Shown in pieces: positions 1 through 64,000 of a stretch of DNA of 64,000 nt. Each line of letters starts with the position of its first letter. The first letter of the stretch is position 1. The notes under the pieces are model-generated. The model saw only the letters and a program-made list of their open reading frames with translations. It searched no databases and was not told the DNA's origin. A program made the translations under genes and the position numbers. Origin of the DNA: Antedon mediterranea (lineage: Eukaryota > Echinodermata > Crinoidea > Comatulida > Antedonidae); NCBI RefSeq assembly GCF_964355755.1, contig NC_092679.1, positions 15,676,932 through 15,740,931 on the forward strand. Reading direction: 5' to 3'.

Positions 1-486
1 AGACATAAATGTGTTAAATCAATTTGTAATGATCAAGTGAATTAGATTAGATTATAAACAGACGACAGTAGTAGAATAACAACCGGAACATTCTCAACCA
101 TATTTGATGTATAGCAAACCTAACTTTATTGTAAATGGGCCTGATCACATTGATGGTGCTACAGAGTACCAATTGTGTACACCGCCGACAGATTTGACGT
201 GTCTGTGCACATGACGTATATTACAATGCTGAATCATATCAGCGAAAAATGGTGGAGTGTACCATTTTAGCATACGATGTTGATGTAATTCAGTGTAATA
301 TTGATACACGTTTCTATGATAACAAGAAGAGTCTTGAAGGAAAAAAATTTTTAGGTGTCGCTCTATGTCACCGATTTTCTCTACGGGTTATAATTTTACC
401 TTTCTAATCCGCGTTGAACACAACCTTATTCTTCTACCTTATATTTGGTGTTTGGACCGATGCAATTTTTAAAATCTTGAACATTT

Positions 487-542
487 TCACATTGGTATAG
501 AAATCTATTGGGGTCTTGCCGCGCAGGTTCGAATCCTGCCGA
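487..542 (+). pseudogene. tRNA-Ser(AGA)-like 3' half
   Basis: From the anticodon loop (ATAGAAA, anticodon AGA) through the variable arm to the T arm, the sequence closely follows animal tRNA-Ser(AGA). The T stem-loop GCAGGTTCGAATCCTGC is perfect and contains a canonical box B. The anticodon stem has mismatches and no D arm or box A lies upstream, so this is not an intact gene. It could be a tRNA-derived SINE relic. Confidence 0.6.
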
Positions 543-644
543 CTTTTAGAAATTCATAATATATTGTTTAATTTATTTTTCCAGCAAACTTATTACAGTA
601 TAATAATTTGATAAGCTGTTTTGTTTTTTGGTTCAAACTCGAGG

Positions 645-676
645 TGAAGTCATGGCCGAGCACAGTTAAAATTGTT
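645..676 (+). pseudogene. tRNA-Ser-like 5' half (box A)
   Basis: AGTCATGGCCGAG followed shortly by GTTAA resembles the 5' half (acceptor strand and D arm with box A) of tRNA-Ser. It lies about 105 bp downstream of a matching 3' half, the reverse of normal order. The match is short, so this is tentative. Confidence 0.4.
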
Positions 677-1404
677 GCTGGAATTTCTAAATTCTTTTGA
701 AAAAATGTTTTAATAGGAAAAAAGCAAGAGCACTTTTATGGAGATATATGTTATACATCATTACCTTTTAGTAATAAGAGTGCAACCAAAACCTAAACAC
801 TAAATTCCTCTGAGGCATTTTATACACATCGACTACATTCATACATTACAATTATTCTAACTATTCATTCTTAATATTAATTAATAATTAATTACAATCT
901 TCTGACTTCATCTTCATTCTTGTCTTCATCAGCTTGCTTTTAAACAGTCTGTACAAGCTGGCTAGATATACTAGGGAACTTCAAAGAATTAAATGCAAGA
1001 GGGGGACTCTAAGAAGCATGCATTCCAGTTTCCCCCTCCTCCTCCTCCTCCCCACCACCCCCTTCTTCATTCAACCCTTCCTCATTAAACTCACCCTCAT
1101 CGGGAACCCTCCGTAGGATAGAAGGTAACCATCCACTAAGACCCTGCAAAAAAGTCAAAAAAGAAATCTTGTCGTTTTCTGAAGACATTATTTGTTCATG
1201 CTCATTAATGAATGAATAAAAGCGTTTGCAAGTTTTGACGTTCGAAGCGGGAATGGGAAAGTGAAAAACAAGCTAATGAAGATGAAATCAGAAGAACTGT
1301 TCAAACTTTTGAAGAAAAAAATGGTGATATCTTAATATAGTTGCCAGAAGGTAGTATCATACGACAGAGGCTAACAAACATGATGCATTTACAGTAGATT
1401 CTGA

Positions 1405-1567
1405 GTACTGTATCTATTTCTGAAGTATCATAGGAATAATTGGTAATACAACATCACATGTATCAAGTAGTAACCTAATTCTTAACCTAACTTTACATGA
1501 TACAGGCAGCACATATGATGCTGTATTACCAAATATTCCTATGATACTTCAGAAATAGATAGTATGT
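1405..1567. repeat. Foldback (inverted repeat)
   Basis: Two arms of about 45 bp, at 1405-1450 and 1524-1567, are near-perfect reverse complements built on ATTTCTGAAGTATCATAGGA. A spacer of about 75 bp separates them. It looks like a small foldback or MITE; no coding content. Confidence 0.7.
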
Positions 1568-1945
1568 GCAGATACAGCACTGGGAATTGAGTGGTAATTA
1601 AATGATATTCACACACAAGATGGCAGTTAAAAGCTACAATGAAAAGAGTCGGTTTAAATAAAGTGAGCCCAGCTCGAAAAGGTCTAAAATTTGTTTGTAT
1701 TCAAAAAATGTGACTATAAATTTGACATCTACAGTAGCTGTAAAATCAATTTCTGTTGTAAAAATAGATTTAAATTAACATTACATATGTGGTTTATAAC
1801 TGTCTGGGAAGCCTTAAAAATGGTAACAAATAACACTCAATTACTGTATGCAATACAAATTTGCTTTATTCAAATAACTTGGTTGTATAATAATAACACT
1901 TGTATACATGGCTGTAAAGACTACAGAAATGCCCAATACTATGAA

Positions 1946-2018
1946 TTCAGCATTGGGAAGGCTTCAGCATTGGGAAGGCTTCAGCATTGGGAAGGCTTCA
2001 GCATTGGGAAGGCTTCAG
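1946..2018. repeat. 17-bp tandem repeat, about 4 copies
   Basis: Identical units of TTCAGCATTGGGAAGGC run head to tail. They generate a spurious open frame across 1691-2185. Confidence 0.9.
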
Positions 2019-2898
2019 CCTCTACAAGAAATTCCACAGTTGTGGTGAGGAGGTACATTGAAAAGTGTAATCATTCATCATGGGTTTTGTTTGCTGTGTG
2101 GTTTGCATCAAAACACTTGCAGTACACATTGTGTTCGACGCATCAATGTAGTGGCCGCATCATGGATGTATTTTTTTTAAATTGACAGTCAGTCATTCTG
2201 ACCAGTACTGTAGTAACCAATGCTATTATACCAATTAGTGTAAAACGTTCAATATTAAATCCTTTGCCTTTTGATTCCATGTAATACAAGTATTTCAATA
2301 GCAACAACTTTAAAAAGCATCAAATGAAAAACTGCAAAATCATTTTGTAAATTATTTGTTTAAGAAGAGGTGACGTGAAATGTACAAAGAATGTAATGAT
2401 GTCAAATGCAGGTGTGTCATTGTCACACATGCAGGCAACGGACAAAAGAAAAATGTCATTAATTTATTCAAGAATGAACAATTCATACTGTACCACTCAT
2501 ACTGTACACATGAACAAATTGGATAATATACCAAAATTGCACTAGAACTTTATCAATGTTGTTGTTAACTTCCTAATGATAAATTTTACTGCTATTCACA
2601 TAATTTAAAAAAAACTAGGGTGCACCTTGTTCGCAGTAAACTAAGAATTCTTAAACATCCACATAGGTTACACCCTGTACGTTCATGGAGCTTATAAATT
2701 GTGTACTTTAGCTACCCTGGTTAGTTGTATCGACTCTGCAATCAGAGCCTGGCGACAAATGTGTATGCCCAGTGGGCCACAAAAACTAATCGTTCGCATA
2801 CATCATTTAATTTTGAAAAATATGCCGATATAGAAGGTGTGCCTTATTGTCTGATGGTTCCTTCCTATGCTGCTACAGTATTTCACTTCAAACCTTAC

Positions 2899-3707
2899 AC
2901 TCACGTGTATAATGTTATAAACTCACGTGTATAAGGTTATGCACCCAGGTGTATAAGGTTATGCACTCAGGTGTATAAGGTTATACACTCAGGTGTATAA
3001 GGTTATACACCCAGGTGTATAAGGGTATGCACTCAGGTGTATAAGGTTATGCACCCAGGTGTATAAGGTTATGCACCCAGGTGTATAAGGTTATACACCC
3101 AGGTGTATAAGGGTATACACCCAGGTGTACAAGGGTATGCACTCAGGTGTATAAGGGTATGCACTCAGGTGTATAAGGTTATGCACCCAGGTGTATAAGG
3201 TTATACACTCAGGTGTATAAGGTTATACACCCATGTGTATAAGGTTATGCACCCAGGTGTATAAGGTTATACACTCAGGTGTATAAGGTTATACACTCAG
3301 GTGTATAAGGTTATACACTCAGGTGTATAAGGTTATACACGCAGGTGTATAAGGTTATACACTCAGGTGTATAAGGTTATACACTCAGGTGTATAAGGTT
3401 ATACACTCAGGTGTATAAGGTTATACACTCAGGTGTATAAGGTTATACACTCAGGTGTATAAGGTTATACACCCAGGTGTATAAGGGTATGCACTCAGGT
3501 GTATAAGGTTATACACCCAGGTGTATAAGGTTATGCACCCAGGTGTATAAGGTTATACACTCAGGTGTATAAGGTTATACACTCAGGTGTATAAGGTTAT
3601 ACACTCAAGTGTATAAGGGTATGCACCCAGGTGTATAAGGTTATACACTCAGGTGTATAAGGTTATGCACCCAAGTGTATAAGGTTAAACACTCAGGTGT
3701 ATAAGGT
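2899..3707. repeat. 22-bp minisatellite, about 36 copies
   Basis: Units containing GTATAAGGTTATACACTC alternate with a few variants (CACCC for CACTC, GGGTATGC for GGTTATAC). Each unit carries the small inverted repeat GTATAA..TTATAC, so single strands could form serial hairpins. There is no spacer, so it is not a CRISPR array. Confidence 0.95.
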
Positions 3708-4732
3708 CATTTTTGGGCTGAGGTTTGATATTCGAGTAAAAATATGGACTTATTGATTGCACGACATGATGCCAAAATGACACAGCACTGCATAGCATTT
3801 CCAATAATACTTAATTTTAGTAAAAGAATGTATTTAAATAAAAGAATAACTGTTATTGTTTGTGTCAACAAATCGTAAAATAAAAAATATACTCTATGTC
3901 GAAACCTAGACTAATTTTTATGGAATGTTATTGAATAAATTGTATTTCTCTAATATTTCACCCTTCTTTAGATATAAATATTAACAAATAGTTACAAGAC
4001 AGTCTACAGTTAATTACATCTATCAATGCAATGGAAATTAAATGCACATTTCAATTCATTGACAACTTTAAAATGGCTGACAGACGTATTTTAATTATAT
4101 TAAAATAAATTTTATGATAAAAAATTAAAAAATGAATTTTTTTGTTTCTTTTCGAATATACGTTATATTTCATTCAAATTATATATTAATTTTTAATAAT
4201 TTTATAGTAATAAACAACTATCAAAAAGTACAATTAACTAGTGGTTATTATTTTCAGGTTGATCTTCTGGAGACAAATTGGGATGGCACAACAAAAGCAT
4301 CTATATTCCATTTCAAATGTCAATTCAAACATTTTATTATCGTCTGAATAACACTGCCACTGACTATATTAGTAAAGCAGCCTTTGCGAATATCTATTGA
4401 ATATTCATTAAACCATATGAATATTCATATGAATATTTTAACTATTTAATATTCATCTTTATATAACACTTTACAAAATGACTAACACTAATACACTGAT
4501 GTATTACTTTTCCATTTCATGAATTTAACAAATTCCAGGAACTGTCGTTGTTAACAACAATGGAAAGAAATGGGAATACATTTCCTGACGGATATTTCCT
4601 GATTTTCCATTTTTAATATCTCCCACTCTGAGGAAATTCCACCAATCAAAGACAGAACTGGCTATATTTGCATACATCTATGGTGGGTGGGTTATGACAA
4701 TGATTTTTTTTAAGTAGAGAGGTAAGGATGGT

Positions 4733-7700
4733 TCAGATAGAGCCTACCTCCTCTTTCTTGTATGTAGGATGAATGCTCTGCATCAGTTCTTCAATCTTTA
4801 TCCGTCTAAATAATGCGCATAATAAACACAAAAGTAAAAGGAAGAGAAAAAAAATGAGTATGATTTATACAATATGTATTTTCATTGTTTAACTGTCTGA
4901 GATTTTGTATAAGTACTGACTTTCAGTTCAACAAAATTAAATGCATACATACATGATACATTAATAAAAATGTTGAAATTAGAAAGTACATTTTATATGA
5001 ACAGATGTGCAGGCGAGTGCTGAGGCATTGGGTTAGGAAATTGCATACTACTTTTTTTGTAGCTTCCAATAGTTAAAAAAAACAAGTCATCTATTTAATA
5101 GAGCATAGGAATATCTTGTTAAAAGCTTGCTTGGGATCTGTCCCAATTTTGTCTAACTAATAGATTAAATTCAGCTTTATTTAACCACCACCGAGGCCCA
5201 GGTCAATATGGTTGTTCCACTTTCTTATGACGTGTACTTATTCATGCCAAAACAAGCCTACAACCTTGATGTGGATTCAACATAACATTTTTAATAGTAA
5301 ATCTAGGCTACAGTACAAACAAAAACATAATGATTTTAAATGTTATAGCCTGTATATACGTCGATCGCATCAATTAAATGACATGCATACTCACTTAGCC
5401 TGCAGTCCACCTCCAGGGGGAAACTGGCCAATATCCTCTTCTTTAATGCCATGAAGAACATAAGGTATATCAACTTCTTCTTTATTTCCTGCATTGTCAA
5501 ATAGTTCTGAAAGAGACAAAAAAATAATCAAAAGGCTGTCTATGTAGATCTTTGTACATTTTTTACAAAGACAAGACAGACATCAGTGTTTCAATACACT
5601 AGCTATTGGGCATATCAGAAACACTATAAAGGTCTGTGGGATCAATTGATTAAAATGCCAAATATAGCATATGAAATACAACCAGTAACAACAACACATG
5701 CATGCTTACGATTTGTAGATGAAAGGCCTAGCCTAATGCTTGGTTCCCACTAGGAACACAAAGACATAACGCAACGTTAGTGTGTTGACCAATCATAAGT
5801 GATGTTGCTTGTCATTGGTCAACATGCTTGCGTTATGTTTACGTCCTTGTCCTTCCTTGTGGGAACCAATTTCTTTACTCCTGTATCTGCGTGGCAGCAT
5901 GTTAGGCATTGGACTGATCATGGAATTGAGAGTTTGAGACCAATGCTTGTCACATTGCTTGTGTCCTTTACTTATGTTTGCCTCTCTCCAACCAGGTGTA
6001 AATTATGTACCGGACCGTTGACGTAATAGCTAAGAGCGCTAACTGGCTCAACCCAGGGGAACCTGAGCAGTGTCCAGAGAAAAAAAACCGACATTAAAAT
6101 ATGTCGAAAAGGGCTAAAAATGCCGAGGTCTCTAGCGTTGGAGGGCCACTTAGGATTCCTAAACCAGGGGCCTTACACTTCTGCGTTACTATGCCACTGT
6201 ACCTGAAAGGGGCAAACACAATTGCGCCGATTACTACTACTACCTGCATAATTATGAGAGCTGAAAGATTGACTTTATTATTATAACTATAACCAAGACA
6301 ACATGCAATATATTAATATATATATAAATATAATATTAAGTAGGTAAAGGATTTGTCTTTTTAATTAGACTACAGTGTATGAGCTTGTAAATGTACATTT
6401 TTCTAGCCTAGATATATACATCTTGTACACAGTATTAGTATTAAACATGATGCCAAATAACTGCTCACATTGACAGACAGAATATCTGATTTTACATAAC
6501 TAAAGCTACAACAAGTAGTACTTTTATTTTTTCTATTTAATGTTAAATCATATATTTGCCAGTTCCCATGTTATTGTGCTGATGTTAAAGCATCACACTG
6601 CTTAACATTGACAACTAAATTGATGTAGAATGTATTTTTGTATTAAAATCTTCAAATTGACATTTAAAAAGTCATAATTGGAATTGCCTTCTAAAGCAGA
6701 ACATTGTAAAATGTAATTTATTTCAAACATAGACATACATTTTGTAAAAATAAGGATACATGGTCCTATACAAATTTTAATATTGAATGAATATTGAATT
6801 GCATACAAAAGCAAGAATTACAGTACAGTAATGTCTTGATATAACAGGTTATGATAATGATAATATTGGTTGACAATAATGTTGATATGGATGTGGTGGT
6901 GATAATGGCTGGACGATGACAATAATGTTGCTGTAATGTCGCAATGACAATTCTAAAAATAGTAGTGATAATGATATTGTTGTTAATTACAAGATTTCAA
7001 TTTATGATGATGATAAAGTTTATGAAAATGGTGATATACTGTGCAACATACACTAATTTTTTTTTTATCACAACAAGCACATTTGGAACGATTGAGGACA
7101 ACCACCGACATCACTTGATGCCAAAGTATAAATGTGTATAAAAGCAGCAACTATCTGAATAGGTTTAAGTAACATAGTATAAAACTGACTCCAAATAATG
7201 AGGCATCATTCCTGATGATGATGATCAAATAAAGATGGAAACGTTGAATCATGGTTTGCCTCTCATTATTTGGAGTCATTTTTATATTAAAGATGTACTG
7301 TCTCCCAAAAACCGAAAACAAATTTCACTTATAAAATGACAAAATAAATGGTTAAATTCAACCAACCAATTTCACTATTTTTTTTCTTAAAATCTTTAAA
7401 TTACAGTTTTTTTGGTAAATACATTTTCTTGTCGATCCAATTTTTTTGGTCAAAGTGGATAAATATTAGGTGACGTTAAAATGGCATATTAAAAAAAAAA
7501 ATGTGTAAGAATTATTTTTTCAGGGGGGGACAATACATCTTTAAACATAATCAGTTAAAATAGGTTTGTTAGACTTTTTTGGCTTCTCTAGTAACCAGCG
7601 TGTAACCTCACCTTTTATCTTTTTTTCTAACCATTCATCCAATTCTTTGTCTTTTTGAATAGCTTCTTCAGAGACTTCTGGGATAGCTTTTAGCGTTATT

Positions 7701-10700
7701 AATGTTATGCTCATGTTATCTCGGCTACCCTGTACAACAATACAATAACAATTTTAAATATTATATTATTAACATCATACATTATTTATAATTGTAACAA
7801 CATCTATCTTACCTTAGGAAAGAAGGTGTTAACAAATATAATACTGATATCGCAAGCGAGTGCTAATAGCTTTTCAGTAAATTACTTATTATCTTATAAT
7901 CATACATAATTACAGTCAATATTATTGTTTGTTTAAATTATTTATGTGTTGTTTTTCAAAATAGTATCATTTTTGTATATATTTTTTGTTGCTTATTTAT
8001 GAAATTTATTCTACAAAAAGTTATCATTTTTGTATATTTTATATAATTTGTTTATTTATGTGTTGTTTTTCAATAATTGTATAATTTTTGTATATATTTT
8101 TTGTTGCTTATTTATGAAATTTGTTTTACAAAATGTTATTGTTATCATTTTCGTATATATATTTCTTTGTTTATTTATGTAATTTATTTTACAAAATGTT
8201 ATCATTTTTGTAATTTGTAATACTGGCTAGCTTGCGAGTTATATAACTTTATTGTCTATTAAGTCCCAGACCTTATGTCTGTCAAATAAATGAATAACAT
8301 ATTGCTTGTACAATAAAAAAAATCACACTTTATAATCAAAATAATACAGTATAAATAGAGATACCTTCTACAGTATGTATATCAATGCAACCTGTTAATT
8401 CACCTACAGTATTAAGGGGACACCTTCGAAAAAACAAAGTGTTCCTTTAATACGGTTGACCCCTGAATAGAGGTTGACCAAAGTGTAAAAAAATCAAAAA
8501 TTAATATATTGCAGTTCATTTCACAGGGAGGTGTCCCCTTAATAGAGGTGTCCACTAAATATGGTTCCAAAGGAGAGGTTTTACTGTATCAAATAGAAAT
8601 GTGTTCCTTTCTTTTTACACAGCGAGTTCAATCAAATATCAACTGCTATAAGACTGGTTTAGTGTTGCGTGTGTGTAAGAGGCAATAAACATTAAGATAA
8701 GGATGAATCGGTCAGTGAACATGTTTTGTCCAGTTGAAACGGTCAAACATGTTTATAGCGCTGCAGTGGCTATTTCATTTAAATTGATCACCTGAATCGT
8801 AATAAAGTGGCCATTTTTAATGTAATCAACATATGAATTAAAAGTAACACATCAAAATATGAGATCTTTTTACTCTATTTTGCTGTTTTTGTGATGTTGT
8901 ACATCATTTTCATACTGTATAATTATAATCCTGTATGATTTTTCTCATTCTAACAGATTTTCTCATCTTTTTTATCATTTCCAATTACCATATATCCTCT
9001 GGTATAATCTCACCTTCCTAAAACACAACATTGGGCCTACTTTGGGGATAGTATAGCCAGATGAACCATTGTCGGACATAAAGTAGGGGAGGGATTACAC
9101 CAGAGGATATATAGAATTAATGTTCTATGCCGGATGTGTTTATATAATATAAACGAATACATTTATGGAAGTCTTTACCCTTAGGTCTGGATCTACAACT
9201 GTAGACCCAAAAAAATAGATACTGTAAGTAAGGCCAAAAGCAGGAGATAGTCAGCATAAAGGTCTCTGCCTTAAAAAGGTCAGTGGCCTGACTTTGATTG
9301 GGTTTAAGCCATTACCCTTAGGTCTATTTCCACTGTAGACCCAAAAAAATAGACGAGACCAAAAGCAGGATAGCAGCATAAAAGGTCAGTGGCCTGACTT
9401 TGATTGGGTTTAAGCCTTTACCCTTAGGTCTATTTCCACTGTAGACCCAAAAAAATAGACGAGACCAAAAGCAGGATAGCAGCATAAAAGGTCAGTGGCA
9501 CGACTTTGATTGGGTTTGTTTGACAATCAGTAACAATTGTCCTAGTACTGCACTTCCAAATTGCTACAAGTATTTCTAGATATTGCACAGTACTGTACAT
9601 TATTAATTATATCGGTAATAATATAGAAACAGGTTTTTATGATTCATATACAGTAATTCACAAGATTCTTAAAAGATTGGCCATAACGTGTCATTGACCT
9701 CTCAAATCAATGTCTTCCGTCTTCACAGTGCAATTCAGAATGTCTCATCACTATCAAATTCAGTTAAAAATTAACATAGCTTCTCTAAACTTAAGTGTTC
9801 TTAAGGATTTAGAAGACAAGCTGTAATTTCACGATGTAAAGCTTTGTATGTAAAGTGATGCAATGTCTTGCATTTATTATTTATAAAAATTTGAATTATA
9901 ATTATGTATGCTGCAATAACAAATAATAAATAAGAATAAATTTTTTTTTTAAATTCACTGAAGAATGAATGGGAGGGTGGGGAGGATTTGTCCCCTAAGG
10001 AGGGCTTCTTATATTGTTAAAAACGATACATTACCTTAAATAGGCATGTGTCTACAACTTGACTGCAGATGTCTTGAAGGTCATGAGAAATTTTAAGCCT
10101 ATCCAATATAAACTCACACGCATCCTCATTCTTCATGACATCCCAAATGCCGTCGCAAGCCAACACAATGAACTGGTCTTGGTCGCTGCGTTCCCGTACA
10201 GTTACTGTCGGTTCCGGAGACACCAGTTGTTCAATAGCTGGTTTATCGCGGACTAATTTATAATCGTAATCCCCCAATGCCCGGGAAACAGCCAGCGATC
10301 CGTTTACTCGTTGCAAGTAGACCTGACCGCCGGCTTTGACTATGCGCTCCATCTCTTCTGGATTTCCGGGCTTATGATCTTGAGTACTGTATACAGGCTC
10401 CCCATTTTGGCAGAGAACACCCCTAGAATCACCACAGTTAATGAAAAAGTAGTGCGTGGGAGAGATTAGTACACCTACAGCTGTAGAGCCACTTCTTTCG
10501 TTTCCGTGAACGGTTTCAGTCCAATTACAGATTTTCGCATCAATATTTAAAAATCCCGTCCTTATACCTTTTACAATGTTATCTATCGTTGGTTCTAGTT
10601 TTTCGACTTGTTGGTCAGTCCCTTTAAAATCGGAATTATTTAAAATTTCGTCCAATAGATTTTCGGCCGAATAACGCGCAACCTTCGGCCCCGCATGACC

Positions 10701-10880
10701 GTCAAAAATAGCAAAGAATGACCATTCATGCATGTTAAACGGTAAGCCGATTTTAACGGTGTGAGCATCCTCCATTTCCATACGCCATCCCTGCATACTA
10801 CTGATGCCGTACGAAAGACCGTTCCCGTTTCCGCTCATGTTTTCCTTCTCAGTTTTCGGCTTTTCTAAAAACGATCCCAT
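4733..10880 (-). CDS. PPM1A/B: PP2C-type Ser/Thr phosphatase PPM1A/B
   Basis: Metal-dependent protein phosphatase (PP2C, PPM family); in animals PPM1A/B dephosphorylate stress kinases and Smads in cytoplasm and nucleus. Coding exons in transcript order: 10880-10035, 7729-7612, 5506-5395, 4805-4733. Phases 0, 1 and 2 join correctly to give 382 aa, the length of human PPM1A. Visible are an N-terminal Gly2 (likely myristoylated), MEDAH near 36-40, catalytic DGHAG at 60, GSTAVGVL near 131, CGDSRG near 149, the ALGDYDYK region near 201, ACDGIWD with Asp243, and SRDN at 284-287 across the first junction. The C-terminal PPM1-specific tail (PPGGGLQAK, then KKEEVGSI) is on exons 3-4. A weak acceptor at about 10915 hints that the 5' UTR is spliced. 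PPM1A versus PPM1B cannot be decided; an invertebrate co-orthologue is likely. Confidence 0.95.
5738..5872. mobile_element. MITE-like palindrome (GGTTCCCAC family)
   Basis: TTGGTTCCCACTAGGAACA near the left end pairs with TGTGGGAACCAA at the right, and CATAACGCAA with TTGCGTTATG inside. The middle contains 'gaccaatca / attggtc' words. Similar elements lie near 50000 and 63440. It sits in PPM1 intron 2. Confidence 0.6.
5995..6225 (-). repeat. Dispersed repeat, possible tRNA-derived SINE
   Basis: On the minus strand this matches 24735-24915: both share CCTGGTTTAG, a GGCCCTCCAA block, GACACTGCTC or GGCACTGCTC, and a GAGCCAG/TAGCCAG..AGCGCT end. TGGCATAGTAACG and GGTTTAGGAATCC loosely resemble Pol III boxes A and B. 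It lies in PPM1 intron 2. Confidence 0.55.
7187..7277. repeat. Short hairpin repeat
   Basis: GACTCCAAATAATGAGGC at 7188-7205 pairs with GCCTCTCATTATTTGGAGTC near 7258-7277. The loop carries GATGATGATCAAATAAAG and GAAACGTTG. Non-coding, PPM1 intron 2. Confidence 0.65.
7288..7550. mobile_element. MITE family 2 (TTAAAGATGTATTGTCCCC)
   Basis: Begins TTAAAGATGTACTGTCTCCC and ends GGGGGACAATACATCTTTAA, its inverse. The interior has 'aaaataaatggttaaattcaacca' and 'aaattacag' blocks shared with copies near 38051, 59180, 61525 and 63563. It abuts PPM1 exon 2 on its downstream side. Confidence 0.8.
8405..8592. mobile_element. MITE family 3 (AAGGGGACACC)
   Basis: TTAAGGGGACACCTTCG near the left and GGTGTCCCCTTAATAGAGG near the right form an imperfect foldback flanked by ACAGTA and TACTGT. 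Related sequences lie near 25045, 43281 and 50925. PPM1 intron 1. Confidence 0.65.
8989..9118. mobile_element. MITE family 4 (ATATCCTCTGGTATAATC), short copy
   Basis: Ends are inverted repeats: ATATATCCTCTGGTATAATC on the left and GATTACACCAGAGGATATAT on the right. A longer copy lies at 12432-12718. PPM1 intron 1. Confidence 0.75.
9175..9517. repeat. Three tandem copies of a ~106-bp unit
   Basis: Units begin at 9175, 9312 and 9418 with TTACCCTTAGGTCT and end with GACTTTGATTGGGTTT. The second and third are almost identical; the first has an insertion of about 30 bp. Within each unit AGGTCT..AGACC forms a small inverted repeat. PPM1 intron 1. Confidence 0.9.
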
Positions 10881-11640
10881 ACTTACAAATTTGTTTGGGT
10901 TCTTCCTGAATTAATCTCACAATTTATTCAAACTGGTCTGTGTACATGTTCCAGGCTCTTATTCAGTGTTTTTTACATTCATACACACACGCACACTAAC
11001 GATTACCAATTATTCACAATGTTGCTGACAAGTTGCAACGATGAGGTCATCACATCCTGGTCTTCCGGATTTCACTGCAATGATAAAAAAAATGACCAGG
11101 AAGTTGTACAGTCATAGCCCAGATTTGCGTGCTGCAATTAGAACATTTATAGTAAATAACAATATAGGAAATTGGCCATAAGGAAACAATTTGAAATTTA
11201 AATAAAATCCAGAAAAAAAAAATTATTCAAATTTTAAATGGCAGTTCTGTATAAAATTTGCACAAATTCAACAAGTTTATTTTGTTTGCAAAAAAAGGAC
11301 AAATCTTTTAGAACAAATTTAAAAACAGTTTTTATTTATAAATAACTATTCCTATTTAAATTACATCATAAGTTTTCTATAGCTTAGAAATAAACACTTC
11401 TGAATGCTGCTAATCTTAATTGGATCAAGCTACTGTAACTCATTACATGTCAATAAAATAAGTGTGTTGAATAATACCATAAAGAACGAGTGTAAGTAAT
11501 TGAATAAACAAATTAATTTAAATGTTATACAAACACATGATGTAAATCATTATACAGACTTAACCCACTATGCACTCAAAAGAAAGCAATTATACTGAAT
11601 ACACTTCTACAGAAAAATGGGATACCATGTACAGACCTAA

Positions 11641-11849
11641 AGCAGGCCTTGTCTTTTATTAAGGCGAGCGAGAGCGATCACTCACCTAACACACTACTAA
11701 ACTGCCCTTGAGGAGTGCGATTTACAACACGCCTAAATTTGGTAAACTTCTGCACACCAAAATACAAACAGCACACCTACAGCACCCCTGAATGTATTGA
11801 GGAGTGCAATTTGTAGCACACCTACAATTTTCAAAAGACAAGGCCTGCT
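11641..11849. mobile_element. MITE with AGCAGGCCTTGTCTTTT ends
   Basis: A 17-bp perfect terminal inverted repeat: AGCAGGCCTTGTCTTTT at 11641 and its complement ending at 11849. The interior has two diverged halves that both contain 'gaggagtgc(g/a)att'. It directly abuts a family 1 MITE on its right. Confidence 0.8.
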
Positions 11850-12004
11850 AAAGCTCTGTCTACACAAACTACAAATTAGTTTATAACAAGAAAAAGTGTG
11901 ATATGCCCCAAATATGGTAGTGATATGACATCATCATGTCCATATATGGGCACATCACATTTTTATGTCATAAAAAGTTTGATAGTGTAGAGTCCAGAGC
12001 TTTA
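11850..12004. mobile_element. MITE family 1 copy
   Basis: Palindromic element starting AAAGCTCTGTCTACAC and ending GATAGTGTAGAGTCCAGAGCTTT. The interior carries AAATATGGTAGTGATATG and CCATATATGGGCACATCACA. The left end has diverged. Confidence 0.85.
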
Positions 12005-12431
12005 ACAATTACCAAAATTAGCAAAAATCAGGAAATGGGATTTAATACTCAGATTGCCGCTTGCATTAGTTACATACAAAAGTCTGGAGTTTGAACTAGG
12101 GGTGGAATTACTGTACTCAATCATACAGTACAGTATACGATATGACTATAAATACCAACTCCAGCAGTTGAGTGCAAGCAAACTAAAGTGGTTTTAGGAC
12201 TTACAGTAGAGCCTGTAATCTATGGATTACAGGTGCAACATATCATTTATTAAAGATTGGGAAGAATTTATAGAAAGAAGGAACAGTTTTTTTATATAAT
12301 CTAAAAAACATTTACAAAATATGTACTGTTGGCATTTGATGTATTAAAACAGTTTATTTGTTTACTAGCTTATTTAAGCTCAACATTGATTTATAAGGCT
12401 TTACTGTGCTTTAAAATTCATTTTAATCTCC

Positions 12432-12718
12432 TATTACCATATCCTCTGGTATGGTATAATCCCAACCCCCTAGAACACAAAAATTAGGCCAACTTTGAGG
12501 GAGTGGGACTATCCGGGAACCCATGGTAAAGAAAAAAATTGATTGGTAAGCATTTCTTATAAAAACTCATATGAACTGGCTAGAGAAAGGACCATATCCA
12601 GACCTACTGTAAAGTCAATACTGGGACTATATACCCGGGGATATGCTGTTTGTGAAATCAGACATAAGTAGAGGGTGGGATTAGACCAGAAGTTGGATTA
12701 TACCAGAGGATATATAGT
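12432..12718. mobile_element. MITE family 4, long copy
   Basis: Ends ACCATATCCTCTGGTATGG and ATTATACCAGAGGATATATAG are inverted. A central insert of about 110 bp, absent from the copy at 8989-9118, separates the halves. Confidence 0.75.
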
Positions 12719-13042
12719 ATTGATTAATACTAAAGAAGGTTAAGAAAAGGGCCTTCAAATAAAACCCTTAGTTGCTGCAACTAGATCAATGTTTTAACTG
12801 ATGACTGATGAATTGTATCCTTGTATAGAGTTCTAGCAACACATCGTTTCAAAACCCTAATTACATTTTTTCCAGATACTGATATTCTTTTTTCAATATG
12901 AACAAGTTTACACAGCAAAGCACATTAAATAACATTTTGTGAGGCTGGTACTACTGTATTTGTCTGTGGGATCACTTTTAATTAGCTAGACCATACTTCT
13001 ATTTCAATACAAATTTTTGAAATTTTATAATTTTGAGACTCT

Positions 13043-13070
13043 TATTATTATTATTATTATTATTATTATA
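13043..13070. repeat. (TTA)n microsatellite
   Basis: Uninterrupted TTA/ATT trinucleotide run of about nine units. Confidence 0.95.
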
Positions 13071-14407
13071 ATTATTTAAATGTTTAATCCAAATCAAATA
13101 ATGTGCACTAACTAAGTTTGTCACTTTGTTTTAATGTCAACATAATGTGTGTGTTCATAAAACAAAAGAAATGGTAAAGTAAGGCACTATGTTGAATGAA
13201 CAAATTAGTACTGTAGGCCTACAGTAGGCTTAATAATATTAATTTATAAATTACAAATTTAATAATCAACTAATAAATCATAATGACTATATTTAATTTA
13301 TTGGTCGGTAGGGATGATTAAATGAATTGAAATTTTGCATATTTTTGTTCCAATTCATACTATTAGTATTACTAGGTATATATTGTTGCTGAAACAGTAT
13401 ATTTCGTAATCTTGGAAACACGAAAAGTGTTGTAAAAATAATTGAACAATACTCTGTAATTGTTCAAATAGGTATTCCATTTGTCGAGGGCAAACAAAGC
13501 AAAAAAAAGGTTGACCTGCAAACATTCAAACAAAATTACAAAAATACAATCAACATGTTATATTAAAGAAAATAAACAAACGAGGGAAAAATTGTGTGCA
13601 AGTACAGTTTGTATTTCAAAACATGATGTATTTAGGTTATGAAAGGAGTTTGCATTTCACACATTTTCAAGCCGATCTCTTCTATCTAGGCTAGCCTACT
13701 TGTAGTAGTAGTAGTAATGCCTGTCGAACACACAGGCGAGGCTGTTGGCACGCTATTTGCTCTGCATCGATTAGGCTTACAGAATGATTAAGCTATAAAT
13801 AGTATACCTAAAACAATTATTGTATCAAACTCTTACAAAACAATGTTCACAATTACAGTAACCCAGACCCTTACAACTTTACACTAAAAGGGGCTCAAAT
13901 TAATCAAACTTACAGAAAACTAAAACACCTTCTCTTGGTCCCGAACGTTGAAGCAGTCCAAATTCGTTTTTACGCAATTTCATTGGCTAATCTTCATTTA
14001 GAAATACGTTATTGGTTAAAATAAATTACGTCATCTTCTATTTCGAGACGTTCAAAAATAGATTTTCAGTGTGTTTTATCAATGGATGCTTTTAACAATA
14101 CAATAGGCTAATTTACAAAGGTTTTATAAGCTAGGTTTGGTTTTAGTTTCTGATATAACGGGAAAAAAAATAATGTAATGGCATCTGACCTTACCATGAC
14201 TCACCTTTATTGAGCTTCCACTTTTATCGAGTGTGTATGAGCTCAACTTCAGAACAAAAGAAAGTTGTTTTTGTGAATTTATTAATTCAGATATAATAAC
14301 CACTACACGTTAAACTGGCTGCCAGCCAGAGGTCTAATTTAAAGTAGGTCTGTCCATGTTGTTGCGGTTTTAGTATGTTGTTGATGCCCATTCCCTCTGG
14401 GGCTGAT

Positions 14408-14594
14408 CTGAAATTTTGAAAATTAGAGGCGCAGGTCCCCCAGAAAATTGCACTTAGTATATGAAACAAAAAGTGTAAGCCTCCAGGACCAGCTCGACAT
14501 GGTTGGGGGTGGCGCTAAGAAATTTTGGAAAATAGAGCTGCTAGGTGCTCGGAAATTGCACTTATAGCCTACATTAATATATGAAACAAAATCT
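14408..14594. repeat. Diverged direct repeat, two copies about 110 bp apart
   Basis: GAAATTTTGAAAATTAGAG.. at 14408 and GAAATTTTGGAAAATAGAG.. at 14519 are each followed by AATTGCACTTA and ATATGAAACAAAA. This could be a decayed element or a local duplication. Confidence 0.6.
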
Positions 14595-14894
14595 AACTGA
14601 TGAACCCAATGTCCTATTTACTTATTTTTGCATTGTAAATTTCAAAAGAGGGGTAGGGGAGAGAGAGATTGGAGCATACCGTTTATTTACTTAGAGATGG
14701 CCGGATTAAATGAAAAAAAGTGCCGCTTCGTTTTCAATGTTGGAGGGGGAGGGGAGGACACACAAAAAAATCGAGAACTTTCAAAAACAACTTATAACAG
14801 GGTTTCTGTCATGATGCTGATAACAGAAAAAAAAAACGGAGATTGTCGAAGTGTAACCTTTATCTACACAGGGAAGAGCAATTTCACTCTTCAC

Positions 14895-16050
14895 TGATCA
14901 TAAGTCAAATCGTCGTCGTCGTCAAAGCAAACTCTGATGATCAGAGCGTGGCTTCTCTAACGGTATTCTGAAACCATCTCCTGTTTTCTATTATCCTACT
15001 TGCTTGCTTCATAGAGCCAAACACATCTGTTATAGTCTTTTCCCATTGGCATCTTCGTCTTCCTCTTCTTCTCTTTCCTGGAATATAAGCCATTCTCTTC
15101 TCCATTTCATCTTGCCGCTTAATATGATCAAAATATCACAATTTCTGCTTTTAAACATACTGCAGCAACCAATCATTTGATACTCTAGGCTCTTTTCTTA
15201 TGCTATCATTTGTGCGATGTTGAGTCCATGGGACTCGCAAAGTCCTTCGGTAGCTTGCAGGCATGTGGCCACTGTAAAGACACATGCTTTGAGAATGCGC
15301 AACTTGGTCTTGTCTTTTCCACACCACAGGTTTTTTATCCTAGTGAGAGCAATTGCAATCCCATGGCCAATCTGCTTCTGATTTCTTTGGTGTTATCTCC
15401 ATCTCCTTGTATCCTGGCGCCAAGGTACATGAAATTGTCAACTTCCTCCAATGCGGATCCACTTATTTCTATGCTCTGCTTGTTTTCATTTGCCACTTGC
15501 AAAGAAACAGTCATGACTTTGGTCTTTTTCGCATTCATTTTTAGACAATGAGATATGCCTTCTTCATTCACTGAGTCAACAAATCTGCTGAGGCCAGGTC
15601 TTGACTTCGACATCAAGGCAGCATCGTCTGCATATCTTTAGGTCAAGAGTGTTCCCTCCAACGTGTAGCAGATAGTAACTTTCAGACCGTTCTTCTGTCA
15701 CGTCATAGCTTCTCGCATTAGGCCTATGTCTTCTGTAATGTTGAACAGAGCCGGAGAAAGAATGCAGCCCCGACGGACGGACGCCTTTCTTAATGGTAAA
15801 CCAATCTGTAGTTCCACACTCAAGCTGACTGCTGATTGCTGATCTTGATAAATATAATTTATCACATGTGCTGGAAACCCCATCTTCATCATGATGGACC
15901 AGAATTGGTTATTATTATCTTGCATTGTCAAAGGCTTTCGAGTAGTCTACAAAACAGATGAACAAATCTTGCTGCATTTCCAGATTTGCGAATCAGCATC
16001 TAAAGGTTGAAGATGTGATCACGAGTTCCACCCAAGCCAAATACAGAATA
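14895..16050 (-). pseudogene. Truncated non-LTR retrotransposon (reverse transcriptase)
   Basis: Read on the minus strand, fragments in different frames follow the order of a LINE reverse transcriptase. GTRDHIFNL near 16020 is followed by motif A FVDYSKAFD near 15940, motif B GCILSPALFNI near 15750, catalytic YADD at 15623-15634, KTKVM and FMYLGARIQGDG near 15430. A basic C-terminal segment with RRRGRRRCQWEKTI and a tryptophan end lies near 15000-15090. Frameshifts and stops break the frame. The 5' part (endonuclease) is missing and the right end stops at a foldback element. The 3' end near 14900-14925 carries a short GAC-repeat tail instead of poly(A), as in some RTE-like elements. The clade is not certain. 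Confidence 0.85.
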
Positions 16051-16052
16051 TA

Positions 16053-16752
16053 CAAGAAATATTTCTTACAAAAAACGCCGCTCGACATTTTAAAATTAAT
16101 CACTGTTCTTTCTTCATGTATTAAAAAGATGTCCTTTATTCGCAAAAATACATACAAATTAAAGATAGTTCTTTAATTATGAATCATATTATGCCCATTT
16201 TTTCACTAATTAATTGTAATATAAATACACAATTTTTAATAATTATTTATGGACATTTTCTTACCATGGAAATGTGTAACAAAAAAAATATGTTGGTTAA
16301 TCGCAAAAATACACACAATTTAACATAGCTATTTATTTATAAATCACATTATGCCCATTTTGGTGGGTGTTGGTAATCTGGTTGTATTTAATTCATTGAA
16401 TAATTGATATTTCTGCTAATTTTCAACAGCTTTTGAAAGAAGACAAGTGTACCTTTCCAACAATGTATTATTTGCCAACAAATATTAATCTACTTATTGA
16501 AGTTCAAAATTGACCATTTTTAAATGCCATTTTTTAATTAGTAGATTAATATTTGTTGGCAAAAAATACATTGTTGGAATGGTACACATGTCTTCTTTCA
16601 AATGCTGTTTATACTATTAACTAGTGAAAAAATGAGCATGTGATTCATAACTAAAGAACTATCTGTTTAATAATTAATCATAAATTAATCAAAAGAACAA
16701 TGATTAATGTTAAAATGTCGAGCGGCGTTTTTTGTAAGAAATATTTCTTGTT
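16053..16752. mobile_element. 700-bp foldback element
   Basis: Ends are long inverted repeats: ACAAGAAATATTTCTTAC and AACGCCGCTCGACATTTTAA at 16053-16094, and their complements at 16709-16752. A second inverted pair in the centre (16429-16500 with 16535-16609) contains CTACTAATTAAAAA and GCCAACAAATATTAATCTAC words. Almost the whole element can fold on itself. No coding frame. It separates the LINE fragment from the glycosidase promoter. Confidence 0.85.
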
Positions 16753-17155
16753 TTAACCTTGATTTTAATTTGTTTTTATTACAAATACAATACTTTGTTT
16801 TACAATGTGGAAGAACACCTTCTGGTTTGAACTAGTTTTTTACGTTGCAAAAATAAATATTAGGGCCTATTATTATTAAACTTCCGTGAATTCCTCCGTG
16901 GTCGACAGAAGTATTTGTTGTAACGTGATCTTTGGTATGTACCTACTTAAGGCATTCATCAAACATAATATAAATTTATAATGATCAAGACATTATTTAA
17001 ATAACATTAATAACGCTAAATGGGCGGCAATTGTAGGCATTATGTGTATACAAGCCACTTTGGACGACACAATTACGTTAGAGCTTCATTGTTTATCACT
17101 GGTTATATTGAACTTTATCGGATTTATCACAAAAGTCCAAAAGTTCAGCCTCAGA

Positions 17156-17164
17156 TATAAAAGG
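17156..17164 (+). promoter_or_regulatory. TATA box of the glycosidase gene
   Basis: TATAAAAGG lies 52 bases before the ATG at 17208, giving an expected transcription start near 17185-17190 and a short 5' UTR. It is the clearest core promoter in the window. Confidence 0.6.
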
Positions 17165-17207
17165 CTTAAACGTATTTGTATTATTACTATCCTGAATATC
17201 TTTCAAA

Positions 17208-19123
<1,916 letters not shown>

Positions 19124-19509
19124 CTGATACGGCCTGGTGTGTTTGCTGTCAACAGAAATTTGCTTAATTACATATGAACAGAATCTTTATAATAAGTAGG
19201 GTAAAGGCGGCTGACAGCAAACATATAAGTGTCTTGTTTGGCTTTTACTTTCAATATACACCCTCTATAATTATCAATAATATAATATTTACTTATATCT
19301 ATTTGCTAAACATAGATAACATATTGATGTTAATTGTCTTTACGGTCTAATCAATGTCCGTCTATTCGTTATTTTACTAAAGTTCGCAAGAAAAAAACTG
19401 ACAATCTACAAAATGTTAAAAATGTCAATGCTGGTTTATGTCGCACTGGACACGTCCAATGAATGACGTCCCATCAATAGTTATTTAATACGATTAGCTG
19501 GTACCAAAT
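19124..19509. other. Spacer, nothing recognised
   Basis: AT-rich sequence after the glycosidase stop codon, presumably its 3' UTR. I see no clear AATAAA and no repeat family member before the hAT element starts. Confidence 0.5.
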
Positions 19510-19589
19510 CAGGGGCGCAGCCAGCAAAGAATTAAAGGTGGGGTCAACCAATATGTGAGTATTTTGCGAGCGAAGCGAGCAACCATGGG

Positions 19590-19737
19590 CTGGGGGCCAG
19601 GGGGCCGCCAAAGGCCCCCGTTTGGGGTCCAGGGGGCCAGGGGGCCGCCAAAGGCCCCCGTTTGGGGTCCAGGGGGCCAGGGGGCCGCCAAAGGCCCCCG
19701 TTTGGGGTCCAGGGGGCCAGGGGGCGAAGCCCCCTGG
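19590..19737. repeat. GC-rich 40-bp tandem repeat in the hAT left arm
   Basis: Just over three units of 40 bp carry GGGGGCCAGGGGGCCGCC and AAAGGCCCCCGTTTGGGG. It follows GCGAGCGAAGCGAGC. The GC content is far above the surroundings, with self-complementary and G-rich strands. It creates overlapping spurious frames. Confidence 0.9.
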
Positions 19738-20661
19738 AAGCTTTGGCGGTCTAGGGCAATCTAGATCATTTGAATCGGTTTACGCACACACAATAGACTG
19801 TGGGCTACCGTAACCCCCCCCCCCCCCCCCTGGGGATTTTATGACCCATACATTTTTGGAAACCTCACACATATAGGTTTTCAAATCAGGTTGTCTGCAC
19901 ATTGCGCAGTGGTGCGTAAACCGATGAGGGCGCTTTTTCCAAAATGGCCGCCAAATTTAATAAAATATTAAATATATTGATAAAACAGTAATTTATATGC
20001 TAAAATTAACTTGTTTTTTAATTGTTCTGTATTGAAATAATGTGTGGTCAGGTCATGGTATATGTTTGTATTCCGAAAAGTCAATATAGAGGGCGCATTT
20101 CAAAATGGCCGTCGAAAATCATAAAACTTAACAAAATTGAAGTAATTACTAGAAATGATTATATAAACAATCAGAAAAATGTCAGAATGTCATTTTACCA
20201 TTCAATAATTTAACTGGTACTGACATTATTTGATTAAACTAATAAAATAATATTATTATTATTAAAATAATACAAAAACTTCTATCAAACAAATTAGTTG
20301 ATGCATGACATTCAACTTTAAACCAATCAGAACACAGATAGCAGTGTAGTAGTCTAGTTGATCAGTTGTATGAAACCAGTCTAGTCTATATAACATTGAG
20401 CTAAATTATCGAAGAAAATTGTGCTTTTTCAACAAAAAAGTTAATTCATAGTAAGTATTACAAGCAATTTGCTCTCCTAGTACAGTACATGGTGCAAAAT
20501 GTGGACTAGCCTAGGCCTCGGAGAACTTGGTAAAACTGCACAGTTCTGGCTTAACTATATGGATCGAGTTTGGCTTATCCTTCAATTTCAAAGAGCAACT
20601 AAGAAAACAATTTTGATTTGCATTTAGCTAGCCTACAAAGAATGTGTAGTCTGTTTTTTAG

Positions 20662-22737
20662 CTACGACCACCAAAACTATGCTAGATATACAATGGTGTA
20701 TTTCCTGTCTCTCCTAAACATATCAGAGACACATCCCGGAGCAGAGGAGCTCTTGCGACACAATGGTTTCAGCGTTAAACGATCACAAATTCCGATGTCG
20801 AGAAATGCTGTTGACATCACAATTGAACAAACTATCAACCGTCACGCAAAGTGCCATGGTGGAATCATAGGATTCAGCAGGAACTATTCGGCATATCATA
20901 GGTGGTGCACGACAAGACACAGTAGGGCTGGTTACCAGCAAGCCACAATGGAAATGGCAGACATGGATAACATGGAATCAACTTCACACAAGGGCTTGAA
21001 GTCCTCACACATCATCAACAGTGAACAAGATACTTGCAAGGTTCTAGCAGCATTTCATAATTTTGTAAATCCTTTTGTTGTTGAAAACAAGAACGTCCTC
21101 TACTGTCTGTCATCAGGTGCACCAGTATCAGATGAGATCGAACATGATCTCCTCCAGGCTGATAATATTGGAAAACAGGCTTACGACAAATTTGTTACGC
21201 AACGACTTGTTGAAGGCACAGTAAGTTTTCATCATCCAATCAAGAAGTGTAAACTAAAGACATTTGTACAACTTGCCAAATCCTGTAAGATCTCGGGACA
21301 GTCAAAGAAGACCAAAGAAGTAAAAGCTGAAAGAAGTGTATTTGGTCAGCTTGTACTTTTAGCAATGAAGCATGACATTAGTATAGAGAGGGTGCTTAGT
21401 TTCTCATTGGGACCTGTTCCATGGGCACTTGCAACGGCTGATGGTGTTCCAGTGAAGACAGACAAGGCAAAGCTTATGCATGCATTGGTAGGCGAATCGA
21501 ACACAATAGAAAGGCCGGCTGGAGAAACCACATATATTGTTCACTGAATGGCTCTGCTGGAAGCACAGATGGCTTTGCCTGATACATTTGGAGACCTGGC
21601 AGAGAGTATATTTGGACAGCTGCCTAAGGTAAAACGTGTGGACTTTGTAACTGATACCTACCTCCCACTATCAATCAAAGGAATTGAAAGGGCTAGAAGA
21701 GGTTCTTCTAAATCCCATATAATTAAAGGAGTCAAGACTAAAGTGCCACGAGACTGGAAATCGTTTCTGTCAAGCGATGACAATAAGATGACACTAATTT
21801 CTACTAAGTGAATGGAAAAAGAATAAATATGCACCAAATCTTCATGGAAGAGAAGTTGTATTTGGCTATACGAATAAATGCCTAAGTCTGAAGAGCAATG
21901 ATGGCCGAGAAACTATGTCAGAGTTATCGTCAACACAGGAAGAGGCTCACGAAGTTGATTCTCCACTGTCTGCAAATTGCCAGAAATTCATCATCCAATT
22001 CTACCATAATCATTCGATCTCCAGACACAGATGTCTTCATTCTTTTGCTTCATCACACCCAGGAACTGACTCAAACAATACTATTTGATACAGGTGTTGG
22101 CAATAAAAGACGTCTTGTAGATGTGCATAAAGTCATAAGTGATGTGGGAAATGATGTGTGTCATGCCCTTCCCGCATTACATGCATTCAGTTGTTGTGAC
22201 ACAACCAGTGCATTTGTTCGTAAGGGGAAACTACTACCTTTGAAGATCCTCAAACAGCACCAGGAATTTCTTGGTGCATTTCTGACTCTTGGCCGATCAT
22301 TGGAAATTGCAGATGAAACTCATGAAAGCTTGGAGCATTTTGTGTGCCGTCTTTACAACACTAAATCTACTCGTAACTGACATTAACACTTTGCGACATG
22401 ATAAATTTCTGGAAAGATTTAGTGTCAAGCCAGGTGCAATACTTTCGACCTATGATGGCATGGATATGAGCCTCCCTCCACCTTGCCGAGATGCTCTAAA
22501 AATGCATGTTAAAAGATCTAATTATCAAGCCGTACCAAATATCCCTCAACCAGACGGGCATGGTGTATTCAAAATGAAAAGTTGGACTTGAAGTGGACGG
22601 AAGGTGATATGATGCCACATGAGCTGGTTGACGTATTGGTAGAGGAACAGGAAGAGGAGGATGAGGAGGAGGATGATGATGAGCAAACTGAATTTAACAA
22701 CTTGATGGACATTTTTTTTTACACGGAAGAAGACTAG
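20662..22737 (+). pseudogene. Broken transposon gene, PIN/XPG-nuclease-like
   Basis: A multi-frame reading continues across the element. The first block starts after a splice-like acceptor at 20660-20661 with YDHQNYARY, then IEQTINRHAK, GGIIGFSRNYSAYHRWCTTR and CLSSGAP. The frame meets a stop (TGA at 21545-21547), then resumes in the same frame at LLEAQMAL. Frameshifts follow near 21805, 21945, 22365 and 22570. The middle has QEEAH, IIRSPDTDVFILLLHH and FSCCDTTSAFVRKGK, resembling the acidic and Gly-Cys-Asp motifs of XPG/FEN1-type PIN nucleases. The tail is very acidic (EEQEEEDEEEDDDE) and ends at a TAG at 22737. I recall similar multicopy uncharacterised proteins in marine invertebrates; the nuclease role is inference. 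EEAD has become EEAH and GCD has become CCD. The N-terminal part is missing. Confidence 0.75.
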
Positions 22738-22774
22738 ATAATCTTGTTATTGAAACTTTTATTGTAAATAGTAA

Positions 22775-23411
22775 GGAATGGCATTTCCAGTTACTTTTCC
22801 ATACAACATTCTACTAGAGCAACTATAAAACCACATGTTCTGAAAAATTTGCAACAATTTCCAAATGTATACTACCAGTAGTTAGAGAGATATGACAAAA
22901 CCAGGTCAAAAGTCATAAAGGTCATAAATGTCACTTCCGGTAATTTTTTGACAAAATGTTTCATTAGAGCAAATAGAAATATGCATATTGTAAACAATTT
23001 GAGATCATTTACAAGTGTCTATCATGTAAAGTCAATGTTATGTCTTTAAAATATAGAAAAAAAACCAATAGTGCACTTTTATTAGAATTGTTGGCAGCCA
23101 TTTTGACAAAACGGTCAGAAATGGCATTCCCAGTCCCCTTTACATAAAACTCTCCATTAGAGCAAGTATAAAACCACATGTTCCAAACAATTTGCGACAA
23201 ATTCCAAATGTGTACTACCAGTAGTTATAGAGATATGACAAAACCGGGTCAAAGGTCAGAGTGACAAAAATGTCATTTCCGGTCAAATTTTTACAAAACT
23301 TTTCATTAGAGCAAATAGAAATGTGCTTACTGTAAACAATTTGAGACCATTTATAAGTCTCTACCATGAGTGGTTGCCAAGATAGAGGCACCTGAGCCTA
23401 TGGGCAGCCAT
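22775..23411. repeat. Two diverged ~320-bp direct repeats near the inner element's right end
   Basis: Copy one (22775-23110) and copy two (23118-23411) share in order: GGCATTTCCAGT/GGCATTCCCAGT, AACCACATGTTC, TACTACCAGTAGTTA, ATATGACAAAACC, CATTAGAGCAAATAGAAAT and GGCAGCCATTTTGA. They form subterminal repeats, possibly transposase-binding. Confidence 0.8.
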
Positions 23412-24049
23412 TTTGAAAACGCGCCCTCACGGGAATACGCACCACTGCGCAATGTGCAGACAACCTGATTTTAGTTCGTATATGGGTAGGGTTAAAAAAA
23501 ATACTGGTCCCGAAAAATCCCCAGGGGGGGGGAGGGTCCCGTGTTTGAGCCCACAGTCTACAAATATGACAATGTTAACACTAATAAACTGAAACAAAGA
23601 AAACAAAAAACAACTCTCATTTTCATTACAGAACATTTTTATATTCCAGGCTGCCACAGACAAACACTTTTTTTCTTGCTTGTTTGTTGATTTGTGTAGA
23701 GAGGCTGTAAACTCAGAGGAGGAATTATTTGAATTCCTCCCTTTTCACCAATACAAAAGTTGCATGAAATGAACGTAGAGATGCAAAAGTTTGAAAAAAG
23801 AAATTAGAATGATAGCATGGAGGGAGTGATATTATTAAATGAGAACCGTAATGTTAGAGTTCATACACTATGCAAGTCCAAGAAGCTATCTTGGCTCCGT
23901 GTGTATGTGAGACGCTTATCATACCCAGTACATACAATATTTTGTTTAAAAATATACCTATTTTGTTCGAATGTATAGTATAGGTGATAGCTTATACATA
24001 ATTGTAATAACTAACTTCTAAATTATTATCATACATTTTACGTTAGTTA

Positions 24050-24590
24050 CTATAAGGGCGCTCTTGACATCGCGTGATGCATCTTTAAACATAAGTTTGG
24101 AACATTCTTCTTGGCTTGGAGACAGAATTCGCGAATGACATTCTCTGTATTAATGTTCATGTTAAAGTGTATGTTCATGAGGCACAATCCCGAAAGCTGC
24201 TCATAAGACATGTGATTTCCCAAACAGGTTTTCGTTCTCCATAAAGTCGAAAAACTCCGCTCAGTTTAAGCAGACGTTACGGGCATAGGCCTACGCGATT
24301 AGAAGAAGTGCACACACATTCGGGAACACATCTGGATCCGCTAATTTTACACAGTCGCTTCCATCACTGAAGCTCGGAATGAAGATGTTCGTGTCTTGGC
24401 AGATCATCGTACCAAATTCAAGTTCCTTGAAGACTTCTTCAACATTACACTTCATGATAGACTCGGGTGCTACGCCAAATATTTTAAAGCATGGCCTGTT
24501 ATCGGCAGAAAAACGGGTTTTTAACTCGGTTTGTAATCAAGTTGATTTGGTAATACTGCTCGGTAGTAATCTTCCACAGTATCTCCAGGA
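24050..24590 (-). pseudogene. hAT transposase C-terminal remnant
   Basis: Minus-strand fragments read DTVEDYYRAVLPNQL, then (shifted) LKTRFSADNRPCFKIFG, then after a stop ERSFSTLWRTKTCL, MSYEQLSGLCLMNIHF and ENVIREF, ending at a TAG at 24050-24052. ERSFS..L..K followed by LSGL.L..IH is the hAT dimerisation region, closest to ZMYM1/zinc-finger MYM-like hATs. At least one frameshift and one stop are present, and the N-terminal zinc finger and catalytic acidic residues are deleted. Confidence 0.8.
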
Positions 24591-24734
24591 TGATTTGATC
24601 TGTATTGTTGTCTCCGGTTTTTATTGATTTTTTCTATAAAAAAAAGGGGGGGTCAGGACCCCCGTGACCCCCCCACTGGCTGCGCCCCTGCAAATAACTC
24701 CTTACATGACTCACTTCAACTGATGGCAGGCCTC

Positions 24735-24915
24735 AATTAGTGGCGAAATGCAGAGGTCTGACGCTCCTGGTTTAGAGGCCCTCCAATTTCCAATGCTGGA
24801 GCGTTTTTCGCCCATTTCGGCATTTGTTTTTTCCTCTGGGCACTGCTCAAGAGCGCCTATAAGGTCCGAGGCCACTGGGTTTAGCCAGTGAGCGCTGATA
24901 GCCGTTACTCCTCAA
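24735..24915 (+). repeat. Dispersed repeat, possible tRNA-derived SINE (second copy)
   Basis: Opposite-orientation relative of 5995-6225, with AGTGGCGAAATGCAGAGGTC, CTCCTGGTTTAG, GGCCCTCCAAT, TCTGGGCACTGCTCAAG and TTTAGCCAGTGAGCGCT. It lies just outside the hAT right end. Confidence 0.55.
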
Positions 24916-25044
24916 TGATTTTTGTTTAGGCAACAGTAACTAACATTATACCATTAGTATCAAATCAAACCATTAAACTTATTCTATAAATATTAACTTG
25001 TTTCATGTTGTGTTATACCAGGTTTATTTCCAACCAGTTTTATA

Positions 25045-25150
25045 TTACAGTAGAATCCCTAATGGACACTTTCCCATGAAATATATGCAATATATGTTTT
25101 TATGCTTCAGGAAACCTTTTTTAAGGGGACACCCATTTTAAGGGGACTGT
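25045..25150. mobile_element. MITE family 3 remnant
   Basis: ACAGTAGAATCCCTAATGGACAC at the left and TTTAAGGGGACACCCATTTT at the right match the GGGGACACC family at 8405-8592. Confidence 0.5.
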
Positions 25151-25379
25151 TTGGCCTCGAGGCTTATTGCCGATAGCGTATTCAATCACAATAGGCAACA
25201 ATCCATGCTTTGTTTGCACACAGATACACAACAGTGAGGACCAAAATGCATGCCAATGTCAACAGGCTATAGATAAACAACCAGCAATTCTCTACTTATA
25301 GTCTTCTATATTATTATATAAAGCCGCGCTGAGGGAAATAAACAAAATATCATTCCCAGAGGGGATGTCAAATCTTATA

Positions 25380-25530
25380 TTTCACCTCTAAGCAGGCAAT
25401 ATCTGTATAATATAGACCGTGGGAGTGATCTGTTTTGTCATGAAAAAACCCTTGACACAAGACAAGATTTGAACCCAGGACTCCGAATCTGGTAAGAAAC
25501 CTCCAAACCACAATGCCACTTGTTGTACTC
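25380..25530 (-). repeat. tRNA-derived SINE
   Basis: On the minus strand, GTGGCATTGTGGTTTGGAGG (box A-like) is followed by CCTGGGTTCAAATCTTGTC (box B-like) at tRNA spacing, then a body with TTTTTTCATGACAAAA shared with the copy near 32560. Confidence 0.5.
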
Positions 25531-25782
25531 TTGAATGAACACTTTTGAACATATCGATAGACCAACATCTTGTCGCACCAATCATCAAATTACATCCCTA
25601 CACTCTTCTCTTTTAGAGTTCTTTATATCCAGCCAAACATGTTACTAATCTTTCATGGACTCACTGGCTGGAGTGCCATTAGTATACATAAACACATATA
25701 CAACTACCCATTTGTAATTGTTATATATCATTTTTCTTTGTTTTTGTGTTTCAACATTTGCCATTTACAAAAATCAAATATT

Positions 25783-25788
25783 TTTATT
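25783..25788 (-). terminator. Candidate poly(A) signal of EXOSC5
   Basis: AATAAA on the minus strand about 36 bases after the EXOSC5 stop codon, which would give a very short 3' UTR. Confidence 0.4.
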
Positions 25789-25823
25789 CAAATAATATTA
25801 TAACAAAAGTATGCTGTACTTTG

Positions 25824-28800
25824 TTATGACTTGGATAGCTTCCTTTCGACAGATGTTCGGTAAAAGGCAAAAATCTTCTGAGACGCCAACTTGGATGCGG
25901 CTAAACATGTGTTGTACTGCAAAGAAAATCACAATTTTTTAAAACATCATCTAAAGTGTATTCGCACCAATCTTTAAAAAACGGTAAACTTAACCAGGAC
26001 AATAAATGTACCATAAACCATGGGTACTTTGACCATTGATTGAAGATGGAATATTCAACAAGGTCAGTTTTACCAAGGTCAGTTTTACCAAGACAATTTA
26101 ATAACAGGACACTGAGCTCGCCTTGCCAAGATAGGAACTCGTAACAGTCCTTTGATCTTATTTCTGGCTGCAACAAATACCAACAGTATTGTAATACAGT
26201 ATGTACATAATATGTACCAAGTACAGCACAGTTGGTATTTGTTGCAGCAAGACATAAGATCAAAGGACTGTTACAAGTTTCTTTTTGCCAAATATTATTT
26301 GCTGTGGCACAGTGTCTGTCAACCAATCATTTAAAGAAGCCAATTGGCCAATCAAAAATCAGTCAAAGAGTTTAGGGGGTGTGAAACTGATTTTGTAACA
26401 GCCAGAGATAAACCCTTAGATCTCTGAAGCTCAGCATCCTGTTATTAGACTGCATTGGTTTTACCGAGACCATGGTTAGATTTACTGGGCAAGCACTGGT
26501 ACTGTAGCCAGCATTTTCTTGTTCAACTCGGTTGTGACTATGACCAAATTAACTTCAGTATGATCAACGCTTAAACGCTTATTGCACACATGGTCTTGCG
26601 AGTCACACAGCAAAACCTACTTTAACTTTCACTGCTCTAAACACAATTTAATGGTCAGGGGTATTTGTATTAACAAGATAGGATCATTGAGCACAATTTT
26701 AAAATGACAATATATCAAAATGACTACCTGTTCAATGGAACATGACCCTGATAATGACGTCGTAATAATATTTTGTTTGCGGCTTTCAAAAGCAAATGTC
26801 ATGACAGAAGCTGCATCCTACAAAGAAAATGAAATTAATTGCTAAAACCGATTAACAATAAAAAATAAAAATGTATTAACTGGAAACTGCTGAAATTCAG
26901 GTTAGGCCCTCTACAGACCCACGGCAGCCAGCAGTGCGAAATGCCGCAATAACTAGCCCCACCTTGCATTGTTTATCCGTCGGATCTAAGATGACTGTGC
27001 CTTCTTTGTCAAGAGCGGATGTGATGGAGCAAATGAGATACTTCATTGGTACACCAGCATCCATTAGAGCTAAACATGCTGCATTTATACAACAAGACAG
27101 AAGCTGACAGCCATTAAGAAAGCTTAACAAATTTAAATTAGTGGAGAAGTGTTTTTTAACAAAGATTTATCCAAATCATTCTAATCCACTTTTCCACTTG
27201 TCTCTTTGAAATGAGAGAAGGTAAAGCTCTGTCTAAACTATCAAACTAGTTTGACAAAAAAAGTGTGATGTGGCCAAATATGGTAGTAATATACTTAAAT
27301 ACGGTAGTGATATGACATCATGTCCATATATGGGCACATCACATTTGTTGTCACATAAAGTTGTATGGTATAGCAAGAGCTTTATGATGGATACAAACCT
27401 GTCCTCAGCCAGGCAAGATACTTTTTTATCATTGCTGCAAACCTCCTAATAGATTAGTCTATAGATTGTCCTAAAGCTCAGTCTACACCATCAAACTTTA
27501 TGTGACAACAAAATTTGATGTGACAATATATGGACATGATGATGGCACATCACTACTATATACATATGTCACACTTTTTTTGTCAAATTACTTTGATAGC
27601 GTAGACAGCGCATAAGACACTACTAATTGTTTGAAGATGGAAGTAATTGCTTAAAGAAGGAATAACTATTCTAAGGGGGTAGTTGGTGGGAGCAATTATG
27701 TCAAAGAAGATATTAATTGTTGTCCTAATGGGTTATGCTCTGTCTACAATATCCAACTACAGTAGATACTGATATGGTAGTGATATGCTTAAATATGTTA
27801 GTAATATAACATAACAATATGGGCACAGAGGGACCTAGACAGAGCTTTAGAGGGTAGATGGCCAAGGAATAATTCTTTGTGTGTAGTTGCAAATTGCCTT
27901 AAAGGATACTGAACCAGAGTCTTTGATGACTTGAACGACAATCAGAATAGATGTTCTTGGATGCAGAGCTGATAGGATAGCAGCAGCACAGGAGTTCTGT
28001 ATCAATCGTTCTTGAGATTTCTCATAAACACCTGAAGCAAAAAGATCATATATAAATACTAATTATCAGGGCTGTAGTTACAGTTGAATTGGGCAAGGGA
28101 GAGGGGTAGAAAGATAGTGGTTGAATGTAGCAGACTAGTTAAAGACTTGAGGTTATATATTGTTATCTTTTAATGGCTGTTATTGCAGGGAAGAGTGCCT
28201 CTTTCTTGGTTATTGACATTCTTTACATACATTTTGATTTAAAAGAATTTTACATATATTCATAGTTTACATCTTAATACTGAAGAGTATCATACATAAT
28301 TCATGGATGTGGTAGATTATTAATCAAATAGACAATGGGCCTGTCATGTTGAAAAGTGATATATATTGTGCTGCATACTATTCAATTCAATTCAAACAAC
28401 ATTTATTTTTGTCGTTTATTATTTGTTCATTTAGATATTTATTGTCTGTTTTTTTATTTTTCTGATTTTAATTGTATTTTTAAATTGTAGTACAAATAAA
28501 AGAGATTCAGTCAGAAAAGAATTTTAATTACAATGATTGTAATAATGTACGGTATATATATTTTTTGTAGAATAACTTTTTAACTTAAATTTGTGTAACC
28601 TTGTATTTTCCTATGTCATGTTTATAAACCAAACCAAAAGGCAATAAGTACAAAAAAAAAGGCCAGATTGAGATTAATGGAAAAAAGGTAATAGACGAAG
28701 GCAGAATCCCAAAAAGATGAAAATCCTGGGGCAGGATTGCCATGACAAATTAATAATAATATAAAAAATATAAAAAAAAAGAACAATAAAAAAAATAAAG

Positions 28801-29590
28801 ATTATACCATAGATAAAAGTTGAACAAATAAAGTAAAAATGAATACAATATGTTACTGAGTATCGGGAGCCTATATTAGAAGTATAAACATACCAGGTAA
28901 GCCAGTTTTAGGTTTGAAGACAACTTCCACTGTGGCTTTATCAATTATTTCTTTATTTTGTCTAACCTCTCCTGGACCATATACTGCAACCAGAACAGTT
29001 GTGTCACCTGAAATTAATAATCATCAGAATTATAAGAATTAGTTTCCAGTGTATTTGACTGGGCCTACTACTCTAGACTGTAATGTACTACTACTGTACT
29101 AACTACTATAAATATACAGATTTTTCTCAATATATTTTAAGATATTGCCATCCCCATGGCATGACAGTAACACTAACGTAACAGTGGTTGGTTCTATTCT
29201 AGTAAAAAAATGGATATGTCTTGCATGTTAAACTCTAGGCCTAGGCCTAGGCTGTGGCATCATAGCTACTTTAATTTAACACCTATTTTATCTAGGCCTA
29301 AAAATCTAAACTGCCTGGTGCCTAGCTAGGCTAATGTAACTCAGCTGCTGGCTGACTGACTGTCTGAGTGAGACTATAGACTATAGTGGGACTGCCTGTG
29401 TGTGAGCCTGATTGATATGATAAATTAAAAGAGGTAGGCCTAGGCCTAGCTAACTTAACTATGTATTATTTATGTTATTATGACATATTTTAACGTTTAA
29501 ACCTTGATTAAAAGTTGCTGATCCATCTGACCGAGTTAATCCACCTATTTCTGAGCCAAATGACCTTAGTTCACACTGTTGTTGCTGCAT
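25824..29590 (-). CDS. EXOSC5: RNA exosome subunit Rrp46 (EXOSC5)
   Basis: RNase PH-fold subunit of the nine-subunit exosome ring, which guides RNA to 3'-5' decay and processing in nucleus and cytoplasm; catalytically inactive in animals. Six exons in transcript order: 29590-29503, 29007-28894, 28031-27910, 27103-26963, 26817-26728, 25916-25824. Phases 1, 1, 0, 0, 0 close to give 215 aa (human 235). It aligns with human EXOSC5 throughout: [21 protein letters not shown] near 34-44, [15 protein letters not shown] near 90, [14 protein letters not shown], then [12 protein letters not shown] and a C-terminal RKLSKS. Introns carry foldback elements and three MITE copies. The start gives MQQQQCEL; human has a longer N-terminus, so an upstream start cannot be excluded. 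Confidence 0.95.
26040..26490. repeat. Foldback in EXOSC5 intron 5
   Basis: Outer arms: GGTCAGTTTTACCAAGAC and TTAATAACAGGACACTGAG near 26062-26116 pair with CTCAGCATCCTGTTATTAG and GGTTTTACCGAGACC near 26430-26475. Inner arms: GTAACAGTCCTTTGATCTTA near 26144 pairs with TAAGATCAAAGGACTGTTAC near 26255. The two nested pairs make one long hairpin-capable element. Confidence 0.75.
27223..27385. mobile_element. MITE family 1 copy
   Basis: AAAGCTCTGTCTAAACTATC start; long form with two TATGGTAG/ACGGTAG motifs; right end degraded (GTATGGTATAGCAAGAGCTTT). EXOSC5 intron 3. Confidence 0.85.
27472..27614. mobile_element. MITE family 1 copy, inverse interior
   Basis: TAAAGCTCAGTCTACACCAT start and TTGATAGCGTAGACAGCGC end, with the interior in reverse orientation relative to neighbours (ATATATGGACATGATG first). 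EXOSC5 intron 3. Confidence 0.85.
27735..27850. mobile_element. MITE family 1 copy, decayed
   Basis: GCTCTGTCTACAATATCCAA start and CTAGACAGAGCTTTA end; TATGGTAGTGATATGCTTAA inside, right half mostly deleted. EXOSC5 intron 3. Confidence 0.7.
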
Positions 29591-29975
29591 TTTTGTGCTT
29601 TTTATTTCTGTAAACATCAATCAAATGTGCGACACATGGGTTTTCACCAGAGGTCAACTGAGATTACCCAAGCTACTAAAATATTTCTAAACTTTTCTAG
29701 AAAATGTTGTATTAGTAATAAAAAGATAAACTTTAACTAAAATCATTTTTAAATAATCTGAAATATGCGTAATTAATTAATTTCAAACCTACCTAGGCCT
29801 AAGCAGAATTATTAAATACTTATATAAAAAAATTAGTAGGATAGGTGGTACTTTCTCGTGGCACTTTTTGGCTAATGTCGACGTTTTCACCGTCTTTTTC
29901 TAATCTGGAAGACAATATTACACATTACCTGATAATATTTTAATTTTTAAAATTTGGAATTTTGTAGGTTGAAGT
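29591..29975. promoter_or_regulatory. Shared upstream region of divergent EXOSC5 and YIF1
   Basis: Only 385 bp separate the two start codons, so both 5' UTRs and both promoters must fit here. I see no TATA box. No repeat family member was recognised in it. A bidirectional housekeeping promoter is the simple reading. Confidence 0.6.
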
Positions 29976-32900
29976 ATGGATGTTCCGCCACAGTTCAGGA
30001 ATCGTAAGTGTATGTTTCAGTCCAATGAAATACTTCAGTGTCGCATGGATGGTTGATGTGTCCTCCTGCCGTCGATCCTAGCCTGCCTACCACCACCGTG
30101 TACCTCTGTGTGATGTTAATTGGAGCATGTTCACCGGCGACCTTGGCGTTGTTTATACGAACTAGAAAGAGGCCTAGCTTAGTTGTTTTGATTTTATGAT
30201 TTACGCTAGTAGAATATTATTTAACTGTTGTTTTTATTTCTATATTACTAGATTTCATATAATACATTTATTTTGCATTATAAATTATACATTTTTATAG
30301 CCTATTTTATTTTAAAATTGTTGTTGTCTTTCATCCGTTTCCAATAATCGCTGCATCACAGTTTATTATTTGCGTATTATTTTTTTTTATATTGCGTTTA
30401 GCATCATTATTGTAAATAAATGGATTTTTCTTTTAAATATTGCACCCAAAAAGTAAAAACCTATGTAGAACCATTGAATGTTTTCTTTTTTCCAATATAC
30501 AGTACAATACAAGAGTACAATCCCGCCCCATCATTTTTGCCAAATTTGTACTATTTCCCCTTGAGTTTAAAACTGATTTATTTAGATAAATTTATACCAA
30601 GAAATTAATTTTATATATATTTATTTATTTATATTATATAATATTTCAGCTCACCAAGGTCAGGGTCATCAGCGAAAAAGTCAAAAACAAAACATGAACA
30701 AGGGTCCGACCCCCCTGTTTGATGACACCAGCACAATGTCCGACCCTCAGCAGCAGCAGTACATGGGTGGACAGTATGCGTATGGGCCACCCCAACCAGG
30801 ATTTCCAGGTCAGCAGTACATGAATGACCCAATGGCAAACATGGCCGTGCAGTATGGAGCATCACTTGCTGGTCAAGGAAAGGATGTTTTGGAGAAAAAA
30901 GTTAGTATATATTTAATTGGGAACTTTACCGTTTGAGCCTGCATCAGAGGGTGAACAAGCTATGATCCACACTATTTACACTTTCCACACTATTTACACT
31001 TTCCTCACAATGCTTCAATTGAGGGAGAAGGAAGGGTGTGGGGCCTTGCTCTAAAGCTCTGTCTACACTTGACCAAAAGAGTTGGATTTGCCCAAATATG
31101 GGCACATCACTTTTTTTTATCTTCATCTGCATCCGCCTTCTTCTCCTCCAATAATAATTATCTTTTTTCTTCTTGAAAGCTCTCTTGCCATTCTTCCACC
31201 TTCTTCAATCATAACAAATATGAGAATGTGTGTCTTTTAAATGTATAATTTATTTCAATTTCTTACAGATTGATAGGATTATGTCGGTGTCCAAGATGAA
31301 GTACTACTTTGCTGTAGACACAAGCTACGTTGTTAGGAAATTGGGACTGTTGTTATTTCCCTATACTAATACAGTAAGTCATTTACATACTGTGTAAACA
31401 GGCACCTAATATGATCACACCTTGTTATTGTTACTTTCTATTATGTAGTAGTTACTTACCTAACTAAAGCTCTGTCCACACTATCAAACTAGTTTGACAA
31501 AAAAAGTGTGATGTGCCCAAATATGGTAGTGATATGACATTATCATGTCCATGGGCACATCACATTTTTTTGTCACATAAAGTTTGATAGTGTAGACAGA
31601 GCTTCAGTCCAAATCTTCATTACTCTTCCTTTATATTTCTTGTTACTCTATATGTCTTCAAAGAATAATATTCTTCCATTGATGTTTTGATTCACAGAAT
31701 TGGACAGTAAATTACCAATCAGATGAACCAGTTGCCCCACGATATGAATTAAATGCCCCCGATCTATACATACCAACCATGGCGTTTGTTACATACTTGC
31801 TCCTAGCTGGAGTTGCCCTTGGTAGACAGGACCGGTAAGTTGATTTGGTCACTAAAACTTGCCCACTTCAACTTGCCCTATGCATAGAGATATTATAGTC
31901 AATAATTATTATCTCTACTGTATTTAAATATAAACATTTCTGTACTCTCATGAATATTCATTATATGTTAATTTTGTGTTGCCAGGTTCACACCAGAATT
32001 ACTTGGAATGCAAGCAAGTTCAGCATTAGTTTGGTTAGTAATTGAAATCATAGCTGTTCTCTTCACCCTCTACGTCATGAATATTAACTCAGCTTTGAAA
32101 TCATTAGACCTCCTTGCATTTTGTGGATACAAATATGTTGGGTAAGTTTTTTAGAAATTAGTTGTCAACAACTATGGAGTATATAATTTTACAGATAATA
32201 AAATAAACGCAGTGGCTAGAGTACATGCAATCTACATGCTATATCTGTGCCTATTGGGACAATCAGGCCTCCGACCCTTGAAACCTAAAAAAAAAACATC
32301 CCTCTACAAAATATTGGTGTAGGTATAGCCTGTGGATTGGACTCCTAAGCATAGATGAAGCCACTTCCTTAAATAAATTCAATTCAATTCAAAATTCTTT
32401 AATCATCCCACACGGGGCAAATAAAAAAAGTTCTGGATTAAAATGTAGAAAATATACAAAATGACAACATTGCTAGACGGAAGTCCCAGAACCATTGTTA
32501 TTCTCAAGGGATAGCCATAAGTGAGATCACTTACTGTCCTTCTTCACAAGATATACCGGATTTTTGGAGTAGTTTTTTTTGTCATGAGAAAAATCCTGAC
32601 TTGAACACAGGATCATGGGATCGGTTAGCTAGGCATCTATTAAGCTCTGTCTACACTATCAAACTAGTTTGACAAAAAATGTGCACAGATATGTTAGTGA
32701 TATGATATCATCGTGTCCATATATGGACAGAGCTTTAGTTACAACACCATTCAAAAAACGCACAAATTAATAACATTTTGGTCTTTCTAGGATGATTTTA
32801 GCAATTCTTGGAGGCCTTTTCTTTGCCAGTGGAGGTTACTACCTTACTCTTATTTACTGCAGTGCTTCTTTAGTCTACTTTCTAGTAAGTACAATAATAT

Positions 32901-33624
32901 ATTCTACGTACCTTTTAAGACCGGTTAAGTTAGTGGTGTAACATAGTCACAAACATGTTATAGTGCTGGTAGTGGTAGACTTGGTAAGCGAAGGACCCAT
33001 CATGTTCATAAAGTAATGCTTGGTTGTGTGTACACCATGTAATTCCTAAAAAGGAAATAAAGAAAAGTTGAGAATGTTTTTTGACATTTCGATTGTTATG
33101 CTACAATTGTCTTCTAGAGTAATGCTAGACATAAGTTATTTAAAGCAAGTAACAGCCTAAGGTGATTGGTCATCAATATAAAACCATTGTAATACTATAT
33201 CAAAAATTTCCATGAGACGCATATATCTAAGGTGGTGCCCAGCCCAGCAAAAAAAAAGTAGTCGGAGGTGGTTGGTTATCAAAATAAAACCATCAATAAA
33301 TACTATATCAAACATTGCCACGACACTCAAAAACTTGATAATTACAAAAAGAAATTGACATTAGGTTAAGTTTAGTACTTAATTTTACACTTTTCAGGTC
33401 TAAAAAACTAACCTGGATCCACCACTAGGCTAAACTATACTGTACTTCAATTAATATTATATTCTTGGTTCTTTTTACAGATGAGAAACTTAAAAATGTT
33501 CATTCTTGGTGAATCGGACAATGAAAACTTTGGATATGGCAGTAAAAGGCGAATATACATTCTGTTATTTATTACAACATTACAACCCATCTTTATGTAC
33601 TGGCTTACATACCATCTATCGTGA
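29976..33624 (+). CDS. YIF1: Yip1-interacting factor YIF1
   Basis: Multi-pass membrane protein of the Yip/Yif family that cycles between ER and Golgi, binds Yip1 and Rab GTPases, and supports vesicle transport. Seven exons: 29976-30003, 30650-30900, 31269-31373, 31698-31834, 31986-32141, 32791-32884, 33481-33624; phases close to give 304 aa (human YIF1A 293, YIF1B 314). Exon 1 encodes only [10 protein letters not shown] cytosolic Gln/Pro/Gly-rich N-terminus contains PLFDDTS and [20 protein letters not shown], then [20 protein letters not shown]. Membrane segments begin near residues 151 ([15 protein letters not shown]), 184 ([15 protein letters not shown]), 227 ([14 protein letters not shown]), about 243, and at the C-terminus ([20 protein letters not shown]). 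The A versus B paralogue distinction does not apply to a single invertebrate copy. Confidence 0.95.
31052..31118. mobile_element. MITE family 1 fragment
   Basis: Left end TAAAGCTCTGTCTACACTTG, then CCCAAATATGGGCACATCAC; the right terminal repeat is missing. YIF1 intron 2. Confidence 0.7.
31465..31604. mobile_element. MITE family 1, near-intact short form
   Basis: TAAAGCTCTGTCCACACTAT start and GATAGTGTAGACAGAGCTT end; one AAATATGGTAGTGATATG unit; both arms pair along almost the full length. YIF1 intron 3. Confidence 0.9.
32560..32640 (-). repeat. tRNA-derived SINE head
   Basis: Minus strand has a tRNA-like segment ending CCTGTGTTCAAGTCAGGATT (box B-like), then TTTTTCTCATGACAAAA as in the SINE at 25380-25530. 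A MITE follows at 32641. YIF1 intron 5. Confidence 0.45.
32641..32738. mobile_element. MITE family 1, right-deleted
   Basis: TAAGCTCTGTCTACACTATC start, then ATGTTAGTGATATGATATC and CCATATATGGACAGAGCTTT; the right arm is largely lost. YIF1 intron 5. Confidence 0.8.
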
Positions 33625-34503
33625 TTCATTGAGGGCAGCAAACACAGAACACTTTTTTTTACGATCAACATAATTAAGCTTATCTAAATGGTACAACTAT
33701 CTGCTATTATTAAGGAGTTTGAGGGAAGCAAATGTTTACACCATGAACGTATTGTTTAAAAAAAAAAATGTATTATTTATCCCAGCTATTTTGCACCTTT
33801 TTTTTTCTAACCTCTTCTATCACAAATTTAGCTGTAGTGTTAGATATAACAAATAGTTATAAAAAATAAGTCTTGAAATTTATTAGAAAAAGGAAAATAG
33901 ACTGACTGCCAAAATGTTTAATCTAATTTAAGTTGTATTTTTTACAAATTAAAAGAAGGATTTTAGAAAGAAGAGAAGTTTATGTATATAAATTGATTTG
34001 AAACAAGTTGTATTTGAGGTATGAGAATGCTGTTTTGCCATTCTATGGTGCTATTGTTGTTATTCCTGTATTACATTATACTGTATTTAGGGCTTAAAAT
34101 GGTTGACCCGTTTTGATATTGACAGATGCTGTATAATGTATGTGTATAACCATGGACCTATAAGTTAAACGGTATACTATTGACCTATAAAAAACCTAAT
34201 GTCCATGGGTTTACAGTAATCATATAATAATAATATCAATGGATATTTATTTAATTATTCCTGCTGTATTTCCAACCCGACGGTTGACCCGCCTCTATTT
34301 TGATATTCATTCATTCTTTATTTAGCCTTCAAAATCGAAGTACATTTAAACATAGGTTGTTAGATAGGGCCTACTATATAATGGATGTGTATAATAGATG
34401 TATAATTATCAACCTATATATTAAATGGTATAATTATATCAGTCATATCAATGGGTATTAAAACAAAACCATGTACTGTACAGTATATTCCTATAATATT
34501 TGT

Positions 34504-34670
34504 CTAAAGCTCTGTCTACACTATCAAACTAGTTTGACAAAAAAGTGTGATGTGCCCAAATATGGTAGTGATATGCTTAAATATGGTAGTGATATGACAT
34601 CATCATGTTCATTTATGGGCACATCACAATTTGTTGTCACATAAAGTTTGATAGTGTAGACAGAGCTTTA
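34504..34670. mobile_element. MITE family 1, full-length long form
   Basis: TAAAGCTCTGTCTACACTAT start and GATAGTGTAGACAGAGCTTTA end, perfect inverses over more than 20 bp. AAATATGGTAGTGATATG occurs twice in tandem, unlike the short form at 31465. Confidence 0.9.
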
Positions 34671-35302
34671 TTTCAAAGCCCCATGGTATGTATGATGGTA
34701 AAACCTTGTGCAAATGATTTTGAGTCAGTATGTCTCAGATTTCAGCAGATTTATAATTCTCCAAATGTATCTCAACTATCAATAATTTAACATTTACTTA
34801 GGGTAACATTATTCTGCAATGTAAAGTACTTTTTATTATTTATGTTGTAAAATAAGTACACAATTTAGTTGTCTGTAAATCTGGTATTCAAAATAAACTT
34901 CATAATTTAAAATCTAATGTACAACTAAAAGTATAATATAAATTAGTGAGTAGAATAGAGACATAGTGAAATAAATAGTAATAGTAAGATTTGTATAAAA
35001 GATAAACAATGGTCACATATTAATAATAATAATAGTTTAATTAATAGTAATAACTTATTAAAAGCCCTAATAAGCTGTCAGTATCACATCCCTCTTTCTG
35101 TTGTTATATGCATTTTTGTGTTTTGTGAGTAATGTAAAAAATTGCAATTTAACTATATAGTTTGCCATTTATAAAAAAAATCTAAGCCCTGATTTAAAAT
35201 TTAAGTATTTAATCCCTGATACATTTTTGTTTTTCTTAGTTCTCAAATTTATATACCTGTATATGATATCAGTAAAATGGTAAATAAACTTTTGCTCACA
35301 GA

Positions 35303-35326
35303 TATAATAATAATAATAATAATAAT
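35303..35326. repeat. (ATA)n microsatellite
   Basis: Uninterrupted ATA/TAA run of about eight units. Confidence 0.9.
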
Positions 35327-35649
35327 TTATTTGGAAAACGCTTTTTGAACAGCGGCACACATAATAATGGTGCATCCTTAAAACAATTAAAATATACCAT
35401 ACTGTAAGATGTTTCTTGCATTCTTCAATGTATCACTTGGTATTTCAAACTTGCAGATGAAAATGTCATTTTCAATATCAGTAATTCTAATTGAAAAATA
35501 ATATTCGATATTAATTCATTCATTTAGGCCTACAATACTTTGGTTAAAAATCTGAAATATTAGAGGGCGGCAAACATTGTTTAGCAAATATCGGAAATGT
35601 AAAAGCGGGTACAAACAAGTTCTGTACAAAAAGTAAACAAAATTACAGC

Positions 35650-38600
35650 ATGATGCCTACCAGTTGGGAAAGGCAAGAAAACTCGGTAATTAATACAGTA
35701 TCTAAAAAGTACACATGTACGTGTCTATGGAGAAAACATGTAACACACAATATAAATACAATTAAAGTTGCGACAGTTTTCAGGTAGGTTTTTACCAGAC
35801 ATTGATAAACCTAGGCCTATTAAGTCTCACTTTTCACCAAACTTCATAGTTTGTTGGCGGAGATTAGCCGTGGACAAAGCTGACTTCATGGGTGTAGGTG
35901 TGGGGCTAGGCCTAGGTATTTAATAAATGATATAAAATGTTTATTTTATTTTATGCATAACCGTAACCAACATAACCTGAGAATTGATAGACCTACTACT
36001 AGAGAGATGCATGCCCTAGACTTACTTAGGCATCCTTCAGATAGAATGTAACTGTTAATTTATGAAGAAGGTTGTTTCTTCTACTGAACTGAGTGATATT
36101 ATAACTGGTTGAAACTTATATTATAATTATTAATACTAAAAAAATTATCACCTTCAATATAGACAATTTTCTTTCCAGAGACAAACAGGCAAGTTTAATA
36201 ATTGGTTGCGAGGATGGGGTACTACGAATTTACAGCCTTCCATCTGAAACTGACAAATCTCAAGAAACGTTAGAGGTCAGCACTTAATTAAGCCGATTTT
36301 CCACTAATCATTTTTTTAGGGTGAATTGTCAGCTTATATGCATGCATATTCATTTTTCCATCTTCCAAATCCCTCTATAATGCGACGAATTCTAGATCCT
36401 TGAGTTTTTCGCTTCAGCGAAATTGGTAGTTGAAATTGTTTCTACTTTTTGCAAAGCGACAAATTGCGCAACTAATCAGAGCTCATGAAATAGGTTCACG
36501 AACACTCGTGCGAATCGAAAAGCTCGAGCATACAATAAACATGAAAAACACAGCTATTCTCTACTGTTGTGGAAAGGGTAGCGCGATTTTTTAATTTTTT
36601 TTTATAGTATAATGGTATAGTCAAAACACAACTGCACTGATTACTGACTGAAACATTATAGGATTATGTATCCAGATGTGTTTGATCCAAAGGCTTTGTG
36701 CATTAGGAACTATATTATTATAAATAAATACATTTATTATGTCTCTGTTGCTAACAATTTTCTCAATAGATAAAGCTCAGTCTGGAAACTAAAGGCGGCC
36801 CAATCCAGTCACTAATGGCTTTTGATGTCTCAAAACTTGGCTCGACTGATCTAATTTCAGCCGACTCACGAGGGATGGTGACTATATTTTGTAATGGGCA
36901 GATCTCAGCTAGAAAAAGCCTATCAAAAGATTCAGTCAGCTGCCTACAAGTCGACCATGATGCTAGTGAGTATAAAAATTGTATTTAAGCAGCTGTTGAG
37001 TCAAAAAGTACACATATTACCATTAAGTTTGTGTCTCATCTAAGAAGAGCATAACACATTATCAGTGTTAGATGGCCTGTAAGTACTTTCCTTTTTCTCT
37101 TTCCTACAGCTGGGAACTTCACCATAATTGCCAGTGATGGGTCAGGTGTTATACATGGTTTTATGCCCTACAAACACCTGTGGAAAGTTAGACTTGCAGA
37201 TACAGCCATTCAAAAGGTTTTTAATTTTGTTACCATTATTTATATTGTTGCTTTAAATTTAAAAGCACCTCACTATAATAAGAGCTTGATTAAAGCGCTG
37301 CTTTTGAATAACTTCTGCTTTTGAATAAGTGCTGCATATAAGTAAAGCGCTGCATTTAAATAAGCGCTGCTTTTGAATAAGTGCTGCATATGAATAAAGC
37401 GCTGCATTTAAATAAGTGCTGCTTTTGAATAAGTGCTGCATATGAATAAAGCGCTGCATTTGAATAAGCACTGCTTTTGAATAACTTCTGCATTTGAATA
37501 AGTGCTGCATATAAGTAAAGCGCTGCATTTAAATACGCACTGCATTTAAATATGCGCTGCTTTTTGAATAAGTGCTGCATATGAATAAAACGCTGGATTT
37601 AAATAAGCACTGCTTTTAAATAAGCGCTGCATTTCAATAAGCGCTGCTTTTAAATAAGTGCTGCATTTCAATAAGCGCTGCTTCTTTTTTTTTAGCATTG
37701 AAGGGTTCAATGTTACTTTTTCTTAAAACTAAATTTCTTCAACACAATGTACAACCATTGACTTCGCTTTTATAGACTATTCCCCAGTTACCCCGCATAA
37801 AGTGTCTCTTAGCAACGAGTTTGATTGGCGCCTCGGGTCAAGAGTCAACTTACGTAATAGCAGCAGACGATTGTAAGAATCTACACTTCCTGCAGCAAGG
37901 CATTGTGGTTGTGAGCCTTACATGTCAATCTGTCATCACAGCTGTAAGTTTTTTTTATGTATGCAGAATGAAGAAATTCCTATTTAATGACTGTGTACAC
38001 CTAAACCAGGGACAATTCTAGGCAAATAGTAGTACTTTCCATGGATACTTAAAGACGTATTATCCCCTAAAACAAAAAAAGATTAATTAAATTAGACTTT
38101 TAATAGGTTTTTTTTCTAGTTTTAATAAAGTTAATCACTTCCGTAGAAAAAAAGAAAGAAAAAAAATGTTTTCACTTACAAAATTGCAAAATAAATGGTT
38201 AAATTTAACCAAAATCTCTTTGGCTGGCAGTCAAATTGGCTATTGCTTTAAATTACAGTTTTTACCGGGTAAATAAATGTTTTTTTAATCAAATTTTTTC
38301 AAATAATAAAATGGCATATTCAACCAAATGTTTTTAAAGAATTATTTTTCAGGGGTTTCAGTTTTCAAATATGGTGTACATATAAAGGTTATCATCTCTA
38401 GGTAAAACCATACTGTAATACTGTAAAATAAGTATCGTTTAATAAACCAACTATTTTGTTTGTTTATTCAAGATGTGTAAAGGATGTTTTGTTCCTACTG
38501 AAGAATTAGAATTGGCAAATACAGGACCAGATGCGCCCTCACAGGTTGCCCTGGCTGCTGAGGATGGCTCTGTATACATAATGTGTAATTTCCAGGTACG

Positions 38601-39707
38601 TTTATATACTGTATGTATGGCCGATGCATGATGGCAAACATAACATGGCGTTTATAGTTTGGTGATTACCTACAAAATCCCATGCTCCTGGGTTGAATTC
38701 CTGTCTTAAGCTCTGTCTACACTATCAAACTTTGTGTGAAAAAAAAATGTGATGTGCCCATATATGGACATGATGTCATAGCACTACCATATTTAGGTAT
38801 ATCACCACCATATTTGGGCATCACAGTTTGTTGTCAAACAAGTTTGATAGTGTAGACCGAGCTTAAGACCTCTTGTGTGTATGTATGTTCTTTTTAATGA
38901 AAGTATTTTGAAAATGACATTTTCATTTTTTTTTAAATTGGTGTAGATTTATTTTGATGAGTACGTGAATGTAAAGTTACCAATCAGACAGCTGGGTACA
39001 TTACCAGAGAGTAACAGCAGCAACGTTCAAAGTTTACTGTGTACTGGCAATTTCAACCATCTAGTGGTCTATCACGATAAAAAGGTGAGTTAGAGGCCTA
39101 ACAGAAATTGATGTCTTGCGGAAGACCAAGGATTGGTGTCCCTTTTTTCCAAAAAGAGAAAAAGTGAGAGTGGTAGAGTTAAATAGGCACCGACAAATTC
39201 CCCTACCTTTATATAAATTCACAAAATCTATGTTCTAGAGACAACCCACCCATAAAGCAAAGAACACTATGGTTGACCCAAGTGTAGTTATTAGGAGCAT
39301 TTGATTTGTGATGACTGAAAAAAACAAACTATGTCATTTTAGTTCACTTTGCGCATATGGAAATATTTGGATGTGTGTCCTCGCTCCTCACCTCGATACA
39401 GGTTCGATGGTTTGTAGGTCCAGAACAATTCACCTGACCCCCTCCTTAAGAAATCATAGTCATACTGAATCACATTCATACTGAATTTATATATTTAAAA
39501 GAAACGCAAAATCTGTTTAGTTCCTCAGTATCAATTTACAAATGATTTTATATTTCATGTAATATTTGTTTTCAGTTGGTTGCAAAGTACGAGACAACAG
39601 ACTGGGTTAGTTCATTCACAGTTGTTGAAGGAACTCAAGAGGGCAGTCACCAAGTAATCGTGGGATGTTGCAATAACACATTGGAGGCCATCAAAATAGC
39701 TAGATGA
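35650..39707 (+). CDS. Unidentified beta-propeller-like protein, 364 aa
   Basis: I cannot name this gene. Eight exons: 35650-35783, 36179-36275, 36770-36965, 37110-37216, 37776-37943, 38473-38595, 38947-39084, 39576-39707. All junctions have GT..AG (the donor at 37217 is weak) and phases close. Translation starts MMPTSWERQ. Repeated blade-like strands are visible: SLIIGCEDGVLRIYSLP near 49-65, DLISADSRGMVTIF near 110, TIIASDGSGVIHGF near 147, VIAADDCKNLHFL near 206, VALAAEDGSVYIMC near 260, NHLVVYHDKKLVAKY near 315, and VIVGCCNNTLEAIKIAR at the end. The '(I/A).DG.(I/V).(I/V)(F/Y)' pattern fits WD40 or PQQ/FG-GAP-like propellers, about seven blades. No signal peptide or membrane segment. That it is a real gene rests on eight exons with intact phase. 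Confidence 0.85.
37291..37685. repeat. 17-18-bp minisatellite
   Basis: About 22 units of GCTGC(A/T)TTTGAATAAG(C/T)-type sequence in an intron of the propeller gene. It opens spurious minus-strand frames. Confidence 0.9.
38051..38360. mobile_element. MITE family 2 copy
   Basis: TTAAAGACGTATTATCCCC left end, CAAAATAAATGGTTAAATTT, GGCTGGCAGTCAA and AATGGCATATTCAA blocks; the right end has lost the GACAATACATC motif. Propeller gene intron. Confidence 0.75.
38655..38705 (+). repeat. tRNA-like SINE fragment cut by a MITE
   Basis: GTTTGGTGATTACC and CTCCTGGGTTGAATTCCTGTC have box A and B character; a family 1 MITE begins directly after. Confidence 0.4.
38706..38867. mobile_element. MITE family 1, full length, inverse interior
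   Basis: TTAAGCTCTGTCTACACTAT start and GATAGTGTAGACCGAGCTTAA end; contains CACTACCATATTTAGGTATA and CACCACCATATTTGGGCA, the reverse of the 34504 copy. Propeller gene intron. Confidence 0.9.
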
Positions 39708-41086
39708 GGACCGGTCAAGTCTTGTGTTGTTAATTTATTCAGTGATGTGAAGCTATCCAACTCTTGTTGACTTAGCTAATAGCAGCCAGCCTCCATGAAA
39801 ACGTAGCGTAAAAGGGAATTTACACAGCGTTAACTCTAAACGAACAATATAATCATGTCTTTTCTTTCATTTGAGTGGAAACCCACTCAGGATAAAGATT
39901 CTACGTGGGACAAGCTAAGCTGTTTCTTAACGCTCGTCTGTGTATAAGGCTTACAGTAGCTTGCTATACCTAAATGGAGCACCATAATCCTATACAGTAT
40001 ATATGCATATGTACTAAGGAAAATATACTAAAAATATTTTTCATATTGTACATAGCGTATTGATTGCATATGTTATTTTTTCTAAAACAAACAGCAGAGG
40101 TCGATGAAACCTTATGAAATTTTTAGTTATAAATATGTTACTAGCAGGCCTGAACTTGATGTACAAAGTTTAAAAAATAGATTGAAAACAATTATGGTTT
40201 TTCTAATTGTATACAATATAAAATACTTACTTTCACAACAAGCCCCATTGTTTTATCATGCTTTTGAACAAAGTCATATTAGACTATGTCTGTTGATTTA
40301 CCATGATCAAAATTGGAAGCCAACAAAGTAAAAATCAGTATGTTGAGATATTGATAAGGAATATATATACCCATTGGTACTAATACCTAAGCACGTACAA
40401 ATATCTAAGCACGTACAAATATCTTACTAAATCGTAACAAATTTACCTCCATATGAAATTTTAAACATCTCCCAGTGCTAACCTATGTTCTGATCTGGTG
40501 TCCAGACAGTAACCTGTATTCAACTGTGTTGGTGTTAGTATCAATGACTAAAGAGTCTAACATCTTGGGTGCATATTCTATTCACTGGTGAGAAAGTTGC
40601 AGGCACAAAACACAAAGTTTATTTGTTTATACTGGGTGACCTCTTCAGTCAAAGAATGGTCTCCCAGAGGGCCCAGTTATGTTTGGTGGCTGTGCGTGAC
40701 AGTGTTACCAGGGTAACTCCTACTTGTCTCAAAAGATCTACTAAGTGCACATGAGCTAGATGTGTACACTGGACCTACAGTTTAGAGTCCTTATGCACCA
40801 GAACCATGGAACAAGTGAGCCTTGAACCCTTGCCAATGTTATGGCTATGTAATTACGGTCTTTATTGTTTGGCCACTCACTCACTACCAAGTCTGTATCC
40901 AGAACTCGATCTTATACACTCAAGGGTTCTTTTTTCCATAAAGTGGACAAAAATGAAATATGATACTCACCATGCTCTTGGTCTCTAGTTTGAAAAGGGC
41001 ATGAACCCCACTAGATACAGGCTTGAACATTTACATCATATGCTGCTCCAATTGATCCATATTTGTAGTACCAACGCACTGTGCCG

Positions 41087-41545
41087 ATCTGCAACTTCTT
41101 GATCCATTCATCCTCTAGTGTTAATCCATTCTCTGTCATGTCTTGCAGTCTTACAGCCACTTTATAACTGCATATTGTTAACGGTTAACGTCAATCTGCA
41201 ACTTCTTGTTTCATGCATCCTCTGATGTAAATCCTTTATCTGTCGTGTCTTGCAGTCACTTAATAACTGCATACTGTTAACGGTTAACGTCAATCTGCAA
41301 ATTCTTGTTCCATGCATCCTCTGATGTAAATCCATTCTCTGTTGTGTCTTGCAGTCTTATGGCCACTTAATACTGCATACTGTTAACGTCAATCTGCAAC
41401 TTCTTGTTCCATGCATCCTCTGATGTAAATACATTCTCTGTTGTGTCTTGCAGTCTTATGGGTACTTAATACTGCATACTGTTTACATCAATCTGCAACT
41501 TTTTGTTCAATTCATCCTCTGGTGTAACTGCATACTGTTAACTGT
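41087..41545. repeat. Five tandem copies of a ~99-107-bp unit
   Basis: ATCTGCAACTT recurs at 41087, 41194, 41293, 41392 and 41490, each followed by CATCCTCTG, CTCTGT(T/C), TCTTGCAGTC and a GTTAACGGTTAACGTCA-type block. It forms a small satellite cluster. Confidence 0.9.
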
Positions 41546-42578
41546 GTTACTGATTTGACAACTTAATACCAATATAAAATATTCTCTGATTAAATAGAGA
41601 CGAGTAACAGAAAAAAATAACTCAAATTTAAACAGATTGTACTACTGCTTTTAATATTCGTATTTACGTTTTGTGAAACATTGCTAATGATAAACATGCG
41701 CCAACTCAGCCGTGGAAGCACATACGATTTTACGATTTATATCGATACGGGTTGTAAAATATCCATGACTTATACGACATTCTTCACTATAGGTAAGAAA
41801 TAGCAAACTATACAACCCTACAACGGCCTATTACAAGCAACCATATTTGTGGCTTATTATATACAAATGTATTAGTAATACTATATAACACAAAGCACTG
41901 TAACTTAACATCTTTAAGTACAAAAATATGAAAACATATGCACTTCCTTACTGCATAGTTCTGGGTTTTTCCACAGTTTTTTTACATGCAATACGGGAAA
42001 AAATGTCACAAATTTGTAGATGATCTGATATAGGAACTATATCTATATCAGACGATTTAAGGATAATATATATGATATACTGTACGAGATAAATACATAT
42101 TTTCAGGAAATGAAATATATACAAAATTTAATCTCACAAAAAGCAAATGAATTTTTTTGTAATATCTTGTGATTTACTGTACCTAATACAGTTCTCACAA
42201 CACTGAGCTTTCGCTGGGGGACAATAGACAAAGGGAGAGCGTTTAATTAACGGAATGGCGTATACTAGCCCCTTCGTCTACTGTCCAGACACAAAAGCCT
42301 TCTAACAATTAAAACATAAGGAACGAAACAAAATCTTGCAGACAAGCCTCTAATCAAACTAGAGGAAAATACAAAAATAATTAATTAAACTAACCAACAT
42401 TTTATATAATTTGAAAATATATACAGACAAGTCGCTAAATTAATCCAAAAAAACTATTTGGTATAAAATGGTGAAAATTAACTGAACAAACTTAATACAT
42501 AATTAATGAGATGCACAAAAATAAAATTTAATTTTTTACAATTTGATACCAAGTACCAATGTATTTACGTTGCTTACA

Positions 42579-42702
42579 CCCCATTCAGATTATCATCATA
42601 TTGCGTTAATTCCATTAATTTTGCAACCAGGTGTAAAGGTCCCCATTCAGATCATCATCATATTGCGTTAATTCCATTAATTTTGCAACCAGGTGTAAAG
42701 GT
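42579..42702. repeat. 62-bp tandem duplication
   Basis: Two near-identical units beginning CCCCATTCAGAT and ending CAACCAGGTGTAAAGGT. Confidence 0.9.
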
Positions 42703-43280
42703 CACCAATAATATCGCAAAAATTTACATGCTACAAATATTCATTTCACCGATCACCACGTAATTATATCATAATGTATTTCACAAGCACAGATTGGCTG
42801 AAATTCTGTGACCTACTATACACTATGAATGTGTCCGAGGGTAGAGTAGATATGTCCGAAAGTTTGCGTAATTAAATCAATATGCGACCGAGCACAATAT
42901 GATGGTCATCTGAATAGGGAAAGAGCAACAGACTAAACACAAAGCAATCAGCAGTTTCAACACACACAAAAAACAACACAAACCTATATGTTTCAGATTA
43001 TATATACAGTATATAACAATCCTCATAGGAAAATATTTCAATTAAAATAAAATTAATGGTTTCTTTGATTTTATCTTTAAAACCTTCACCAGTCCAGCTG
43101 GCTCCTTACTGTAGCAAAATAAATACACTTTGATTGAGTAACAAAATCTTACTTGTAACCAAAATGAACTGTAATGTGACATCATAAATTCAGAACTTAA
43201 TATTAATAATTTGTGTAATTCATGTTCCCTTAAGATATCTTTACATATTTATCTGCCAGATTGATTTATTCTTGAACCAA

Positions 43281-43410
43281 ATACAGTTTAAACCCTATTA
43301 GAGGGACACCAATGGGACAATGTATCCCCGGAACGGGGTTGGCCATGTTTTACATATATTTACTATGAAAGTGTCCCCTTAATAGAGGTATCCCCTAAAT
43401 GTTTGGTATA
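43281..43410. mobile_element. MITE family 3 copy
   Basis: ACAGTTTAAACCCTATTAGAG left and GTGTCCCCTTAATAGAGGTA right, as at 8405-8592. Confidence 0.6.
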
Positions 43411-43720
43411 ATATTGTATAAAATGGCAGACTGCCGTAGCTATCAGTTTGAAACTGCTTGAAAATTGATTACTCTGGCAAACTCAAACAAATGTGTAAAG
43501 ATAAACCAAGTAAATATGAAAAACAAAATAAATATTCAAATGACAAATATATTTCACAAACCTAACATTAAAAAATAATTGCCCTTATTATTTGAACAGA
43601 TTTTGTTACAATTTTCGTCAACCACTAAATGTATATTTTGTAAATTCTATAGAAACATGTTAAAAACAACAATACAAAAAGTGTTAATATTACACAGAAA
43701 AATATTTCCCCAAATTCTTC

Positions 43721-43822
43721 TTAAAGCTTTGTCTACACTATCAAACTAGTTTGAGCAAAAATGATGTGATGGTAGTGATATGACATTGTCCATCAATAAA
43801 GTTTGATAGTGTAGACAAAGCT
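43721..43822. mobile_element. MITE family 1, internally deleted
   Basis: TTAAAGCTTTGTCTACACTA start and GATAGTGTAGACAAAGCT end; the core shows AGTGATATGACATTGTCCAT. Confidence 0.85.
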
Positions 43823-44239
43823 CCAGAAACAACTTTTTAATTTAATATATTTTAGTTTTAGTTTATATATATTATTTAGTTACCAAATAGTTTATTTATT
43901 CTTTGATATTCCAAATTTTAAGTTTAATTTCATCTTCAGAATTTGACAAGAATAGAAAGAAATCCACCTTTTATTTAATTATTGCGGCAACATTTTGTTA
44001 GTTTAACGAAGGACTTCTTATCCGTTGTGCACAAGATTGTGGTAGTTATTTAAATGGAGCGGTTAGTCAAATGTGCATGGTATTTTGATATTAGTAATTA
44101 TTAGTGTTTTAAACATAAAAACAACAAAATAATAAATTCTTGAATATTAAACAAGAAGAATTCTTATAAAAACATTGTGGTGCTCTGTTTACAGAAATTC
44201 TACAACAAAATAAACATTTCAAAAAACTAAAAAATAAAT

Positions 44240-44551
44240 TTTAAAAGTATTTCAACGGTTAATAATTGATCTATCAATCAATCAACCAGTTAATCAATTA
44301 TTTAATTGATCTATTAACTGATACCAATTCATCTATTAATCAATCAATCTATGATTAATTGATCTATTCATTAAATAACTGATCTATCTATAATCAATCA
44401 ATAAACTATTCCATCAATAAATCAACTAATCAATAAGTTATTTCATCGATAAATCAACCAATCAGAATCAATTCATTTCATCCCTTTTGAATCATCTCCG
44501 ATAAATCAACCAATCAGATTCAATTCATTTCATCCCTTTGAATCATCTCCT
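44240..44551. repeat. ATCAAT-rich tract with a ~51-bp duplication
   Basis: Degenerate (ATCA/ATTGATCTA)n sequence, then two copies (44448-44499, 44500-44551) of a unit with ATAAATCAACCAATCAGA and TTTCATCCCTTT. Confidence 0.75.
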
Positions 44552-44998
44552 ATAACATATAATTTGTCCCTAAACAAATTAAAAATTTGGAGCATTTATA
44601 ATTCAGAGAGTTTAAGCCCCAAAACTACCACATATTGAATAATACAAACGTACACTTGAGAATGTATTTTGATTATGTGCAGAGTGATAATAATAAAAAC
44701 ATTGGTATTTGTAAAACAAAACTATCAGAATTGGTTTAAGTCAATTAAAATTTAAAATAGTTGTTGGACTTACTTTTGCAAATTACTCTTCATTATGATT
44801 TTATAGTTGATATTATCCTGAAAATAATTAATGAATTCAAATAATCATTTATTGCCAATGTGTGCAAAACTAAATACTTCACATACAAATAATTCCATTA
44901 CTTTTTTTTTTTTTGAATTGCAAGAAAATTTTAAGATAATGATAAACAAAATGTATATATTTAATCATTGTATGTATTTATGATATAACAAATGGGTC

Positions 44999-45157
44999 TT
45001 AAGCTCTGTCTACACTATCAATTTATGTGACAAAAAATGTGATGTAGCCATATATGGACATGGTGATGTCATATCACTACTTTATTTAAGCATATCACTA
45101 CCATATTTGGGCACATCTTTTGTCAGATAAAGTTTGATAGTGTAGACAGAGCTTTAC
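44999..45157. mobile_element. MITE family 1, full length, inverse interior
   Basis: TTAAGCTCTGTCTACACTAT start and GATAGTGTAGACAGAGCTTTA end; contains CACTACTTTATTTAAGCATA and CACTACCATATTTGGGCACA. Confidence 0.9.
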
Positions 45158-46046
45158 TCGACGCAGCTTTCAGGAGGGAAAGTGTGCATTAGAAGACATA
45201 CTGTACCCAATTGGACCAAGTGACCCAGTTTAATGTATAATGATTATATATTACTTGGTTTGGAAGATCAGCATGACCTGAATAATGGAACAAAGCACCC
45301 TAAACAATTACAAATAAATACTTTTCTCCATCTTTAAAAAATGTATATGTATTGTATTTACAGTACAGAATCAGTTATAACCCACATTGGGGATACACTA
45401 GTTCATACATTTAAGCCCACACAGTACAGATATATAAGCCTAACTTGGGATAACCCCCACACTGCTAACATAGGCTAACACACTTTGGTGTATAAAAGCC
45501 CTAGATCCTGCTCGTGTTATACAAGATGGTATTTAAATTGAACTTTTAATCTATATTGTATTAATATTTTTACAATTTGATTCCCTTTGAATAGTACTAT
45601 ACATTATAAAATCACAGTATCATACTGAGCTATATTAGTATCATATATTATTATATTATTGTGCTATTATTTTCATTGTCCTAAAATTCTGAAAATTTAG
45701 CAAATTCGCTGAATTTAATTTTCGCAGTATAACTATATTATACTATAAAGCTCTGTATTTTTGCAATTGCTTTAACTTGAAATTGTCTATTTTTATTTGC
45801 AGGAATAAATAATTTAGGGTTTATGAATAACGGTGATTTTCAGCTTTTATATCCTATAAAATCATTCAGATATTCATTTATTGTTATCAGTAACATCATA
45901 TATGACAGAGTATAATCCCATGCTTCAGTATAACCCCACCTTCTAATTCATACTTTGGTAATTCCATTGATAATGCAATCACTAATTTACACCAATTTTA
46001 TACCCAAGCCTCCCAGGACTATACACTTGGTCATCTACAGTAATTG

Positions 46047-46177
46047 TTAAGCTCTGTCCACACTATCAAATTCGTTTGACAAAAAAATAAAGTGGTAGTG
46101 ATAATGACATCATCGGGTCCATATATGGGCACATTATTGTTGTCACAAAAAGTTTGATAGTGTAGACAGATTTTTAT
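46047..46177. mobile_element. MITE family 1 copy
   Basis: TTAAGCTCTGTCCACACTAT start and GATAGTGTAGACAGATTTTTA end; short form. Confidence 0.85.
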
Positions 46178-46933
46178 ACCCTGTAAGTGTAATGTCATTG
46201 TTCACCCACTAAGTTTAGAAAATGTATAAAATACCTACAAAATACGGAGTATTAAGTCCTACTTAAATTGGCCCACTCGACACAAATTTTCTTTACAAGA
46301 CATTGTACGGAATCTATACCACTTGGTGTTGACCCAAAAAGTCAAAGATTTTGAATCATTTATTTCAGTGACATTCAGAATCGAAAGTGATTTGATTTAT
46401 AAACGTCCAAGAAATAAAACAAATCACCAGTGTTTCATGAATGAATGAGTGAGTGTCAATTTTACCTTAAATATAACTTTTTGCCACAGGATAAAAGTTG
46501 TTCTTGTTCTAAAACACACACCTCACAGGGGCATACTCAGGAGAGGGTATCGCTAAATGGGTGTGCGCTCCTGCCTTGCGACAGGTTACATTTTTCTATC
46601 TAATTTGGACAAGAATATTAATATTATATGTTATCGCGTCCTCTGTTTGAAAAATCCTGGATCCGCTCCAATCTCCGTATACTATCAGTTGTATTATACA
46701 CACCTAGAAGTTGTACTATTACATAGCGCCCTTCTATCCATCATATAAATATCTTAAATAACATATATAATATATACTGTACATGGAGTGGATTGTCTAC
46801 AATTCCTAATAACATCCACAATACGGTATTTGGCATTTGCTATTGAAGGATAAAAATATATAGTAATTACACCTAGTTACCCCTAAGAATACCTAACAAC
46901 CCCAAGCATGCAGAAACATGACTACTATTCTCA

Positions 46934-47117
46934 CTTGAGTGCACTTGACAGAAGAGTGTCTTGAGTGCACTTGACAGAAGAGTGTCTTGAGTGCACTTGA
47001 CAGAAGAGTGTCTTGAGTGCACTTGACAGAAGAGTGTCTTGAGTGCACTTGACAGAAGAGTGTCTTGAGTGCACTTGACAGAAGAGTGTCTTGAGTGTAC
47101 TTGACTGAAGAGTGCTT
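46934..47117. repeat. 26-bp minisatellite, 7 copies
   Basis: Units of CTTGAGTGCACTTGACAG plus AAGAGTGT, nearly identical; the last is diverged. Confidence 0.95.
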
Positions 47118-47164
47118 CTAGTACCCGTACTCAAATGTAAACAAGATTCTCAATTGCCATATGA

Positions 47165-47345
47165 GTATCTTTCTCAAGTGTATACTCAAATCTAAAACTC
47201 ATCTGTCTGTTCTCACTTGTCAGATGATTATCTTAAGTGCATACTCAAATCTAAAACTCATCTGTCTGTTCTCACTTGTCAGATGATTATCTTAAGTGCA
47301 TACTCAAATCTAAAACTCATCTGTCTGTTCTCACTTGTCAGATGA
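47165..47345. repeat. 59-bp tandem repeat, 3 copies
   Basis: Units contain CAAATCTAAAACTCATCTG and TTCTCACTTGTCAGATGA; directly follows the 26-bp minisatellite and shares the CTTGA/TCAAG character. Confidence 0.9.
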
Positions 47346-47869
47346 CAGGAGTTTAACTCTCTTACAAGGTGAGTATTAGGTTATTAATATCATATACGTT
47401 ATTTACATGACGGCTGAGAATACAAACTGATTCCTAAGGACATATACAATGGTGTTGGCCATTTAGTTTAGAGTAAAAAATCTCTACACACAAGTGATAA
47501 ACACAGAACTTATCAATATTAAGATACAGTTGAGGAGTAGAGCACTCTACACTCTAGGATAGGATGTCAGACGGTTTTAACACACTTTACAATATAAACA
47601 CAACATTCTTCTCCACAAATGTGGTCAGGGCCGGCCTTGCTCTAACAGAATACTTGCACTGTCTTTTCCAATCTTGCAGTTTTGTATAAAAAAGCATAGC
47701 ACCACGTTGAAGATTACAATTGATCACATAACATTTAAATTGCTTTTGAATGACCTCTTGATCTTTGACCTATGACATATTTCATCCATATAATACATTC
47801 ATAAATAGCTGCTGGCTTTTGAATATAATTTGGTCACTATTGTACAATTAAAAGACCAAATGTCATAGG

Positions 47870-50800
47870 TCAAGAGTCAGAAAACACAACAACTGGGAAT
47901 TGCTTAATGTGGCTATGTGTTTGTGCCGTCAGCTGGAAAAACTTTACCCCTGTTAATTCATTGCCGTCGATGTTCACTGTAAAAAGAAGACAAAAAATGT
48001 AAATATACAAATACAAAAAAAAAACGTTTTATGCTCTGTCTACACTATCAAACTAGTTTTATCAAACTTTATGTGACAAAAAAGTGTGATGTGCCCAAAT
48101 ATGGTAATGGTATGCCTAAATATGGTAGTGATATGACATTTAATCATGTCCATATAATTATGGGCACATCAAATTTAAAAAAAAAAAAAAAAAAATTATT
48201 GACACTCTTCAGTTGGCTGGAAGATTTGTTCTTACTTTTCTTTAACCTGGTTAATGTATGTACACTTTATAAATTTAATAATATTAATAACGTACCTGTC
48301 AGAGAGTTACTCTGCGAGCGTGACGTACATACTAATCGATAAATACCATCAATAACCTGACTTTTCTCTGAGTCTTTGTACTTCTTACCAATACGCATTA
48401 CTGTCAAAGAGAAAGCATACGTACATAATTTTTTTAAAGATTTATAATTATTGTTATTATGTTTTAAGTCTGGCAAGCGGTTAATACTGATCATGTGATT
48501 ATAATCAGTTTTACAGGAAGTACTACATATATTTCTAATGCCTGGTATGATTTTAAATATTACATCACAAGACATTTTTTTTTTTCATTATTTTTATTGA
48601 ATCGCAAATGTAGCAAAAAATAAGAATGTGCGAAAATATTGGGCTTTAGAGGATATGGGATAATTTAAAATATTGGGCTTTAGAGTATATGGGATAATTT
48701 AAAATATTGGGCTTTAGAGTTTATGGGATAATTTAAAATATTGGGCTTTAGAGTATATGGGATAATTTAAAATATTGGGCTTTAGAGTTTATAGGATAAT
48801 TTAAAATATTGGGCTTTAGAGTTTATGGGATAATTTAAAATATTGGGCTTTAGAGTTTATGGGATAATTTAAAATATTGGGCTTTAGAGTTTATGGGATA
48901 ATTTAAAATATTGGGCTTTAGAGTTTATAGGATAATTTAAAATATTAGACTTTAGAGTTTATGGGATAATTTAAAATATTGGGCTTTAGAGTTTATGGGA
49001 TAATTTAAAATATTGGGCTTAGCGTTTATGGGATAATTTAAAATATTGGGCTTTAGAGTTTATGGGATAATTTAAAATATTGGGCTTTAGAGTTTATGAG
49101 ATAATTTAAAATATTGGGCTTTAGAGTTTATGGGATAATTTAAAATATTGGTCTTTAGAGTTTATGGGATAATTTAAAATATTGGGCTTTAGAGTTTATG
49201 GGATAATTTAAAATATTGGGCTTTAGAGTTTATGGGATAATTTAAAATATTGGGCTTTAGAGTTTATGGGATAATTTAAAATATTGGGCTTTAGAGTTTA
49301 TGGGATAATTTAAAATATTGGGCTTTAGAGTTTATGGGATAATTTAAAATATTGGGCTTTAGAGTTTATGGGATAATTTAAAATATTGGGCTTTAGAGTT
49401 TATGGGATAATTTAAAATATTGGGCTTTAGAGTTTATGGGATAATTTATTTATTTTATAAATCTGTGAATAAGAAAATGTATATTATGGTTGAGTCTGTG
49501 TTTTTAATTAGATTAACATGCTTCAACTAGGGGTATGTAACTTGATATACAGACAGGTACATTTTTATCATACCTTGTTTTGTTTTCTTGTTCCTTTCTT
49601 TTGTCACTACCGTCATTGACAGCGACGAATCTGATTGGTCCTTTGACAAACGATTTACAATCAATGACCTGAATGTTGTCTTCAATGATGACTTGTCTTT
49701 CTTCATACCAGAACACATTGGCCAATACTCAACTTGTAAGTCCATCAACTCTGCCACTGCTGCTGCCGCCGGAGGACTGGTACTGAATACAAGGAAACAT
49801 TAGTAATTTTATAATTTATAATCAATAATCACAGTTTTCACAAGTTGAAATGTACACCAGTGTTTTGTAACTAAGATTATACTTAAAATCTCAAGGATAT
49901 TTATAATATGATAATTGTGCATGTGTGAGTAATTAAAACAATGTCATTATAATTCTAGTGAACATGACTCAAAACAAAAACACTTAAATTTAATTCTAAA
50001 GCTTGGTTCCTACTTGGACACAGCACCCCGCAAGTAATTTAACCAATCACACCACAATGATTCATCCAAACGTCACTTGTGATTGCGGTTTGCCTACATC
50101 GTACAGCTTTATGTACCATTTCAAAATGATTCTAATACAAAATTTTGCTTTCTTACACTAAAACATTCCTGGCTTTGTTTGTATCAAACCTGTTAATGGC
50201 GGTAATTTTCGATGTTGGTTTCGATTAAATAAAATTTTAAAAAAACAAATAAATTAAATAAATAAAAACTATTTTTTGGAAGGTAATCATACAGTGTTTA
50301 TTGCAGTGACTCAATCTAAATTATACATTAAAATAAAATATTTGACTGCAGTAACTTCATTAGAATATTTTTGACACATAATTTTGCTTAATAAGAAAAA
50401 AATGAATAGTTAGTATTATATACAATAAAAATAAATTTAACTAACATAAAACTTTTTATCAGAAGTTAATAGTTCAAATAAAGTCAACTGATGATAGCAA
50501 AAATATATGGCTTTATGGTCTAACAGTCTGATACTTTAAGGTGTAGGTTCAAATCTTGACAGATATTTCATACAATAAATAAATGGAACCCTTCTTGATG
50601 AACTTCCACATGTTTGGATAGGAAGAGATCATGTTTTGAAATATTCCCCTTTTTTTTTCTTCTAAAATATGATTGCATTATTTATGAAATGTTATTTTAG
50701 TTTATAAATATTATTCATATAAAGTAATTTGATACAGAATATGCATTAAAATTCATAGAAAGAATATATTACAACATATGATAATATGATATCACACGAA

Positions 50801-53800
50801 AATAAACTAGCTAGAAAAATTAATGTTATTGTGCGTGAAACATACTGCGATGACATGCTTAATCATTATTAAAGAAAAATAGTAAAATTATCAAAATTTT
50901 AATTTATGAAAACTGAACTCCTATTAAGTGCCCCCTTACGTTGGCTGTAGTGTTAACAATTATGCGTTCCTTTAATTAATAGGGGTGTCCCAAAAAGAGG
51001 TTCTAATGTATCTGCAAACCAATAACCAGGGGGTTTGTAGGGTTAAAAAATTACCCCCATATTTTCTGAAGTGCCCTTTTCAAACTGGAGACCAGCAGTT
51101 AAAATTTTAGTAAATAGACTGTCTTAAGTCTTGACAATTTTTGGCCAATACTATCATATCAAGCCAGCAAGCAAATTATTTTCATCAATTAGGCCTAAAT
51201 AGCTTTGCTTATGCTTGTACTTATTTGTGTAAAAAAGAACCCCGCTGCAAAAATCCTGGCTACATTTAAATCTACAAATGGTTGTGTAAAGAATATAAAA
51301 CAGTGAAAATGTAAACATAAACAAATAACAGTACTCTGGTACTATTCAAGATAAGAATAAAAAAATTGCAATTTTGTAATGTAATATTTTACTGGTTTTT
51401 TTTAATTCTGTCTACACTATCAAACTAGCTTGACAAAAAAAGTGTGATGTGCCGAAATATGGTAGTGATATGCTTAAATATGGTCACATCAAATTTTAAA
51501 GTGCAGACGATGATTCAACATTTTGTGTGACCCAATCTTTACACTCAAGTGCTCAACATTATTGTTTTATTTACAGTACCGTATTTATATTTTGTATACT
51601 CTTTAAAAAGCATGTATTATAATTATTTAGCAAGCTTAGTTTTTGGGATAATCTCACAAACTGTTTTACCTCATAAACAATGTTATTGCAGTAAAAAATG
51701 TAGTTACTGCAGTAGAATAATTTTGACATGATCTCTTAACAAATATGAAGACATGTAAAATAAAAACATTTAAAGCTTTACAAAAAGAAATTGGAAAAAG
51801 GAGGTATTTACATAGTAAAACAATGATAACATGACAAAATGAATGCAAGAATAATAATTTCTCTGTACAATAAATGCTATATGAAAATGAAATAAAATGT
51901 ATAAAATAATTACACATAATTAAATAGATTTAAAGATGTCAGTAACATCAGAGTTCTCTAACTACTTGCTATAATTTCAGTAGTTTTTTACACATCATTC
52001 TGCACGCATGTTTCTAAGCATACGCAGAACAGATTATCCGACTTAACAGTTGTGTAGTTACTTGGCGTGTAATGAAAAACGAAAGGCTACAATGATACGC
52101 TTTTTTATTTGTCTGTAATTACTGTTTTTTATCAAGGATTTCTCATACCTTTTGGCCAAATATAATATTATTATGGGAAAACAAATAATGAAATGAAATA
52201 AAATAATATATGCAACTGAAAAAGACAACAATTTATGCAATGATGATAAAAAAAATTGAAATTGAAATTCATGATTAAAAACAATAGTTTACCTGACAAG
52301 ATCAACTAGCGAATCTCTCCTTTTGGGGAAATAAACATGCAGACAAGAAAAACAAACAGAAGGGAAGAAATAAAAACAATACCGTCATGCTTAATACACA
52401 TTAAATATACATATATTGGGATTAAAAAAAAAACAATATAACTCAACGTCTACAACCACAATTATTATATTATGATTAGGAACAGTTCACTACACAATTC
52501 TGGTCATACAGTAAAACTACAAAGCAATACGGTGTATCGGCACATGCCTGCAAATCACTCCCTGTTGTGATAGCTTAAGCATTAGTGACAAATTAATTTC
52601 AAATTGGCGTAGTAACGCCGATTGGTTTAGGTAGGCATGTCGAGACGTTGTTATGCTCTATTCATTTTTATGTAGTCTTCAGTTTCTCTACGGCCTAACA
52701 TCCTAAACTTTCTTTTCACCACAAACATACCCCCTCCACCCCAAATAAGCATGTAAAATATAGAAAACAATAACCCAACTAAAAAAAAGATAAACCGTCA
52801 TATTGAGGACTGCCATAAGGTGTGAAAGCATACAATTATTATTCCTGATATATCCATATAACATATATCCATACTTATATTACATGTACACAAGTTATTG
52901 ATAAGTTTGAATGAGTCATTGAATTGTTTGGTAAAAAACAAGAAATCTGTATAAATACCTTTGTTGTACAACGTTATTAGTGATGGTGGCTGGACTTGAT
53001 GGTGGGGTTGGACCCTCTTTGTCTTTAGGGCTCGTTGACAGAGGAGAAGAACCATCCTCAGGTTCTAAAAAATAAACCAAATAAATATAATGCAGAAATA
53101 AAAAGTGATCATCAAATAATTTCAATTCGTCATGTGACCAGTTGGCTTGGGTAGTCATATTTGATTCTTCAGGTATTAAACACCATTTTAAAACTTACCA
53201 GAAAATGATGATGCAGATGAGCTAGAAGAATTGGCCCCAATTGTAACGCTCTGTAAAAACAAAAGTTCGAGTCAATAAAATTAAAGTTACTTGAACAAGC
53301 ACTGACAGAAATATAACTGAGAAAACAAACATTGGCAGAAACAAACACTGACAAAACATTGACAGAAACAAGCAAAAGCAGAAACAAACATTGACAGAAA
53401 CAAACATTGACAGAAACAAACACTGACAAAACAAACACTGACAGAAACAAACACTTACAGAAACAAGCAAAGGCAGAAACAAAAATTGACAGAAACAAAC
53501 ATTGACAGAAACAACACTGGCAAAAACAAACATTGACAGAAAAAACACGGGCAGAGTGTATTTCTGTTGGTGCTTGTATCTCTTTCCAGTTTGTCTTGCT
53601 GTCAATTTGTCTGGCAGAAAAAAACACTAACATGACAGAAACATAAAACAAAATTAATTGTTTCATACATTTATGAATGGAATAAACTTTTGAGTTGACT
53701 CAGCCCCAGTATTTTTCTGTTTGTAGTTCACCATGACTTCTCCAATTCTAAGCTGATGGTTGCATGTTGCGGTGTTCAAGTACTTTGATACTCTACTCAC

Positions 53801-56800
53801 GATTCCATGCGTATCTGTAAGAAAAGAATAATAATAGGGTTTTTTTAATTTATTTTTATTTTATGTCCTTAGGCAATGTTGCCAAGGATTACCAATAGTG
53901 AATTGATCTATCTCTGTCCTATCAGATAGGTGGTAATCCCCCTAAAAAATGTTTGAACAAGTATATTCTTGCATTGATGTTGTTTTACAGTAACAATGTT
54001 GCTGTTACTTTAGTTACTGAATATTTACTGCAGCTAATTCTTCTGGAGCAGTGCCCAATCGCAGAAAATATTAAAGGTAGTCTCTTACAAGTTTTATTCT
54101 GTTTGGAAAAAACAAACAGGGTGCAAAATCATACAATGTTTGTTATCGTAGTAACTGTTTTGAATCAATAATAATTTTACAAGGACGCTGTGCAGGAAAT
54201 CAGCTATCATAATAATGCGTTTGTGAGATGGAGCTCTAAGCTTAGCAAAACATTAAATTAAATGGCTTGATGGGAAATTTATTTTTAATCAAGAAATTAA
54301 TATCCAGTGTGTTTGTCATTGAGGTCATTTTTTCAGTGTCAAAAATGTTACCATCATTTCTGTTCTATTATCTATTCAGCAGCAATCTGTACAATTTTTC
54401 TGTTGATAAATTAATAACACTCTTATAATTTTGTGCAAAGTGTTGATAATGATCCAGTTATTGTATTGGTGTCACAAATTAATTAAACAAAATGTATTAA
54501 TTATTCAAATTAATTTCGTATACACGTACTAACAAATTGCTCCATCCGTTGAATACATTTTGTAATTTAAAGTCTCATATTCTTATAAATTAATTATCTT
54601 TAATTTATACAAAATCTTATAACACCACCAATTTGTCTTTAGCAAAATTGAATTTATATTGAAGAACTATTTACCAAGCATAGGAACATTTATTTATCCA
54701 ATTTTTATATTTTAAATTAAGTGTTTCTTTTTAAATAGTTGTAAGGATATATAATATTTTTTTGTCTGATTCTATACCATCTCAGTCCTTTAAATGTGGT
54801 ATAATTTCATTCCTGGTTCAATGACTTGGAAAAAAAAAGAAACAAATTTATATAGGCCAGTATTTAAATAGGACAGCTTTCACTAATAAGCTAATGAATA
54901 TTCATGAGGACAATGACTTTTTGTAGACAACCAGTTTTTTTTAAAGACATTTAATTTGCTCACTCCTGATTGCTATATTAAACTGTATTGAGTTGAAAAT
55001 ATTTGTAAATAGGTCAACATTAAATAGGCTCATTCACAAACATTAACAGCCATTATGAAAATTTATGGAGATTGAGTTACTATACTGCCTCTAAAGTTGG
55101 TCGGTTATAAACAATTAAACTATTTTGGATTGAAATGTTTGTGAATATGGGTCACTTTTAGATAGAACAGCATGACACCAACTTACTTTACTTTAAAAGT
55201 AATGAAAATTAACGACCTCATCTGTGTAACATTTTTTTTTCAAAATCTTTAAGTTGGTCGTTTACGAAAAGGTTACGACTGTGTTGAATTAAAACTGTTT
55301 TTATATATTGGAACAACATACACTAACGTTGAAAATTATTATGAAAATTTATGGGTACTGACTTTACCTATGCTTTTTTTTAACCTTTAAGTTGGTCATT
55401 TATGAAAGGTTAAATAGTATTGGGAAAAAGGGTTTTCATGTCATGTTTTCATGAAACAGAATTCAGTAATATTTAACACAAACCGCTATTAAGGCCAATT
55501 TACAGATGAGTGGTAACGATAGCGGAAACCCCTGCATTTACCACTCGGCCACTTGACTTGACTAATTGAATCTTGAAGCAAACACAGACATTGACATTTT
55601 ATTTCTAAATTATATTGGTAATTACTTCATCAACAACCCTGCCTTTTGAAGACATTTAATTTGGTAATTGGCAAACATTAGACAGACCTGCATACAGCAA
55701 TAAAAAAAAAGTAATCATGAAACCAATCTTCTGTTTCAAATTTTTTTTAATCAAATTCAAAAAATTAAATCATCACATTAAAACATATAAAAAATCATGT
55801 TTGTTTCTACTTTGTAGTTAAATATCAATTTATATACATTTATGTCTTTTCTGTTACTTAGCATTGCTATAATATAATTATAATCATAGATTCATGTTGT
55901 TTTATTTTATATTACTGCAAGCGAGTATATTTTAAGATAAAGACAGAATAGAAAAGACAAATTAAAAATGGAACATAGAATATGAACATAACATTAACCA
56001 AGAACATCCAGTGTAACTGTTGAATCTTACAGAATATATATAGCATATAACACATTTCAATTCATAATTTCTATACTGAAAACATAATTTGATTAATCAT
56101 ATGACGTAATATATGTACTACATATAACAATGTAAAAATGAACATAAATGAAGGTGTTCTATGTAAATTTAAAGGTGTTCCATATATAACAATGAAGGTT
56201 TTCTATAGGTAAAATTAAAGGTGTTCCATATAACAATAAAGGTGTTCTATAAGTAAAATTTGAAGGTGTTCCATATATAACGATGAAGGTACTCTATATG
56301 TAAAATTGAAGGAGTTCTATATGTAAAATTGAAGGAGTTCTATATGTAAAAATGAAGGTGTTCTATATTTAAAAATGAAGGTGTTCTATATAAAAATGAA
56401 GGTGTTCTATATGTAAAAATGAAGGTGTTCTATATGTAAAAATGAAGGTGTTCTATATGTAAAAATGAAGGTGTTCTATATAAAAATGAAGGTGTTCCAT
56501 ATATAAAAATGAAGGTGTTCCATATATAACAATAAAGGTGTTCTAACTGTATGTAAAATTGAAGTGTTCTATATACAAAAATGAAGGTGTTCTATATGTA
56601 AAAATGAAGGTGTTCTATATGTAAAAATGAAGGTGTTCAATATATAAAAATAAAGGTGTTCCATATATAACAATAAAGGTGTTCTATAACTGTATGTAAA
56701 ATTGAAGTGTTCTATATGTAAAAATGAAGGTGTTCTATATGTAAAAATGAAGATGTTCTATATGTAAAAATGAAGGTGTTCTATATGTAAAAATGAAGGT

Positions 56801-59800
56801 GTTCTATATGTAAAAATAAAGGTGTTCTATATGTAAAAATGAAGATGTTCTATATGTAAAAATGAAGGTGTTCTATATGTAAAAATGAAGATGTTCTAAA
56901 TGTTAAAATGAAGGTGTTCTATATGTAAAAATGAAGGTGTTCTATATGTAAAAATGAAGGTGTTCTATATGTAAAAATGAAGATGTTCTAAATGTTAAAA
57001 TGAAGGTGTTCTATATGTAAAAATGAAGGTGTTCTATATGTAAAAATGAAGGTGTTCTATATAAAAATGAAGGTATTCTATATAAGTGTGGAATCATACT
57101 ATACTTAGCCATGGAATTATTCATTCATTCATTCACATTTCAGCAATATATATTTGTTATATACAATATTGCAGGGATTTAACAGAGAAAAGTTTCATAT
57201 ACAGTAATAATGAAAATGCTCTATCTATAATAACAAAGACGTTCAATACAAATACAAATAAACTGAAGAATCAACAGCATTGTTTACAAACCTGCTTGTT
57301 CTTTGTCCACCTTTTCAAACAATTCTCTCCACGACGGCTCAACAAACATAGAATAATACTTTGTGTCAATAGCTCCCAGGTACTTCGCAAGAGATGAATT
57401 CCCTGAAATGGCAATTACAAGTTTGTTTTAATCAATAGTGATGATGATAACATCAGCACGTAGGAGGCTACTTGACTTTCTCATTTCTTCTTACGAGTTC
57501 ACTGACCAGCAGTAATAATAAGTGCCTCTAATAAAGGACAAAAGATTTATAAAAAAGACGTTAACGCAATATATGTACATATAAAATAATATTATCAAAT
57601 ACTTTAATTCTAAAAGTTGATATAACTAAATTAGAATCAACTTAATTAAAAATAAAAGTCAGTTCTAGATATTTGAGAAGGATAGAATTTTTATTTTATT
57701 CAATACACAGCCAACAGAAACAAAAACCTCCACGTATTAGCAACGAGGGCACATCCCCATATTTTAGTTTAAGTTTAGCTTTTTTCTCTCTTTTTGTATG
57801 TACAGCGCTTAGAGGTTTCACAACATTATGCACTTTATAAATCCACGACATATTATTATTAAAAGGCAGAGAAAAACAAAATAATAGAAATATTTTATCA
57901 TCAAACAAGTTTTACAATTTCAGATAAACTAGATAAAATATCAAATGTAACATTCTGATTTTATCAACTTTGTTTTCTAGAATTAATTTTAATCTTTGGA
58001 AATTATCAGAAAATAGTGATAAATAATGAGACTGTTTTAGCACAATACTGTTTTAGCACAATACTGTCTGAGCTCAAAATGTCAAATTTAAATATGAAAT
58101 TGTAACGTTCAAGAAATTAATTCAAGAAATGACAGTGTAAGGTTGATATAGAAGGTAATTAGTATGGTTTCAGACATTGTAATTGTATTCAGAATATGAG
58201 ATGGGTAAAATGTCATCCTCTGCTGAATTAGTTTGTTATCACATAAGGAGGAAATTGATTTGCTAAAGCCACTGAAAATAATTACAAGATTAAATCGTTA
58301 GAAGAGACTTTATCATATCATTAATATCCGTGATACAGTCTCCCAAAAAATTATATCAATTAAATCGAAAATTCAATTTAATTCAGTATAGTCAATTCAA
58401 TTCAATTCAGTTAACTTGTTGATTTGGAAATCATAAAAGTTAAAAATTTAAATTAGTTTATTTAAAATATGTTTACTTTTAATTTCTCGCTAGTTTTTTT
58501 TATATAAACATACAGAACTTCTTCTGCCTGTGGTGGGGTTTCTCTATATATACATATTTATACATTTACATATATATTATTTGTTTCTATTGCTGTTCCT
58601 TTGTAGCATAGCTCAAATCTTAAGGCTTGTAGCTTATTTTCATCTTCCTCCACACTTCTTTGCCATTCCATCATTTATTATTACTCTGTATTCAATGTTT
58701 AAATTAAGTGTGGAGAAACCAAATAAACAAATTAAAGATACGTCTATCACTGTTTTATAAAGGCTGAGTTCGTCTCTTCAGTCAATCTACGAATAGTTAG
58801 ATTTTCAAGATGCCGAAGCCTTATATTAAATTAGTAATGTCACTAATAATCAAGTGATTACCAACAAAATTCTTAGATAAATGCTCATAGAAACGTTCCA
58901 TAAATCAAAGGTCATCCTATCACATCAAATAAAAAATCAAAGAAAGTTTATTTGTTCAAAGACCAGAAATTACATTAAAAATATTTCATTAAATAATATT
59001 CACAAAAAATCCTATAAAATAGGCAAAAAAAATCATAATTCTGTTTTATCATCAAGTTTTTTTAATTAATTTTTTTTTATATCTATATACTCATCCAACA
59101 GCGAGCACAATTACAGGATGGATAAACAATTTTATAGTTTATCATTAGGTCATTGCGACCAAAAATATTTTTCTCTCCTTAAAGATGTATTGTCGTCCCT
59201 TTTAAAAATTACAAAATAAATGGTTAAATCCAATCAAAAACCCATAGGCTGGCAGCCAATTTGACTATTCTCTGCTTATAAATTACAGTTTTTTCAGGTA
59301 AATAAATTTTCAATCCAATTTTTGGATAACTATTGACATTAAAATGGTATATTCAAGAAATATTTTTTAAGGAGGACAATACATATGCTGCGGATAACTT
59401 ACCTAGAGGTATAATGTAGAAACAGACATATTTTTGCCAGTCGGGCGATTTTGTTGCGAATTGTTCAACGTACGGCCTGAGTACAGTACCAACATACCCT
59501 AACCCTCCGCAGATCACCAGTTTAATTGTCTGGGGTACTTTGGGGTTTTGATTACAGCTACAAGAACAAATATTAAATTAGTAAACAAATGTAGATATTA
59601 TTATTATTACTATTTCTCGTTGGTCTACAGGTATGAACGTCATGCTAATGAGCTGGAGGTTGTGGGTTAGACTCCCACCCGAGAATTACTTGCGATTTTT
59701 GTTGTTCTCAATGTACTTAGTATAAAGTACAAAATTACGTCAGAGTAGGGAAAAACATTTGACCCATTACTATTTATTTTACTTTTTTATATTTATCAAA

Positions 59801-62800
59801 GACTTGGTATTGTAATTAAAAATTCGTTGGTTCACTTCAATTCATCTTTTTTTATCTTTCAAAAGTAATGTTTACTTACAATTTTTGAATTTTTGTGACT
59901 AAAAACACCATTGTATCTTCAACATCAGCATTTGAAAATGTGCATACAACTCGGTGGTTCTCCTGTTGTAACTTGTGAGAGAGAACCTACCAACAAAAAA
60001 TATTTTGTCTATTTTTACCTACAGAAAATACTAAAGATTAATTATACATTTAACAATAGCAAATATTGTCCCGTAAGTTACCCTGCATGATTCTCAAATT
60101 TGTTTGAGTGTGAACAGGAAGATATGTTGAGAATGTTATTTTAAAAACACATAAAGTGCATGGTTTAAAGAGGCCAATATTTAAAGGAAATTACACATTT
60201 TCAACTATTAAACAGAGGTGGCAGTTATGTTTAATACAGGTGGCACTTGCTCTTAATATAGTATATAATTTCCTTCAAATGACCCAAATTTGAAATACGG
60301 CCGTATAAAAAACCAAACATTAATTCAGCTAAAAATATTTGACTACCTGATTTAAAGAAAATTACATAGTTTTCAACTAAACACAGGTGGTACCTATGTC
60401 TAATACAGGTGGCACTTGCTCTTAATAGTTTCTTAAGTCTATAATTTCCTTCAGAATGATTAAATATATGAATAAAAGTCATTTTCGATTCAACATGATA
60501 CTATATATAAGTCTCAAACTTCTGCTAAGGAAATGAGCATGGAAATGACCATACTGATGTTAAGAGTACTAGCATTAAAATAGCATTTTCTATTTAACAG
60601 TTTAAGTCTATAAAACATTGAGTGAGTGGGCCGAGTTGTAAGATAGGTGCACTGCAAACCAAATACCGCTCCCCCCACCCCCACCCAAAACATGAAGAGT
60701 GGGCCGAGTTGTAAGATAGGTGCACTGCAAACCAAATACCGCTTCCCCCACCCCCACCCAAAACATGAAGAGTGGGCCGAGTTGTAAGATAGGTGCACTG
60801 CAAACCAAATACCGCTTCCCCCACCCCCACCCAAAACATGAAGAGTGGGCCGAGTTGTAAGATAGGTGCACTGCAAACCAAATACCGCTCCCCCCACCTT
60901 CACCCAAAACATGAAGAGTGGGCCGAGTTGTAAGATAGGTGCACTGCAAACCAAATACCGCTTCCCCCACCCCCACCCAAAACATGAAGAGTGGGCCGAG
61001 TTGTAAGATAGGTGCACTGCAAACCAAATACCGCTTCCCCCACCCCCACCCAAAACATGAAGAGTGGGCCGAGTTGTAAGATAGGTGCACTGCAAACCAA
61101 ATACCGCTTCCCCCACCCCCACCCAAAACATGAAGAGTGGGCCGAGTTGTAAGATAGGTGCACTGCAAACCAAATACCGCTTCCCCCACCCCCACCCAAA
61201 ACATGAAGAGTGGGCCGAGTTGTAAGATAGGTGCACTGCAAACCAAATACCGCTTCCCCCACCCCCACCCAAAACATGAAGAGTGGGCCGAGTTGTAAGA
61301 TAGGTGCACTGCAAACCAAATACCGCTTCCCCCACCCCCACCCAAAACATGAAGAGTGGGCCGAGTTGTAAGATAGGTGCACTGCAAACCAAATACCGCT
61401 TCCCCCACCCCCACCCAAAACATGAAGAGTGGGCCGAGTTGTAAGATAGGTGCACTGCAAACCAAATACCGCTTCCCCCACCCCCACCCAAAACATGAAG
61501 ATTAATCAAATCAGATTGAATATGCCATTGTAATTTTAATAAAGTTAAACGGTTATAATCATCCGAAAACCAACAGGCTGGGAACCAATTTGACTATTTT
61601 TTGCTTTAAATTACAGTATTTTCAGGTAAATAATTTGAATACATTTTTTTTATCTACTATTATGGAGCAACAAAATTGCATATTCAACAACAAAAGTGTA
61701 ACAAAAATTTTTTTCAGGGGGACAATATAGCTTAACATAACATTAGGTACAATGGTTTGTTTATATGGTACCATAGCAACAGTGAACAACACAGGATAGA
61801 ATGTAAATAAGTACTCAATAACAAGATAAACAAATAAGATGCATTATTCTACCTGGCCCTGCCATTCGGTTGAGTTGACTAAAATGAACTTCTCTGGTAT
61901 ACGGTCGTTGTGTGGCCATAGTAACGATAAACGGTCAGCTAGTGATTTGCGTGCTTCCTGTGAAACAAATAACATATATCATTTAAGAAAAAAAATTCAG
62001 AGTTCGGTCTCAATTTTCTTTCTCATAGACTTTATATTCACTTTTTATAAAATATTGTTTATTTCGTTACAACGTTTAAAATATATATTGTGAATGTACT
62101 AACTATTGTTTTTGTTTCTGTGTACCGCATTTTTGTTTAAATATTTATTTTTACTTCCTTCAAATTATATTATATAATACTTATTTTCAAACATTATCGT
62201 TATTCAAATAAAAAGAACTTCTGGTTTCACTGACTGGGAAAGGGTACAATTCACTGTTTGTTTTGAAAGCCTTTAGTGCATAAAGATTTGTACACTTTAT
62301 AGTATGATTTACATTTTGCACCACAAAAATGTCTGTAATTGCATACATCTTAAACATTAACACAGTTCAAAGTTTTAATATAAAGTTAATGAAACATTGT
62401 TAACCACACATCATCATTATTTATTAGGTTGAGACATCATCAATTTAACAGTCTATGTCTAGACATAATACAATTGTCTTTAAAACCTGAAAAGTGGATG
62501 AAATATTATTAGAATTAGGTCTGAAGCACATTTCTTTACTTTTAGGGTTTAGACATGAATACATAATCATAGGTAAAAATGTATGCTCAGGGCAATCATA
62601 CATCAATTGTTTATTTATCAGACACTCGGAAATATTTACCAAACTATAGTACATTATCGTCCATAAAACTTAAGTTAAATGAAATTTTTGAAGATTATTA
62701 ATCAATTATTATTAATATTATTATAATATTTCATGAGGCACTACTACTGTTACTAGATGAGGCTAATGTTAGCCTGTAGCCAGTGAGTTTCCAAGGGTTC

Positions 62801-63359
62801 TAACAAACTCCACTCAGAGTGCCCTAAACAAAAAACCAATTAAATTAGCCTAGCTAATATTGTTTGTCCCCTTTTTGAAAACAATTAACCTCTTTCTGTA
62901 CTAGTTTATGACATCATGAGGGTGGAATTTTCTCTCAGTTATTACAGTATAATTTTTTTAGTAATTGGTCGTACAGGCCTCGGAAAAAGTAGTGTAATAA
63001 CTTGAAGAGCTAACTAAAGAAATGGAATTAAAATGTCCAGACACAATCAAGGTCCAGAAACCAATAATACATATAATATTCTAGGTCCAGATATTCCCAA
63101 TATAGCCTAATTCAGTCCATATTTAATTTATATATAAACAATAACAACAAACCTCTTGGGTATGATCCGAGTAGTTAAGGCTATTGCTTCGATACGTCTG
63201 TCTATGGCCATGTTTTTCTTTGGAAGATGGCCGAGACCTATTAATATCTTTATGCGATGAATTTGGTGCGTTTGATGATGATAATGCCAGCGTTCCAGTT
63301 GAAACAGATTTAGGAGGAGGTTGCTCAATCAGATGTAAACCCTCATCCGATGATTTATC
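47870..63359 (-). CDS. PACS1/2: Phosphofurin acidic cluster sorting protein PACS (3' part)
   Basis: PACS proteins are cytosolic sorting adaptors that bind acidic-cluster cargo such as furin and act at the trans-Golgi network, endosomes and ER-mitochondria contacts. Twelve exons, in transcript order: 63359-63153, 61957-61853, 59986-59880, 59557-59403, 57402-57292, 53814-53669, 53250-53199, 53064-52959, 52319-52293, 49782-49574, 48400-48296, 47976-47870. All phases close to give 478 codons plus stop; the N-terminal cargo-binding part lies beyond 64000. Family landmarks: ILVNSTEWQGQ, RVVCTFSNADVED, LAKYLGAIDTKYYSMF, QKFIPFIN, a Ser/Pro linker with TPPSSPA, LQVEYWPM, LKTTFRSLIVNRL, SMTVVTKERNKK, KSQVIDGIYRLVC and GVKFFQLTAQ near the stop. 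The linker includes a 27-nt exon. Introns hold at least four minisatellites. PACS-1 versus PACS-2 is not resolvable for a single invertebrate gene. Confidence 0.95.
48031..48178. mobile_element. MITE family 1, right arm replaced by poly(A)
   Basis: GCTCTGTCTACACTATCAAA left end, long-form interior, then GGGCACATCAAATTT followed by an A-run instead of the right arm. PACS last intron. Confidence 0.8.
48634..49448. repeat. 34-bp minisatellite, about 24 copies
   Basis: Units of TTGGGCTTTAGAGTTTATGG plus GATAATTTAAAATA; first copies vary (GGATAT, GTATAT), later ones are almost identical. PACS intron 10, between the 49574 and 48400 exon borders. Confidence 0.95.
50000..50100. mobile_element. GGTTCC MITE-like remnant
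   Basis: TAAAGCTTGGTTCCTACTTG followed by ACCAATCAC and CACTTGTGATTG words, related to 5738-5872; only the left half is clear. PACS intron 9. Confidence 0.4.
50505..50640 (+). repeat. tRNA-derived SINE
   Basis: TATGGCTTTATGGTCTAACA (box A-like) and GTGTAGGTTCAAATCTTGAC (box B-like) at tRNA spacing, with a short A/T-rich body. PACS intron 9. Confidence 0.45.
50925..51015. mobile_element. MITE family 3 remnant
   Basis: AACTCCTATTAAGTGCCCCC and TTAATAGGGGTGTCCC ends form a weak foldback. PACS intron 9. Confidence 0.5.
51404..51505. mobile_element. MITE family 1 fragment
   Basis: TTCTGTCTACACTATCAAAC left end and the TATGGTAGTGATATGCTTAA core; right arm reduced to AAAGTGCAGACGA. PACS intron 9. 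Confidence 0.75.
53296..53560. repeat. ~18-bp minisatellite
   Basis: Degenerate units of AACATTGACAGAAACAA type, lengths varying. PACS intron between exons 53814-53669 and 53250-53199. Makes Cys/Phe-rich spurious minus-strand frames. Confidence 0.85.
56150..57080. repeat. 23-bp minisatellite, about 40 copies
   Basis: Units of GAAGGTGTTCTATATGTAAA plus AAT, with shortened and variant copies (CCATATATAACAATAAAG) near the start and more uniform copies later. PACS intron 5. Confidence 0.95.
59180..59390. mobile_element. MITE family 2 copy
   Basis: TTAAAGATGTATTGTCGTCCC left, AAAATAAATGGTTAAATCCA and GGCTGGCAGCCAATTTGAC inside, GGAGGACAATACAT right. Next to a PACS exon (ends 59403). Confidence 0.8.
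59612..59740 (+). repeat. tRNA-derived SINE
   Basis: GTTGGTCTACAGGTATGAACG (box A-like) then TTGTGGGTTAGACTCCCACC (box B-like stem-loop) and a body AATTACTTGCGATTTTTG. PACS intron 3. Confidence 0.5.
60180..60465. repeat. Two ~110-bp direct repeats
   Basis: ACAGGTGGCACTTGCTCTTA at 60236 and 60403, each preceded by AAATTACA..TTTTCAACTA and followed by TATAATTTCCTTCA. PACS intron 2. Confidence 0.85.
60622..61500. repeat. 73-bp minisatellite, 12 copies
   Basis: Units start GTGGGCCGAGTTGTAAGATA and end CACCCCCACCCAAAACATGA; copies begin every 73 bp from 60628 to 61431 and differ at one or two positions only. It lacks stop codons in all minus-strand frames, so a 331-codon frame runs through it. 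PACS intron 2. Confidence 0.97.
61525..61735. mobile_element. MITE family 2, left-truncated
   Basis: GGCTGGGAACCAATTTGAC, TTTAAATTACAGTATTTTCA, and right end CAGGGGGACAATATAGCTTAA. Directly follows the 73-bp minisatellite. Confidence 0.7.
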
Positions 63360-63439
63360 CTGATTACATTAAGAAAAAATAAACAATGTATTATCACATT
63401 TGAAATTACAAATAAGTTTGATAATAAATGTCCTCAACA

Positions 63440-63545
63440 GTAAAGCTTGGTTAATGCAATGACCAATTGGGATGACCCATTGATTGTGATTGGTCATAAT
63501 ACTTGCATCATGCTTATTTCCTTGCATTATGTCTTTGGAACGAGC
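63440..63545. mobile_element. GGTT MITE-like element
   Basis: AAAGCTTGGTTAATGCAATG left, ACCAATTGGGATGACCCATT middle, GATTGGTC and CTTGCATTATGTCTTTGGAA right; partly self-complementary and related to 5738-5872. Confidence 0.45.
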
Positions 63546-63562
63546 ATATTCAATCACACAAA

Positions 63563-63885
63563 TATTAAAGATGTATTGCCCCCTTAACAAATTTTTTTTC
63601 TAATATTCCATTTTAATGTAATATAATAGTTATTCACTTTGACAAAAAATTGGATTGGAAAAAAATGTACTTAACTGGAAAAATGTAATTTAAAGCAAAA
63701 AAATGGCAAAAAATTGGCTGCCAGCCAATGGATTTTTGGTTGAATTTTACCATTTATTTTGTCATTTTTTAAGTGAAACCATGGTTTTTTTTCTATTGAA
63801 GTGATTAACTTGATTAAAACTACAAAATAACATAATAATAATTAATCTTCATTTTTCATGTTTTTTGGGGACAATACATCTTTAA
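63563..63885. mobile_element. MITE family 2, long copy
   Basis: ATTAAAGATGTATTGCCCCC left and GGGGACAATACATCTTTAAG right; interior in reverse relative to 7288-7550 (GGCTGCCAGCCAATGGA, ACCATTTATTTTGTCA). Lies upstream of the first PACS exon in the window. Confidence 0.85.
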
Positions 63886-64000
63886 GTATTTCACTTAACT
63901 CGATTAATATTTAAGTATTTCCGTTAAATTTTATTCACTTAGATAGGAGATTTTTTTTAATTGTAAGTGTTATCCCTATTAGTGTGAATAGTGAACACTG

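Follow-up and report, generated by a model that had tools for sequence, protein, structure and literature searches.

A nuclease-coding remnant in a crinoid genome lies in a probable deletion derivative of an AcademX-like transposon

What moves a transposon whose only recognizable gene resembles a DNA repair nuclease? The question is raised by the window, a 64,000-nucleotide stretch of DNA from the crinoid Antedon mediterranea. An earlier note, made from these letters alone, pointed to positions 20662-22737 as the gene of a possibly undescribed transposon family, coding for an XPG-like nuclease between terminal inverted repeats (TIRs) and showing no DDE transposase. That segment proves to be a coding remnant, smaller than the element that holds it.

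The complete inner mobile element occupies window positions 19794-23560 (3767 bp). Its TIR is a perfect 13 bp: TAGACTGTGGGCT at the element start (19794-19806, plus strand) and AGCCCACAGTCTA at the element end (23548-23560, minus strand). Longer, imperfect subterminal repeats adjoin it: on the left, an inverted repeat with a C-rich tract (19807-19944, plus strand), and on the right, its counterpart at 23411-23547 (minus strand), the two being complementary over about 80%. The trinucleotide CAA adjoins the element at either end, forming an unstranded 3-bp target-site duplication (TSD) at 19791-19793 and 23561-23563. A site with a single CAA was found elsewhere. The two flanks, joined with one CAA into a 190-base query, are identical at 190 of 190 bases to 21 other places in the genome, and 99-100% identical at all matches listed (at least 40 genome places). 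These matches establish a precise insertion in which three bases were duplicated. The copy does sit between TIRs, as first described. The matches also show that the insertion hit one member of an outer element family that is very young and present in many copies.

The outer element spans 19510-24690, with TIR CAGGGGCGCAGCCAG and the 5-bp TSD CAAAT, and resembles a hAT element. Around the insertion site, 40 or more copies are 99-100% identical; the outer element was amplified very recently. Separately, 14 nt of the left flank (ATCGGTTTACGCAC, 19774-19787) form a perfect inverted match to part of the inner subterminal repeat (19912-19925), possibly through chance, possibly as a trace of target choice.

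The coding remnant itself (20521-22737, plus strand) is degenerate, and comprises the end of a DDE domain together with the XPG nuclease domain. It is frameshifted, a TGA interrupts it at 21545-21547, and nothing remains of the part that precedes about residue 604 of the intact protein; its reading frame closes at TAG (22735-22737). The following features all lie on the plus strand, with residues numbered as in the intact relative L019. The junction of a 2.9-kb internal deletion, which removed the N-terminus and two of three DDE acids, falls at 20518-20521. The last DDE catalytic acid remains, in the DITIEQ D...E motif (D704 and E708; 20813-20827). The region IEQTINRHAK/GGIIGFSRN (about 20822-20886), called conserved in the earlier note, contains E708, the third DDE acid, in its IEQTINRHAK part. 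At 21542-21547 the first XPG acid, D947, has become His and is followed by a TGA stop: two base changes (GACGGA to CACTGA) lost the acid and gained the stop. Further XPG motifs follow: D984..K992..R999 (21653-21700), which resembles FEN1 D86/K93/R100; E1086-A-D1088 (21942-21950), damaged here by a small deletion, with EEA(H) at about 21942; D1114-T-D1116 (SPDTDV, 22024-22032), with SPDTDVFILL at about 22018-22048; and GCD, D1172, and K1182, which mark the helix-turn-helix region (22192-22230), with G1170 changed to Cys and CDTTSAF..GK at about 22195-22230. Every motif first reported is present where it was reported. The remaining 3' non-coding part (22738-23410) contains a direct repeat of about 256 bp in two copies, roughly 83% identical.

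What does this remnant encode? Pfam scans with the window and L019 proteins, taken singly, gave no significant match. Across lineages, D947, D984, E1086, D1088, D1114, D1116, and D1172 are kept in 11-12 of 12, as are K992, R999, G1170, and K1182. Their order is that of FEN1 D34, D86, K93, R100, E158/E160, D179/D181, and D233. An AlphaFold2 model of the XPG domain from an intact relative (pLDDT 86, pTM 0.85) matches the structures of Exo1 (Z 13.7), XRN2 (13.4), FEN1 (13.0), and XPG (11.6); the best 50 structure matches listed (Z 13.7-10.5) are Exo1, FEN1, XRN, XPG, Rad2, GEN1, T5 FEN, and their kin. Foldseek returned seven matches below 1e-3 for the same model, all to XRN/Rat1. A profile search of PDB sequences placed Exo1 first, a weak match (E 0.13) colinear at two motifs; a PDB sequence search with L019 alone found no match. 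By the modelled fold of the relative and the order of the metal-binding acids, the coding remnant encodes an XPG/FEN1-type nuclease domain, and the nuclease reading of the earlier note was borne out.

The terminus of the inner element occurs at 27 places in the genome. An exact 3-bp TSD borders each of the nine retrieved copies with both ends, window included: CAA in the window, and CTA, TTG, TTT, TTA, TAT, CTA, AAA, and ATA elsewhere. Such regularity far exceeds what chance would give. The relative L019, 6.7 kb long, has a 1360-aa open reading frame in which a DDE fold precedes the nuclease; a Cys-rich exon lies upstream of this frame, and the element's own outermost 3' terminus is lost. With L019 as reference, ten copies, the window's among them, carry an identical 2.9-kb internal deletion (element positions of about 728-3624 are absent), and a fragment, L031, is joined at almost the same point. 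Moreover, seven of these ten, again including the window copy, have in common both the D947 to His change and the stop. This implies that the dead derivative itself multiplied, which in turn points to mobilization of the deletion copies in trans. The window copy is a non-autonomous, internally deleted one, from a deletion derivative that moved recently.

These observations bear directly on the idea of a transposon driven by an XPG/PIN-like nuclease only, with no DDE enzyme. In favor of this idea, the window copy and nine others hold just the XPG part and the end of the upstream domain. Yet the short copies share one junction, and seven share a mutated first XPG acid and a stop, so they were not moved by a nuclease of their own; full-length members in the same genome, moreover, show a DDE fold with conserved acids. 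The nuclease-only reading is therefore very improbable, and was rejected because internal deletion accounts for the missing domain. The original observation that no DDE transposase is visible stands for the window copy, from which the deletion took D291 and D459, but does not extend to its full-length relatives.

In those relatives, the region that precedes the XPG domain keeps D291/N292/D294, D459, H488, and D704/E708; of these, D291/D294, D459, and D704/E708 are invariant or nearly so across lineages. In the AlphaFold2 model of this region (pLDDT 79), D291 lies within a strand, D459 directly follows another strand farther along, and E708 sits in a helix beyond a long helical insertion. In a VIA-align search the best 27 rows are all DDE transposases or recombinases, including ISCth4 (Z 8.6), Hermes (7.7), RAG1 (7.1), Transib (6.5), and Metnase (4.4); after them, Z drops to 3.8 with the first row of another kind. 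The match is moderate, since Z values up to 8.6 lie within the range possible for common arrangements, and Foldseek alone found no significant match for the DDE half. Because the match list is uniform and the acids are conserved, the modelled upstream domain is likely a DDE transposase. The Pfam domain DUF6589 overlaps it in six of 11 members (best 2.7e-8).

How widespread is the fusion? The window's XPG fragment has at least 150 scored matching places in the 354-Mb genome, among 418 candidates. Twelve further loci with relatives were fetched, mostly with long open reading frames (664-1555 aa in the main set); most are about 23-33% identical to the L019 protein. Inverted repeats starting 5'-TAG, together with an exact 3-bp TSD, border the elements at L032, L033, L035, L037, L039, L040, L041, L042, and L043 (eight of 11 loci plus L043, for a chance expectation of about 0.3 over the 11 loci tested). 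L036 has TIRs and no detected TSD; only the 5' end of L034 is seen inside the fetched piece; and neither ends nor TSD were found for L038. Complete members measure 6.7-8.1 kb, and their termini differ by family (TAGACTGTGGGCT, TAGGCCATCGGGTGAA, and others). XPG-motif members mostly have no Pfam family over the XPG domain. A CXC-type C-terminal tail is present in L033, L037, L039, L040, and L050 (E 0.003-0.009 against Pfam TCR, where scored), and absent from L019. A scan of viral contigs revealed no relatives. With nine of 12 distant loci bounded in this way, the protein family is tied to mobile elements, as had been surmised, and by the very check that the earlier note proposed.

Nucleases of the XPG family are commonplace in hosts as repair genes, and the window copy is degenerate; one might thus see in it a gene of the host's XPG family, or cargo that an unrelated transposon captured and passively carries along. 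This is extremely improbable. The DDE and XPG domains share a single reading frame in many divergent lineages, and all seven XPG acids are conserved at about 30% overall identity, which argues for a selected role in the element. The captured-gene reading was rejected on this persistence of the fusion.

Two loci merit separate description. L043 (2506-6360) is a foldback element with ends TAGACTAGGCTATG and TSD AAT, whose 1.69-kb inverted arms are 97% identical and each carry an XPG gene fragment; about ten similar pairs occur among the genome matches to the XPG fragment. L050 (3506-7282) has a 1259-aa open reading frame with DUF6589 similarity, XPG motifs, and the CXC Cys-rich tail. Its protein is about 24% identical to L019, and no TIRs were found within the fetched piece.

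To which group do these elements belong? Kojima, in 2020, is said to have assigned the AcademX nuclease to the XPG type, and AcademX elements are described in Repbase with a Cys-rich (Cys8) motif. Within the Academ superfamily, TSDs are 3-4 bp for AcademX and 9-10 bp for AcademH, lengths linked to the encoded nuclease and helicase, respectively (PMC10045372). Academ is counted among the DDD/E superfamilies (PMC9587614). In the elements described here, 3-bp TSDs border nine of nine copies with both ends in the window's family and nine distant loci; the nuclease is evident from fold matches and conserved acids; the DDD/E transposase is found, with moderate scores, in full-length relatives and is deleted from the window copy; and the perfect 13-bp TIR is accompanied by imperfect subterminal repeats. 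The features of AcademH were not found: the TSD is 3 bp, and L019 has no detected helicase. As DDE transposase, nuclease, and 3-bp TSD are published AcademX traits, the known group fits better than a new class. Membership judged on these traits is well supported, though not proven; the window element is very probably an AcademX-like cut-and-paste transposon that has undergone an internal deletion, a placement based on published traits. It represents a new family of an already known kind of transposon. The label "undescribed" therefore holds at most at the family level, and not for the combination of DDE transposase, nuclease, and 3-4 bp TSD.

Might the 5'-TAG ends and 3-bp TSDs instead mark a separate, undescribed DDE+XPG superfamily, not homologous to Academ at that level? 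The likeness to Academ is one of described traits; members have no Pfam match or only weak DUF6589 similarity; and direct profile comparison of XPG members with a helicase-bearing DUF6589 gene of the same genome gave no match. Against this, the whole combination has already been published for AcademX (PMC10045372, PMC9587614), and bivalve Academ consensus elements are comparable in length (mean 5565 bp; PMC10294476). A separate superfamily is accordingly unlikely. Literature searches on DUF6589, and on Academ with XPG and transposase, found nothing; one on Academ with Cys8 found no relevant paper.

That DUF6589 gene belongs to a pair of 99%-identical units of about 6.5 kb, L048 (about 1385-8864) and L049. 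In each, a DUF6589 gene that includes a C2H2 finger converges with a RecQ-like helicase gene (Helicase_C). They are candidate AcademH elements; element ends and 8-10 bp TSDs were sought around the units and not found.

A mechanism can be proposed for the AcademX-like element. The transposase would bind the TIRs, excise the element, and insert it at target positions staggered by 3 bp. We infer a division of labor. Cleavage at the TIRs would most likely fall to the DDE domain, as would attachment of the 3' ends to the target strands at points offset by 3 bp, and filling of the resulting gaps would yield the TSD. The XPG domain would probably act on the branched DNA that arises, for example by trimming a flap where the element meets donor or target DNA. 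Proteins of full-length elements would move the deletion copies in trans. More speculatively, the XPG domain might open hairpins, if the DDE domain makes them like hAT and RAG. An extended proposal, that the TAG-ended elements form their own superfamily in which XPG opens hairpins or flaps from a RAG/hAT-like DDE enzyme as their own "Artemis," is decidedly unlikely.

Together, these results give an identity, that of transposase-nuclease fusions, to abundant uncharacterized proteins with XPG motifs, and connect DUF6589, a domain to which Pfam assigns no function, with a DDE transposase fold. Moreover, the fusion raises a testable question: what part does a flap nuclease play in cut-and-paste transposition?

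FEN1, EXO1, XPG, and XRN share the fold and the seven-carboxylate active site with this family; those proteins are stand-alone host enzymes, whereas the domain here is fused to a transposase. The hAT (Hermes), RAG1/Transib, and MuDR/IS256 (ISCth4) enzymes likewise have an RNase H-like DDE domain with a helical insertion, but none is fused to an XPG nuclease. Their TSDs are 8 bp (hAT), 5 bp (Transib/RAG), and 8-9 bp (MuDR), compared with 3 bp here. AcademH, for which a helicase and TSDs of 9-10 bp are described, differs from the window element, with its nuclease and 3-bp TSDs; DUF6589 similarity is common to the helicase-bearing L048/L049 and some XPG members. AcademX resembles these elements in its DDD/E transposase, encoded nuclease, 3-bp TSDs, TIRs, and large size, a likeness drawn from description; what sets this genome apart are the families themselves, their termini, and the derivative with the 2.9-kb deletion.
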